Assembly: GCA_012689325.1 (NCBI GenBank)
Contig: JAAYEA010000371.1
Location: forward strand, 1 to 46,207
Source of the DNA: Chloroflexota bacterium
GTDB taxonomy: Bacteria; Chloroflexota; Anaerolineae; JAAYEA01
Length of the DNA: 46,207 bases
Direction: 5' to 3'
The notes under the pieces were generated by a model. It worked only from the letters and a program-made list of their open reading frames with translations. It did no database searches and had not been told where the DNA came from. Position numbers and translations under genes: made by a program. Shown in pieces: positions 1-46,207 of this stretch (the first letter of the stretch is position 1; each line of letters begins with the position of its first letter).

Positions 1-886
1 TGATCCCCGCCATGCCCTGCAGCGCGCCGGCGACCGACCCGGCCATGGTGGCCATGGTGTCGGCATCGCGCCCCAGGTTGGCGCCGAAGGTGACGGCTTT
101 CTCCGTATCGCCGTCAGACAGCCACAGCACAGCCAGGGTCAGCGGGATCGTCTCCCGCGAGTCGCACGGGATGCCGCAGAAGAAGCGCGACTCTTGGGCA
201 TAGACTGCCTGTCGGAAGGCGCGGTAGTCGCCTAGCTCCGCGGCCAGCGCCAGCGCTGCGGCGATCCGTTCCCGCATCTCCCGCCCGCTCAGCGGCAGGA
301 TTACGCTCTGCGCCGCGTCCAGCACGCTAGAGATGGTAGCTCCCGGCAGGAAGGCCGCGGCCACCGCGGCGGCCATGGCGGCTGCTCCGTCGGTGCAAAA
401 GGCCACATCGTGGGTGTGGATGAGCGAGGCCAGGTTATAGGCCTGCTGCGCCGCTTGCCGCGGGTTGCAGGCGTTGACGATGCCCACCGGCGAGATCGCC
501 ATGGCCGAGCTGGAGCTGGGCATGTTGCCGAGGGCGGCCATGCGCGGCACGCTGTGGCGGCGGACCTTGTGCGCGGTGTGCAGCACCGAGATAAAGAACT
601 TGGCCACCTTGGGGCCAAAGATCGCCTGCCAGTCGTCTAGCCAGGTCTGGGCCCAATCGTCGAGTGTGGCGTAGCCGTCGCTGCGGATGAGCGCCTCGGC
701 AAGCAGGCTCTTCATCACCGTGTCGTCGGTCCCGCTGCCTTCGAAATCAGCGATCCAGCCGTACTGGGCCTCGATCTGCTGATAGTGCTTGCCTTCGCTC
801 GGCGTGCCCATGGCGTCGCCCACCAGGCCGCCCAGCAGGCAGGCCAATGCCTTGTCGTAGAGGACCGTCGCGCGCAGATCGGTCAT
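1..886 (-). CDS. ADP-ribosylglycohydrolase family protein (partial, C-terminus beyond the left edge)
   Basis: The reading frame is open from an ATG at 886 to the window edge, giving 295 visible residues. The N-terminus has the family signature GDAMGTPSEG near residues 24-33, followed by GTDDTVM, the paired-aspartate magnesium site. Near the visible C-terminus is GRDADTMA, matching the second metal motif (usually GGDTDT). Known members remove ADP-ribose from proteins or small molecules, or hydrolyse related N-glycosides, using two Mg ions in the cytoplasm. The start overlaps the stop of the transketolase C-subunit by 4 bases (ATGA), so translation is probably coupled. Its operon partners suggest a role in pentose or nucleoside metabolism, but that is inference; the substrate cannot be read from sequence. 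Confidence 0.85.
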   Translation of the reverse strand, partial: MTDLRATVLYDKALACLLGGLVGDAMGTPSEGKHYQQIEAQYGWIADFEGSGTDDTVMKSLLAEALIRSDGYATLDDWAQTWLDDWQAIFGPKVAKFFISVLHTAHKVRRHSVPRMAALGNMPSSSSAMAISPVGIVNACNPRQAAQQAYNLASLIHTHDVAFCTDGAAAMAAAVAAAFLPGATISSVLDAAQSVILPLSGREMRERIAAALALAAELGDYRAFRQAVYAQESRFFCGIPCDSRETIPLTLAVLWLSDGDTEKAVTFGANLGRDADTMATMAGSVAGALQGMAGI

Positions 887-1833
887 CCCACTCTCTCCTT
901 GGCGGCCAGCGCCGCTTGCGCCGCCTTGACGATGTCGGCCGCGGCCATGCCGTAGCGATCCAGCAGGTCCGCGTAGGGCCCCGTCTCGGCAAAGCGGTCG
1001 GCCAACCCAACCCGCTTGACGGGGACGGGATGGCGGTCGGCAACCAGCTCGGCCACGGCGCCGCCCAACCCGCCCACGATGCTGTGCTCCTCGGCAGTCA
1101 CGATGGCGCCCGTCTCGCGACAGGCGGCCAGCACCGTCTCCTCGTCCAGCGGCTTGATGGTGTGCAGGTCCAGCACCCGCGCCTGGATGCCGCCGGCGGC
1201 CAGCTCTCCCGCTGCCGCCAGGCAGCGGCTCACCATGATGCCGGAGCCGATCAGCGTCACATCGCGACCCTCCCGGGCGACGATCGCTTGGCCCAGCACC
1301 GGGGCGCAATCGTCGCCATAGAGCACCGGCACCTCGTTGCGGTTCAGTCGCATGTACACCGGCCCCGACCAGTCCGCCACCTGGGGCAGCAGCTTGGTCA
1401 GCGTGACCGGGTCGCTGGGGACGACGATGGTCATGTTGGGCAGCGCGCGCATGATGGCGACATCGGTGATGGAGTGGTGGGTGGGGCCATCGAACGAGTC
1501 GGAGAGGCCGCCATAGGCGCCCATGAGCTTCACGTGGGCCCCGCCATAGCAGAGATGGGAGCGCACCATCTCCAGGGCGCGGGTGGCAAAAAGGAAGGCA
1601 AAGGTATTGGCGAAGGGGACCTTGCCGCTGAAGGCCAGGCCGGCCGCCACATCCACCAGCGACTGCTCGGCGATGCCCACGTTGAAGAAGCGGTCGGGGT
1701 AGGCGTCGCCGAACATATAGCTATGGTCCGAGTTGGCCACATCGGCGCTGAGCACCACGACGTCGGGGTGGGTGCGGCCCAGCTCCACCAGGGCCTTACC
1801 GTAGGCGATGCGCATGGAGATCATTTCTGCCAT
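883..1833 (-). CDS. Transketolase, C-terminal subunit
   Basis: This 316-residue protein covers the pyrimidine-binding and C-terminal domains of transketolase. Visible hallmarks are the NVGIAEQSLVDVAAGLA segment (the catalytic Glu that activates thiamine diphosphate), the THHSITDVAIMRALPNMT stretch, and a C-terminal domain with TAEEHSIVGGLG. It should act only together with the N-terminal subunit encoded immediately upstream, moving two-carbon ketol units between sugar phosphates. The start ATG at 1833 has GAGGAGGG nine bases upstream and lies inside the end of the upstream gene (13-base overlap). Split transketolases of this kind are common in bacteria and archaea, often in catabolic rather than core pentose-phosphate loci. 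Confidence 0.93.
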   Translation of the reverse strand: MAEMISMRIAYGKALVELGRTHPDVVVLSADVANSDHSYMFGDAYPDRFFNVGIAEQSLVDVAAGLAFSGKVPFANTFAFLFATRALEMVRSHLCYGGAHVKLMGAYGGLSDSFDGPTHHSITDVAIMRALPNMTIVVPSDPVTLTKLLPQVADWSGPVYMRLNRNEVPVLYGDDCAPVLGQAIVAREGRDVTLIGSGIMVSRCLAAAGELAAGGIQARVLDLHTIKPLDEETVLAACRETGAIVTAEEHSIVGGLGGAVAELVADRHPVPVKRVGLADRFAETGPYADLLDRYGMAAADIVKAAQAALAAKERVG

Positions 1834-2720
1834 GGTTTCAAACCCTCCTCGAGCTCGGCCAGCGCCTGCTCGTATTGCGCCTGGTTGGGCGGCGCGCCAT
1901 GCCAGCGGTGATCGTACTCCATGTAGCTGACCCCTTTTCCCTTGGTGGTGCGGGCGATGATCACCGACGGGCGGGCATGCACCTCATCGGCGCGGTCCAG
2001 GGCTCCCAGGATCTCGCCGACGTTGTGGCCGTCGATCTCTTGCACGTGCCAGTTGAAGGCGGCCCACTTGTCGGCGATAGGCTCGGTGGGCATCACGTCG
2101 GCGGTGGCGCCGGTCTGTTGGATGCCGTTGTAATCCACGATGGCGGTGAGGTTGCCCAGCCTATACTTGGCGGCGGTCATGACCCCCTCCCAGATCACGC
2201 CGGCGTTCAGCTCGCCATCGCCGAGGACCGTATAGACCTTCCAGGGGGAGGCTTGGGCGGAGGGGGCGGCGAAGGCGGAGGGCTTGGCGCGGGCGCGCGG
2301 GTCCATCTTGGCGGCCAGGCACATCCCCGCGCCGATGGCCACGCCGTGGCCTAGCGGGCCCGCGGCGACCTCGATGCCGGGGAGCTTGAGCCGGTCGGGG
2401 TGGCCCTGCAAGCGGCTGTCCAGGCGACGGAAGGACATCAGCTCCTCCACGGGGAAATAGCCGCGATAGGCCATCATGGTATAGAGCATGGCGCAGGCGT
2501 GGCCCTTGGAGAAGAGCAGCCGGTCGCGGTCGGGCCAGTCGGGGCGCTGGGGATCCAGGCGCAGGTGGTGGAAAAAGAGCGCGGCCAGGATCTCGGCGCA
2601 GGAAAGGGCCCCGCCCAGGTGGCCGGTCTGCCCAGCATAGATCATCTTGAGCACCTGGATGCGGGCCATCTGCGCCCGGGCCGAGATATCCACGATCAAC
2701 GATTCGGGGTGATAGTGCAT
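1821..2720 (-). CDS. Transketolase, N-terminal (thiamine diphosphate-binding) subunit
   Basis: This 299-residue protein carries the thiamine-diphosphate/Mg motif GDGELNAGVIWEG near the middle, followed by NLTAIVDYN. The N-terminal GHLGGALSCAEILAALFF and SKGHACAMLY segments are typical of transketolase. It binds the cofactor diphosphate and pairs with the C-terminal subunit, which supplies the activating glutamate. The ATG at 2720 is preceded by GGGAGG at an eight-base distance. It is the first gene of a three-gene unit (N-subunit, C-subunit, ADP-ribosylglycohydrolase) with a promoter at 2785-2812. Confidence 0.93.
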   Translation of the reverse strand: MHYHPESLIVDISARAQMARIQVLKMIYAGQTGHLGGALSCAEILAALFFHHLRLDPQRPDWPDRDRLLFSKGHACAMLYTMMAYRGYFPVEELMSFRRLDSRLQGHPDRLKLPGIEVAAGPLGHGVAIGAGMCLAAKMDPRARAKPSAFAAPSAQASPWKVYTVLGDGELNAGVIWEGVMTAAKYRLGNLTAIVDYNGIQQTGATADVMPTEPIADKWAAFNWHVQEIDGHNVGEILGALDRADEVHARPSVIIARTTKGKGVSYMEYDHRWHGAPPNQAQYEQALAELEEGLKPWQK

Positions 2721-2784
2721 GCTGGCGTCCTCCCAGACGGCGCATCCTTGCGCGGAGCGAGCAAGGACGCGTAAGGCTGGGCCG

Positions 2785-2812
2785 ATTGTACACGATTTCG
2801 CCAGGATGCCAA
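2785..2812 (-). promoter_or_regulatory. Promoter for the transketolase/ADP-ribosylglycohydrolase operon
   Basis: Read on the minus strand, TTGGCA (2812-2807) and TACAAT (2790-2785) are separated by 16 bases. The -10 lies about 65 bases before the start of the transketolase N-subunit. The leader contains an imperfect 10-bp hairpin (about 2743-2773, arms GCGTCCTTGC and GCAAGGATGC), of unknown role. Confidence 0.6.
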
Positions 2813-2834
2813 GGCAGAAGCTCGGGGGCTGCGC

Positions 2835-3719
2835 CTAGGGTTCCTCTTCGCCTCCCAGGGCTTGCTCGATCGCCGCCTCCAGCAGCTCCAGGAAGCGCGG
2901 GAAGGGCGTTCGCTGGTATTCCAGCGCGGCCTGAGACTCGGCGGTGTCGTACCAGTCAAAATAGCCGGGATGCTCGAGATAGCGGCCCTCGTTAGGAGGG
3001 AGGTCCCACACCGCATTGAAGGCAGCCACGTACTCGCGCCCCAGCATCCGCCAGGTGGGCCCGCCGGCGATGTTCCAGACCCGGCGAGTGACGCTTCTGG
3101 CCTCGACGGCGGCCACGAGCGCCGACACGACGTCGGTGCGGCAGATGAACTCGATGCGCTGTTCGGGCTGAAAGGGCCAGATGGCCGGCGGCTCCAGAAA
3201 AGCGGGGACCGACACGCCTGAAACGCGCAGCACGACGTGGGGCAGGCGCGTGGCCATCACCGCTCGCTCGGCGGCGATCTTGCTCTCGGCATAGATATCG
3301 GTGGCGCGGGTGGGCCAGGTGGTGCGCACCGGCGGCGCGGCGGCGGAGGTGTCGCCATAGACGCACACGGAGGAGCTCAACACCAGGCGCGCCTCGTGGT
3401 TGGCCTGCGCCAGCGCGCCCACCAGGTTGGCCGTGCCCTGCGCGTTGATCTCCAGGGTGGCCTGGCGGTCGCGCTCGCTGGCCGGCGGCAACAGCGCCGC
3501 CAGGTGAACCGCCGCGTCCACGCCGGCCACGGCCTGCCGGACGGCGTCCTGGTCGCGGATGTCGCCGCAGGCGATCTCGAGGCCCGAATGGCCCTCCAGC
3601 GGTCCAAAGTCACACGAAGACAGGTCGAACGCCCGGACGTGATGCCCGCGCGCCGCCAGGGCCACCGCCACCTCGCGCCCCACGCGCCCCGCGCCCCCCG
3701 TCACCAAGATAGCGTTCAT
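2835..3719 (-). CDS. NAD(P)-dependent epimerase/dehydratase (extended SDR)
   Basis: This 294-residue protein has the Rossmann motif TGGAGRVGREVA at the N-terminus and the active-site pair YAESK (Tyr and Lys of YxxxK) with the preceding SSSVCVYGD segment, as in the nucleotide-sugar epimerase/dehydratase branch. It probably oxidises or epimerises a sugar or sugar-derived substrate in the cytoplasm. Its start overlaps the end of the 120-residue unknown gene by 4 bases (ATGA), so the two are likely translationally coupled. It is the last gene of the minus-strand cluster that begins at 7551. The exact substrate cannot be assigned. Confidence 0.88.
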   Translation of the reverse strand: MNAILVTGGAGRVGREVAVALAARGHHVRAFDLSSCDFGPLEGHSGLEIACGDIRDQDAVRQAVAGVDAAVHLAALLPPASERDRQATLEINAQGTANLVGALAQANHEARLVLSSSVCVYGDTSAAAPPVRTTWPTRATDIYAESKIAAERAVMATRLPHVVLRVSGVSVPAFLEPPAIWPFQPEQRIEFICRTDVVSALVAAVEARSVTRRVWNIAGGPTWRMLGREYVAAFNAVWDLPPNEGRYLEHPGYFDWYDTAESQAALEYQRTPFPRFLELLEAAIEQALGGEEEP

Positions 3720-4078
3720 GTGATCGCCAGCCCCTGCATCTGCGAGCGCTCGTCCAGGGTCCGGGCGGCTTTGTTCAGCGCGTCGAGGGCGAGGCCGAGT
3801 TGCTGCGGGGCGCCCGGGGTCGGAGAAGCGCTGACTTGCAGGACCAGGGCGTCCAGTTTGTCGGCCTCTTCCTGGCAGCGCCGGACAAAGGGCGCTCCGG
3901 CCTTGGTCTTGACGAAGAAGCGGTCCGCGGCCGCGCGCAGGAGCGCCGCGATGCTCGCCAGCTTGGCCGCCGCCCCAGCCTTCCAGGCAGCGTCGAGGCC
4001 ATCCAGTTGGGCGAGGCCGTCGGCGGCGTGTTGCACCGCCTGCAGAGCGGCCTCGATCGGTTCCGCACCTTGTGCCAT
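3716..4078 (-). CDS. Uncharacterised small alpha-helical protein (120 aa)
   Basis: I do not recognise this family. The protein is rich in Ala, Leu and charged residues with heptad-like spacing, has no membrane segment or signal peptide, and contains one Cys and a Pro-rich bend (SPTPGAPQQ) about two thirds along. The start ATG at 4078 is chosen because GGAGG lies six bases upstream; the frame remains open further upstream into the DUF362 gene, but without a comparable site. It sits 43 bases after DUF362 and overlaps the following epimerase by 4 bases, so it is probably made in step with that enzyme. Confidence 0.7.
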   Translation of the reverse strand: MAQGAEPIEAALQAVQHAADGLAQLDGLDAAWKAGAAAKLASIAALLRAAADRFFVKTKAGAPFVRRCQEEADKLDALVLQVSASPTPGAPQQLGLALDALNKAARTLDERSQMQGLAIT

Positions 4079-4121
4079 GGTCACCTCCAATGGGGCGCTC
4101 GTCGGGGATGGTTTGGTTCGC

Positions 4122-5483
4122 TCAGTCGTCGTGCTGGGAGACCCGATCCAGGTCCACCTCGTCGGCGCGCTTGTAACCGCGCCCATCGTGCCGCTCGCGC
4201 GGGAAGGGATCATCCTTGGCGTAGAGAGGTTGAAACTTGGCTCGCGTGGAACGGCGGTCAGGGAACTGCCACAGGGTCCGGTCGGCCACCGGGTCGACGG
4301 TGACCATCTCGTAGTCCAGGCTGCCCAACCCGTTGAGCGAGCCCGTCACGAGCTGGATTTCCTCGCTCATGTCCTCGCGGCTGTGGGCAGAGACGGTGCT
4401 GAACTTGGGCGTTCCTGGCTCCTCCGCGCCATAGTCCTCCGCTGCCGATCCAGGCATGCCCTGGGAGGCGGCGGCCTTATCCACCGTGGCCTTGTCCAGG
4501 GCCACGGGGTCGCGGCCGGCAAAGACGCCCAGGTGGGGCACGATGGGCATATCCGCATAGCCCACGCAGTCGCAGGCCGGGGAGACGTCGATAGCCATGT
4601 TGATGAACCCCACCTTGCCGCGCCCCACGGTCTTGACCGCGGCCAGGCAGCCGTCGGCCATGGCGGCGCAAGCGGCGCGTTGGGTGATCTCGGGGCTATC
4701 GCAGACGCCGCACCAGGTGTTGGCCCCGCCGTGGCCGAGGCAATCGACGCAGTGCTCCCGATCCCACTCGATGGAGGTCTCGGTCACGTGAAAAAGGCCG
4801 TAAGGGCAGCAGCTCTCGCAAGCCTCCCAGCGGTCGCAGCCGGCGCGGCCTTTGCAGCGCTCGGGGTGGAAGTCGATGGCCACGCCAAAACCGTATTTGG
4901 GATGCCCGCCCATGTGCACGTTCATCTTGCCGCGCTTGGACTGCGCGCCGATGCCCAGGTTCTTGATCGAGCCGCCGATGACGCCGATCGGGTGCCCCTT
5001 AAAGTGGGTGAGAACGATCAGCACGTCCGCCAGCGCGATGGCTTTGGCGATGTAGGCCTCTTTGAGGATGTAGCCCTCCGGGAGGTCCACCAAGACGTCA
5101 TCGGTCCCGCTAAAGCCATCGGCGACGATGAAGGGGCAACCCAGGGTCGCCGAGGTGTAGCCGTTTCGCTCGGCGGTGATGAGGAGGTCCAGCGCCGTGG
5201 CGCGGGTGGAGAGCGTGGAATACGTCAGCGTGGTGGTATCGCAGACGAATGGCCGACCGCCAAGCGCCTTGATGCGGTCGGCCAACGTCCGCGCATAGAC
5301 TGGCCTGAGATAAGCCGTGTTGTTCCATTCGCCGCAGTGCAGCTTGATGGCCACAGCGTCGCCCGGCCGGATCATCTCGGCAAAGCCTGCGGCTTCAAAG
5401 ACGGTCACCATCTGTTGCACCAGACCTGACGCCGCAGAATGGCTGCGGCCATCCGTGCCCATCGTGTACACCTTGGAACCCAT
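4122..5483 (-). CDS. DUF362 iron-sulfur protein
   Basis: This 453-residue protein has the DUF362 core: an N-terminal KVYTMGTDGRS start, then VLIVLTHFKGHPIGVIGGS and IKNLGIG, the conserved glycine-rich segment. The middle holds two ferredoxin-like cysteine groups (CDRWEACESCCPYG and HCVDC...CGVCD), here spaced irregularly, so cluster number is uncertain. Proteins of this family are redox or flavin-linked and mostly uncharacterised. The start ATG at 5483 has AAAGGAGG seven bases upstream; longer upstream extension lacks a site. It lies between the Gfo/Idh/MocA oxidoreductase and the small unknown, suggesting an electron-transfer role in the same catabolic cluster (inference). Confidence 0.85.
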   Translation of the reverse strand: MGSKVYTMGTDGRSHSAASGLVQQMVTVFEAAGFAEMIRPGDAVAIKLHCGEWNNTAYLRPVYARTLADRIKALGGRPFVCDTTTLTYSTLSTRATALDLLITAERNGYTSATLGCPFIVADGFSGTDDVLVDLPEGYILKEAYIAKAIALADVLIVLTHFKGHPIGVIGGSIKNLGIGAQSKRGKMNVHMGGHPKYGFGVAIDFHPERCKGRAGCDRWEACESCCPYGLFHVTETSIEWDREHCVDCLGHGGANTWCGVCDSPEITQRAACAAMADGCLAAVKTVGRGKVGFINMAIDVSPACDCVGYADMPIVPHLGVFAGRDPVALDKATVDKAAASQGMPGSAAEDYGAEEPGTPKFSTVSAHSREDMSEEIQLVTGSLNGLGSLDYEMVTVDPVADRTLWQFPDRRSTRAKFQPLYAKDDPFPRERHDGRGYKRADEVDLDRVSQHDD

Positions 5484-5589
5484 GCAGGCCTCCTTTCGCG
5501 TACCGTGACATTCCCCGGGCCCGAGCGACCCCTGCCGCAAGCAGCAGACAGATCCAGCGGCCCACGCTGCCGCAGTAGGTTGTGCTATC

Positions 5590-6651
5590 CTATCCCATCT
5601 CCACCGGCTGCCTCGTCTGGTGCGCCAGCTTGAAGGCAGCGATAAAGTCCAGGGTGCGCAGGCACTCCTGCTGCCACCCAGAGACGTCCCTGCCCTCGCG
5701 AGCGCACTCGGCCCAATGCAGCATCTCGCCGCCCTTGTAGTTAAAGAAGGGGTCCGGCTCATGGCGCTGCATCCCGGCCTTGTTGTAGACCAGGAGGTTC
5801 TTGGAGGACCCGTTGGGAGCCGCCTCCCAGATGAGGGCGCCTTCGTCGCCCAGGATATCCGCCGGCGGGTGACCGTGGCAGCGGAAATCCGGCGAGAAAC
5901 GCAGGTCGATGGTGCCCATGGAGCCGTTTTGGAATTCGACCAGGCAAACGGCGTTGTCGATAAAGGGAATGCCCTGATGGTCGAGGTTGGCGGCGTAGGC
6001 CATAACCCGGCGGGGCTCGCTTTTCATCAGCCAGCGCATGGCATCAAAGACGTAATAGCCCATCTCGAACTCGGGCCCGCTCGCCATGGTGGGGTCGCTC
6101 TTCCAGCCTCCGAGCGTCAGGTGATGGTCGATGACCATGTGGCCGGAGAGAGGCTTGCCGATGGCGCCCTGCTCGATGAGCTGGTTGGCTTTGAGGTAGG
6201 TGGGGTGATAGCGCCAGGGCAGGCTGCCCACCAGCGCCTTGCCCCGCTGCTGGGCGGCTTCGAACATTTGCGCGGCCTCGTCGTGCTGGGAGGCGAAGGG
6301 CTTGGGGACGTAGACGTGCAGCCCCGCCTCCAGCGCCTTGAGGGCGTAGTGAAGGTGCAAATAGTCCTCGGTGCAGATGCAGACGCCATCCGGCCGTCCC
6401 TGCTCGACGAGCTCCTCGAACGTCTCGTAAGCGGGGACGCCATAGGTCTGCACGTACCCGGCGATGGTCTTGGGGTACTTGGTGAGCCAAGGCAAGTTCG
6501 TCGAGTCCTGGATGTACCGCTCTTCGCGGTCGAGATAGGTCATGCCAGCGAACTCGATGTCGGCGGGCGCCTCCTCTTTGAGCGCATCGGCAAAGATGAA
6601 GGTAAAAGACGAGGCGGCTCCGACGAGGCCAATGCGAAACGGCTTGGTCAT
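5590..6651 (-). CDS. Gfo/Idh/MocA-family oxidoreductase
   Basis: This 353-residue protein has an N-terminal Rossmann start (IGLVGAASSFTFIF), the VYVPKPFA segment in place of the family EKP motif (the Lys and Pro are kept), and a C-terminal alpha/beta domain. The family oxidises or reduces sugars, inositols and related polyols with NAD(P). The catalytic region DHHLTLGGWKSD is family-like, but the substrate is not evident. It follows the sugar isomerase by only 15 bases, consistent with one operon in which a ketose or inositol-like compound is oxidised and isomerised. Confidence 0.9.
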   Translation of the reverse strand: MTKPFRIGLVGAASSFTFIFADALKEEAPADIEFAGMTYLDREERYIQDSTNLPWLTKYPKTIAGYVQTYGVPAYETFEELVEQGRPDGVCICTEDYLHLHYALKALEAGLHVYVPKPFASQHDEAAQMFEAAQQRGKALVGSLPWRYHPTYLKANQLIEQGAIGKPLSGHMVIDHHLTLGGWKSDPTMASGPEFEMGYYVFDAMRWLMKSEPRRVMAYAANLDHQGIPFIDNAVCLVEFQNGSMGTIDLRFSPDFRCHGHPPADILGDEGALIWEAAPNGSSKNLLVYNKAGMQRHEPDPFFNYKGGEMLHWAECAREGRDVSGWQQECLRTLDFIAAFKLAHQTRQPVEMG

Positions 6652-6666
6652 GTTCTGTTCCTTTTC

Positions 6667-7551
6667 CTAGATAACGCCCTGCACTTCCGCGAGGACGCGG
6701 TTGAGGTTGCGCAGCGCGTCGATGGTGGCGGGTTGCAGCCAGCGGTGGCGAGGGTACATGCCGAAGAACAGGTGGGTCTCGATGGAGGCCACGCCGTCAT
6801 AGCCGTCGTCCAGCAACTGGCGAAAGATGTCGTGCCAGGGTATCTCGCCCAGGTCGATGTGGGTGCGTCCGGTCACGCGCGAGCGATCCTTCGGATCAAA
6901 GACCGCATCCTTGACGTGGATATCCCACACCAGGCCGCGGATCATGGGGTATTCGTCGGGCCAGGCGATGTGTCCATTTCCCCACGAGTTGGCGACGTCC
7001 CAGGAGACGCCCAGGTTATCGCTGCCCACGGCGTCGATGATGGCGCGAATCTCGGGGATGTTGCCGCTAAAGGTGACGCCCTCGGGCTCGATGGCCAGCT
7101 TGACGCCTTCCTCGGCGGCCCGCTTGCAGGCCCAGCGCATCCGCTCGACGATAACGGGCAGATAAGGCTCCAGAGGCGGACGGTTGGTCCTCCACTGCTC
7201 GCCTTTGCGGTATTCATCGGGGATGTGCATGGGGAAGACGCGCATCACCTTGCTGCCCCAGAGCTTGGCGAACTTTAAGTGGCGCTCCAGGATATCCTGG
7301 TGGAACTCCCAGTCCGCGGGGTCGGTGAGGCTGCACTTGCCGAACTGGGAGCCGATGGCCCAGACGCCGATGCCGTAGCGGTCCATCGCCGCCTTCATCT
7401 TGAGGGCGCCATCCATCTGCAGGTGGTTGATGTCGCTGCCGTACAGGCCCTCGCGCGGCGCGATATAGGGCACGCGGAGCTCGGCGCAGATGCGTACGGT
7501 CTCGTCGAAATCCAGGGACAGCTCGTCACTAAACACGCTGGAACGAATCAC
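6667..7551 (-). CDS. Sugar phosphate isomerase/epimerase (AP endonuclease-2-like TIM barrel)
   Basis: The 294-residue product has the xylose-isomerase-like TIM-barrel pattern: LAIEPEG, GVSWDVANSWGN, WDIHVKDA and VASIETH, in which Glu, Asp, His and Glu are the usual metal ligands. A GTG at 7551 is taken as start because AAGGAGG lies four bases upstream; an upstream extension of 26 codons is unlike the family and passes through a hairpin. Members isomerise or epimerise sugars, inosose or hydroxypyruvate. It leads the cluster with the Gfo/Idh/MocA enzyme, a pairing common in polyol and amino-sugar catabolism. Confidence 0.88.
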   Translation of the reverse strand: MIRSSVFSDELSLDFDETVRICAELRVPYIAPREGLYGSDINHLQMDGALKMKAAMDRYGIGVWAIGSQFGKCSLTDPADWEFHQDILERHLKFAKLWGSKVMRVFPMHIPDEYRKGEQWRTNRPPLEPYLPVIVERMRWACKRAAEEGVKLAIEPEGVTFSGNIPEIRAIIDAVGSDNLGVSWDVANSWGNGHIAWPDEYPMIRGLVWDIHVKDAVFDPKDRSRVTGRTHIDLGEIPWHDIFRQLLDDGYDGVASIETHLFFGMYPRHRWLQPATIDALRNLNRVLAEVQGVI

Positions 7552-7583
7552 GATTCCTCCTTGGGTTATGGATTGTCCGGAAC

Positions 7584-7646
7584 GGGGCGATCCAGATCGC
7601 CCCGAGGGCTTCAGACCCCTCTCGCTCAACCTTTGCTGAGCAGAGG
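7584..7646. other. Two intercistronic hairpins between the URO-D and isomerase genes
   Basis: Arms GGGGCGAT (7584-7591) and ATCGCCCC (7596-7603) form a perfect 8-bp stem with a four-base loop. A second stem pairs CCCTCTCGCTCA (7616-7627) with TGAGCAGAGGG (7636-7646), with one bulge. Neither is followed by a T-run on the minus strand, so these look more like processing or attenuation structures than strong terminators. Confidence 0.4.
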
Positions 7647-7699
7647 GAGATGCTGCGATGGCGCAGTCGCCGGTCTGCGCGCCAGGGCCCGCCGCGCTC

Positions 7700-8773
7700 C
7701 TATTGCTCGAACGTCCCGTATTCGCGACAGGCTTGCACCAGCGCGTCGATATTGGCGATGGGGACCTCCGGCTCTAGCACGTGGGTGGGCGAGATGATCA
7801 GGCCGCCATGCTGGCCGTACTTGGCGATGACCTGCTTGACCCGGGCGCGCACCTCGTCAGGGGTGCCCCAGGGCATGGTGGATTGGGTGCCGATGGTCCC
7901 GTCAAAGGTCAGGCGCTCGCCGTAGCGCTGGTGCAGCGCGTCCAGGTCCAGACACTCGGGCTGCAGGGGGTTGAGGATATCCACCCCCGCCTCGATGAGC
8001 TCGCCCACGATCTCGCTGATGTTGCCGTCACTGTGGTACCAGATCCGCGCCCCTGGGTGGATGTCTTTGACGGCCGCCCAGACCTTGGCCCAGCGCGAGA
8101 GCATCATCTTGCGCCACATGGGTATCGAGAAGGTCATGGCGCGCTGATTGGCCACATCGTCCCCGCAATGGATCCAGTCCGCGCCCGCCTTGGCGTAGGC
8201 CACCGCTTTGCACAGGTTCTGCTCGGCCAGGCGCTCCAGAAGGCACTCTGCCCAGGCGGGACGCTCGATCATGTCCATGAGGAACTCGGGGTAGCCGCGA
8301 ATCTGCCAGGCGGTCTCGTACATGTGGCCGATGCTGCCGATGGAGATCTTGCCTGCGGCGTGAGACTGCGCCGTGATGGCCGGCATATACGAGGTATCCC
8401 AAGCGGTCAGGTCATCTAGCGGATAGTTCTCGATGTCCGCCAGCGACCGCGCGTGGCGCAGGGGCGAGATGTAGCCCCAAAAGTGGTAGAGACCGCTGGG
8501 CGCCTGGGCCACGCCCCAGGAATTGATGGTGGTGCCGGGGGGCAGTTCTTCGCCCTCCCAGTAGGGGCGGTAATCGAGCGGCGCCAATCCCTCGGGGCGG
8601 CGCAGGGGCAGCCAGACACGCTGCAGGAAGCCATAGTGCTCGGCGATATCGGCGCTGCCGATGTGCTCCTGGACCCGCCTCTCCAGGTCGGCGGTGAACC
8701 CGGCATAATAGAGGATGCGCGCCGGGCGACGATGGGCAGTGGTGTCGGCAAAGACCTGAAGGTCGGTGGACAT
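7700..8773 (-). CDS. Uroporphyrinogen decarboxylase (URO-D)-family protein, methyltransferase-like
   Basis: This 357-residue protein has the URO-D/MtaA-type TIM barrel, with AGADWIHCGDDVANQ, IWYHSDGNISEIVGELIEAG and DILNPLQPE. In corrinoid methyltransferases such as MtaA and MtbA the equivalent of the HSDGN loop is a zinc-binding His-x-Cys; here the Cys is replaced by Asp. It is not a plausible heme-pathway HemE, since it stands alone in a catabolic region and the N-terminal arginine motif is absent. The ATG at 8773 is preceded by AGGAG seven bases away and by its own promoter. The substrate is unknown. Confidence 0.85.
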   Translation of the reverse strand: MSTDLQVFADTTAHRRPARILYYAGFTADLERRVQEHIGSADIAEHYGFLQRVWLPLRRPEGLAPLDYRPYWEGEELPPGTTINSWGVAQAPSGLYHFWGYISPLRHARSLADIENYPLDDLTAWDTSYMPAITAQSHAAGKISIGSIGHMYETAWQIRGYPEFLMDMIERPAWAECLLERLAEQNLCKAVAYAKAGADWIHCGDDVANQRAMTFSIPMWRKMMLSRWAKVWAAVKDIHPGARIWYHSDGNISEIVGELIEAGVDILNPLQPECLDLDALHQRYGERLTFDGTIGTQSTMPWGTPDEVRARVKQVIAKYGQHGGLIISPTHVLEPEVPIANIDALVQACREYGTFEQ

Positions 8774-8799
8774 GGGCCATCTCCTGCATGAGTTGCTCC

Positions 8800-8828
8800 A
8801 GTCTAGCGCAAATCGACGCGGTTGGCAA
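8800..8828 (-). promoter_or_regulatory. Promoter for the URO-D gene ending at 7700
   Basis: On the minus strand TTGCCA (8828-8823) and TAGACT (8805-8800) are 17 bases apart, 27 bases ahead of the start codon at 8773. It diverges from the selenium-operon promoter only a few bases away. Confidence 0.6.
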
Positions 8829-8834
8829 GTGCAG

Positions 8835-8863
8835 TTGCGAACCCGTCTGTCCGGTGCTATAAT
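8835..8863 (+). promoter_or_regulatory. Promoter of the selenium operon
   Basis: TTGCGA (8835-8840), a 17-base spacer and TATAAT (8858-8863), with TGC directly before the -10 (an extended -10). The -10 context GGTGCTATAATGTGCCC matches that of the tRNA-Arg promoter at 43030-43046 in 16 of 17 positions. It is the only convincing plus-strand promoter ahead of the six selenium genes. Confidence 0.7.
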
Positions 8864-9141
8864 GTGCCCATCACTTGCTGAGAGGAGCAGAGCGGTGCAG
8901 ACGACATTCCATCGCCGTACATGAGCATACGCTCCGGGCGCTAGGTGGCGCCCGCGGGCGCGCCGATATGCATCAGGGGCGGCGATAGGGCGCGTCGTCC
9001 CATGGCGTTCTGTGGTCTAGAGCGGAAGGGGCTAGCCTCCTGTCGAACCGTCGCCGAACGATGCATGTTGGCGGCGGTTTCTGTTGTCTTGGCGGATCAG
9101 GGGAATTCGCTAGTAGACATAATCGAAACGGGAGGAAACAC
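8864..9141 (+). promoter_or_regulatory. Long untranslated leader of the selenium operon
   Basis: About 275 bases separate the promoter from the first gene. The leader holds a possible 9-codon ORF (GTG at 8895, with AGGAG seven bases upstream) whose stop overlaps a possible 7-codon ORF (ATG 8921 to TAG 8944). That TAG falls in the loop of a perfect 7-bp hairpin, CGGGCGC (8935-8941) with GCGCCCG (8948-8954). I see no T-run terminator, no tRNA fold and no riboswitch class that I recognise. A regulatory role is inference. Confidence 0.35.
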
Positions 9142-10269
9142 ATGTCCGAGAGCACATCCGAACGTCTTACTCGCTTTTTCGCCTCGCGGTGGGGGATCAT
9201 CACCGCAGGGGCGGCCATCGGCCTCTTGGCCCCGCTGCTGCAAAAGCTTGGCAACCCCGCGAACATGGGCATCTGCGTGGCCTGCTTCGAGCGCGACATC
9301 GCCGGAGCGCTCGGCCTTCACCGCGCCGCCGTCGTCCAGTATGTCCGCCCGGAGATCATTGGTTTTGTGCTGGGCTCGCTCATCGCCGCGCTGCTGTTCC
9401 GAGAGTTCAGGGCGCGCGGCGGCTCGGCGCCCATCGTCCGCTACGTGCTGGGCGTGTTTGCCATGATCGGCGCGCTGGCCTTTCTTGGCTGCCCCTGGCG
9501 AGCGTTGTTGCGGTTGGCGGGTGGCGACCTGAACGCGATCCTCGGCCTGGCGGGACTGACAGCCGGTATCGCCATCGGGGTCCTGTTCCTCAAGTCGGGC
9601 TATAGCCTGGGCCGCGCCACCCGCGCTCCCGTCGCGGTGGGCTGGATCATGCCGCTGATCATGGCTGGCCTGCTACTGCTGCTCGTCTTCCGCGTCCAGG
9701 TGGCGGAGGGCGGGCCCCTCTTCTTCTCCACCACTGGGCCTGGATCGCTGCACGCGCCGCTGCTGATCTCCTTGGGCGCGGGGCTCATCATCGGCATCCT
9801 GGCGCAGCGGACGCGCTTTTGCACCATGGGATCCATCCGCGACGTCATCCTCATGGGCGATACGCACCTGATCACGGGCGTAGGTGCGTTGGTGGTAGTG
9901 GCTTTCATCACCAACCTGGCGCTAGGGCAGGTCAAGTTTGGCTTCACGGGGCAGCCCGTGGCGCACAGCAGCGCCCTCTGGAACTTGGCTGGGATGGCTC
10001 TGGCGGGGCTCGCCTTCGCGCTGGCCGGAGGCTGCCCGGGCCGACAGCTCTTCCTCTCCGGCGAGGGCGACGGCGACGCGGCGATCTTTGTGCTGGGCAT
10101 GATCACCGGCGCTGGTATCTCTCACAACTTTGGGCTGGCTGGGCGAGCTGACGCTGTGGTGGATGGCGTCCTCAAGGTGGGCGGCCTGAGCACGGCGGGG
10201 ATGTGGGCTATCGGGGTGGGCCTCTTGGTCTGCTTGGCCATCGGGTTCACCATGCGCGAGAAAGCCTGA
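9142..10269 (+). CDS. yedE: YedE-like selenium-metabolism membrane protein
   Basis: This 375-residue protein is strongly hydrophobic, with roughly ten membrane segments, and is of the YeeE/YedE class. Conserved cysteine motifs are NMGICVACFERD near residue 45, FLGCPWR near 117, RFCTMGSIRD near 226 and GGCPGR near 297; in YeeE homologues such cysteines pass thiosulfate or related groups across the membrane. The ATG at 9142 has GGGAGGAAA just upstream. In genomes with SelD, the YedE/YedF pair is a recognised selenium-associated marker, so transport of a selenium or sulfur species is likely. It opens the operon and is followed after 13 bases by a TusA-like carrier. Confidence 0.9.
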   Translation: MSESTSERLTRFFASRWGIITAGAAIGLLAPLLQKLGNPANMGICVACFERDIAGALGLHRAAVVQYVRPEIIGFVLGSLIAALLFREFRARGGSAPIVRYVLGVFAMIGALAFLGCPWRALLRLAGGDLNAILGLAGLTAGIAIGVLFLKSGYSLGRATRAPVAVGWIMPLIMAGLLLLLVFRVQVAEGGPLFFSTTGPGSLHAPLLISLGAGLIIGILAQRTRFCTMGSIRDVILMGDTHLITGVGALVVVAFITNLALGQVKFGFTGQPVAHSSALWNLAGMALAGLAFALAGGCPGRQLFLSGEGDGDAAIFVLGMITGAGISHNFGLAGRADAVVDGVLKVGGLSTAGMWAIGVGLLVCLAIGFTMREKA

Positions 10270-10282
10270 GGGGAGGACAACC

Positions 10283-10492
10283 ATGGCAACGATCGTTGAT
10301 GCGAGGGGTCTATCTTGCCCGCAGCCAGTCATCCTGGCGCGGAACGCGATAAAAGCAGCCAGGTTCCCCATCGAGGTGATGGTGGATAGCGTGACGTCCC
10401 GGGAGAACGTACGGCGCATGGCTGAAAAGCAGGGCGTCCAGGTGGTTGTGCAGCAGTCTGGGGATGGCTTCAAGTTGGTGCTGAGTCGATAA
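10283..10492 (+). CDS. TusA-like sulfur/selenium carrier protein (69 aa)
   Basis: This is a single TusA/SirA domain of 69 residues with the hallmark RGLSCPQPV; the carrier Cys is residue 12. In TusA that Cys carries a persulfide handed over from a cysteine desulfurase. Here, between a YedE-like transporter and a cysteine desulfurase and upstream of SelD, it may carry selenium as a selenopersulfide (inference). The end of the protein, FKLVLSR, is complete for the family. It is followed by a strong inverted repeat. Confidence 0.88.
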   Translation: MATIVDARGLSCPQPVILARNAIKAARFPIEVMVDSVTSRENVRRMAEKQGVQVVVQQSGDGFKLVLSR

Positions 10493-10503
10493 AGACTCGT
10501 TTC

Positions 10504-10543
10504 GTTCCCGCCTTCTCTGGTGCGCGCGAGAGAAGGCGGGAAC
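10504..10543 (+). repeat. Perfect 15-bp inverted repeat between the TusA-like and desulfurase genes
   Basis: GTTCCCGCCTTCTCT (10504-10518) pairs perfectly with AGAGAAGGCGGGAAC (10529-10543) around a ten-base loop. No T-run follows, so it does not look like a simple terminator. It could stabilise or process the mRNA between the carrier and the desulfurase. Confidence 0.65.
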
Positions 10544-10564
10544 CTCCGAAGGGAAAGGCCCAAG

Positions 10565-11719
10565 ATGATCTACTTTGATAATGCCGCCACGTCCTGGCCC
10601 AAGCCGCCGGTGGTGCTAGAGGCGATGTCCCAGTTTATGGATGGGGTCGGCGCCAACCCGGGTCGCTCCGGGCACCGGCTCTCGGTGGAGGCAGCGCGAC
10701 TGGTGTATGGCGCGCGCGAGGCGGTCACCGAGCTCTTTCGCGGGCCGGACCCGCTGCGGGTGGCCTTCGGGCTGAACGTGACGGAGGCGCTGAACCTGGC
10801 GCTGCGCGGCATCCTCCGCCCTGGTGACCACATCATCACCAGCAGCATGGAGCATAACTCGATGATGCGCCCGCTGCGCGCCCTGGCGCGTGAGGGCGTG
10901 GAGCTGACGGTGGTGCCCTGTTCGCCGGAGGGGTTCCTGGAGCCCGCCGATGTGGAAGCTGCCATCAGGCCTAACACGGTGATGATCGCGCTGAATCATG
11001 CTTCCAATGTCGTGGGCACGTTGCTGCCGGTCCGCGAGGCGGGGCAGATTGCGCGGCGGCACGATCTGCTCTTGCTGGTGGACGCGGCGCAGACGGGCGG
11101 ATGCTATCCCGTGGACATGGGGGCCGACGCGATTGACCTGCTGGCCTTTACTGGGCACAAGGCGTTGCTGGGTCCGATGGGCACCGGCGGGCTGATCCTG
11201 GGGCCGCGCGTGGATGAGCGTCGCCTGCGGCCGCTCAAGCGGGGCGGCACGGGCAGCCGCTCGGAGCGGGAGGAGCAGCCCGATTTCCTGCCCGATATGT
11301 GCGAAAGCGGCACGCCCAACGCCGTCGGCCTGGCAGGGCTGGGCGCGGCGGTGCGGTGGGTCCTAGAGCGTGGCGTGCCCGCGATTCGCGCGCACGAAGT
11401 GTCGCTGGCGCAGCGGCTCATCGACGGCCTGTGCGCCATCTCTGGCGTGACCGTCTATGGGCCGCGCAACGCGGCGCGCCAGACGGCCACGGTAGCGTTC
11501 AACGTCGCTGGGTTGGAGCCTTCCGCGGTGGGCTTGGCGCTGGACGAGGAGCGCGATATCATGTGTCGGGTGGGGCTACATTGCGCGCCAGCAGCTCATC
11601 GAACCATCGGTACCTTTCCAGCGGGAGCCGTGCGTTTTGGCCTGGGCGCGTTCAGCACCGGCGCCGAGATCGAGATGGCGCTGGATGCCGTGGCGGCCCT
11701 GGCCGGGAGGGCAAGGTGA
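10565..11719 (+). CDS. Cysteine desulfurase family protein (selenium-cluster type)
   Basis: This 384-residue PLP enzyme starts MIYFDNAATSWPKP, which is characteristic of the desulfurase subfamily found beside SelD. The PLP lysine is in FTGHKALLGPMGTGG (Lys199), and the active-site cysteine is in GLHCAPAAH (Cys340). It should remove sulfur from cysteine or selenium from selenocysteine and pass it to a carrier such as TusA, DUF3343 or YedF. The ATG at 10565 is used because homologues begin at this point; the upstream in-frame GTG lies inside the inverted repeat. It overlaps an alternative start of the next gene. Confidence 0.92.
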   Translation: MIYFDNAATSWPKPPVVLEAMSQFMDGVGANPGRSGHRLSVEAARLVYGAREAVTELFRGPDPLRVAFGLNVTEALNLALRGILRPGDHIITSSMEHNSMMRPLRALAREGVELTVVPCSPEGFLEPADVEAAIRPNTVMIALNHASNVVGTLLPVREAGQIARRHDLLLLVDAAQTGGCYPVDMGADAIDLLAFTGHKALLGPMGTGGLILGPRVDERRLRPLKRGGTGSRSEREEQPDFLPDMCESGTPNAVGLAGLGAAVRWVLERGVPAIRAHEVSLAQRLIDGLCAISGVTVYGPRNAARQTATVAFNVAGLEPSAVGLALDEERDIMCRVGLHCAPAAHRTIGTFPAGAVRFGLGAFSTGAEIEMALDAVAALAGRAR

Positions 11720-11736
11720 TCGAAAAGGGAAGCTAT

Positions 11737-11952
11737 ATGGCGATCTTGGTAGCTAGCACCAGCCACGCCCTGCGGGCCGAACGGGTGCTGCACATGGCCG
11801 GCATCGCGAACAAGCTGATCCCGGTGCCGCGCTCGCTCAGTTCGGATTGCGGCGTCTGCCTGCGCATCAGCCGGGAGGACGCCGAAGCGGCGCGCCAAGC
11901 GCTGGAGAAGGCCAAGGTGCAGATCGAGGAGATCAAGCCCTTCTGCGCGTGA
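11737..11952 (+). CDS. DUF3343 putative Se/S carrier protein (71 aa)
   Basis: This short protein fits DUF3343: MAILVASTSHALRAERVL at the start and SSDCGVCLRI in the middle, where CG is the conserved pair. The family is annotated as a putative selenium/sulfur carrier because it recurs beside SelD. The ATG at 11737 matches the usual start. An earlier GTG at 11716, overlapping the desulfurase stop and preceded by GGGAGGG, would add seven residues and cannot be excluded. It probably receives Se or S from the preceding desulfurase. Confidence 0.85.
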   Translation: MAILVASTSHALRAERVLHMAGIANKLIPVPRSLSSDCGVCLRISREDAEAARQALEKAKVQIEEIKPFCA

Positions 11953-12049
11953 TCGGGCAGCAGGTGGGGCGACCTGGCGGGCTGGCACGCGCGCGGGGTC
12001 GGCCCCGGTTCTTCAGGTGGAGCGTCTCTGACGCGATGATGGAGGGTAC

Positions 12050-12664
12050 ATGGTGGTCGAGAAGGTAGATGCGCGAGGCCTGCCCTGTCCGCAGCCGGTG
12101 ATCCTGACGCGCCGGGCGCTGCAGACGTGCGATGCCCTGGTGACGCTGGTGGATAACGAGACGGCGCAGCAGAACGTGACCCGGATGGCCGAGCGCGCGG
12201 GCTGCACGGTGCGAGCGGAGCGGACCGCGGAAGGGATCTGCCTGCACATCGCCAAGGCCGCGGCGGACCAGTCGCCAGCGGCGGCGGTGGCCCAGCCGGT
12301 GGCCGCCTCCCCGGCGGCTGGCGCCGGCCCGCTGGCGCTGGTGGTCGGGAGCGAGTTCATGGGTCGCGGCGAGGATGCCGAGCTGGGGTCGATCCTGATT
12401 CGCGCCTTTTTCCATACCCTGGGCGAGGTGACGCCGCAGCCGGACGTGATTGTCTTTTTCAACAGCGGCGTCAAGCTCGTGGTGGAGGGCTCGCCGGTGC
12501 TGCCCGACCTGCTGGCGCTGCGCGATGGGGGGATCGAGATCCTGGCGTGCGGAACGTGCCTCGGCCAGTTCGGCCTCAAGGACAAGGTTGCCGTGGGAGT
12601 GATCTCGAATATGTATGCTATTGCCGAGGCCATGCTAGGCGCGGCCAAGGTTGTCCAGCTTTAG
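12050..12664 (+). CDS. yedF: Selenium metabolism protein YedF (TusA domain plus DsrE-like domain)
   Basis: The 204-residue protein has an N-terminal TusA domain (ARGLPCPQPV, Cys13), an Ala/Pro-rich linker around residues 80-100, and a C-terminal DsrE-like domain with VVGSEFMGRGEDAELG and EILACGTCLGQFGL, whose two cysteines sit where YedF has them. This two-domain form is the version that tracks with SelD in genomes. It likely carries activated selenium on the way to SelD. The ATG at 12050 has GGAGG directly upstream. A 97-base gap with no obvious signal separates it from DUF3343. Confidence 0.92.
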   Translation: MVVEKVDARGLPCPQPVILTRRALQTCDALVTLVDNETAQQNVTRMAERAGCTVRAERTAEGICLHIAKAAADQSPAAAVAQPVAASPAAGAGPLALVVGSEFMGRGEDAELGSILIRAFFHTLGEVTPQPDVIVFFNSGVKLVVEGSPVLPDLLALRDGGIEILACGTCLGQFGLKDKVAVGVISNMYAIAEAMLGAAKVVQL

Positions 12665-12694
12665 GGCTGGCTGCCGGGCAGACGGAGGAGCAAG

Positions 12695-13744
12695 ATGACG
12701 CGCGAGGAGATTCGCCTCACGGCGCTGACCAGCGCGGCGGGCTGAGCGGCCAAGCTGGGTCCTGAGGACCTGGCGCAGGTGCTGCGCCCACTGAGAGACA
12801 TGTTCAAGCCAGAGGATCATCCCCGGCTGCTGGTGGGGCTGGAGGTGAGCGATGATGCGGCCATCTATCAGATAACCGACGAAACCGCCGTCATCCAGAC
12901 CGTGGATTTCTTCCCGCCGGTGGTGGACGACCCATACGACTATGGCGCGGTCGCCGCGGCCAACGCCATGAGCGACGTCTACGCCATGGGCGGGGAGGTG
13001 GCGCTGGTGCTGAATATCGCCGGGTTCCCGCCGCAAGTGCCCAAGGAGATGATCGGGGAAGTGCTGCGCGGCGCAGGCGAAAAGGTGCGCGAGGCCGGGG
13101 CCGTGGTGGCGGGCGGGCACACCGTTGAGATCGCCGAGCCGCTGTACGGCATGGCGGTGATGGGGCTGGTGCACCCGCAACGCGTGCTGACCAAGGCCGC
13201 GGCGCACCCGGGCGACGTCCTTCTCCTCACCAAGCCACTGGGCGTGGGCATGGTCACCACGGCGCTGAAGGGAGATGTGGCCGACCCGGCCCACGTGGCG
13301 GAGGCGGTGGCCAGCATGAAACGGCTGAACCGCCTGGCCTCGCAGCTTGTTCAGCGCGCGGGCGGGATCGCCGCCTGCACCGATATCACCGGTTTCGGCC
13401 TGCTAGGCCACGGCTACGAGATGGCGGAAAAAAGCGGCGTGCAACTGCGCTTCCGCTTCTCGCGTCTCCCCTTCGTGGCCGGGGCGATCCAATACGCCAA
13501 CGACTGGCTCTTCCCCGCGGGCACCTGCCGTAATGAGGCCTGCTATCGTCCCAAGACGACCTTCGAGGGCGTCGAGGAAGAGATGCAGATGCTGCTGTTT
13601 ACTCCCGAGACGTCGGGCGGGCTGCTGGTGGCGGCGCCGCCAGACCGGGCCAAGGCGTTGCTGGCGCGGTTCGCGGAGGAAGGCCAGGACGTCTGGGCTA
13701 TTGGCGAGGTCGCGGAAGGCGCGGGGATCGTCGTCGAAGCCTAG
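12695..13744 (+). CDS. selD: Selenide, water dikinase (selenophosphate synthase) with in-frame UGA/selenocysteine
   Basis: SelD makes selenophosphate from selenide and ATP. The frame begins at ATG 12695 (GGAGGAGCAAG upstream) and reads MTREEIRLTALTSAAG, then TGA (12743-12745), then AAKLGPEDLAQVLRPL. This places UGA at codon 17 and Lys at codon 20, exactly the Cys17/Lys20 catalytic pair of E. coli SelD. The rest is intact: GDDAAIY-type ATP site (VSDDAAIYQI), VDFFPPVVDDPYDYGAVAAANAMSDVYAMGG, AGGHTVE and ETSGGLL. With UGA read as Sec the protein is 349 residues, the normal length. A start after the UGA (about 12779) would remove the catalytic site. It ends the selenium operon. Confidence 0.93.
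12743..12788 (+). promoter_or_regulatory. UGA(Sec) codon and candidate bacterial SECIS hairpin(s) in selD
   Basis: The UGA is at 12743-12745. A perfect 5-bp stem, GGTCC (12758-12762) with GGACC (12766-12770), has its loop (TGA, containing a G) starting 17 bases after the UGA. That is the same distance as in E. coli fdhF. A second hairpin, GGCGCAG (12772-12778) with CTGCGCC (12782-12788) and loop GTG, starts 33 bases after the UGA and is also within the range used for bacterial SECIS. Which one SelB would bind is not known. Confidence 0.6.
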
Positions 13745-13762
13745 CGCCGATGTTGCGTTGCT

Positions 13763-13807
13763 GCTCTCGCCCTCCTGCCCCTGAACCGGCGAGAGGAGGG
13801 CGAGAGC
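13763..13807. terminator. 14-bp inverted repeat between convergent selD and URO-D genes
   Basis: GCTCTCGCCCTCCT (13763-13776) pairs perfectly with AGGAGGGCGAGAGC (13794-13807) around a 17-base loop. It sits between two convergent genes and may end transcription from both sides, although neither side has a T-run. Confidence 0.5.
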
Positions 13808-13822
13808 AAGGAATCTGGGGGG

Positions 13823-14911
13823 CTAGCCGCTATAGTTGCGGCCTTCATCTACCATGGCAAGGTAGTGGTCCACCGGGATATAGTTGGCCACGCTGTTGCC
13901 CGTGCCCAGCAGGTAGCCGCCGCCCGCCAGACAGGCATCCAACGTCTCGCGCACGCGACGGCGGATGGCGCCCTCGTTGCTGCGGCACATAAAGTCCACG
14001 TCGATGCCGCCCAACAGGGCGATCTTGTCCCCGTATTTGCGCTTGGCCTCGATCACGGTCTCGATGGTATCCTCGAAGGAATGCTTGGCATCGATCTTGA
14101 CGTCGTCGATCAGGTCACCCATGATGGTCTCCAGGTTGCCGCAGGCGTGCAGCAGGTAGGGGCGACCGGCGTCGTGGGACATGCTGGCCATGATCTTGTG
14201 CCCTGGCAGGATGAACTCGCGCGTGTCTTTGGGGCTTAGCAGGGTGCTGGTCTTGAAGCCCATGTCATCGCTGCCCCAGACGACCTTGACCCGATCAAAG
14301 GCCAGCAATCGCTGCAGCACCCGCTGGTAGAGGTCGATGAGGCGTTGGGCGATGGCCGCCACCAGGTCGCGCTGGTCGTAGAGGGCGTAGCAGCAGGTTT
14401 CGTAGCCCATGAGCCAGGTGAGGTACTCGGCAAAGTGGGCAAAGCCGCCGCTGGCGATGATGCACATGTCGTCGGGCAGGTTGGCCGAGTACCAGTCGAG
14501 CGTGCGGGTCCCGCAGGCATCGGGGTCCGGCCAGGGATAGCTCTCGAACTCGGCCCAGTTGGTGATGGGGCCGCGGTGCTCGTCCTGAAAGTGGCGCCCT
14601 TGCTCGCGCTTGGCCTCGGCCGTATCCTCGATCGCGATGCGGTTGAGTGGCATGCTCCAGTCGTCGAGCCCGCAGCGCACAAAGTCATAGCCGAGGAAGC
14701 GCTGGATGCGGATCTGGCGCTCGTAGGCAAAGGCGGGGTCGCTGGGGCTCAGATCGTCGGTCAGCCCGTAACGCTGGCAGATCAACTCCTGGACTTCGGC
14801 ATCCAGGAATAGCTCGATATGATGGACGCGTCGGGGGGTGCCCCGGCGCATGATGCAATCCACAAAGGCCTCCCAATCGGGCTTGACTGGGGTGGCAAAG
14901 GGCGAGTTCAT
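13823..14911 (-). CDS. URO-D-family protein with a His-x-Cys motif
   Basis: This 362-residue URO-D/MtaA-type protein carries LLHACGNLETIMGDLID, a His-x-Cys-Gly-Asn motif like the zinc site of corrinoid:coenzyme M methyltransferases, then KHSFEDTIETVIEAKRKYGD, LLGGIDVDF and GGGYLLGTGNSV. The third zinc ligand, usually a Cys in the last segment, appears replaced (GTGN). Of the five family members in this window it is the only one keeping His-x-Cys, so it is the best candidate for a true methyltransferase. The ATG at 14911 has AGGAGG nine bases upstream. It shares a promoter region with the divergent gene at 15025. Confidence 0.87.
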   Translation of the reverse strand: MNSPFATPVKPDWEAFVDCIMRRGTPRRVHHIELFLDAEVQELICQRYGLTDDLSPSDPAFAYERQIRIQRFLGYDFVRCGLDDWSMPLNRIAIEDTAEAKREQGRHFQDEHRGPITNWAEFESYPWPDPDACGTRTLDWYSANLPDDMCIIASGGFAHFAEYLTWLMGYETCCYALYDQRDLVAAIAQRLIDLYQRVLQRLLAFDRVKVVWGSDDMGFKTSTLLSPKDTREFILPGHKIMASMSHDAGRPYLLHACGNLETIMGDLIDDVKIDAKHSFEDTIETVIEAKRKYGDKIALLGGIDVDFMCRSNEGAIRRRVRETLDACLAGGGYLLGTGNSVANYIPVDHYLAMVDEGRNYSG

Positions 14912-14945
14912 GTCGTCTATCCTCCTGTGCGATCGAACTGGGGGA

Positions 14946-14975
14946 ATTATACGCCGGGTGGCTCCCAGTTGACAA
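14946..14975 (-). promoter_or_regulatory. Minus-strand promoter for the URO-D gene starting at 14911
   Basis: On the minus strand TTGTCA (14975-14970) and TATAAT (14951-14946) are 18 bases apart. The -35 lies inside the palindrome at 14964-14980, which it shares with the opposite promoter. Confidence 0.65.
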
Positions 14976-14980
14976 CTGGG
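14964..14980. promoter_or_regulatory. Palindromic candidate operator between divergent URO-D promoters
   Basis: CCCAGTTGACAACTGGG is a perfect 8-1-8 inverted repeat. It overlaps the -35 boxes of both divergent promoters (14969-14974 on the plus strand, 14970-14975 on the minus strand), so one bound regulator could control both sides. No regulator gene lies nearby. Confidence 0.65.
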
Positions 14981-14997
14981 GCCAAACTGGCTATCTT
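14969..14997 (+). promoter_or_regulatory. Plus-strand promoter for the URO-D/URO-D/ZIP operon
   Basis: TTGACA (14969-14974) and TATCTT (14992-14997) have a 17-base spacer; the start codon at 15025 follows about 28 bases after the -10, leaving a short leader with GGAGG. Confidence 0.65.
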
Positions 14998-15024
14998 GCA
15001 GCGAATCACAGGCCAGGAGGGCGC

Positions 15025-16080
15025 ATGAAGGGTTCCATCGAACGGGTGCGCGCGGTGCTCCACGGGCAAATGCCGGATCGGGCGCCGCTGTACGACTTGT
15101 TACGCAACGACGCCGTGGTCAGCCACTTCGCAGGGGAGACGCTGACCGTCGAGAACGCGGCGCAGGTGGTCTTTCGCGCTTTTGAGCCAGCCGTGGACGC
15201 CACGCGACCACTGGTGCGCTTGCCGGAGCACGAACGCACCGAGGTCCTCCCCGACGGGCGGAAGCGGCGCTTTTTCCGCTGGACGATCTGGGATGAGCAT
15301 GTGGCCTATGCGGATTCGGCGGCCTATGCCGCGGCCAAGCGCGCGCAACTGGACGCCTATGATCCGTCCTGGACCGCGGAACGACAAGCGAGCCTGGAGC
15401 GCTCCCTCGAATCCATCACCAACCACCGTCGGCGGCTAGGCGAGGTGTTCTTCTTCCCGGGCGGCCCCGGCGTGGGGGTGCAGGGGGTCTATGGCGAGAT
15501 CGGCTTTGACCACTTTTGCTACTATATGGCCGACTATCCGGACCTGATCGACGAACTGATCGAGATGAGCACCGTGCAGACGGTGAACTGGCTGGAGCAC
15601 CTGCCGCCCAACCACGGCATCGAGGCGGTGATGATCGGCGATGACGTCGCCTTCAAGACCGCGCCCATGCTCTCGCCCAAGTGGTTCCGCGAGCATTACT
15701 TTGGCCGGCTGGCCCGCGTGACCGCGGCTTATCATCGCCAAGGTATCAAGGTGCTGTTCCATTCGGACGGGAACCTCAACCTGGTCCTGGGCGGCCTGGT
15801 GGAGGCCGGCATCGACGGCCTCAACCCCATCGAGGTGCTGGCGGGGATGGACGTGGGCGACATCCACCGATGCCACCCGCACCTGTTCATGTGCGGCGGG
15901 ATCGACGTATCGCAGCTGCTGCCGCTGGGCACGCCGGAGCAGGTGAGCGAGGCGGTGCATCGGGCCATTGACGCGGCCGAGGGTCGCATCATGATCGGCT
16001 CCTCTACCGAGCTCAACAACGAGGTGCCGCTGGCCAACTATCTCGCGCTGCGCGAGGCGGTGCTGAACCACCCCTATTGA
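15025..16080 (+). CDS. URO-D-family protein
   Basis: This 351-residue protein has the URO-D barrel with FHSDGNLNLVLGGLVEAGID, GLNPIEVLAGMDVGD and LFMCGGIDVSQLL. The zinc-type His-x-Cys is replaced by His-Ser-Asp. The N-terminal GSIERVRAVLHGQMPDRAPLYD is typical of the uncharacterised methyltransferase-like branch. The ATG at 15025 has AGGAGG upstream. It is followed 47 bases later by a more distant member of the family; the gap holds a hairpin (about 16088-16111). Confidence 0.86.
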   Translation: MKGSIERVRAVLHGQMPDRAPLYDLLRNDAVVSHFAGETLTVENAAQVVFRAFEPAVDATRPLVRLPEHERTEVLPDGRKRRFFRWTIWDEHVAYADSAAYAAAKRAQLDAYDPSWTAERQASLERSLESITNHRRRLGEVFFFPGGPGVGVQGVYGEIGFDHFCYYMADYPDLIDELIEMSTVQTVNWLEHLPPNHGIEAVMIGDDVAFKTAPMLSPKWFREHYFGRLARVTAAYHRQGIKVLFHSDGNLNLVLGGLVEAGIDGLNPIEVLAGMDVGDIHRCHPHLFMCGGIDVSQLLPLGTPEQVSEAVHRAIDAAEGRIMIGSSTELNNEVPLANYLALREAVLNHPY

Positions 16081-16127
16081 GCCACCGGCGCCCAGCCGCA
16101 ACGGCTGGCGCGAGTCTGGGAGGAGAG

Positions 16128-17201
16128 ATGCCAATCGACTTTGCCCCTGAGCGTTGGGAGCGCATCCGAGAGAACGCGCGCTTGTGGTGGGCGGGCAAGC
16201 TCGGGAGGCCGCTGATCCAGCTCACCGTGGCGGGCCGCGACCCCGGCCGCCCGGAGCCGGCCCTGCCCCCGGCGCGGCGCACCGCGCATTACGATTTCTC
16301 TGTTCCGGCGGAGGAGGTGGTGGACCGCTGGGACTATGATCTCTCTTGCGCCGACTATATCGGGGATGCCTTTCCCTCGCGCTTTGTCGACTTTGGCCCG
16401 GGCGTGATCGCCGCCTTTCTGGGCGCGCGCACCGAGCTCGGGGAAGCGACAGTGTGGTTCCATGCGCCCGAGGAGCGGCCTATCGCGGAGATCCACCTGG
16501 AGCATGACCAGAGCGAGGTCTGGCTCAATCGCGTCAGGGGGATCACCCAGGCTGCCGCCGGTCGCTGGCAGGGCCAGGTGCAGGTGGGCATGACCGACCT
16601 GGGCGGCAACCTCGATGTCGTCTCGACCTTTCGGCCCAGCCACCGGCTGCTGCTGGACCTGTACGATGCCCCGGACGAGGTCAAGCGGGTCACCTGGGAG
16701 GCGCATCGGATGTGGTGGCGATACTTTAGCGAGATCAATGCCATCTTGCGGCCGAGCAATCCGGGCTACACGTGCTGGACGCCACTGTACTCCGAGGCGC
16801 CCTACTATATGCTGCAGTGCGACTTCTGCTATATGATCAGCCCGGCCATGTTCGACGAGTTCGTCAAACCCGAGTTGGTCGCCTCCTGCAAGCGGCTGGG
16901 CAATGCCTTCTACCACCTGGACGGAGTGGGCCAGTTGCCGCACCTGGACTCGCTGTTGAGCATCCCGGAACTCAAGGGAATCCAGTGGATCTATGGGGAT
17001 GGCAAGCCAGACTATCGCCACTGGACGCACATCTATCGCAAGGTTCGCGAAGCCGGCAAGCTCATCCAGCTCTCGGGCGGGCCGGAGGTGCTGGAACACG
17101 TCGCGAAGGAGCTGGGCAGCGCGGAGGGGATCGCCCTCATCGGCTCGGTGAGCGCCAGCCGCCGCGACGAGGCCGAGGCCCTCATCGCCAAGTATGGTTG
17201 A
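16128..17201 (+). CDS. Divergent URO-D-like protein
   Basis: This 357-residue protein resembles URO-D/methylcobalamin-methyltransferase-like proteins in overall layout: an N-terminal [21 protein letters not shown], central [11 protein letters not shown], then [27 protein letters not shown]. The HSDGN loop is replaced by HLDGV, so it is more distant than its neighbours. It has no signal peptide. The ATG at 16128 is chosen because GGGAGGAGAG lies just before it. Co-transcription with a classical member suggests two unlike subunits or consecutive steps, which is inference. Confidence 0.78.
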
Positions 17202-17242
17202 TCGGAGCACGGGCCAAGCAGAGGAAACCTGAGGAGGCAGAG

Positions 17243-18055
17243 ATGCTGAGCTGGTTCGCGGAGCAGAGCCCCATGGTGCAGGCGCTATTGGGGACGCTTT
17301 TTACCTGGTTCGTGACGGCGCTGGGGGCTGCGCTCGTTTTTCCCTTTCGCAGCGTGACGCGGCGCGTGCTGGACGTCATGCTTGGCTTTGCCGCCGGCGT
17401 GATGATCGCCGCCAGCTATTGGTCGTTGCTGGCCCCCGCCATCGCCATGGTGGAGGCCGCGGGTGGCGTCGTCTGGGTGCCGCCCCTCATCGGTTTTCTG
17501 CTGGGCGGCGGGTTCCTGCGCCTGGTGGACATGGTGTTGCCGCACTTGCATCTGGGCCTGCCGACCGCCGAGGCCGAAGGGATCAAGACGAGTTGGAAGC
17601 GCAGCGTCCTGCTGGTGCTGGCCATCACCATTCACAACATCCCCGAGGGATTGGCGGTGGGGGTGGCCTTTGGCGGCCTGGCCGTTGGCCTGCCGGAAGC
17701 GTCGTTGGGGGCGGCGATGGTGCTGGCACTGGGGATTGGCCTCCAGAATTTTCCCGAGGGCGCCTCGGTCTCCATCCCGCTGCGCCGAGAGGGAATGTCG
17801 CCGGCCAAGGCCTTCTTCTATGGGCAGCTCTCTGGGATGGTGGAGCCCGTCGCGGGGGTCTTGGGCGCGCTGGCGGTGATCCTGGTGCAGCCGCTGTTGC
17901 CCTATGCGCTGGCCTTTGCCGCGGGGGCTATGATCTTTGTGGTGGTGGAGGAGCTGATCCCCGAATCGCAAATGGGGGGTGACACGAACCTGGCGACCAT
18001 GGGGGCGATGTTGGGTTTCGCGGTGATGATGACCCTGGACGTGGCCCTCGGTTGA
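17243..18055 (+). CDS. ZIP-family metal transporter (ZupT-like)
   Basis: This 270-residue protein has about eight membrane segments. The signature [17 protein letters not shown] is in the fourth segment and [19 protein letters not shown] in the fifth, together forming the metal site of ZIP transporters. A histidine-containing loop ([10 protein letters not shown]) precedes them. It imports divalent metal such as zinc or iron. The ATG at 17243 has GAGGAGG upstream. Being third in a URO-D operon, it may supply metal to those enzymes, but this is inference. Confidence 0.92.
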
Positions 18056-18095
18056 TGCCCGGGCTGGTTGGGCCTGCGAACATGGCCCATCCGAT

Positions 18096-18124
18096 TTGAC
18101 TTGTGCGCGGAATAGGTGTAGAAT
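18096..18124 (+). promoter_or_regulatory. Promoter of the rsgA leader
   Basis: TTGACT (18096-18101), a 17-base spacer and TAGAAT (18119-18124), followed by a leader of about 310 bases before rsgA. Confidence 0.68.
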
Positions 18125-18177
18125 AACCCTTGGCTTGCTCGAGTGGCAAGCTAGCCCAGAGGAAGGAGACGAGTCGC

Positions 18178-18270
18178 ATGAACAGAAGCTATGGTAATGC
18201 CAGCATCGCTGTTTGTTTCGTCGATCCTGTCTTCCACTCTCGGGCCAATCGGATCGAAAAGGGCGCTTGA
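18178..18270 (+). CDS. Possible 30-codon leader peptide upstream of rsgA
   Basis: ATG 18178 to TGA 18270 encodes 30 residues, from MNRSYGNASIAVCF to RIEKGA. AGGAAGGAG lies nine bases upstream, a strong ribosome site for an otherwise unexplained ORF. Its stop codon falls in the loop of a GGGCG/CGCCC hairpin (18261-18275). I do not recognise the peptide. It has no run of one amino acid such as a classical amino-acid attenuator would have. A role as a translated sensor for the tandem terminators downstream is inference. Confidence 0.45.
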   Translation: MNRSYGNASIAVCFVDPVFHSRANRIEKGA

Positions 18271-18297
18271 CGCCCTCTTGCAGTTGCTAGACCCCCT

Positions 18298-18339
18298 GGC
18301 CATGAGTGGCGACTTGATCGCATAGCTCGTGGCCTTTTT
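18298..18339 (+). terminator. Terminator T1 in the rsgA leader
   Basis: GGCCATGAG (18298-18306) pairs with CTCGTGGCC (18326-18334), with one G-U pair, around an inner GCGA/TCGC stem, and is followed by TTTTT (18335-18339). It would end a transcript of about 205 bases from the promoter at 18096. Confidence 0.7.
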
Positions 18340-18378
18340 GTGTCTCAAGGGCAGGGCGTCCCAGGGACGAGTCCGCCA

Positions 18379-18413
18379 AGCGGGGCCACGAGCCAGGTCG
18401 TGGCCCCGCTTTT
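18379..18413 (+). terminator. Terminator T2 immediately upstream of rsgA
   Basis: GCGGGGCCACGA (18380-18391) pairs perfectly with TCGTGGCCCCGC (18398-18409) around a six-base loop and is followed by TTTT (18410-18413). Its left arm is also perfectly complementary over 10 bases (18384-18393) to the right arm of T1 (18325-18334), so the two structures compete. Confidence 0.75.
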
Positions 18414-18439
18414 GCGTCCTGTTTCGGAGGGTATGGATC

Positions 18440-19624
18440 GTGGCAACGCGGAAAGAGAAAGCGATACAGCAGTGGCGGGAAGAGAAGGCGGCTCGGGCGG
18501 AGCACAAAGAGGTTCGCCCTAACCGGAAACCCAAGCGGACTCGCCAGAAAGAGTGGAACCAGTTCACCTTTTCTGATCCGGAGGACTGGCTGGACGTCGA
18601 CTATGATCGAAACGAGCGGGTGATGCCCCATGGGGAGCAGTCCGCCTGGCGCGACACCGTGACGGCGACCACCATTGAGCTGGATCGAAAGCCCCAAGAG
18701 GAGCAGCCGGTGGGCGAAGGCTGGATGCGGGGCCTGGTGGTAGAGGTGGCCGCGGGACTCTATCGCGTTCGGGTGGAGGAGCGCGAGTTGCTCTGCTCGG
18801 TGCGGGGCTCCCTCTCGGTGGAAGACACCAACTATACCAATATCGTCGCGGTGGGCGACGATGTGCTGTTCAGCGAGTCCCTGGAGCAAGAGGGTGTCAT
18901 TGAGCGGGTGCTGCCGCGCCGCAGCGTCTTGGCCCGCCCAGACGTGTTCTATGGCCATTTGAACCAGGTGATCGTGGCCAATGTGGACCAGGTGCTGATC
19001 GTGGCCTCCTGGCGAGAGCCGCACATCTGGCTGGAACTGATCGATCGCTATCTCGTCTCTTCCAGGCTGCACAACCTCACGCCGGTGATCTGCGTGAACA
19101 AGACAGACCTGGCGGAGAGCCTGGCCGAGTGCCGCGCCGAGATGAAGCCCTACATCCAGTTGGGCTATGAGGTGATCTACACCAGCGCCATGGAGGGGCG
19201 AGGCATCAAGCAACTGCGGGGGCTGCTGCGGGACAAGGTGACCGTGTTGGCCGGCATGTCCGGCGTTGGCAAGAGCTCGCTGCTGAAGGCGATCCAGCCC
19301 GGCCTGGATATCCGGGTGCGGGACGTGAGCGACCATTGGCACGAGGGGCGCCACACCACCACACAGGTGAACATGCTCCCGCTGGAGATGGGCGGGTACG
19401 TGGTGGACACTCCGGGCATTCGCGAGTTTGGGCTCAGCGGGTTGCACCGCGACGAGCTGGCGGGGTACTATCCCGAGTTCTTGACGGCGGGCGATTGCCG
19501 TTTCTCGGACTGCGTCCACCTGGATGAGCCCGAGTGCGCCGTGCGGCGCGCCGTCGAGGCGGGAGAGATCTCCGAGACGCGGTACTACAACTACCTCAAG
19601 ATCTATGAGACCCTGCCCGAGTAG
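18440..19624 (+). CDS. rsgA: Small-ribosomal-subunit biogenesis GTPase RsgA
   Basis: This 394-residue protein is a circularly permuted GTPase: an OB-fold region is followed by NKTD (G4, near 220), GMSGVGKSS (G1, near 272) and VDTPGIREFG (G3, near 322), then a zinc-binding DCRFSDCVHLDEPEC segment. RsgA helps mature the 30S decoding centre. The GTG at 18440 is chosen because GGAGG lies nine bases upstream; a longer frame would run back through terminator T2. The N-terminal ~80 residues are Lys/Arg-rich and longer than in E. coli, probably an RNA-binding tail. It is preceded by a structured leader. Confidence 0.93.
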   Translation: MATRKEKAIQQWREEKAARAEHKEVRPNRKPKRTRQKEWNQFTFSDPEDWLDVDYDRNERVMPHGEQSAWRDTVTATTIELDRKPQEEQPVGEGWMRGLVVEVAAGLYRVRVEERELLCSVRGSLSVEDTNYTNIVAVGDDVLFSESLEQEGVIERVLPRRSVLARPDVFYGHLNQVIVANVDQVLIVASWREPHIWLELIDRYLVSSRLHNLTPVICVNKTDLAESLAECRAEMKPYIQLGYEVIYTSAMEGRGIKQLRGLLRDKVTVLAGMSGVGKSSLLKAIQPGLDIRVRDVSDHWHEGRHTTTQVNMLPLEMGGYVVDTPGIREFGLSGLHRDELAGYYPEFLTAGDCRFSDCVHLDEPECAVRRAVEAGEISETRYYNYLKIYETLPE

Positions 19625-19676
19625 AACGAATTTTCTAGTCGCGCGCAGGAATATGACGCCACTAGACATGTATGTG

Positions 19677-19685
19677 TGCTATAGT
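19677..19685 (+). promoter_or_regulatory. Extended -10 promoter for the first ABC exporter pair
   Basis: TGC-TATAGT (-10 at 19680-19685) lies about 58 bases before the start at 19744. No good -35 is present, as is usual for extended -10 promoters. Confidence 0.45.
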
Positions 19686-19743
19686 AACGTGGGTCTGCGC
19701 GCCAGGGGGCGGCAGCGAACCTGCGTCAGGGAAGGGGACTACT

Positions 19744-21555
19744 ATGGCGGCAACTGACAAGCGAACCTATCTCGACCTGCGGGCGACGCTTTCGGACAAC
19801 CGACTGCTGGGGCTCTGGCGGCTGGCGACCGGCTATCGCCTTCCTTATCTCTGGGCCACGCTCAGCCTCGCGGTGGCCACCATCGCCAAGACGACGACCT
19901 ATCTCTTGCTCGCCTACTTTGTGGACCATGTGCTGGGGCAGAATCGGGGCACGGCCATTCTGGCTTGGGTGGCGGCGGGCTTTGTGGGCCTGGCGGCGCT
20001 GGAGGGCGGATCAAGCCTGCTGAGCGGCTGGCTCACTGCCAAGACGTCGGAGGGCATCATCCGGCGGCTGCGCAACTATCTATTCGACCAGGTGCAGCGG
20101 CTCTCCTTTGCCTATCACAGCAAGACCAAGACCGGAGACCTGATTCAGCGGTCCACGTCCGATGTGGATGCCGTGCGTCGTTTCTACGCCGATCAGGCCA
20201 TCGGCATGGCTCGCATCGCGATCTCGTTCGCGATCAACTGGGCCGCGTTGCTGAACCTGAGCTGGCAACTGGGGCTGATCTCAGTGCTGGTGATCCCGCC
20301 CGTCGTGGCGGTCTCGGTCTACTTTTTCCGGCGGGTCTCCAAGGTCTATGAAGGCTATCAGGAACAGGAGGCCAAACTCTCCACCGTGTTGCAGGAGAAC
20401 CTCAGCGGCGTGCGCGTGGTGAAGGCCTTTGCGCGGCAGGATTATGAGCGGGCCAAGTTCGAGGCCGAGAACATCGAAAAGTTCCGCCGCGGCAAAAAGA
20501 TGACCAACATGCACGCCACCTACTGGCCGCTCACGGATATCCTGTGCGGGGTCCAGATGGTGGGCGGGTACATCGTCGGCGCGCTGATGGCCATCAATGG
20601 GGACATCTCGGTGGGCACCTACCTGGCCTATACGGCGCTGATCACGCGGATCATTTGGCCGATGCGCAACCTTGGCCGGCTGATCGTGCAGACCTCAACC
20701 GGGCTGGTGTCTTACGGGCGTCTCGTCGAGATCATCAAGCAGGACCGCGAACCCATGGACGAGGGCGACTATCTGCCCGAGGGGCCGGTGCGCGGCGAGG
20801 TGGCTTTCGACCGAGTGAGTTTTGCCTACGAGGGGGATCAGGCGGTGCTGGAGGATATCGACTTGCACTGCGCCCCGGGGGCGGTGGTCGCCCTGCTCGG
20901 GTCGACTGGCTCGGGCAAGACCTCGCTGGTCAACCTTCTGCCGCGGTTCTACGAGTACAGCGGCGGAAGCCTGCGGCTGGATGGTGTGGAGCTCAATCGC
21001 TACCCGCGGCGCTATCTGCGGCAGCAGATCGGCATCGTGGAGCAGGAGCCCTTCCTCTTCTCCCGGAGCATCCGCGAGAACATCACCTACGGGGTGGGGC
21101 GGGAGGTCTCCGACGAGGAGGTGGAAGCGGCGGCGCGCGCCGCTGCCATCCACGACGTGATCATGACCTTCCCCGAGGGCTACAAGACCCTGGTGGGCGA
21201 GAAAGGCGTCACGCTCTCCGGCGGGCAGAAGCAGCGCGTCTCCATCGCGCGAACGCTGCTCAAGAACCCGCGAATCCTAATCCTGGACGACTCGACCTCC
21301 TCGGTGGACACCGAGACCGAGGCCGATATTCGGGAGGCTCTGGAGAAGCTCATGCAGGACCGCACCACCTTTATCATCGCCCACCGGGTGCAGAGCGTGC
21401 AGAACGCCGACGCCATCCTGGTTATGGACAAGGGGCGCATCGTGGAGCGCGGGACGCACCAAGAGCTGCTGGCGACCGGCGGCACCTATCGTCGCATCTA
21501 TGACATGCAGGCTCGGATCGAGGCTGAGCTGGAAAGGGAGGTCAGCGGTGTCTGA
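19744..21555 (+). CDS. ABC exporter half-transporter A (permease plus ATPase)
   Basis: This 603-residue protein has six membrane segments followed by an ATPase domain. Walker A is GSTGSGKTS (near 386), the signature is the canonical LSGGQKQR (near 490), and Walker B is ILILDDSTS (near 513), with Asp where the catalytic Glu normally sits. It should therefore pair with the next gene product, whose sites are complementary. It exports drugs, lipids or peptides across the membrane. The ATG at 19744 is preceded by GGGAAGGGG. It ends inside the start of the next gene (8-base overlap). Confidence 0.93.
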
Positions 21556-23404
21556 GGCCTACTTTGAGGAAGAGGAGTTCACTACCCAGTTCAACGGCAA
21601 GACCGTCCTGCGGATCCTGAAGCAGGCCTTGCCGCACTGGAAGATGCTGATCGGGTTCGTGGCGGCCATCGCGGTCACCTCGGTGCTCGACTCGTACTTT
21701 ACCTACCTGGGCAAGCGGATGATCGACGAGGGTATCGCCGTCGGCAACCGGGGGGCGCTGGCCGGGATCGCCGCTGCCTACGTTGGCCTGATGCTGATCC
21801 AGGCGGTCACCGTCTTCTTTTTCATCCGGAACGCCGGCGTGCTGGGCGAGCGCATCACCTACGACCTGCGGAAAAAGATGTTCGACCACCTGCAGGCGCT
21901 GTCGTTCAGCTACTATAGCCGGACACCGATCGGCTGGATCATGTCTCGCGTGACCTCGGACTCGGAGCGCATCGCCGAGCTGGTGACCTGGGGGCTGTTG
22001 GACGTGGTCTGGGCCACGATGAATATCACCACGGCGCTGGTGTTCATGGCGACGATCAACGCGCGCCTGGCGCTGGTGGTGTTCGCGATGGTGCCGATCC
22101 TGGTCTATGTGGCGGTGCGCTTCAAGACCAAGATCATCGTGGAATACCGCAACGTGCGCAAGGTGAACAGCAAGATCACCGGGGCGTACAATGAGAACAT
22201 CACCGGGGTGCGCGTGGTCAAGGCGCTCTGCCGAGAGGAGCGGAACCTGGACGAGTTCGGCGGCCTCACGGGCGAGATGTACCGTGCCGCGGTCCGGGCA
22301 GCGTGGCTTTCGGCGCTCTTTTTGCCGACGGTGCAGATCATCAGCGCCCTAGTGGTGGGGGTCATCGTCTGGTATGGCGGCCTGCAGGTGGAGCTCGGCG
22401 CCCTGACCATCGGCGGCATCCAGGCCTTCGTCTCGTACATCACGTTCATGATGTGGCCAATCCAAGACCTGGCGAGGGTCTATGCGGGGATGCAGAACTC
22501 GATCGCCTCGGCGGAGCGGGTCTTTTCGCTGATCGACGCGGTGCCGGAAGTGCAGGACCGCGAGGGCGCCGTGGACCCCGGGACCATCGCGGGCGACATC
22601 GTGTTCGACCACGTGAGCTTTCGCTATGAGGACGACAAGCCGGTGTTGCAGGACTTTTCGCTGCAGGTCAGGCGGGGCGAGACCATCGCCCTGGTCGGCC
22701 CAACTGGCGGCGGCAAGACCACCATCGTGAACTTGATTGGGCGGTTCTATGAGCCGAAAGAGGGGCGCATCCTCATCGACGGACGTGACTATACGGAGCT
22801 CTCGCTGCACGCCATCCAGTCGCGGCTGGGCGTGGTGCTGCAGACGCCACACTTGTTCTCCGGCAGCGTCCGGGAGAACATTCGGTACGGGAGGCTAGAG
22901 GCCACCGATCAGGAGGTGGAGGAGGCGGCGAGGATCGCCAGCGCCCACGAGTTCATCGTCCACATGCCCAAGGGCTACGACGAGGAGGTGGGCGAGGGCG
23001 GCAACCTGCTCTCCGTCGGGCAGAAGCAGTTGATCAGCCTGGCGCGGGCGGTGCTTGCTCAGCCCGAAATCCTGATCATGGACGAGGCAACGAGCTCGGT
23101 GGACACGCTGACCGAGGCGCTGATCCAGCAGGGCATGGAGCGGGTGATGGAAGGCCGCACCACCTTTGTGATCGCGCACCGGCTCTCCACCATCAAGCGA
23201 GCCGATCGGATCATCGTCATCGAGAATGGCGGCGTCACCGAGATGGGCACCCATGCCGAGCTGCTGCGGGCCAAGGGCCACTACTACCGGCTCTACACGC
23301 GGCAGTTCCGCGCCGAGAGGGAGCAAGGCGTGAATCCCTTCGCGGAGCAGGAGACGGTGGAAGCGCCAGCCCTGGTGGCGGAAGCCGTGCCCGCGGACGA
23401 CTAG
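21548..23404 (+). CDS. ABC exporter half-transporter B (permease plus ATPase)
   Basis: This 618-residue partner has Walker [10 protein letters not shown] (near 383), a variant signature LSVGQKQL and an intact Walker [11 protein letters not shown] with the catalytic Glu. Together with half-transporter A this gives one canonical and one degenerate ATP site, the arrangement of heterodimeric exporters such as TM287/288, BmrCD and TmrAB. The start is a GTG at 21548 with GGGAGG six bases upstream. The C-terminal ~30 residues form an acidic tail. The substrate is unknown. Confidence 0.93.
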
Positions 23405-23642
23405 TCGAGCGGTACTGGAGATAATGAGAAGCCCTCCGCCGCGGGCGAAAGCGGCGAGAAGCGAGGTATGATATGCGCAAGAGCGGACTGATCGATAGGG
23501 TGGATCGCCCAATGGGCAAGAGCGCGTAGCACCGTCGCCAGGGGAGGCGCCCACGCCTCGCCCCGAGTCACGGTGCCGAATTCACAATCGCCTGTCCCGC
23601 GGCCGGATGGCCGAGGACCGTTCCAAGAAAGGGTAACGAACC

Positions 23643-24710
23643 GTGACCGCACACCATGTGGTGGCGCTGAGCAGCGCGGAAAGCGTCGCTCAGCGATACG
23701 AATCGTACGAAGAGATATTCGACCCGCCGAGCCGCGAGGAGCTGGCCTGGCGGGAGGGCAAGAGCCTGCGACGTCAAGGGACGCACCGGCAGGCACTGGA
23801 AGGCGACGGCAGCCCCGCCCTCGGCGCGGGCGTGGAAGGGTTGGAGGGAGGCTTTCGGCCTACCTACCGCCCCTCGCGCTTCGAGGAGGGCTGGCTGCTG
23901 GAATCGCTGCGGGCCTTTTACGAGGAGGGCCTGTTGCGGGACGTGCTGGCGCTGATCAAGGGCGGCAAAGAGGCCCACGTGTACCGCTGCGCCGCGCAGC
24001 CCACCACGGGGCTGGACCTGGTTGCTGCCAAGGTCTACCGCCCGCGCATGTTCCGGAACCTGCGTAACGACGCCCTCTATCGCCAGGGGCGGCAGATCCT
24101 TACCGAGGATGGGACGCCCGTCAGAAAGACCGATGACCGCGTGCTGCGGGCCGTTGGCAAAAAGACGGCCTTCGGGCAGCAGGTCTCGCACACCTCGTGG
24201 CTGATGCACGAGTTCGTGACACTGCGGCGGTTGCACCAGGCCGGGGCGGCCGTGCCGCAGCCGCTGGGCGCCAGCGAGAACGCCATCCTGATGAGCTACC
24301 TCGGCGATGAGCGCATGGCTGCGCCAACGCTGAACACGGTGACGCTGTCACACGCCGAAGCCAAGCGCCTCTTCCGTGAGGTGCTGCGCAACGTCGAGCT
24401 GATGCTCAAGCAGGGGATCGTCCACGGCGACCTTTCGGCCTACAACATCCTCTACTGGCAGGGCGAGATCCTGATCATCGACTTTCCCCAGGTAGTGGAT
24501 TGCCTGGGCAACGACCAGGCGCGGGATATCCTGCGGCGCGACCTGGCGCGGACGTGCGAGTACTTTGCCTCGCAAGGGGTCGAGTGCGATGCGGAGGCGC
24601 TAACGGGCGACCTGTGGGGCCAGTATGTCGGCTCCATGCTGCGGGAGCAACTCGCCGACTTGTCCATGCGCGAATATGAGCGCGGGACGGAGGCGATCGA
24701 GGAAGCCTAG
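23643..24710 (+). CDS. RIO-family serine/threonine protein kinase
   Basis: This 355-residue protein has the RIO kinase fold: nucleotide-loop KGGKEAHVYRC, the lysine in VAAKVYRP (near 128), catalytic HGDLSAYNILYW (near 260) and metal-binding IDFPQVVD (near 278), closely paralleling RIO1. About 90 N-terminal residues carry a helical region ahead of the kinase core. RIO kinases act on pre-ribosomal particles in archaea and eukaryotes; the bacterial role is not known. The start is a GTG at 23643. Its position after rsgA and the exporters may or may not be functional. A strong terminator ends it. Confidence 0.88.
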   Translation: MTAHHVVALSSAESVAQRYESYEEIFDPPSREELAWREGKSLRRQGTHRQALEGDGSPALGAGVEGLEGGFRPTYRPSRFEEGWLLESLRAFYEEGLLRDVLALIKGGKEAHVYRCAAQPTTGLDLVAAKVYRPRMFRNLRNDALYRQGRQILTEDGTPVRKTDDRVLRAVGKKTAFGQQVSHTSWLMHEFVTLRRLHQAGAAVPQPLGASENAILMSYLGDERMAAPTLNTVTLSHAEAKRLFREVLRNVELMLKQGIVHGDLSAYNILYWQGEILIIDFPQVVDCLGNDQARDILRRDLARTCEYFASQGVECDAEALTGDLWGQYVGSMLREQLADLSMREYERGTEAIEEA

Positions 24711-24722
24711 TATCCGTCTCTG

Positions 24723-24760
24723 GCCCCCCAAGGCCCTTGCGACCTTGGGGGGCTTGTCTT
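24723..24760 (+). terminator. Rho-independent terminator after the RIO kinase
   Basis: GCCCCCCAAGG (24723-24733) pairs perfectly with CCTTGGGGGGC (24743-24753), followed by TTGTCTT. Confidence 0.85.
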
Positions 24761-24783
24761 TGCCCCGCAAGCTGTGGTATTCT
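24754..24783 (+). promoter_or_regulatory. Candidate promoter of the nitroreductase operon
   Basis: TTGTCT (24754-24759), an 18-base spacer and TATTCT (24778-24783), directly after the terminator. It is a modest match to consensus but the only one ahead of the six-gene operon. Confidence 0.4.
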
Positions 24784-24807
24784 GTCCGTGGAATCCGGGA
24801 AAGCTGC

Positions 24808-25389
24808 ATGGAGACGTGCCCAATGACCGAATCCAGAACCGTGATGGACTATATCCTGGCCCGCCGCAGCGTCCGTCGCTACCAGGAGCGCGAGGTGGAG
24901 CGGGACAAGCTAGAGCTGCTGCTGCAGGCGGCGATGGCCGCGCCGGCGGCAGCCAACAGCGAGCCATGGGAATTCGTGGTGGTAACGGGACAGGAGGCGA
25001 TGGATGTGTTGCGGAGCCACCTGCTCTTTGCGCGCTATAACGCCCCGGCGGCGATCGTCGTCTGCGGCAACCCGGAGCGGGCCAACAATACGGCGGCGCG
25101 CCAGTTCTGGGTGCAGGATTGCAGCGCGGCCATGGAGAACCTGCTCATCGCCGCGGCAGGGCTGGGCCTCGGCGCGGTGTGGATCGGCGTCTATCCGCTG
25201 CCGAGCGTCATCAATCCGGTGCGGCAGGTCCTCAACATCCCGGATGAGGTCACGCCACTGGGCATCGCCTATGTGGGGTATCCGGCGGAGGAAAAGCCGC
25301 CGCGCACGCGGTACGATGCGTACAAGGTGCATTGGCAGGTCTACGAGCTGCGCAAGCCCCGCGCCAAAAAGAAGGAGCGCCATGTCTAG
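24808..25389 (+). CDS. Nitroreductase-family FMN oxidoreductase
   Basis: This protein of about 193 residues has the nitroreductase pattern: MDYILARRSVRRYQ (FMN phosphate contacts), AAPAAANSEPWEFVVV, DCSAAMENLLIAAAGLGLGAVWIG and VTPLGIAYVGYPAEEK. Members reduce nitro-compounds, quinones or enones with NAD(P)H and FMN. Two ATGs, 24808 and 24823, are possible; neither has a decisive ribosome site. It is the first gene of a tightly spaced operon and overlaps the APH-like gene by 8 bases. Confidence 0.9.
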   Translation: METCPMTESRTVMDYILARRSVRRYQEREVERDKLELLLQAAMAAPAAANSEPWEFVVVTGQEAMDVLRSHLLFARYNAPAAIVVCGNPERANNTAARQFWVQDCSAAMENLLIAAAGLGLGAVWIGVYPLPSVINPVRQVLNIPDEVTPLGIAYVGYPAEEKPPRTRYDAYKVHWQVYELRKPRAKKKERHV

Positions 25390-26185
25390 GCAGCGAGAGG
25401 AGTCCCTTCCGCCCATGCCGGCCGAGCTGCGGTGGATGTTGCGGGGCGGCGTGGTCGAGCGCAACACCGAGGGCCGCTCCACGTCCGAGACGTTCTGGGT
25501 ACGTCGGCCAGCGGGGAACGCCTACTTGAAGGTAGCCGTCCCTGAGCTTCAGGACACGCTTGAACGCGAGGCGCGCGTGCTCTCTTGGCTGCGCGGCAAA
25601 TTGCCCGTGCCCGAGGTGCTCTACTATGGCGAGCGCGAGGGCATGCAGTACCTGCTGATTTCGGAGGTGCGCGGAAGGAACCTGATCCATCCCGAGGTGC
25701 TGGCCCACCCCGCGCAGTTGGTTCGCTGGCTGGCCGAGGGCCTGCGCATGATTCACGCCGTGGAGATCGGCAATTGCCCCTTCGATCAGCGAGCCGATGC
25801 CAAGATCGCCGAGGCGCAGGAGCGGGTGCGAGCCGGGTTGATCGACGTGGGCGAGTTTGAGCCGCGCTGGCAAGGCAAAGCAGCGTCGGATCTCTTGCGG
25901 CTCGTGACAGCGACGCGCCCAGACAGCGATGATCTGGTCTTTACCCATGGCGACTATTGCTTGCCGAATATCCTGGTGGCCGATGGACGGGTCAGCGGGT
26001 TCATCGATCTGGGGCGCGCCGGCGTCTCGGATCGGTACCAGGACTTGGCGCTCGCCTCGCGCAGCATCAGGCATAACCTCGGCGATGACCGGCGGTGGGT
26101 GGACCTGTTCTTTGAGGAATACGGCATCAGCGCGCCAGACGAGGACAAGGTCACGTTCTATATCCTGCTGGACGAGCTGTTCTAG
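25382..26185 (+). CDS. APH(3')-like aminoglycoside phosphotransferase
   Basis: This 267-residue kinase has the size and motifs of aminoglycoside 3'-phosphotransferases: an ATP-binding lysine in AYLKVAVPE, the catalytic THGDYCLPNILV (near 189) and GFIDLGRAGVSDRYQDLALA (near 205-224), which closely follows the APH(3') pattern (DxG aspartate and the DRYQD run). All catalytic residues are present. Whether it gives resistance or phosphorylates a native small molecule is not decidable from sequence. The ATG at 25382 has GGAG upstream and overlaps the nitroreductase stop. Confidence 0.9.
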   Translation: MSRQREESLPPMPAELRWMLRGGVVERNTEGRSTSETFWVRRPAGNAYLKVAVPELQDTLEREARVLSWLRGKLPVPEVLYYGEREGMQYLLISEVRGRNLIHPEVLAHPAQLVRWLAEGLRMIHAVEIGNCPFDQRADAKIAEAQERVRAGLIDVGEFEPRWQGKAASDLLRLVTATRPDSDDLVFTHGDYCLPNILVADGRVSGFIDLGRAGVSDRYQDLALASRSIRHNLGDDRRWVDLFFEEYGISAPDEDKVTFYILLDELF

Positions 26186-26198
26186 CTAAGGAGGGGCG

Positions 26199-26864
26199 GT
26201 GGATCCCAAGCGGGTCGTCGAACAGGGGTATGATCGCATCGCTCAGCAGTACCTCGACTGGGTGCTGACCGAGCCAGCCGAGGCGCGGGTGCGCTACACC
26301 CAAGTGCTGCTGGAGCGGCTCCCCGCCAGGGCGCGCGTGCTGGATCTCGGCTGCGGGGCCGGGCTGCCCACCACGCGGGCGCTCGCCGAGCGCTTCTGGG
26401 TCATCGGGGCGGATATCTCGGCGCGGCAAGTGGCGTTGGCGCGACAGAACGTGCCAGCGGCAGCGTTCCTCCAAGCCGACATCGGCACCCTGTCCCTGGC
26501 CCCGGAGAGCCTGGATGGGGTGTCGGCGTTCTACTCGATCATTCACGTCCCGCGAGAGGAGCAGCCCGACCTCTTGCGGCGCATCGCTGCCTGGCTCCGC
26601 CCCGGCGGTCTATTCGTCGCGACCCTGGGCGCGCGCGCCCATGCCGTCGACTATGCCGACGATTTCCTCGGCGCGCCGATGTACTGGAGCAGCTACGACG
26701 CCGACACCAACCGTCGACTGGTCGAGCAGGCGGGGCTGCGCACACTGAGCGCGCGCGAGGAGACGACGGTCGAGCTCGGAGACCCCGTGGTGTTCCTGTG
26801 GGTGGTGGCGGAAAAGCCGGCGGCTTCCGCGCATGGCAGAGTTTGCCCAGACGCGAACAACTGA
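26199..26864 (+). CDS. Class I SAM-dependent methyltransferase
   Basis: This 221-residue protein starts at a GTG with AAGGAGGGG directly upstream. VLDLGCGAGLPTT (near 48) is the SAM-binding motif I, followed by VIGADISARQVALAR and a ADIGTLSL motif. The substrate is unknown. It lies 13 bases after the APH-like gene and 34 bases before a URO-D gene in the same operon, so a small-molecule acceptor is likely (inference). Confidence 0.87.
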   Translation: MDPKRVVEQGYDRIAQQYLDWVLTEPAEARVRYTQVLLERLPARARVLDLGCGAGLPTTRALAERFWVIGADISARQVALARQNVPAAAFLQADIGTLSLAPESLDGVSAFYSIIHVPREEQPDLLRRIAAWLRPGGLFVATLGARAHAVDYADDFLGAPMYWSSYDADTNRRLVEQAGLRTLSAREETTVELGDPVVFLWVVAEKPAASAHGRVCPDANN

Positions 26865-26898
26865 CTATGCTAAGGCCATCAGCTCTGAGGAGGCAAGC

Positions 26899-28056
26899 AT
26901 GGACGCCCACGAACGGATACACGGCAGCCACGCCAAGTTGGCCATCGCCCGCGCGATGGAAGTGCGGCGCGAGGAATACCTCGACCATATGACCTTCCGG
27001 TCCAACCGGCGCCCGCTTTTCACCGAGATCTTTGGGCCGCTGATCGGCCTGAAGGAGGAGTGGGCGGCGCAGGGAGCCACCCCGGCGGAGCTGGATATGT
27101 CGGCCTTTCGCTATCGGCGGGCCATGGCGGGGGGCGTGCCGGTGGAGACGGGCTGGATCGGCGGCGGGGAGGAGGTAATCCTGCAAGAGACGGAGGACCA
27201 CCTGATCTACCGCGACCGGATGGGGAGGACGATGAAGCTCTCCAAGAAGGCGGCAACCCTCGGCCTGCCGATGGATCATCCCGTCAAGAACATGGACGAT
27301 TGGCGCAAGATCAAGCACCACTACGAGTTCTCCGAGGAGCGCTTCCGCAGTGGCTGGGAGGAGGTCGCCAAAGAGCATCTGCGGGCGGGGCGCGTGGTGA
27401 CGGTGCATATCCCGGGAGGGTATGACGAGCCGCGCCTCCTGATGGGCGATGCGGAGGTGTGCATCGCGGTATACGAGCAGCCCGAGCTGATCCACGATAT
27501 CCTGGACACGATCGGACAGACGGCCTTTCGGGTGCTGGAGCGCGTCTCGGCGGCGGTGCAGGTGGACGAGCTCGACGTGCACGAGGACATGGCCGGCCGC
27601 AGCGGGCCGATGATCGGGCCCCGCACGGTGGCCGAGTTCATCAAGCCGTACTATCGCCGCATCTGGGACCTGCTGGAATCGCGTGGCGCGCGACTCTTCA
27701 ACCAGGATTCGGACGGGAACATGGAGGCGGTGATCCCCGCCTTTCTGGACGCTGGACTGAATGTGATGCATCCCATCGAGCCCGCGGCGGGCATGGACCT
27801 GGTCAAGCTGCGGGAGCAATACGGCGCGCGGCTGGCCTATGTGGGCGGCCTGGACAAGCACGTGATCCGCCAGAGCCAGACTGAGATCGTGGCCGAGCTA
27901 GAGTACAAGATCCCGCCGATGGTGCGGACCGGAGGGTGCGTCTTGGGACTGGACCACCGCATCCCCAACGGCACGCCGCTGGCGAACTATCGATTCTACG
28001 TCCGCAAAGCTTGGGAGATCCTGGATCGCGAAGCCGCCAAGCTGGGCGCATCCTAA
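26899..28056 (+). CDS. URO-D-family protein
   Basis: This 385-residue member has the barrel motifs ELDVHEDMAGRSGPMIGP, LFNQDSDGNMEAVIPAFLDAG and NVMHPIEPAAGMDLVKLRE. The His of HSDGN is Gln-Asp here (QDSDGN), so the zinc site seen in corrinoid methyltransferases is not kept. The ATG at 26899 is taken as start, with GAGGAGG five bases upstream. It is the fifth family member in the window and lies next to a methyltransferase and a sulfatase, so an anabolic heme role is unlikely. Confidence 0.86.
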   Translation: MDAHERIHGSHAKLAIARAMEVRREEYLDHMTFRSNRRPLFTEIFGPLIGLKEEWAAQGATPAELDMSAFRYRRAMAGGVPVETGWIGGGEEVILQETEDHLIYRDRMGRTMKLSKKAATLGLPMDHPVKNMDDWRKIKHHYEFSEERFRSGWEEVAKEHLRAGRVVTVHIPGGYDEPRLLMGDAEVCIAVYEQPELIHDILDTIGQTAFRVLERVSAAVQVDELDVHEDMAGRSGPMIGPRTVAEFIKPYYRRIWDLLESRGARLFNQDSDGNMEAVIPAFLDAGLNVMHPIEPAAGMDLVKLREQYGARLAYVGGLDKHVIRQSQTEIVAELEYKIPPMVRTGGCVLGLDHRIPNGTPLANYRFYVRKAWEILDREAAKLGAS

Positions 28057-28076
28057 CTCGACACCGGAGTCGCCAA

Positions 28077-29615
28077 ATGCCCAAACCCACCAATATCCTG
28101 CTGATCACCAGCGACCAACAGCATTACGATACCCTGGGTGTGGCGAACGCTCGCATCCGCACCCCGGCGCTGGACCGTATGGCGAGCGAGGGGATCCGCT
28201 TCGAGCGGGGCTACTGCAACAACCCGGTCTGCTCACCTTCACGGGCTACGCTGATCACGGGACAATACCCGGCCTGGCACGGTTGCTGGACCATCGGCGT
28301 CAAGCTGCCGGAGGACGTGCCCACGGTGGGCGAGGTTTTTCAGCGGCACGGGTACGAGAGCATTCTGGTGGGGAAAGCCCACTTTCAGCCGCTGGCGTCG
28401 GCGCCAGGCAGCGAGTCCATCGAGTGCCAGCCGATCATGCGCGACCTGGACTTTTGGCGGGGCTTTCATGGCCCGTGGTACGGCTTTTCCCACGTAGAGA
28501 CGGCGCGCATGCACGGGCACGAGTCGCATGTCGGGCAGCACTATGCCCTGTGGCTGGAGGAGAAGGGTTTCTCCGAGTGGCGCGACTATTTCCAGCAGTG
28601 GCCCCGGCGCGATGATGACAAGTATCGCGGCCCCGAGTATACGCGCGGGATGAGGGTGTGGGATCTGCCTGAAGAGCTGCACCATACGCACTGGGTGGGC
28701 GAGCGGACGGTGGCGAACATCGAGCGGTGCGCCGCTGCGGAAAAGCCCTTCTTCTTGTGGGCCAGCTTTTTCGATCCGCACCCGCCCTATGTGCTGCCGG
28801 ACCCCTGGGCGACCATGTACGATCCGGCGGAGATGCCCATTGGCCGCTACACGCCGGGCGAGATGGAGGACATGCCTCCGCATCTGCAAAAGACGCAGGA
28901 GGTTGCGCCCGACTATGCCATGTATCGCGAGCCGGGCGGGCAAGGGCTGCACGGCTTTCACTCGCATCTGCACGATGAAGGCGAGCTCAGGCGCAGTATG
29001 GCCTGCTATTACGGGATGGTCAGCCTGATCGACCAGGAAGTCGGGCGCATCCTGGGGGCGCTGGACCGGCTGGGCCTGGCCGAGGACACGTTGGTGGTGT
29101 ATACGACTGATCACGGGCATTTCCTCGGCCAGCATGGCCTGGTCGCCAAGGGGCCGTTCCACTACGAGGACATGCTGCGCATCCCCATGCTGGCGCGGCG
29201 GCCCGGGCACCTGCCCGCCGGGGTGGTTTCAGAGGCGCTGCAGTGCCAGGTGGATCTGCCGGTGACGTTCCTGGACGCCGCGGGGATCTCCGCGCCGGGG
29301 GCGATGCAGGGCCTGAGCCAGTGGCGCGCCTGGCGCGGCGAAACGGCCCCGGCCCGCGATTGGGTGCTGGTGGAGAATCGACATAACCCTACGACAGTCC
29401 ACCTGCGCACACTGGTGACGTCTCGCTTCAAGATCACCGTCTATCGCGGACATGACTATGGCGAGCTGTTTGACCTGGAGGCGGACCCGCACGAGCTGCG
29501 CAACTTGTGGGACGAGCCGCGATATGCTGACGTGAAGGCCGGGCTGCTGCTCCGCTTTGTGCAAGCCGAGATGGAGCGCGAGCCGACGCGGATGCCGCGC
29601 ATCGCGGGGGCGTAG
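28077..29615 (+). CDS. Cys-type sulfatase
   Basis: This 512-residue protein has the formylglycine motif VCSPSRATL with Cys52 as the residue to be converted, and the metal-site start NILLITSDQQ. Further sulfatase landmarks are DHGHFLGQHGLVAKG and the C-terminal ELFDLEADPHELRNL. There is no signal peptide, so it probably acts in the cytoplasm on sulfate esters or related phosphonates. It needs a formylglycine-generating or anaerobic maturing enzyme encoded elsewhere. The ATG at 28077 begins MPKPTN; CGGAG lies upstream. Confidence 0.9.
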   Translation: MPKPTNILLITSDQQHYDTLGVANARIRTPALDRMASEGIRFERGYCNNPVCSPSRATLITGQYPAWHGCWTIGVKLPEDVPTVGEVFQRHGYESILVGKAHFQPLASAPGSESIECQPIMRDLDFWRGFHGPWYGFSHVETARMHGHESHVGQHYALWLEEKGFSEWRDYFQQWPRRDDDKYRGPEYTRGMRVWDLPEELHHTHWVGERTVANIERCAAAEKPFFLWASFFDPHPPYVLPDPWATMYDPAEMPIGRYTPGEMEDMPPHLQKTQEVAPDYAMYREPGGQGLHGFHSHLHDEGELRRSMACYYGMVSLIDQEVGRILGALDRLGLAEDTLVVYTTDHGHFLGQHGLVAKGPFHYEDMLRIPMLARRPGHLPAGVVSEALQCQVDLPVTFLDAAGISAPGAMQGLSQWRAWRGETAPARDWVLVENRHNPTTVHLRTLVTSRFKITVYRGHDYGELFDLEADPHELRNLWDEPRYADVKAGLLLRFVQAEMEREPTRMPRIAGA

Positions 29616-29633
29616 GGGTAGGGAGGCGCGAGC

Positions 29634-30245
29634 ATGAAGGTGAGCGAGGTGGTGGGGTGCCAGGGGTTTCCCTGCGGCGATGTCCAGCACGCAGGGTACG
29701 TCGTGCCGGCTGTCGACCTGGATCCCTCAACGATCAAGATCGTGATGGTCTCCGAGGCGGCGCCCGCGCAGGCGAGCGATCACTACTATGCGGGGGCGGA
29801 AGCGCTATTCGCGCAGACGACGGTGCAGGCGTTCCGAGATGCGGGGGCCGATGTGGCCTCGGTGCCCGATATTCTGGCCCTCGGCGTGTATCTGACCACC
29901 TCAGTCAAGTGCGCCAAGACCGGCTATGCGATCCGGTCCGAGACCGTGCGCACCTGCGCCCACCTGTTGGAGCGCGAGCTAGCGCTCTTTCCGGGAGCGC
30001 GCGTCTGGATGTGCATGGGCGACGTGGCGATCAAGGCCGTGAACGAGATCGCACGGCGGGCCGGGGAGGCCCGGGTGATCCCGGCGGGCTCGACCTACAA
30101 GATCCGCGGCGGCGAGTTCTTCTACCGCGGGAGGCGCGTGTTTCCCTCTTATCTGCAAGCGGGGCCGAGCTTTTTCATCGAAAAGAGCAAGCGGCGCACG
30201 ATTGCTGAGGACATCGCCGCGGCGCTGGGCTGGGTCGAGAGCTGA
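29634..30245 (+). CDS. Uracil-DNA glycosylase superfamily-like protein
   Basis: This 203-residue protein has UDG-like motifs: VMVSEAAPAQASDHYYAG (motif 1, GEAP-like), TTSVKCAKTGYAIRSETVRTC (the NxxKC-type region), VWMCMGDVAIKAVN and FPSYLQAGPSFF at the position of the final motif. N-terminal cysteines (CQGFPCGD) could bind an iron-sulfur cluster as in family-4 enzymes. These matches are partial, so the function may be something other than uracil removal. It is the last gene of the operon and is followed by a bidirectional terminator. Confidence 0.6.
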   Translation: MKVSEVVGCQGFPCGDVQHAGYVVPAVDLDPSTIKIVMVSEAAPAQASDHYYAGAEALFAQTTVQAFRDAGADVASVPDILALGVYLTTSVKCAKTGYAIRSETVRTCAHLLERELALFPGARVWMCMGDVAIKAVNEIARRAGEARVIPAGSTYKIRGGEFFYRGRRVFPSYLQAGPSFFIEKSKRRTIAEDIAAALGWVES

Positions 30246-30249
30246 AACA

Positions 30250-30280
30250 AAGGAGGCGGGGCCAATCGCCCCGCCTCCTT
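30250..30280. terminator. Bidirectional terminator between convergent operons
   Basis: AAGGAGGCGGGG (30250-30261) pairs perfectly with CCCCGCCTCCTT (30269-30280) around a seven-base loop. On the minus strand it is followed by TTTGTTT, a good T-run for the ABC operon; the plus-strand side reads TTGTTCGTT. Confidence 0.8.
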
Positions 30281-30286
30281 GTTCGT

Positions 30287-32164
30287 TCACGCGGGGTTCA
30301 GCTCGGGAATGAGGTGCTGCTGCCCCTTGAACTGGCTTTCGTAAAGGTGCTTGTAGAAGCCGTCCTGGGCCAACAGCTCGCGGTGGGCGCCGCGCTCGAT
30401 GATCTCGCCATGGTCGATCACGAGGATGAGATCGGCCTCGCGGATGGTGCTGAGCCGGTGGGCGATCACAAAGCTGGTGCGCCCCTTCATGAGCCGCAGC
30501 ATCGCTTCCTGGATGTGCTTTTCTGTGCGGGTATCCACGCTCGAGGTGGCCTCGTCCAGGACCAGGATGCTTGGGTTGGCGAGGATGGCCCGCGCGATGG
30601 CCAGAAGCTGGCGCTGCCCCTGGCTGATGTTGCTGGCGCGCTCGGACAGCGGCTCCTGGTAGCCCAGCGGCAGTCGGATGATGAATTGGTCGGCGTTGGC
30701 GAGCTTGGCGGCAGCGATCACCTCCTCATCAGTGGCGTCGAGCCGGCCGTAGCGGATGTTCTCCATGACCGTGTCCGAGAAGAGAAAGGTATCCTGTAGG
30801 ACGATCCCCAACTGCCGGCGGAGATCGTCCTTTTTGAGTCGGCGGATGTCGGCGCCGTCGATCCGGATGCTGCCGGAGGCGATATCGTAAAAGCGGGTGA
30901 GCAGATTGACGATGGTGGTCTTGCCAGCCCCCGTCGGTCCCACGAGGGCAATGGTCTGGCCTGGCTCGGCGTGCAGGCTCACTTGCTTGAGCACGGGCAC
31001 GTCCTTGTCATAGCCAAAGGTGACGTCCTCGAAAACCACGTCTCCCTTCACCTCTCCCAACGGCAGCGCGTCCGGCGCGTCCTGCACCTCGGGCACCTGG
31101 TCGATAATCTCGAACACGCGCTCCGCGCCGGCGATGGCCGACTGGATCGAGTTGTACAGATTGGCGATCTCGTTGAGGGGGCGTCCCAACTGGCGAGCAT
31201 AGCTCACAAAGCTGACGATGGTGCCTATCGTAGCGGCTCCCGAGACGGCCATCCAGCCGCCGATCCCCGCTACGATGGCGAGGCTCAAATTGTTGATAAA
31301 GTTGGAGATCGGGCCCATGGTTCCGGCAAAGATGCGGGCCCGGGTCGCCGCGCGCTGGAGCCGGCGATTCTGGACCTCGAATTGGCTGATGACCTGCTCT
31401 TCGCGCGTGTAGGCCTTGACCACGCGCTGCCCCGTGACTGTCTCCTCGATGATGCCGTTCAGCATGCCCAGAGATTCCTGCTGCTCTCGAAAGCCCTGGC
31501 GCGTATGCTTGGAGATGTATTGCGTCAGGAGCATCATCAGTGGCAGCACCACCAGGCTCACGATGCCCAGGCGGACGTTGATCAGCAACATCATGACGGC
31601 CACGCCCACGAGCGTCAGGGCTCCCGAGAGGAGGTGCGTGACGCTCTCGGCCAGGACCGTGCTGATGTTTTCCACATCGTTGGCTAGGCGGCTCATCAGC
31701 TCGCCATGGGTATGCTGGTCGAAGAAGCGCAGGGAGAGCGTCTGCAGGTTGCTGAACAGGTCATTACGGATGTCGCGGACGGTCTCTTGCGAGACAGCGG
31801 ACATCACATAGGCCTGCAACCACATCGCGAGCGAACTGCCCGCATAGACCACGAGCATCCACCATGCCGTGCGCGCCAGTCCGGCCAGGTCGCCTTGAAT
31901 GATGTCCTGATCGATAGCCCGGCCCATGAGGTAAGGGCCCAGGAGCCCCAGCCCGGAGCCGGCGATCACCAGGAGGGACGTCACGGCCAGGCCCGCCTTC
32001 TGTTTCCTCATGTACTTCCAGATGCGCAGGACCGTGCCGCGCACGTTCTTGGCGCGCTCCTTCCTGCCCATCATAAAGCGACCCGGCCCTCCACCTGGTC
32101 CGCCTGGACCCATCATCGGCATGGGGCGCGCCGGCTGTCCTCCACCTGTGCTAGTTTGTGCCAT
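30287..32164 (-). CDS. ABC exporter half-transporter (second pair, canonical Glu)
   Basis: This 625-residue protein has a Gly/Pro/Met-rich N-terminal tail of about 40 residues, then six membrane segments and an ATPase domain. Walker A is GPTGAGKTT (near 407), the signature is a variant ISQGQRQL, and Walker B is ILVLDEATSS with the catalytic Glu. It pairs with the upstream gene, which has the complementary degenerate site. The ATG at 32164 has GGAGTG upstream and starts inside the previous gene (14-base overlap). The MarR regulator two genes upstream suggests response to a small toxic compound. Confidence 0.93.
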   Translation of the reverse strand: MAQTSTGGGQPARPMPMMGPGGPGGGPGRFMMGRKERAKNVRGTVLRIWKYMRKQKAGLAVTSLLVIAGSGLGLLGPYLMGRAIDQDIIQGDLAGLARTAWWMLVVYAGSSLAMWLQAYVMSAVSQETVRDIRNDLFSNLQTLSLRFFDQHTHGELMSRLANDVENISTVLAESVTHLLSGALTLVGVAVMMLLINVRLGIVSLVVLPLMMLLTQYISKHTRQGFREQQESLGMLNGIIEETVTGQRVVKAYTREEQVISQFEVQNRRLQRAATRARIFAGTMGPISNFINNLSLAIVAGIGGWMAVSGAATIGTIVSFVSYARQLGRPLNEIANLYNSIQSAIAGAERVFEIIDQVPEVQDAPDALPLGEVKGDVVFEDVTFGYDKDVPVLKQVSLHAEPGQTIALVGPTGAGKTTIVNLLTRFYDIASGSIRIDGADIRRLKKDDLRRQLGIVLQDTFLFSDTVMENIRYGRLDATDEEVIAAAKLANADQFIIRLPLGYQEPLSERASNISQGQRQLLAIARAILANPSILVLDEATSSVDTRTEKHIQEAMLRLMKGRTSFVIAHRLSTIREADLILVIDHGEIIERGAHRELLAQDGFYKHLYESQFKGQQHLIPELNPA

Positions 32165-33902
32165 CTGTTGTCACTCCATTGCCAAGCTGCGACTCATAGA
32201 TCTCGCGATAGATAGGACTGCTTGCCAGGAGGTCGCGGTGGACCCCCTCGGCGACGATCTTGCCTTTGTCGAGCACCAGTATCTTGTCCGCCGTCAGCAC
32301 TGTGCTGATGCGTTGGGCCACCACAAAACAGGTGCGCTCCGTTTTGACGACGTCCAGCGCTTCCTGGATCTTGGCCTCGGTCTCGACGTCCACCGAGCTG
32401 GTGCTATCATCCAGGATCAGGACCGCCGGCTGGGTGAGCAGCGCGCGGGCGATGGCGACGCGTTGCTTCTGGCCACCGGAGAGGTTGACGCCGCGTTGGC
32501 CCAGTTGCGTGTCGTAGCCGTCGGGAAAGGACATGATGAACTCGTGGGCCTGAGCGGCCTTGGCAGCGGCTACCACCTCTGCCTCCACGGCTTCGGGGCG
32601 GCCGTAGCGGATATTGTCGCGGATGGTGCCCGTGAAGAGAACGGGCTCTTGCAGCGCGACGCCGATGGTGCGGCGCAACGCCGTCTGGCTGATATCGCGG
32701 ATGTCCGTGCCGTCGATGGTGATGCGCCCGCCGGACACGTCATAGAAGCGCGGGATCAGGTGGATCAGGCTCGATTTGCCCGAGCCCGTGGCGCCAAGGA
32801 TCGCCACCGTCTGACCCGGCTCAGCGACGAACGTGATGTCGTCTAGCACGCCTGAGTCGTCATCCCCGTCGTAGCCAAAGGAGACGTGCTCGAAGGCGAC
32901 GCGGCCGCGCGGAGCAAAGCTGCCTTGCGCGCTTGCCCGGTCGTGGATGTGCGGCTCGCTGATCATGACCTCCTCGATGCGGTCGGCGGAGGCCTGCGCG
33001 CGGGCGAAGCGCATGACCAACATGCTGACCATGGAGACGGACATCAGCGTCCGCTGCACATAGTTCACAAAGGCGATCAACTCGCCCACCCGCAGGCTGC
33101 CCTGGTTCACCTGGACGCCGCCGAACCAGAGGGCCGCGACCACGCCGATGTTCAAGATCAGCATCGTCGCCGGGCCGTTGATGGCCACGGTGCGCGAGGC
33201 GCTGACGACGCGCTTGGTCAGCCGGTCGTTGATCGAAAAGAAGCGCTTGATCTCGTGCCGGGCGCGCACAAAGGCTTTGACGACCCGCACCCCAGCGAGG
33301 TTCTCCTGCATCACGGTATTGAGGTCGTCGAGCCGGCGCTGGACCTCGCCAAACAGGGGGTAAGCCTTGGCGATGATCCACATGACGATGGCCAGCACCA
33401 GGGGCCCCAGGATCACCAGGATCAGCGCGAGCCGGGGGCTGGTGATGACCGCCAGGATGAGACTGCCGAGGAGGGTGAGGGGGGCGCGCACCATGATGCG
33501 CAGCATCATGGAGACAAGCTCTTGCACCTGGGTGACGTCGTTCGTCAGGCGGGTGATCAGCTTGCCGGTCTCCAGTTCATCCAGGTTCCCGAAGGAGAAC
33601 GTCTGAACCTTGCGGAAGAGGGCCTGGCGTAGGTCCGCGCCAAAGCCTTGCGAAGCAAGCTCGGTGAAGAAGGTGCAACCCACGCCGCCGATGCCGCCCA
33701 GAAAGGCAAAGCCTACCATCAGCAGCCCGGTGTTGATAACCACGGCCATATCGAACTGGGCGATGCCTTCGTCCACGATCCTCTGGATCATGCGCGGTTG
33801 CAGCAGATCCATCGCAACCTCGAGGATCATGAGCAGGGGGGCCAAGATCGCCCACCAGCGATAGGGCCCGAGGAACTTGGCCAATTTCAGCGAGGACTTC
33901 AT
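32151..33902 (-). CDS. ABC exporter half-transporter (second pair, degenerate Walker B)
   Basis: This 583-residue protein has Walker A GATGSGKSS (near 368), the canonical signature LSGGQKQR and Walker [11 protein letters not shown], with Asp in place of the catalytic Glu. This mirrors half-transporter A of the first pair. Six membrane segments precede the ATPase domain. The ATG at 33902 has AAGGAG upstream at 11 bases. It is the middle gene of the marR-ABC-ABC operon, 51 bases after marR. Confidence 0.93.
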   Translation of the reverse strand: MKSSLKLAKFLGPYRWWAILAPLLMILEVAMDLLQPRMIQRIVDEGIAQFDMAVVINTGLLMVGFAFLGGIGGVGCTFFTELASQGFGADLRQALFRKVQTFSFGNLDELETGKLITRLTNDVTQVQELVSMMLRIMVRAPLTLLGSLILAVITSPRLALILVILGPLVLAIVMWIIAKAYPLFGEVQRRLDDLNTVMQENLAGVRVVKAFVRARHEIKRFFSINDRLTKRVVSASRTVAINGPATMLILNIGVVAALWFGGVQVNQGSLRVGELIAFVNYVQRTLMSVSMVSMLVMRFARAQASADRIEEVMISEPHIHDRASAQGSFAPRGRVAFEHVSFGYDGDDDSGVLDDITFVAEPGQTVAILGATGSGKSSLIHLIPRFYDVSGGRITIDGTDIRDISQTALRRTIGVALQEPVLFTGTIRDNIRYGRPEAVEAEVVAAAKAAQAHEFIMSFPDGYDTQLGQRGVNLSGGQKQRVAIARALLTQPAVLILDDSTSSVDVETEAKIQEALDVVKTERTCFVVAQRISTVLTADKILVLDKGKIVAEGVHRDLLASSPIYREIYESQLGNGVTTDGTN

Positions 33903-33953
33903 AGAATTCTGGGCTCCTTTGCTTGGGGATCGACCGTCCCCGTAAAGATGAGG

Positions 33954-34409
33954 CTAGAAATTGGGGCTGCCGCCCGTTACCCGAACCAGGTTCTCCCGGA
34001 TGCGCAGGAAGAAGCCTTGGAGCATCTGGCGCTCCTCCGTGGAAAAGCCGGCGAACGTCTCCCCATCGATCCGCTGCCACACCTGCTCGACCCGCGCGTG
34101 GATGGCGCGGCCTGCCTCGGTGACAAAGACGCGCGAAACGCGCTGGTCCTCGGCGTCAGGGCGCCGCTCGACAAACCCCGCTTTCTCCATGCGCTGGATC
34201 ATCTTGGTTGCCGTGGCCGGCGCAATGTGCAGGCGCGCCGCCAACTCGCCGTGCGTCTGCCCCTCCTGTTCCCATAGCGCAAAGAGCATCGGGGGCTGGC
34301 CGTGATAGAGACCCAGTTCCTCCAATAGCGTGTGCGCGCGAGCCCGGTGCAGCTTGCAGATTTGGGCGAGCGTAAAGTCGAGTATGCTCGAGTCAGGTGG
34401 TGGGCGCAT
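33954..34409 (-). CDS. MarR-family transcriptional regulator
   Basis: This 151-residue protein has the winged helix-turn-helix HGELAARLHIAPATATKMIQRMEKAGFVERRPDAEDQR typical of MarR, with flanking dimer helices. MarR proteins are dimeric repressors released by phenolic compounds, drugs or thiol oxidation; here there is no conserved Cys, so an effector ligand is more likely. It begins the operon, and two TTAG-N4-CTAA palindromes overlap its transcription start, so it most likely represses itself and the exporter. Confidence 0.92.
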   Translation of the reverse strand: MRPPPDSSILDFTLAQICKLHRARAHTLLEELGLYHGQPPMLFALWEQEGQTHGELAARLHIAPATATKMIQRMEKAGFVERRPDAEDQRVSRVFVTEAGRAIHARVEQVWQRIDGETFAGFSTEERQMLQGFFLRIRENLVRVTGGSPNF

Positions 34410-34431
34410 AGGGTCACTCCTTGCACTTAAC

Positions 34432-34458
34432 TTAGTTGGCTAATAGTTAGTTAGCTAA
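34432..34458. promoter_or_regulatory. Two candidate MarR operator palindromes
   Basis: TTAGTTGGCTAA (34432-34443) and TTAGTTAGCTAA (34447-34458) both have half-sites TTAG and CTAA around four bases. They lie just downstream of the -10 on the minus strand, where bound repressor would block initiation. Confidence 0.65.
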
Positions 34459-34486
34459 ATTATATCCCGATCTTGGGCCGTGTCAA
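34459..34486 (-). promoter_or_regulatory. Consensus promoter of the marR-ABC operon
   Basis: On the minus strand TTGACA (34486-34481) and TATAAT (34464-34459) have a 16-base spacer. Both boxes are perfect matches to consensus. Confidence 0.85.
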
Positions 34487-34525
34487 ATCACGGGACAACT
34501 GGACGTGGATGTGGTCGCCTCGCGC

Positions 34526-34554
34526 TTGACGAACTGGCGCAAATCGTGTATAAT
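34526..34554 (+). promoter_or_regulatory. Promoter of the sulfur-relay operon
   Basis: TTGACG (34526-34531), a 17-base spacer and TATAAT (34549-34554). The start of transcription would fall on the palindrome at 34561-34579. Confidence 0.8.
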
Positions 34555-34560
34555 AATGGC

Positions 34561-34579
34561 GATACCCCTATAGGGTATC
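34561..34579. promoter_or_regulatory. CsoR/CstR-like operator palindrome
   Basis: GATACCCCTATAGGGTATC is a 7-5-7 inverted repeat of the ATACCC...GGGTAT type bound by CsoR-family repressors (copper-sensing CsoR, persulfide-sensing CstR). It overlaps the expected transcription start, so a bound repressor would block the promoter. The repressor gene is not in the window. The match is by eye. Confidence 0.6.
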
Positions 34580-34620
34580 ACGCGCTCCGCAGTGGACGTG
34601 GGTGCCAAGGAGGTGGCGGC

Positions 34621-35334
34621 ATGAAGATCGCGGTGGGCTCGCTTGGAACAAACCTCGACGCCTGGGTGGGCGGCAAGTTTGGCTATTGCCCCCAATTCAT
34701 CATTGTGGACAGCGACACGATGGACTATGTGGTCGTCCCCATGCCGCCTGCCGAGTCCGAACAGGAGGCCAGCCTCAAAGCGATTCGCACAGTGGCCCGG
34801 AATGGGGCGGCGGTCCTGATCGTGCAGAAGGCTATGCCGGCCTGCTGCCAGGTGATGACGAGCCTGGGCATCGAGGTCGTCGATGGTGTGGACGGCCTGA
34901 CCGTCCGGCAGGCGGTGGAGCGGTACCTGCGCCAGCAGTTGGCTGCGCCCGAGTCCCGCAAGGGGGCGCCGCCCAAGATAGCCGTGGCCGCGCTGGGGCC
35001 TGACCTGGGCGCTTGGGTGGGTAACCGCTTCGATGGGGCCTGCTACTTTGTGGTGGTTGATCCAGCCACCATGTCGCATGAGGCGCTGGAGGTGGAGCCG
35101 GTGCAGGCTGGCCAGCACCTCAGGTTGGACACCATCCGCAAGCTGGTTGAGCACGGCGTGAACGTGGTGGCGACGACGGCAATCACGCCGCCTTGTTGCC
35201 AGGCGCTGTGGAGCTTGGCCATCGACGTGGTGATCGTGAAGGGAGGCGCCACCGTGGCGCAAGTCGTCGAGCAGTTCAAGCGCGGCGAGTTGGGCGAGCC
35301 ACAGGCCATGTGGCCCGGAGAGGAGAGCAGATGA
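34621..35334 (+). CDS. Tandem NifX-like (dinitrogenase Fe-Mo cofactor biosynthesis) protein with paired-cysteine motifs
   Basis: This 237-residue protein has two repeats of the NifX/NifB C-terminal-type fold (residues ~1-105 and ~118-225). Each starts KIAV..LG..L.AWVG and ends with an alpha/beta segment. Where the family usually has a Gly-x-Gly-Pro loop, both repeats have a Cys-Cys pair: PACCQV (Cys75-76) and PPCCQA (Cys192-193). This suggests a thiol/persulfide or metal role suited to its sulfur-relay neighbours, which is inference. The ATG at 34621 has AAGGAGG upstream. Its stop overlaps the next start (ATGA). Confidence 0.82.
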   Translation: MKIAVGSLGTNLDAWVGGKFGYCPQFIIVDSDTMDYVVVPMPPAESEQEASLKAIRTVARNGAAVLIVQKAMPACCQVMTSLGIEVVDGVDGLTVRQAVERYLRQQLAAPESRKGAPPKIAVAALGPDLGAWVGNRFDGACYFVVVDPATMSHEALEVEPVQAGQHLRLDTIRKLVEHGVNVVATTAITPPCCQALWSLAIDVVIVKGGATVAQVVEQFKRGELGEPQAMWPGEESR

Positions 35335-35684
35335 AGATCGGCGTGCTCATCATGGAGGGACCCTACCAACACCAGGCCGTGGATTCGGCGTACCACTTTG
35401 CCAAGGCGGCGCTGGCCAGAGGGCACGAAATCGCGGGCATATTCCTCTATACCGACGGGGTCAACAACGCAAACAAGTTCATCAGGCCGCCGGGAGAGCG
35501 GAATGTCAATGGAATGCTGGACGAGCTGGGCGCGCTGGGCATCCCGGTGATCGCGTGCAGCGCGTGCGCGCGCTTCCGCGGTCTGCAGAAGGACATGGTC
35601 TCGGCCAACATTCGCGCGTCAGGGTTGGGCTCGCTGGCCGAGTTTATCACCGCGGCTGACCGCTTCGTGACCTTTGGGGACTAG
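35331..35684 (+). CDS. DsrE/TusD-family sulfur-relay protein
   Basis: This 117-residue protein begins KIGVLIMEGPYQHQAVDSAY and contains VIACSACARFRGL, where the first Cys matches the persulfide-carrying position of DsrE/TusD. TYDGVNN-type residues (LYTDGVNNAN) are also typical. Together with DsrF and DsrH it should form a complex that receives sulfur from TusA. It overlaps the NifX-like gene by 4 bases and is followed after 11 bases by DsrF. Confidence 0.88.
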   Translation: MKIGVLIMEGPYQHQAVDSAYHFAKAALARGHEIAGIFLYTDGVNNANKFIRPPGERNVNGMLDELGALGIPVIACSACARFRGLQKDMVSANIRASGLGSLAEFITAADRFVTFGD

Positions 35685-35695
35685 GAGGCCTGAGG

Positions 35696-36052
35696 ATGAA
35701 GAAGGTGGCGATCGTCATGCGCAAGGCCCCCTATGGCAGCGTCTATAGCGCCGAGGGGTATCGGAGCATCATGGGGTTGGGCGTCTTTGAGATGGACGTG
35801 GCCGTGGCGTTCGTGGATGACGGCGTGTACGTGTTGCTCAAGGGCCAGAACCCCGCCAAGCTGGACATGAAGCCGCTTGGCGACGGCTTTCCCATGCTGT
35901 CCGATTTCGATGTCAAGCAGTTCTACGTCCATGCGGAGTCGCTGGCCGAGCGGGGCCTGACGGCGGATGACCTGGTGATGGGAGTGGAAGTGCTGGACAG
36001 TGCGGGGATTTCGGCGGCGCTGGCTGGCTGCGACGTTGTTCTGCCCTTCTAA
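35696..36052 (+). CDS. DsrF/TusC-family sulfur-relay protein
   Basis: This 118-residue protein is of the TusC/DsrF type: KKVAIVMRKAPYGSVYSAEGYR at the start, VAVAFVDDGVYVLLKGQNP in the middle and AGCDVVLPF at the end. TusC has no catalytic Cys in the E. coli complex and serves as a structural subunit; the single Cys near the end here is not at a known carrier position. It lies between the DsrE and DsrH genes in the usual order. Confidence 0.87.
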   Translation: MKKVAIVMRKAPYGSVYSAEGYRSIMGLGVFEMDVAVAFVDDGVYVLLKGQNPAKLDMKPLGDGFPMLSDFDVKQFYVHAESLAERGLTADDLVMGVEVLDSAGISAALAGCDVVLPF

Positions 36053-36064
36053 GGAGGCCTGGCG

Positions 36065-36358
36065 ATGCTATTCATGATCAACAAGACACCAACGCAGTAC
36101 GGGAACCTGGCCTCGGCGTTGCGGATCGCCGCCAAGGGCCAGCCTATCCTGCTGTATGAGGATGGCGTCTATGCGGCGATGAGCGGCGCGCAGAGCGAGG
36201 CGCTCCTGCAGGCAGCGCTGGCGGACCATCCCGTCTATGCCTTGGAGGCTGACCTGGAGGCTCGCGGGCTGACCCGGCTGGTGCCCGGAGTGCAAGTGAT
36301 CGGATATGATGGCTTTGTGGAACTGGTCGAGCAACATAACGTTGCGCCGTGGATCTAG
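36065..36358 (+). CDS. DsrH/TusB-family sulfur-relay protein
   Basis: This 97-residue protein has the short DsrH/TusB fold: MLFMINKTPTQYGNLASALRIA, QPILLYEDGVYAAMSG and GLTRLVPGVQVIGYDGFVELV. It contains no cysteine, as in TusB rather than in the Allochromatium DsrH, so it is probably structural. Its position after DsrE and DsrF completes the DsrEFH set. Confidence 0.85.
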   Translation: MLFMINKTPTQYGNLASALRIAAKGQPILLYEDGVYAAMSGAQSEALLQAALADHPVYALEADLEARGLTRLVPGVQVIGYDGFVELVEQHNVAPWI

Positions 36359-36412
36359 GGTAGAGGAGCAACGGGGCGGTCCCGGCTCACAAGCGATGAA
36401 CGAGGAGGCAGA

Positions 36413-36643
36413 ATGAAGGGCGATCTGGTGCAGAACTCGATCGGGCAATTGTGCCCCATGCCGATCCTGATGCTGGCGAAGAACATGAAAAAGATGCAGC
36501 CGGGTCAGGTGTTGGAGATCCATGCCGATGACGAGGGCGCGCACGCCGACGTGCCGGCTTGGTGCGCGCAGACCGGCAACGAGCTGCTGGGCACCGAGGA
36601 TGGCGGCGGCTTCACCAAGTACTTTGTGAAAAAGGCGGGCTAG
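36413..36643 (+). CDS. tusA: TusA sulfur carrier protein
   Basis: This 76-residue protein has the carrier motif GQLCPMPILML with Cys14, and a second cysteine in the WCAQTGNELL segment typical of TusA proteins beside DsrE. It takes sulfur from a desulfurase or rhodanese and passes it to DsrE or DsrE2. It lies 54 bases after DsrH and 3 bases before DsrE2; the ATG at 36413 has GAGGAGG upstream. Confidence 0.9.
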   Translation: MKGDLVQNSIGQLCPMPILMLAKNMKKMQPGQVLEIHADDEGAHADVPAWCAQTGNELLGTEDGGGFTKYFVKKAG

Positions 36644-36646
36644 GCG

Positions 36647-37126
36647 ATGGGTGGCAACAACAAGTGTAGCCTGGTGGTGATGAGCGGCGACATGGACCGC
36701 ATAATGGGCGCCTTTATCATCGCCACGGGCGCGGCTGCGGCCGGCATGGACACCACCATGTTCTTTAGCTTCTGGGGGCTGAACGCCATCCGCAAGGAGA
36801 AGATCAACACCGGCCGGGGGTTCCTGGGCAAGATGATCGGCCTGCTGAACAAGGGCGGCATCGACCGGCTGAACCCTTCCCGGTTCAGCTTTGGCGGCAT
36901 TGGCCGGCTCCTCTTCAAAAAGATGATGAAGGACAAGCGGGTGACCTCGTTGCCCGAGCTGCTGCAGTTGGCGATCGACCTCGACGTCAAGCTGCTGGCG
37001 TGCAAGATGTCCATGGACGTGATGGAGATCTCCCGCGAGTCGCTGATCGATGGGGTGAGCGACATCGTGGGCGTGGCGACCTTTGTGAAGGAAGCGGCCG
37101 AGTCCGAGATCAATCTGTTCATCTAG
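36647..37126 (+). CDS. DsrE2-family sulfur-relay protein
   Basis: This 159-residue protein belongs to the DsrE2 branch: KCSLVVMSGDMDRIMGAFIIATGAAAAGMDTTMFFSFWG and then LLACKMSMDVMEI, in which the Cys matches the conserved thiol of DsrE2A. A hydrophobic segment near residues 17-40 is usual for the family and may contact the membrane. The tusA-dsrE2 pair is a known unit for sulfur transfer. It ends the operon, and a strong terminator follows. Confidence 0.9.
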   Translation: MGGNNKCSLVVMSGDMDRIMGAFIIATGAAAAGMDTTMFFSFWGLNAIRKEKINTGRGFLGKMIGLLNKGGIDRLNPSRFSFGGIGRLLFKKMMKDKRVTSLPELLQLAIDLDVKLLACKMSMDVMEISRESLIDGVSDIVGVATFVKEAAESEINLFI

Positions 37127-37154
37127 TGCCCCTCGGCATGGGCGCTGAGGACCG

Positions 37155-37189
37155 AGCTCCGAGCCCGCATGGGTTCGGAGCTTTTGTTT
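37155..37189 (+). terminator. Terminator of the sulfur-relay operon
   Basis: AGCTCCGAGCCC (37155-37166) pairs with GGGTTCGGAGCT (37171-37182), with one G-U pair and a GCAT loop, followed by TTTGTTT. Confidence 0.88.
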
Positions 37190-37293
37190 GCCGCCGCGGC
37201 CGATCTGGCTAAGATGAAGCCGTCGCTGGCGCGCGCCGCGTCGGTTCAGCGCTGTGGCGGCGCCAAGCTCGAGCACACCTGAAGGAGCGAGCC

Positions 37294-38103
37294 ATGAACA
37301 CCTATGAATTGCGCGAGTATCTGCTGGCCAGGGCGCCATGGGTCGATCGCGCCAAAACCGTGGATACCATCAAGGCTGGCGACCCCTACCGCGAGGTCAA
37401 GCGCGTCGCGGTCGGCTGGATGTCTACCATCTTGGACCTCCGCGCGGCGCACGAGTTGGGCTGCGACCTCTTTATCACCCATGAACCGACCTTCTGGGAG
37501 CACTCGCAAGAGGAGCGCGAATTGCGGGGCGTGGAGCCGGGCCTGACGAAACAGCGGTTCCTGGACCAGACGGGCATGGTCGTGCTGAGAGTGCATGACA
37601 CATGGGACTATTGGCCGGAGATCGGCATTCGCGAGTCGTGGGCCCGCGGGCTGGGCCTCACCCAGTTGGTGGGCGAGGATGAGACGCGCCTGCACGGCGT
37701 CTATGCTGTGGAGCCCCAGACGCTGGGCCAGTTTGCCGCACAGGTGGCGACACGGGTCAAGCCCCTGGGCGAGGACTGCGTGCGGGTGATGGGCGATCCG
37801 GAGCGACCGGTGTCGCGCGTGGCGGTGGGCGTGGGCTGCCTGGTTCCTGATAAGGATGCCGTGGACATGGGCGCGGATGCGCTGGTGGTCTGCTATGACG
37901 GCGCCACGTACTGGCGCAAGCGTGAGCGCATCTACGAGCTGGGCGTCGGCGTCATCGTTGTGGAGCACGGCACTTCCGAGCTGTGGGGGCTGGAGAGCCT
38001 GGCGCGCTATCTGGGGGAGACCTTCCCCGAGCTGGAGGTACATAGCGTGGCCAACGCGCCAGTGCCCTGGACTGTGTTTCCCCGAGACTCCGCGGCGGGA
38101 TAG
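37294..38103 (+). CDS. Nif3-like dinuclear metal protein
   Basis: This 269-residue protein has the Nif3/GTP-cyclohydrolase-1-type-2 fold: N-terminal TIKAGDPYREVKRVAVGW, FITHEPTFW (metal-binding His) and near the end VVEHGTSELWG (His/Glu ligands). These proteins bind two metal ions; their true reaction is still unclear. It has no cysteine-rich insert. GGAG lies just before the ATG at 37294. No promoter is evident in the gap after the upstream terminator; a terminator follows. Confidence 0.85.
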   Translation: MNTYELREYLLARAPWVDRAKTVDTIKAGDPYREVKRVAVGWMSTILDLRAAHELGCDLFITHEPTFWEHSQEERELRGVEPGLTKQRFLDQTGMVVLRVHDTWDYWPEIGIRESWARGLGLTQLVGEDETRLHGVYAVEPQTLGQFAAQVATRVKPLGEDCVRVMGDPERPVSRVAVGVGCLVPDKDAVDMGADALVVCYDGATYWRKRERIYELGVGVIVVEHGTSELWGLESLARYLGETFPELEVHSVANAPVPWTVFPRDSAAG

Positions 38104-38114
38104 GCAGAGGATGG

Positions 38115-38147
38115 CGCGCCCAGCAGACCCTCTTGCTGGGCGCGTTT
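38115..38147 (+). terminator. Terminator after the Nif3-like gene
   Basis: CGCGCCCAGCA (38115-38125) pairs perfectly with TGCTGGGCGCG (38134-38144) around an eight-base loop, followed by a short TTT that overlaps the next -35 box. Confidence 0.7.
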
Positions 38148-38173
38148 GACAATTGGCGCGCATCTGGTATGCT
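38146..38173 (+). promoter_or_regulatory. Promoter of the hybrid histidine kinase gene
   Basis: TTGACA (38146-38151), a 16-base spacer and TATGCT (38168-38173). It argues for a translation start downstream of about 38180, hence ATG 38232 (GGAAGG upstream). Confidence 0.65.
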
Positions 38174-38231
38174 GGACAGTAGCCATCTGAATCTGGTTGG
38201 CGTGGGCACGTCTCAATCGGGATGGAAGGCG

Positions 38232-39731
38232 ATGTGGTCCAAACTACCGGTTGATGCTCTCAGCGGCGTGGCGGGATATGCTCCCCTTATCGCGCTAGCG
38301 GTCGGCCTGCTGGTGGCGGCGGCGCTGCTCTTCGATCACTGGCGGCACCGGGGTCGCAGGCTGCGCCGGAGCGTCACCAAGCTCTCGGCAGAGAATGCTG
38401 CGCTACGCGCTGAACTGGCCCAGCAAGAGCGCTATGCGGAGGCGGATCGGCAGTCGCTGGCTGAGGCAGAAACCAGACTGGGCGAGCTGAGGGAGCGCTG
38501 CCAGGGCCTGGCCGGAACGGCTCAGCAGGTGGAGGCGCAACTCGCCCTCCGCACGGACTCGCAGCGCGAGCTGGAGCGGCGGCTGGTGCAGGCCCACAAG
38601 ATGGAGGCGCTGAGCAGGCTGGCCGGCGGGCTGGCCCACGAGTTTGGCAACCTCATGGCTATCATCACGGGATACGCCGATCTGGCGCTGACCGACCCCT
38701 CTCTTTCCGCGCGGGTGCATGGTGATTTCGCCGCGGTGAAGCAGGCGGCGGCCCACGCCGCAGAGCTGAGCGATCAACTGCTCGCCATTGGCCGCGCGCA
38801 TGCTCGGCAGGAAGCTCCCCTCGACCTCAACCGCTCCATCACGAATCTACAAGAGATGCTCTATCATGTGTTGGGCGCGCAGATCCGCATGGAGACCCGG
38901 CTGGACCCGGAACTGGTGTCCGTGCAGGGAGACGGCGGGGAGGTCGCCCAGGTCTTGTTGACTCTGGCGTTGCATGCCGCGGATGCGATGGACGAGGGTG
39001 GGAGGCTGCTCTTTCGCACCGCCAATGCGCATCTCGAGCAGCTGCACGCGTGCGAGTTTGGGACCCTGCCTCCGGGCGACTATGCCCTCCTGGCGGTTCA
39101 TCATACCGGGCGGATCGCCGACTGGCCGCGGGTCGCGGCGGATCTCAGGGGGGGGGCCTCCGGCGCCGCAGCTGCGGAGCCAAGCTCGCCTTCCCGCGAG
39201 CTGGCGATCTGCCGCGAGATCATCACACGAGCTGGCGGGCATATCCACGCCGAGCTGGAGCCGGCGGCTGGGGCCACGTTCAGCGTCTACTGGCCGACCG
39301 CGCCGGATCTCCGAGGCCGGCCCGCGCCAGACGTGCGGCGAGAGCGGCGGGGGCTGGCGACGGTGCTTTTGGTGGAGACCGAGGCGTCCACGGCCGACCT
39401 GGCGCAGGAGATCCTGAGCCTGGAAGGGTACCAGGTTCTGCGGACGGCCGATGCCGAGGAGGCCCTGGGGCTCGCCGCCGAGATGCAGGGTTCCATCGAT
39501 GTCCTGGTGACTGCCCTCGCGCTGCCGGGGTGGAGCGGGACCGAGCTGGCGGCCCAGCTTGAGGAACGCTGTCTCGGTCTGCGGACGATCTATCTGGCTG
39601 ACCCGGAGGGCGCGGGGCCCCACGCGGGGGATGATCTCCCCACGGGCGCGACGGTGCTGACCCATGCCGAGGTGGCTGAAGACCTGGCGGAGGCGGTCCG
39701 GGCGCTCCTGGAGCCGGAGCGCGCGGGATAA
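38232..39731 (+). CDS. Degenerate hybrid histidine kinase/receiver protein
   Basis: This 499-residue protein has one membrane segment (residues ~13-36), a coiled coil (~45-125), a dimerisation domain with an intact H-box (AGGLAHEFGNLMAIITGYADL, phospho-His near 136), an ATPase domain and a receiver. The ATPase N-box reads LLTLALHAADAM, lacking the two conserved Asn of LLNLxxNAxDA. The G-box is lost (GGASGAAAAEPSSPS). The receiver has LVTALALPG, so the phospho-acceptor Asp is Ala (near 427), and the acidic pair, Thr/Ser and Lys are also changed. It probably cannot phosphorylate itself and may act as a scaffold or phospho-sink. The promoter at 38146 sets the start. Confidence 0.85.
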   Translation: MWSKLPVDALSGVAGYAPLIALAVGLLVAAALLFDHWRHRGRRLRRSVTKLSAENAALRAELAQQERYAEADRQSLAEAETRLGELRERCQGLAGTAQQVEAQLALRTDSQRELERRLVQAHKMEALSRLAGGLAHEFGNLMAIITGYADLALTDPSLSARVHGDFAAVKQAAAHAAELSDQLLAIGRAHARQEAPLDLNRSITNLQEMLYHVLGAQIRMETRLDPELVSVQGDGGEVAQVLLTLALHAADAMDEGGRLLFRTANAHLEQLHACEFGTLPPGDYALLAVHHTGRIADWPRVAADLRGGASGAAAAEPSSPSRELAICREIITRAGGHIHAELEPAAGATFSVYWPTAPDLRGRPAPDVRRERRGLATVLLVETEASTADLAQEILSLEGYQVLRTADAEEALGLAAEMQGSIDVLVTALALPGWSGTELAAQLEERCLGLRTIYLADPEGAGPHAGDDLPTGATVLTHAEVAEDLAEAVRALLEPERAG

Positions 39732-39756
39732 GCGGGGCGAGGGCGGCGCAAGCGCG

Positions 39757-40671
39757 CTAGCCAAAGTGCTTGGCGCGCATACCCTCCAGAAAGGCCAATG
39801 AACGGCGCATGTCCTCCATGCCGTTCAGCCCATCCTCGATGGAGACCCAACCGTGGTACCCGGCCTGCTTGAGCGCGGCAAAGATGCGGTCATAGTCGTT
39901 CATCCCCTGGCCGACGACGCCGTGCTGCAACAACGGCGCGTAGCCCAAAGCTCCCTCGGCTTGCGCGAGCTGCTCCCGGGTGACGCCCGGTCTCAGGGCG
40001 CGGTCGCTGGCGTGCATGCTGACCACCTGGCCGGCCACGGCCTCCAGCAGCTCCAGAGGATCATCGCCGGCGATGATGGCGTTGGAGGGGTCGTATTGCA
40101 CCCCGAAGCGGCCCCGGTCCGCTGGGCCTAGCCGGCCCGCCACCCCGTCTACGATCTCCAGAAAGACGTCCATCCTGAGGGCGAACTCGGGATAGAGCCA
40201 CTGGCTGTCCTTGTAGTGGTTCTCCATGCCCAACACCACATCCAACTCGCGCGCCAGCGGCACAAGCTGAAGGATGCACTCCACGACCCACTCCACACCC
40301 TGTTCGCGACTCACCTCCGGGCGGCACTGGCCGGAGAGCACCCGGCAGACCACTCCTGGCCCTCCCAACTGGGCGGCCACCCGCATCATGGCCGCCTGGT
40401 GCTCCACGGCCCTCTGCCGGGCGCTGGCATCGGGCTGGGCCAGGTCGGGGGAAGCGATGAACATGGGCATGGCAAACCCCGCCTCCCGGATGGCGTCGCG
40501 CAGCCGCTCGACCTCGCCGCGATCCGTGCTGGGCAGAAAGCGCTCGTACATCTCGAGGCCTTCCGCGGGCAGCTCGGCCCGCGCCATGGCGATCCAGTCA
40601 TAGACGGTCATGGTGTGATGCAGGCCGATCTCGTACTCGAAGCACTTGGGGTAGCAGGCGATCCTGATCAT
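39757..40671 (-). CDS. Sugar phosphate isomerase/epimerase (TIM barrel)
   Basis: This 304-residue protein has barrel motifs with ligand residues in VLGMENHYKDS, FGVQYDPSNAII and MHASDRA, with WVSIEDG at the end. It falls in the sugar-phosphate isomerase/epimerase superfamily. The ATG at 40671 has GGAGG four bases upstream; earlier frames lack a site. It is 19 bases downstream of a sulfatase on the same strand, so it may act on the desulfated sugar (inference). Confidence 0.87.
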   Translation of the reverse strand: MIRIACYPKCFEYEIGLHHTMTVYDWIAMARAELPAEGLEMYERFLPSTDRGEVERLRDAIREAGFAMPMFIASPDLAQPDASARQRAVEHQAAMMRVAAQLGGPGVVCRVLSGQCRPEVSREQGVEWVVECILQLVPLARELDVVLGMENHYKDSQWLYPEFALRMDVFLEIVDGVAGRLGPADRGRFGVQYDPSNAIIAGDDPLELLEAVAGQVVSMHASDRALRPGVTREQLAQAEGALGYAPLLQHGVVGQGMNDYDRIFAALKQAGYHGWVSIEDGLNGMEDMRRSLAFLEGMRAKHFG

Positions 40672-40690
40672 CGGGCCTCCGCGGCGCGGT

Positions 40691-42142
40691 TCACCTTTGT
40701 GGAGGGAGCCCCCTGGGATCCTCGTCCCAGGGGACCACATCGGCTGTGGACACATACCAATCGAGCAGGCGTTGCTTCAGATCCGCCCGGATCGAGGCCA
40801 GCGCGGGGTCGTCGTAGCGGTTGTCCAGCTCGCGCGGGTCGCGCTTCAGGTCGTAGAGCTCGTTCACGCCGTGGGTGCGCAGCACCAGCTTGTGGTCGCC
40901 GAGGCGGATCATGACCGAGCGGCAGACCGAATCGGGATGCTCCTGCTGTTGCAGGCCCTTGGGGTAATAGATCTGGGCACGATCGGCAAAGATCGCTTGG
41001 GAGGCGCCGCGGCTGGCGGTGCGGCCCTCGAAGGCAAAGGGCTCGTGACGGTCGTAGCCGCCCTCGGCAAAGACGGCGCGCCGCGAATCGCCTGCGGCGC
41101 CGCCAAGCTGGGGCATGAGCGAGCGAGAAAAGTGGGTATGCTGCGGCCTGACGCCGGCAAGGTCATAGCAGGTGGCCATGACGTCCAGGAGCTCCATGGG
41201 CTCGCGCACCACGTGGCCCCCCTTGCCATTGGGCGCGCGGATGATCAGGGGGACGCGGGTGAGCGCCTCGTCGAGGGCGCTGGGCCACTTTTCCACCAAA
41301 CCATAGTCGCCAGCCCAGTCGCCATGATCGGCGGAGACGATGAGGGCGGTATCGTCAGCCAGGCCCGACTCGTCCAGGGCGCGCAAGAGCTGGCCCAGCA
41401 TCCAGTCGCAATAGGTGCACATGCCCAGATAGGTGGCCTGAATCCGACGGAAGAACGGCTCATCGAGCTCATCCAGACGGCGGTAGCGGCGGATCAGATC
41501 ATAGTAGTCGGGCTTGTTGGGCAGGCCGGCTGGGCGCAGCGGCGGCAGGTCAGCCGGGTCGTACATGCTGTGAAAGGGCTCCGGCGCGGCATAAGGGGGG
41601 TGCGGCATCGAGAGCGGGAGATAAAGCACAAATGGCGCGGCCTGGGCCGCTCGCGAATGGAGAAAGTCGATGCCCTTTTGCACGTTGCGCATGTCGCCGG
41701 TCTCGTGCAGGCCGCCCGGAAAGGGCCGGTAGTCAAAGCTGTAGTAGTGCGGGTCGTCGATGGCATAGGGGTTGGGGCCCGCATGCCCACCGGGTTCGTG
41801 GGTGTAGGTGTCCAGGGCTAGCGGAAAGGAGCCGGGGGAGTATAGGTCGTTCTTGCCGTGCCACTCGATGTGGTAGCCGGCGGATCTGAGGTCGCGGAGC
41901 AGGCTGGGCTCGTGCGGGCGGAGCAGGTGCCAGAGCGTTCGGTGCCCGGCCACATGAGGGTACCAGCCGGTCATCAGGCTGCATCGGGATGGAGTACAGA
42001 CTGTATGCTGGACATAACATTGGTCAAAGCGTACTCCCTCTTCACATAACCGATCATAGTAGGGAGTGCGGACCAGGGGGTGCCCGTAGCAGGACAGGCT
42101 CTCGGCGCGCATCTCGTCGGGCAGAAAGATGACCAGGTTCAT
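40691..42142 (-). CDS. Cys-type sulfatase
   Basis: This 483-residue protein has the formylglycine motif HTVCTPSRCSLMTGWYP (Cys49) and starts NLVIFLPDEMRAESL, with the metal site in the first strand. The C-terminal part has SADHGDWAGDYGLVEKWPS and the ELYDLKRDPRELDNRYDD tail typical of sulfatases. It has no signal peptide. The ATG at 42142 has AAGGAG upstream. The second sulfatase in the window, it is likely co-transcribed with the following isomerase. Formylglycine maturation must come from elsewhere. Confidence 0.9.
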   Translation of the reverse strand: MNLVIFLPDEMRAESLSCYGHPLVRTPYYDRLCEEGVRFDQCYVQHTVCTPSRCSLMTGWYPHVAGHRTLWHLLRPHEPSLLRDLRSAGYHIEWHGKNDLYSPGSFPLALDTYTHEPGGHAGPNPYAIDDPHYYSFDYRPFPGGLHETGDMRNVQKGIDFLHSRAAQAAPFVLYLPLSMPHPPYAAPEPFHSMYDPADLPPLRPAGLPNKPDYYDLIRRYRRLDELDEPFFRRIQATYLGMCTYCDWMLGQLLRALDESGLADDTALIVSADHGDWAGDYGLVEKWPSALDEALTRVPLIIRAPNGKGGHVVREPMELLDVMATCYDLAGVRPQHTHFSRSLMPQLGGAAGDSRRAVFAEGGYDRHEPFAFEGRTASRGASQAIFADRAQIYYPKGLQQQEHPDSVCRSVMIRLGDHKLVLRTHGVNELYDLKRDPRELDNRYDDPALASIRADLKQRLLDWYVSTADVVPWDEDPRGLPPQR

Positions 42143-42168
42143 GGCGCTCCTTGGGCTCGGAGTGGCGG

Positions 42169-42936
42169 CTAGACGGTCTGCGCGGGCGGCTTTTGCGCGG
42201 CGACCCAAATACGCGGGCTGTTCTTCTCCACTGGGCTCATGTCTCTGAGACTGCCCCAGTTGCCGACGATGCGGAACCCCGCCTTCTGTAGGGCGTTACG
42301 AATCTCGTACCAGGCAAAGCCATGCTGGATATGGAGTTCCTCCACGCGATCCCAGTCCAATCCCTTGCGGCGAAAGAGGGTGATCTTGGTCTGGGCCATG
42401 TTTAGCTCATAGTCATAGCTGGGCTGGTGGATGGCGAAAGCGTCACGGGTGTCGACCTCGACGTGGGCTGGGTGCTGGACGTTGCGCACCGAGAGCCCAT
42501 AGATGGTATTGATGTCAAAGATGAACCACCCACCGGCATGCAGGCCGCGGAAGATCCCTTCAAAACAGGACTCCAGCTCGACGGTGGTCCAGATATAGTT
42601 CAGGCTATCGAACCAGCAGGTGGTGAGATCGAACGAGTCGTCAAAGATGAGGTGAACCATGTTGCGCGGCATGAAATTGACCTTGACCCCCGCGGCCTTG
42701 GCCTTGGCCTGCGCGAGGTCAAGCATGCGGCTGGAGCGGTCAATGCCCGTGACAAAGTAGCCCTTGCGCGCCATCTCGATGGCGAACGTCCCCTCGCCGC
42801 AGGCTACGTCGAGCACCATCGAAGGGGAGGCGCCCAAGCTGGCCAGGACCGGCTGGATCAGCTCAGCCATGTTGGCGCTGAAACGCGTATAGGGGCCTTG
42901 GGCATAGAACTCGGCGAAATCCTCATAGACGCCCAT
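42169..42936 (-). CDS. Class I SAM-dependent methyltransferase
   Basis: This 255-residue protein has VLDVACGEGTFAIEMARKG (SAM motif I) and VTGIDRSSRMLDLAQ after it. The overall pattern, with DLTTCWFDSLNYIW and WFIFDINTIYGLS, is typical of small-molecule methyltransferases. The ATG at 42936 has AAGGAGG upstream. A promoter precedes it. The acceptor is unknown; it leads the sulfatase-isomerase run. Confidence 0.86.
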   Translation of the reverse strand: MGVYEDFAEFYAQGPYTRFSANMAELIQPVLASLGASPSMVLDVACGEGTFAIEMARKGYFVTGIDRSSRMLDLAQAKAKAAGVKVNFMPRNMVHLIFDDSFDLTTCWFDSLNYIWTTVELESCFEGIFRGLHAGGWFIFDINTIYGLSVRNVQHPAHVEVDTRDAFAIHQPSYDYELNMAQTKITLFRRKGLDWDRVEELHIQHGFAWYEIRNALQKAGFRIVGNWGSLRDMSPVEKNSPRIWVAAQKPPAQTV

Positions 42937-42967
42937 CTTGTCCTCCTTGATGTACTGGTCAGGGTGC

Positions 42968-42996
42968 AGGATAGCACGGAATCCGGTTGAGGGCAA
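42968..42996 (-). promoter_or_regulatory. Promoter of the methyltransferase-sulfatase-isomerase run
   Basis: On the minus strand TTGCCC (42996-42991) and TATCCT (42973-42968) are 17 bases apart, 32 bases ahead of the start. Confidence 0.5.
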
Positions 42997-43010
42997 AGCC
43001 AGGGAGGGAT

Positions 43011-43039
43011 TTGCCGCCGGGCGGCAAGGGTGCTATAAT
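43011..43039 (+). promoter_or_regulatory. Promoter of tRNA-Arg
   Basis: TTGCCG (43011-43016), a 17-base spacer and TATAAT (43034-43039) with TGC before the -10, about 17 bases before the mature tRNA. Confidence 0.75.
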
Positions 43040-43056
43040 GCGCCCGTACCTGCCGC

Positions 43057-43132
43057 GCGCCCGTAGCTCAAAGGACAGAGCGTCTGACTTCGAATCAGCA
43101 GGCTGCAGGTTCGAGTCCTGCCGGGCGCGCCA
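43057..43132 (+). tRNA. tRNA-Arg (anticodon UCG)
   Basis: The 76-base cloverleaf is complete. The acceptor stem pairs GCGCCCG with CGGGCGC, then come the D-stem GCUC/GAGC, the anticodon loop CUUCGAA (anticodon UCG) and the T-arm GCAGG-UUCGAGU-CCUGC. The CCA end is encoded. The outermost anticodon-stem pair (27-43) is U-C, a mismatch. The tRNA reads CGA and, by wobble, other CGN codons. Confidence 0.93.
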
Positions 43133-43160
43133 AAACGTCCCGTTCTCTCGCTTGTCTCCT

Positions 43161-43192
43161 GGCTCCTACTGTGCCTCAGGCCGGTAGGAGTC
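43161..43192 (+). terminator. Possible terminator hairpin after tRNA-Arg
   Basis: GGCTCCTAC (43161-43169) pairs with GTAGGAGTC (43184-43192), with one G-U pair and an inner GCCT/AGGC stem. The following ATTGCTTA is only weakly T-rich. Confidence 0.45.
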
Positions 43193-43275
43193 ATTGCTTA
43201 TGGGATGCCTCGGACGCGGTGCGACTGCGCATTAAGGCACTGGCCCTGGTTGGCGCGGCTATCGCAGGAGGAAGC

Positions 43276-44148
43276 ATGGATCTCTCGACCTCGCTGAACG
43301 TGCTCTATGACCCTTCGCGGGTGACGCAGCTCCAGGCAATGGAACGCTGCGTCGCCGCTGGCTTCCGCCACCTCGATTTCAACTTTACGGACTGGACCCA
43401 CCAGGGCTCGCCGTTTATCGGCGAAGGGTGGCGAGAGTGGCTGCACGAGATTCGGCGCCGGGCCGATGAGCTCGGCGTCAGTTTCAGCCAGTCCCACGGC
43501 CCCATCTTTGCCAAGTTCGTCGGCGACGAGCGCTGTTGCTGGCTCACGGAGATGAGCCACCGCTCCATTGAGGGGGCGGGGATCATCGGCGCGCCCTGGG
43601 TGGTCTTTGAGCCCGAGAGCTATCCCGGCGCCTGGGACGCCGCGCACCTGGCCGGGCTCAAGCAGCGCAACCTGGATTGGTTCGGCGCGCTGTTGCCGAC
43701 GGCGGATCGCGCCGGGGTGGGCCTGGCGCTGGAGAACATCAACGAGGGTTACGCCGAAAGCCGCGGGATGCGCCGGCTCTACTGCGCCGGCACCGCCGAG
43801 CTGATCGACTTGGTGGATGGCTTTCGCTCGTCTCGGGTAGGAATCTGCTGGGACACCGGGCACGCGCATATACAGCGCCTGGACCAGGGCGCAGCGATCC
43901 GCGCGCTGGGGGATCGGCTGAAGGCCGTGCACATCCAGGACAACGATGGCCGATCCGACCAGCACTTGCTGCCGTACACGGGCACCATCCAGTGGCCGGT
44001 CGTGCTGGAGGCCTTGCGGGCGATCCACTATGGAGGTGACTTTACCTTCGAGGTCGCCTCCGCGATCCGACCGCTGCCCGATCCGCTGCGGGACGGCGCG
44101 GTGCGCCGGACGTACGAGCTGGGGCGATACATGCTCGAGATGGTGTAG
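43276..44148 (+). CDS. Sugar phosphate isomerase/epimerase (TIM barrel)
   Basis: This 290-residue protein starts MDLSTSLNVLYD and has LALENINEGYAE, GICWDTGHAHIQ, AVHIQDNDGRSDQHLLPYTG and FTFEVASA, the four metal-ligand regions (Glu, Asp/His, His/Asp, Glu) of the xylose-isomerase-like superfamily. The ATG at 43276 has GCAGGAGGAAGC upstream; the frame extends back without another ribosome site. It is one of four such barrels in the window and stands alone on the plus strand. Confidence 0.88.
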   Translation: MDLSTSLNVLYDPSRVTQLQAMERCVAAGFRHLDFNFTDWTHQGSPFIGEGWREWLHEIRRRADELGVSFSQSHGPIFAKFVGDERCCWLTEMSHRSIEGAGIIGAPWVVFEPESYPGAWDAAHLAGLKQRNLDWFGALLPTADRAGVGLALENINEGYAESRGMRRLYCAGTAELIDLVDGFRSSRVGICWDTGHAHIQRLDQGAAIRALGDRLKAVHIQDNDGRSDQHLLPYTGTIQWPVVLEALRAIHYGGDFTFEVASAIRPLPDPLRDGAVRRTYELGRYMLEMV

Positions 44149-44167
44149 AGCTCCCGGCGCGTTGGGC

Positions 44168-45019
44168 TCAGACTGGCGTGTCCGCTCGGGAGAGATGCGG
44201 GCTGGCCGCCAGGAAGGCAACGCAGCCGTCTACCTCGCTCTCGGCTAGCCCGTGCAGGATCAGCGACAGGTCGCCAGGCAGGGCGGCGAGCCTGGAGAGA
44301 TACTGATCATAGTCGAGCCGCCCCTTGCCCGCGGCGATATGCCCTGCCTCACCGTCGCGGTCGAGGTCCTTGGCGTGGGCTAGGGCCACGTCGCCGCCGA
44401 GCAGGTCGAACGCCTCATCCACGATCTCGCGCATCCGCACCAGCTCCCCCGCGTGAAAGATGTTGGCCGCGTCCATCACCACCTTGAGGTAAGGCGAGCG
44501 CATCTCATCGAGCAGCCGGCGGGCCTTGTGCGCCGAATCGACCACGTTGGACACCTCTGGCTCGAAGGCGAGGGTGACGCCGTGGTCCTCGGCGCTGCGC
44601 AGCGCCCGGGCCATGGAGGCGAGCATATCCCGCCAAGCCTCCGCAGAATCGTTGTCGGGGTGACGCCGCCACATGCTTTCGAGGTTGCGCGTGCCGGTGC
44701 AGAGGGTGATAACGGACGTCCCGAGGCGCCCGCAAGCGGCGGCGAGCGCCTCGAGCCGCCGCAGCCCATCCTGCCGGACCCCCAGGTCGGGGTGGATCAT
44801 GTTGAAGGTTCCCGAGATGGCGGACATGGTGATGCCTCGCGCCTCCATCTCGCGCCGAATGAGGTCGCAGAGCGCCGGATCGATCCGCTCGGGCATCTCG
44901 GGGAGCCCCGCGCAGCTAAAGCCGTACTGCACACAGCGAATACTGTGGGCCTGGACGGCATCCAGGTTCTCCTGCAGGGTGGGACGGACAAAGGTGCGGG
45001 CCATGATTCCAATGCGCAT
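44168..45019 (-). CDS. Sugar phosphate isomerase/epimerase (TIM barrel)
   Basis: This 283-residue protein starts MRIGIMARTFVRPTL and has LAFEPEVSNVVD, KVVMDAANIFHAG and ALAHAKDLDRDG as ligand regions; the last segment (SLILHGLAE) ends in Glu. It is of the sugar-phosphate isomerase/epimerase superfamily, possibly acting on a keto-sugar or inosose. The ATG at 45019 has GGAGG six bases upstream, and upstream extension is not supported. It converges with the isomerase at 43276. Confidence 0.87.
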   Translation of the reverse strand: MRIGIMARTFVRPTLQENLDAVQAHSIRCVQYGFSCAGLPEMPERIDPALCDLIRREMEARGITMSAISGTFNMIHPDLGVRQDGLRRLEALAAACGRLGTSVITLCTGTRNLESMWRRHPDNDSAEAWRDMLASMARALRSAEDHGVTLAFEPEVSNVVDSAHKARRLLDEMRSPYLKVVMDAANIFHAGELVRMREIVDEAFDLLGGDVALAHAKDLDRDGEAGHIAAGKGRLDYDQYLSRLAALPGDLSLILHGLAESEVDGCVAFLAASPHLSRADTPV

Positions 45020-45118
45020 GGTGATCCTCCACGGTATCGTGATCTCGAAATGTGACATCTGGTATAGGAGTGAGAAGGCGCGGCGCCCGCTCTGGCTCAC
45101 CGCGAGAGACGATGTGTC

Positions 45119-45943
45119 CTAACCCCTGCCCACGAGCAGCCCCGGCTGGCAGGTCCGGCAGAAATGCGTCGCGCGGCGCTCCCGGGTGACCTCGCTGATG
45201 GGGCTGCCGCAGCGGGGGCACGGCTGGCCGGCCTTGCCATGCACCGACATAAAGTCGCGAACCTCCACATCGGTCTCCTCGCCCACTCGCTCTCGCAGGA
45301 TCGAGATGGCCTCCGCCAAGGCCTCCCGCATGGCGGTGAACAGCGCGGCGACCTCAGCGGCGCTCAAGCTGTTGACCCGGCGAAAGGGATAGAGCCCGGT
45401 TCGCCAGAGGATCTCGTCCGCATAGGCGTTGCCGATGCCGGCGAGGAAGCGCTGGCTGAGCAGCGCGGTCTTGATCTCGCCGGGATGCCTGCGCAGCCGC
45501 TCGGCAAAGATATCCAGAGTGACGGCCGGGTCGTCGGCTTCGGGCCCCAGGCCCGCGTAGGTGGGCACCTGCTCGAGGTCCTTCGTCAGGTAGACCTTGC
45601 CCATGTCTTTGGCGTCGTGGTAACGCAGCTCCTGGCCATTGCCCAGGGACAGAATCAGGGCGTCGCGGGCGCGATCGCGGGGCAGGGGCGGCCCGTAGCG
45701 AAGCCGCCCGGCGAGCATGGGGTTCACCACGAGGGTGAGCCCGCCATTGAGCCGCAAGAGCAAGAACTTGCCCCGACGAGCCACCTCCGCGAACACCTGG
45801 TTGGACAGCCGGTCGTCCATCTCGCCGCCCAGGAGATTGCGCACGATCAGGGGGCGGCGCACGCGGACGCCGGCGATGATCTGGCCCACCAGGCGGGGGG
45901 CCAGGCGCTCGCGGAGCACTTCGAGGTCGGGCAGCTCGGGCAT
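45119..45943 (-). CDS. Formamidopyrimidine-DNA glycosylase-family protein (Fpg/Nei)
   Basis: This 274-residue protein starts MPELPDLEVLRERL; the N-terminal Pro-Glu pair gives the catalytic residues, with Asp where most Fpg proteins have a second Glu (PELPE). It has the helix-two-turn-helix GIGNAYADEILWR and a C-terminal zinc finger CPRCGSPIS...FCRTCQPG. It removes oxidised bases such as 8-oxoguanine. The arrangement is canonical and all cysteines are present. It lies 4 bases after the truncated sulfatase and may be co-transcribed with it. Confidence 0.9.
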   Translation of the reverse strand: MPELPDLEVLRERLAPRLVGQIIAGVRVRRPLIVRNLLGGEMDDRLSNQVFAEVARRGKFLLLRLNGGLTLVVNPMLAGRLRYGPPLPRDRARDALILSLGNGQELRYHDAKDMGKVYLTKDLEQVPTYAGLGPEADDPAVTLDIFAERLRRHPGEIKTALLSQRFLAGIGNAYADEILWRTGLYPFRRVNSLSAAEVAALFTAMREALAEAISILRERVGEETDVEVRDFMSVHGKAGQPCPRCGSPISEVTRERRATHFCRTCQPGLLVGRG

Positions 45944-45947
45944 GTCG

Positions 45948-46207
45948 CTATCCTTGTTGGAGGGTGGGCAGGGCCAGCGGATCGCCGTGGGCGCTCATCC
46001 ACTCGCGCAGCAGGCGGCGGTGCTCCAAAAGAGCCGTGGCGTGATCGGGGTCGGTAGCCAGGTTGTGCGTCTCACCAGGGTCGGCGGCCAGATCGAAGAG
46101 CAGCTCAGGTCGAGCGCCCTCGGAGAAGGCGCAATACTTGCAGCGGGGCGTCACCAACATGCGTCCGCCCAAGTCCCGGTGCTCGGGGTCAGGCTGCAGC
46201 TCGGAAA
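45948..46207 (-). CDS. Sulfatase, C-terminal part (partial, start beyond the right edge)
   Basis: The frame is open to the right edge and ends at 45948, leaving about 85 residues. The visible part, CKYCAFSEGARPELLFDLAADPGETHNLATD, has the C-terminal sulfatase tail (LFDLAADPGETHNL). It resembles the two full sulfatases in the window (ELFDLEADPHELRNL and ELYDLKRDPRELDNR). It is probably the third family member; its active site is outside the sequence. Confidence 0.8.
   Translation of the reverse strand, partial: SELQPDPEHRDLGGRMLVTPRCKYCAFSEGARPELLFDLAADPGETHNLATDPDHATALLEHRRLLREWMSAHGDPLALPTLQQG

Follow-up and report, generated by a model that had tools for sequence, protein, structure and literature searches.

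Why does the rsgA gene of a Chloroflexota bacterium lie behind a small open reading frame and two terminators? The question is raised by a 385-nt leader that stretches from the end of a ZIP transporter gene (18,055) to the GTG start of rsgA (18,440) within the 46,207 nt of DNA analyzed here, which we refer to as the window. The initial annotation had described a promoter, a 30-codon upstream open reading frame (uORF), two terminators (T1 and T2) and a 10-bp match between terminator arms ahead of rsgA, and our analysis recovered every one of these elements in the same positions. The features of the locus are as follows.

18,096–18,124, + strand: putative sigma-70-type promoter (−35 TTGACT at 18,096–18,101, −10 TAGAAT at 18,119–18,124, 17-nt spacer, 10/12 matches)
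18,130–18,156, + strand: 5′ hairpin, from folding, just past the expected transcription start and before the uORF Shine-Dalgarno (SD) sequence
18,156–18,180, + strand: segment 1, the uORF ribosome-binding site (RBS), partner of segment 2 according to duplex energies in 23 leaders
18,161–18,168, + strand: uORF SD, GGAAGGAG, read from the sequence
18,178–18,270, + strand: predicted leader ORF of 30 codons, MNRSYGNASIAVCFVDPVFHSRANRIEKGA, with counterparts in 21 of 21 rsgA leaders
18,218–18,246, + strand: segment 2, within the uORF, predicted to pair with segment 1 (through 18,218–18,244) or with the 5′ half of T1
18,298–18,334, + strand: putative terminator T1 (left arm 18,298–18,307, right arm 18,325–18,334, U-tract of T5 at 18,335–18,339)
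18,325–18,334, + strand: T1 right arm, which by covariation can pair with the T2 left arm at 18,384–18,393
18,380–18,409, + strand: putative terminator T2 (left arm 18,380–18,393, right arm 18,396–18,409, U-tract of T4 at 18,410–18,413)
18,426–18,433, + strand: rsgA SD region, GGAGGG, which may pair with the sequence that separates the uORF from T1
18,440–19,624, + strand: rsgA, N-terminally extended, 394 aa, GTG start (Pfam RsgA_GTPase 6e-56 and RsgA_N; TIGR00157 3e-70)
19,753–21,555, + strand: ABC exporter 1 (Pfam), 61% identical to a gene of genome G130 that is itself preceded by such a leader
21,560–23,404, + strand: ABC exporter 2 (Pfam)
23,643–24,710, + strand: RIO-domain kinase gene (Pfam), whose homologues elsewhere have the leader and whose window copy lacks it

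The RsgA protein scores over the curated cut-offs (189 bits against 30 for Pfam, 237 against 100 for TIGR00157). Its N-terminal extension of ~90 residues (18,440–18,730) is rich in Lys and Arg and is common to the leader-bearing group of Chloroflexota. The window holds leader, rsgA, the two ABC genes and the RIO gene in that order on one strand (18,440–24,710), and the rsgA-ABC-ABC order is also kept in G001 (L056). Both terminator hairpins stand out against dinucleotide shuffles, with z values of −4.7 for T1 and −5.1 for T2 and 0 of 200 shuffles folding as well, and the fold of the whole leader has a z of −4.3. The hairpin at 18,130–18,156 is also strong. Neither T1 nor T2 was listed by a simple terminator scan of the window, likely because that scan was limited to loops of at most 8 and to at least 5 T in 8. 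Rfam gave no match at the gathering threshold, either for the leader of the window or for those of ten further loci; two weak sub-threshold hits fell on the other strand only. The T1 right arm, GCTCGTGGCC (18,325–18,334), is the exact reverse complement of GGCCACGAGC in the T2 left arm (18,384–18,393).

A DNA search of 60 relatives returned G001, which belongs to a different genus of the family and has T1 and T2 hairpins before its rsgA. Collection of rsgA upstream regions by protein search, which covered named contigs and as many as 396 genomes of the class, then revealed a leader of the same arrangement in 21 Chloroflexota genomes belonging to many families. These 21 rsgA genes share a layout of promoter, AAGGAGG-type SD, uORF of 20–30 codons and T1 placed 21–81 nt past the uORF stop, and most of them have a second hairpin with similar arms. 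An SD-led uORF of 20–37 codons, with a strong SD and a start codon, is found in 23 of 24 leaders, and a promoter with at least 10/12 matches precedes the uORF in 20 of 23, compared to 0.9% in shuffles. A T-run after T1 is present in almost all leaders, and the genes upstream of the leader vary between genomes. The hairpin loops vary widely in length. The uORF reading frame is kept across a 3-nt indel (G052 versus G125). The uORF peptides are poorly conserved, while spacing and RNA pairing are kept; thus, a stalling signal is not readable from the peptides. The T1 arm pattern GGCCAYGAG-N6-30-CTCRTGGCC-NTTT occurred once each in 9 of 100 relatives and never in a reversed control, which argues that T1 is not a common genomic terminator; its single-copy occurrence rules out a generic terminator or repeat. 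Matches to this pattern in G057, G128, G377 and G389 were discarded as coding sequence or normal bidirectional terminators that lack a uORF. Judged by sequence comparison, the arrangement of the rsgA leader is beyond chance. Its distribution is restricted: neither the extended rsgA of one family (f35) nor the second rsgA gene in G003 has the leader, it preceded 4 of 82 other rsgA loci, all in Chloroflexota and none outside that phylum, and the exact leader pattern occurred in 0 of 141 sampled genomes of the phylum outside the class.

The initial annotation had proposed that the T1 right arm, if T1 is prevented, can capture the T2 left arm and so stop T2 from forming, and had named covariance in relatives as one check. 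We scored covariation in the 9-nt arm cores of 29 tandem leaders against 500 shuffles, with arms picked by eye and among related sequences that are not independent. Standard pairs filled 96.2% of cells for T1, 94.6% for the T1 right arm with the T2 left arm, 89.3% for T2 and 82.0% for the T1 left arm with the T2 right arm, each above 500 of 500 shuffles. For T1, 46 cells had changed on both sides, and 0 of 500 shuffles were as good. Pairing is, indeed, kept in relatives while the sequence changes. Were T2 no more than a duplicate of T1, both cross pairings would be expected to be kept equally well; instead, the pairing of T1 right arm and T2 left arm is kept better than its counterpart (Wilcoxon p 2.5e-4). 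The counterpart, the weakest of the four pairings, was rejected as an alternative state. In G031, G192 and SAR202, the T2 left arm still matches the T1 right arm although the T2 right arm has diverged or T2 is built from different bases; the same holds for the leaders of a RIO gene in G206 (L246) and an ABC gene in G130 (L256). In folding calculations, the cross pairing is fully formed, with 10–12 pairs, in 18 of 18 leaders tested before the T2 right arm is made, and once that arm is made T2 wins at equilibrium in most leaders, the window included. Thus, the complementarity behind the proposed capture holds up and is maintained by compensatory change, but in the window the hindrance of T2 would be kinetic only. 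Comparison supports the relay as a conserved pairing, and the folding makes it plausible as a kinetic effect. A second terminator is absent from 6 of 24 leaders, indicating that the relay is not essential.

The proposed scheme was incomplete in one respect, as it contained no element that would prevent T1. Such an element exists, and consists of the 3′ part of the uORF together with the T1 5′ half. We compared duplex energies of cognate segments with those of pairs swapped between genomes (permutation, 23 leaders). The uORF RBS paired with the uORF body (1:2) at −24.7 kcal/mol in cognate and −19.2 kcal/mol in non-cognate combinations (p 5e-5), and the uORF body paired with the T1 5′ half (2:3) at −21.2 versus −19.4 (p 0.0016; −22.6 in G000). 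Cognate pairs were also better than swapped ones for T1, for T2 and for the T1 right arm with the T2 left arm (each p 5e-5). The 1:2 and 2:3 pairings mostly occupy one stretch of the uORF and are therefore mutually exclusive; in the window, segment 2 pairs with the T1 5′ half via CCACTCTCGGGCC (18,234–18,246). By these energies, the leader follows the classical 1:2/2:3/3:4 logic. The stretch after the uORF also pairs better with its cognate downstream RBS region than with swapped ones (p 7.5e-4, 23 leaders), and a pairing of the uORF RBS with this stretch was set aside as borderline (p 0.048). A CTCC-type stretch between the uORF and T1 matches the rsgA SD region over 8–10 nt in L031, L032 and L029; its pairing with that region is a possible second, translational layer.

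We modeled the influence of the ribosome by placing it at each codon and folding only the RNA downstream of it. T1 was lost with an early ribosome (about codons 2–9) and present with a late one or none. This switch, strictly defined, with T1 lost for a ribosome at codons 2–8 and formed for a late one or none, was found in 14 of 21 rsgA-type leaders, compared to 0.3 expected from dinucleotide shuffles of uORF plus spacer. Leaders outside the set from which the idea was formed showed it as well, specifically 7 of 20 RIO leaders (0.5 expected) and 2 of 8 standard rsgA leaders (0 expected). It was not seen in 7 of the 21 rsgA-type, 13 of the 20 RIO and 4 of 4 ABC leaders tested. At the level of the family, the modeling thus indicates a mutually exclusive antiterminator governed by where the ribosome is on the uORF. 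In the window copy, the model shows the switch only in a truncated transcript and not at equilibrium. Wherever the ribosome is placed, the equilibrium fold of the window leader retains T1, with P about 0.9–1.0. When the polymerase is still in the T1 loop, the T1 left arm is predicted to be paired to the uORF region, including codons 19–23, through about 11–12 pairs. Because T1 forms at equilibrium regardless of the ribosome, the switch here must be kinetic, or the copy has been weakened. This modeled equilibrium T1 is our main reservation about the window locus.

RIO-kinase and ABC exporter genes share the leader, which is therefore not specific to rsgA. The T1 pattern also led to the leader of an ABC exporter gene in each of two related genomes, to a leader in G063 that is an orphan and to tandem terminators ahead of a RIO-kinase gene, and a uORF plus terminator was present at 14 of 30 RIO loci of the class. 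A search that ignored gene identity, with an SD containing GGCGYR, a start codon and YGCGCCTG as its pattern, gave 28 matches in 392 genomes and 2 in the reversed control. The 28 comprised 14 before RIO kinases, 8 before rsgA, 3 before ABC exporters (ABC_membrane) and 3 chance matches, a few being assigned by sequence inspection only. One leader lies ahead of a RIO-rsgA pair in G096. In G130, a separate leader, with T1 and a T2 left arm to match, precedes the orthologue of ABC exporter 1 of the window. Genes for standard RsgA, which lacks the N-terminal extension, are also preceded by the leader. Each of the families in the window cluster (rsgA, ABC exporter and RIO) has a leader of the same kind elsewhere. 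A target set of RsgA, RIO kinase and ABC exporters fits a response to translation stress, that is, to stalled or defective ribosomes.

Taken with the conserved pairings and the modeling, this makes it probable that the leader is a ribosome-mediated transcription attenuator. The ribosome-state sensor suggested by the initial annotation remains the best explanation of the pairing covariation and the modeled ribosome dependence, once the switch element missing from its scheme is supplied. Transcription would start ~50 nt upstream of the short, well-initiated uORF. With no ribosome, segment 1 would pair with segment 2, T1 would form and transcription would stop. A freely moving ribosome would cover segment 2 at the moment of decision, and T1 would again form and stop transcription. 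A ribosome that stalls in the initial third of the uORF, or moves slowly there, would cover segment 1 and leave segment 2 free to pair with the T1 5′ half, so that T1 could not form. The freed T1 right arm would then pair with the T2 left arm once made, hindering the second terminator, and the polymerase would run on through rsgA into the ABC exporter genes. Impaired translation elongation or initiation would presumably be the signal. Archaeal and eukaryotic relatives of the RIO kinases belong to small-subunit maturation, and the shared leader ties RsgA to the bacterial RIO kinases. A wider proposal, tenable though we lean slightly against it, is that Chloroflexota respond to ribosome stalling through a tandem relay attenuator whose regulon comprises RsgA, a bacterial RIO kinase and ABC exporters, which would put the RIO kinase in a 30S-maturation or ribosome-stress pathway.

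Termination might instead be set by RsgA or a ribosomal protein that binds the leader hairpins, with the uORF incidental or only a folding aid. The basic, Lys/Arg-rich extension of RsgA and the recognizable sequence that the T1 arms keep besides their pairing (GCCAYGAG/GCCACGGG) would suit such autoregulation, which we nevertheless consider unlikely, as RIO and ABC genes, which do not encode RNA-binding assembly GTPases, have the leader too, as does RsgA without the extension, the arm sequences change with compensation, and the SD-led uORF of 20–37 codons is kept in 23 of 24 leaders. A conserved promoter between the upstream gene and the uORF, upstream genes that differ between genomes, covariation of both the SD hairpin and the uORF-T1 pairing, and the tie to specific downstream genes make it slightly less likely still that T1 and T2 simply serve as tandem terminators for the upstream gene or for a small RNA, in which case rsgA would have its promoter at another site and the uORF would be spurious, even though both resemble normal intrinsic terminators and six leaders have a single one.

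The uORF and the 1:2/2:3/3:4 layout recall attenuators of the trp type, in which the uORF senses charged tRNA. None of the listed uORFs has a codon run for a single amino acid or a residue shared with the others, however, and the target genes are not biosynthetic, so that a classical amino-acid attenuator is highly improbable. We give just as little credence to control that is mainly translational, in which the rsgA RBS is paired with the stretch between the uORF and T1, and the hairpins do no more than bring these two into contact. The cognate preference of that pairing and the 8–10-nt matches in G192, G179 and G130 speak for it, but almost every leader has a T-run behind T1, the pairing is weak in G277, G303 and G388, and the ribosome-position dependence of T1 is the stronger signal. 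Translational control may coexist with attenuation, the reading that we prefer.

Among known systems, the ermK leader has two terminators in tandem. It controls an rRNA methylase in Firmicutes, and it resembles the Chloroflexota leader in architecture. Its transcription attenuation behind a leader peptide in Bacillus is taken here as cited in the study of bmrB (PMC4191407). The bmrB leader of bmrCD in Bacillus subtilis provides ribosome-mediated transcription attenuation of a heterodimeric ABC exporter (PMC4191407). Like the Chloroflexota leader, it combines a short upstream ORF, an anti-antiterminator/antiterminator/terminator series and a ribosome sensor, and the window cluster also has two ABC exporter genes; however, the bmrB terminator lies inside the leader ORF (PMC4191407), whereas the Chloroflexota terminators follow the uORF, mostly as a tandem pair, and rsgA comes first among the genes. 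The rli80 leader of hflXr in Listeria is an attenuator that also controls a ribosome-associated GTPase, with a uORF overlapping the anti-antiterminator region followed by antiterminator and terminator (PMC6310831). It encodes a 14-aa peptide with an RLR motif, whereas the Chloroflexota peptides have 20–30 aa and no such conserved motif, and no tandem terminators like those of the Chloroflexota leader are described for it (PMC6310831). HflXr splits ribosomes, whereas RsgA matures 30S subunits. The toiL uORF of topAI in Escherichia coli similarly reads general translation stress through ribosome stalling, but acts on the RBS and Rho rather than on intrinsic terminators (PMC12121999). The bmrCD, hflXr and toiL systems are all uORF attenuators that sense ribosome-targeting drugs (PMC4191407, PMC6310831, PMC12121999), and the Chloroflexota leader agrees with them in anatomy. 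In the literature that we searched on rsgA and attenuation and on Chloroflexi and uORFs, we found no account of an attenuator that controls rsgA or a RIO kinase, nor of one from Chloroflexota, in agreement with the initial annotation as regards rsgA. Thus, as far as we found, the targets, the phylum and the tandem relay are new, whereas ribosome-mediated transcription attenuation is already known. Tandem terminators with interlocking arms would make an economical low-leak switch that still opens fully.

Divergent and decaying forms of the leader were also seen. In another class, Oscillochloris and Candidatus Chloroploca mongolica (L116, L139) have a uORF and terminators ~570 nt upstream of rsgA, with two terminators in Chloroploca and one found in Oscillochloris. 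The orphan leader of G063 (L169) keeps the uORF and T1 with no rsgA behind it, and G047 (L055) keeps both leader terminators before an rsgA that reads as a short broken remnant. In G003 (L024), T1 has decayed in its left arm and U-tract, and its right arm is still an exact match to the T2 left arm over 9 nt.
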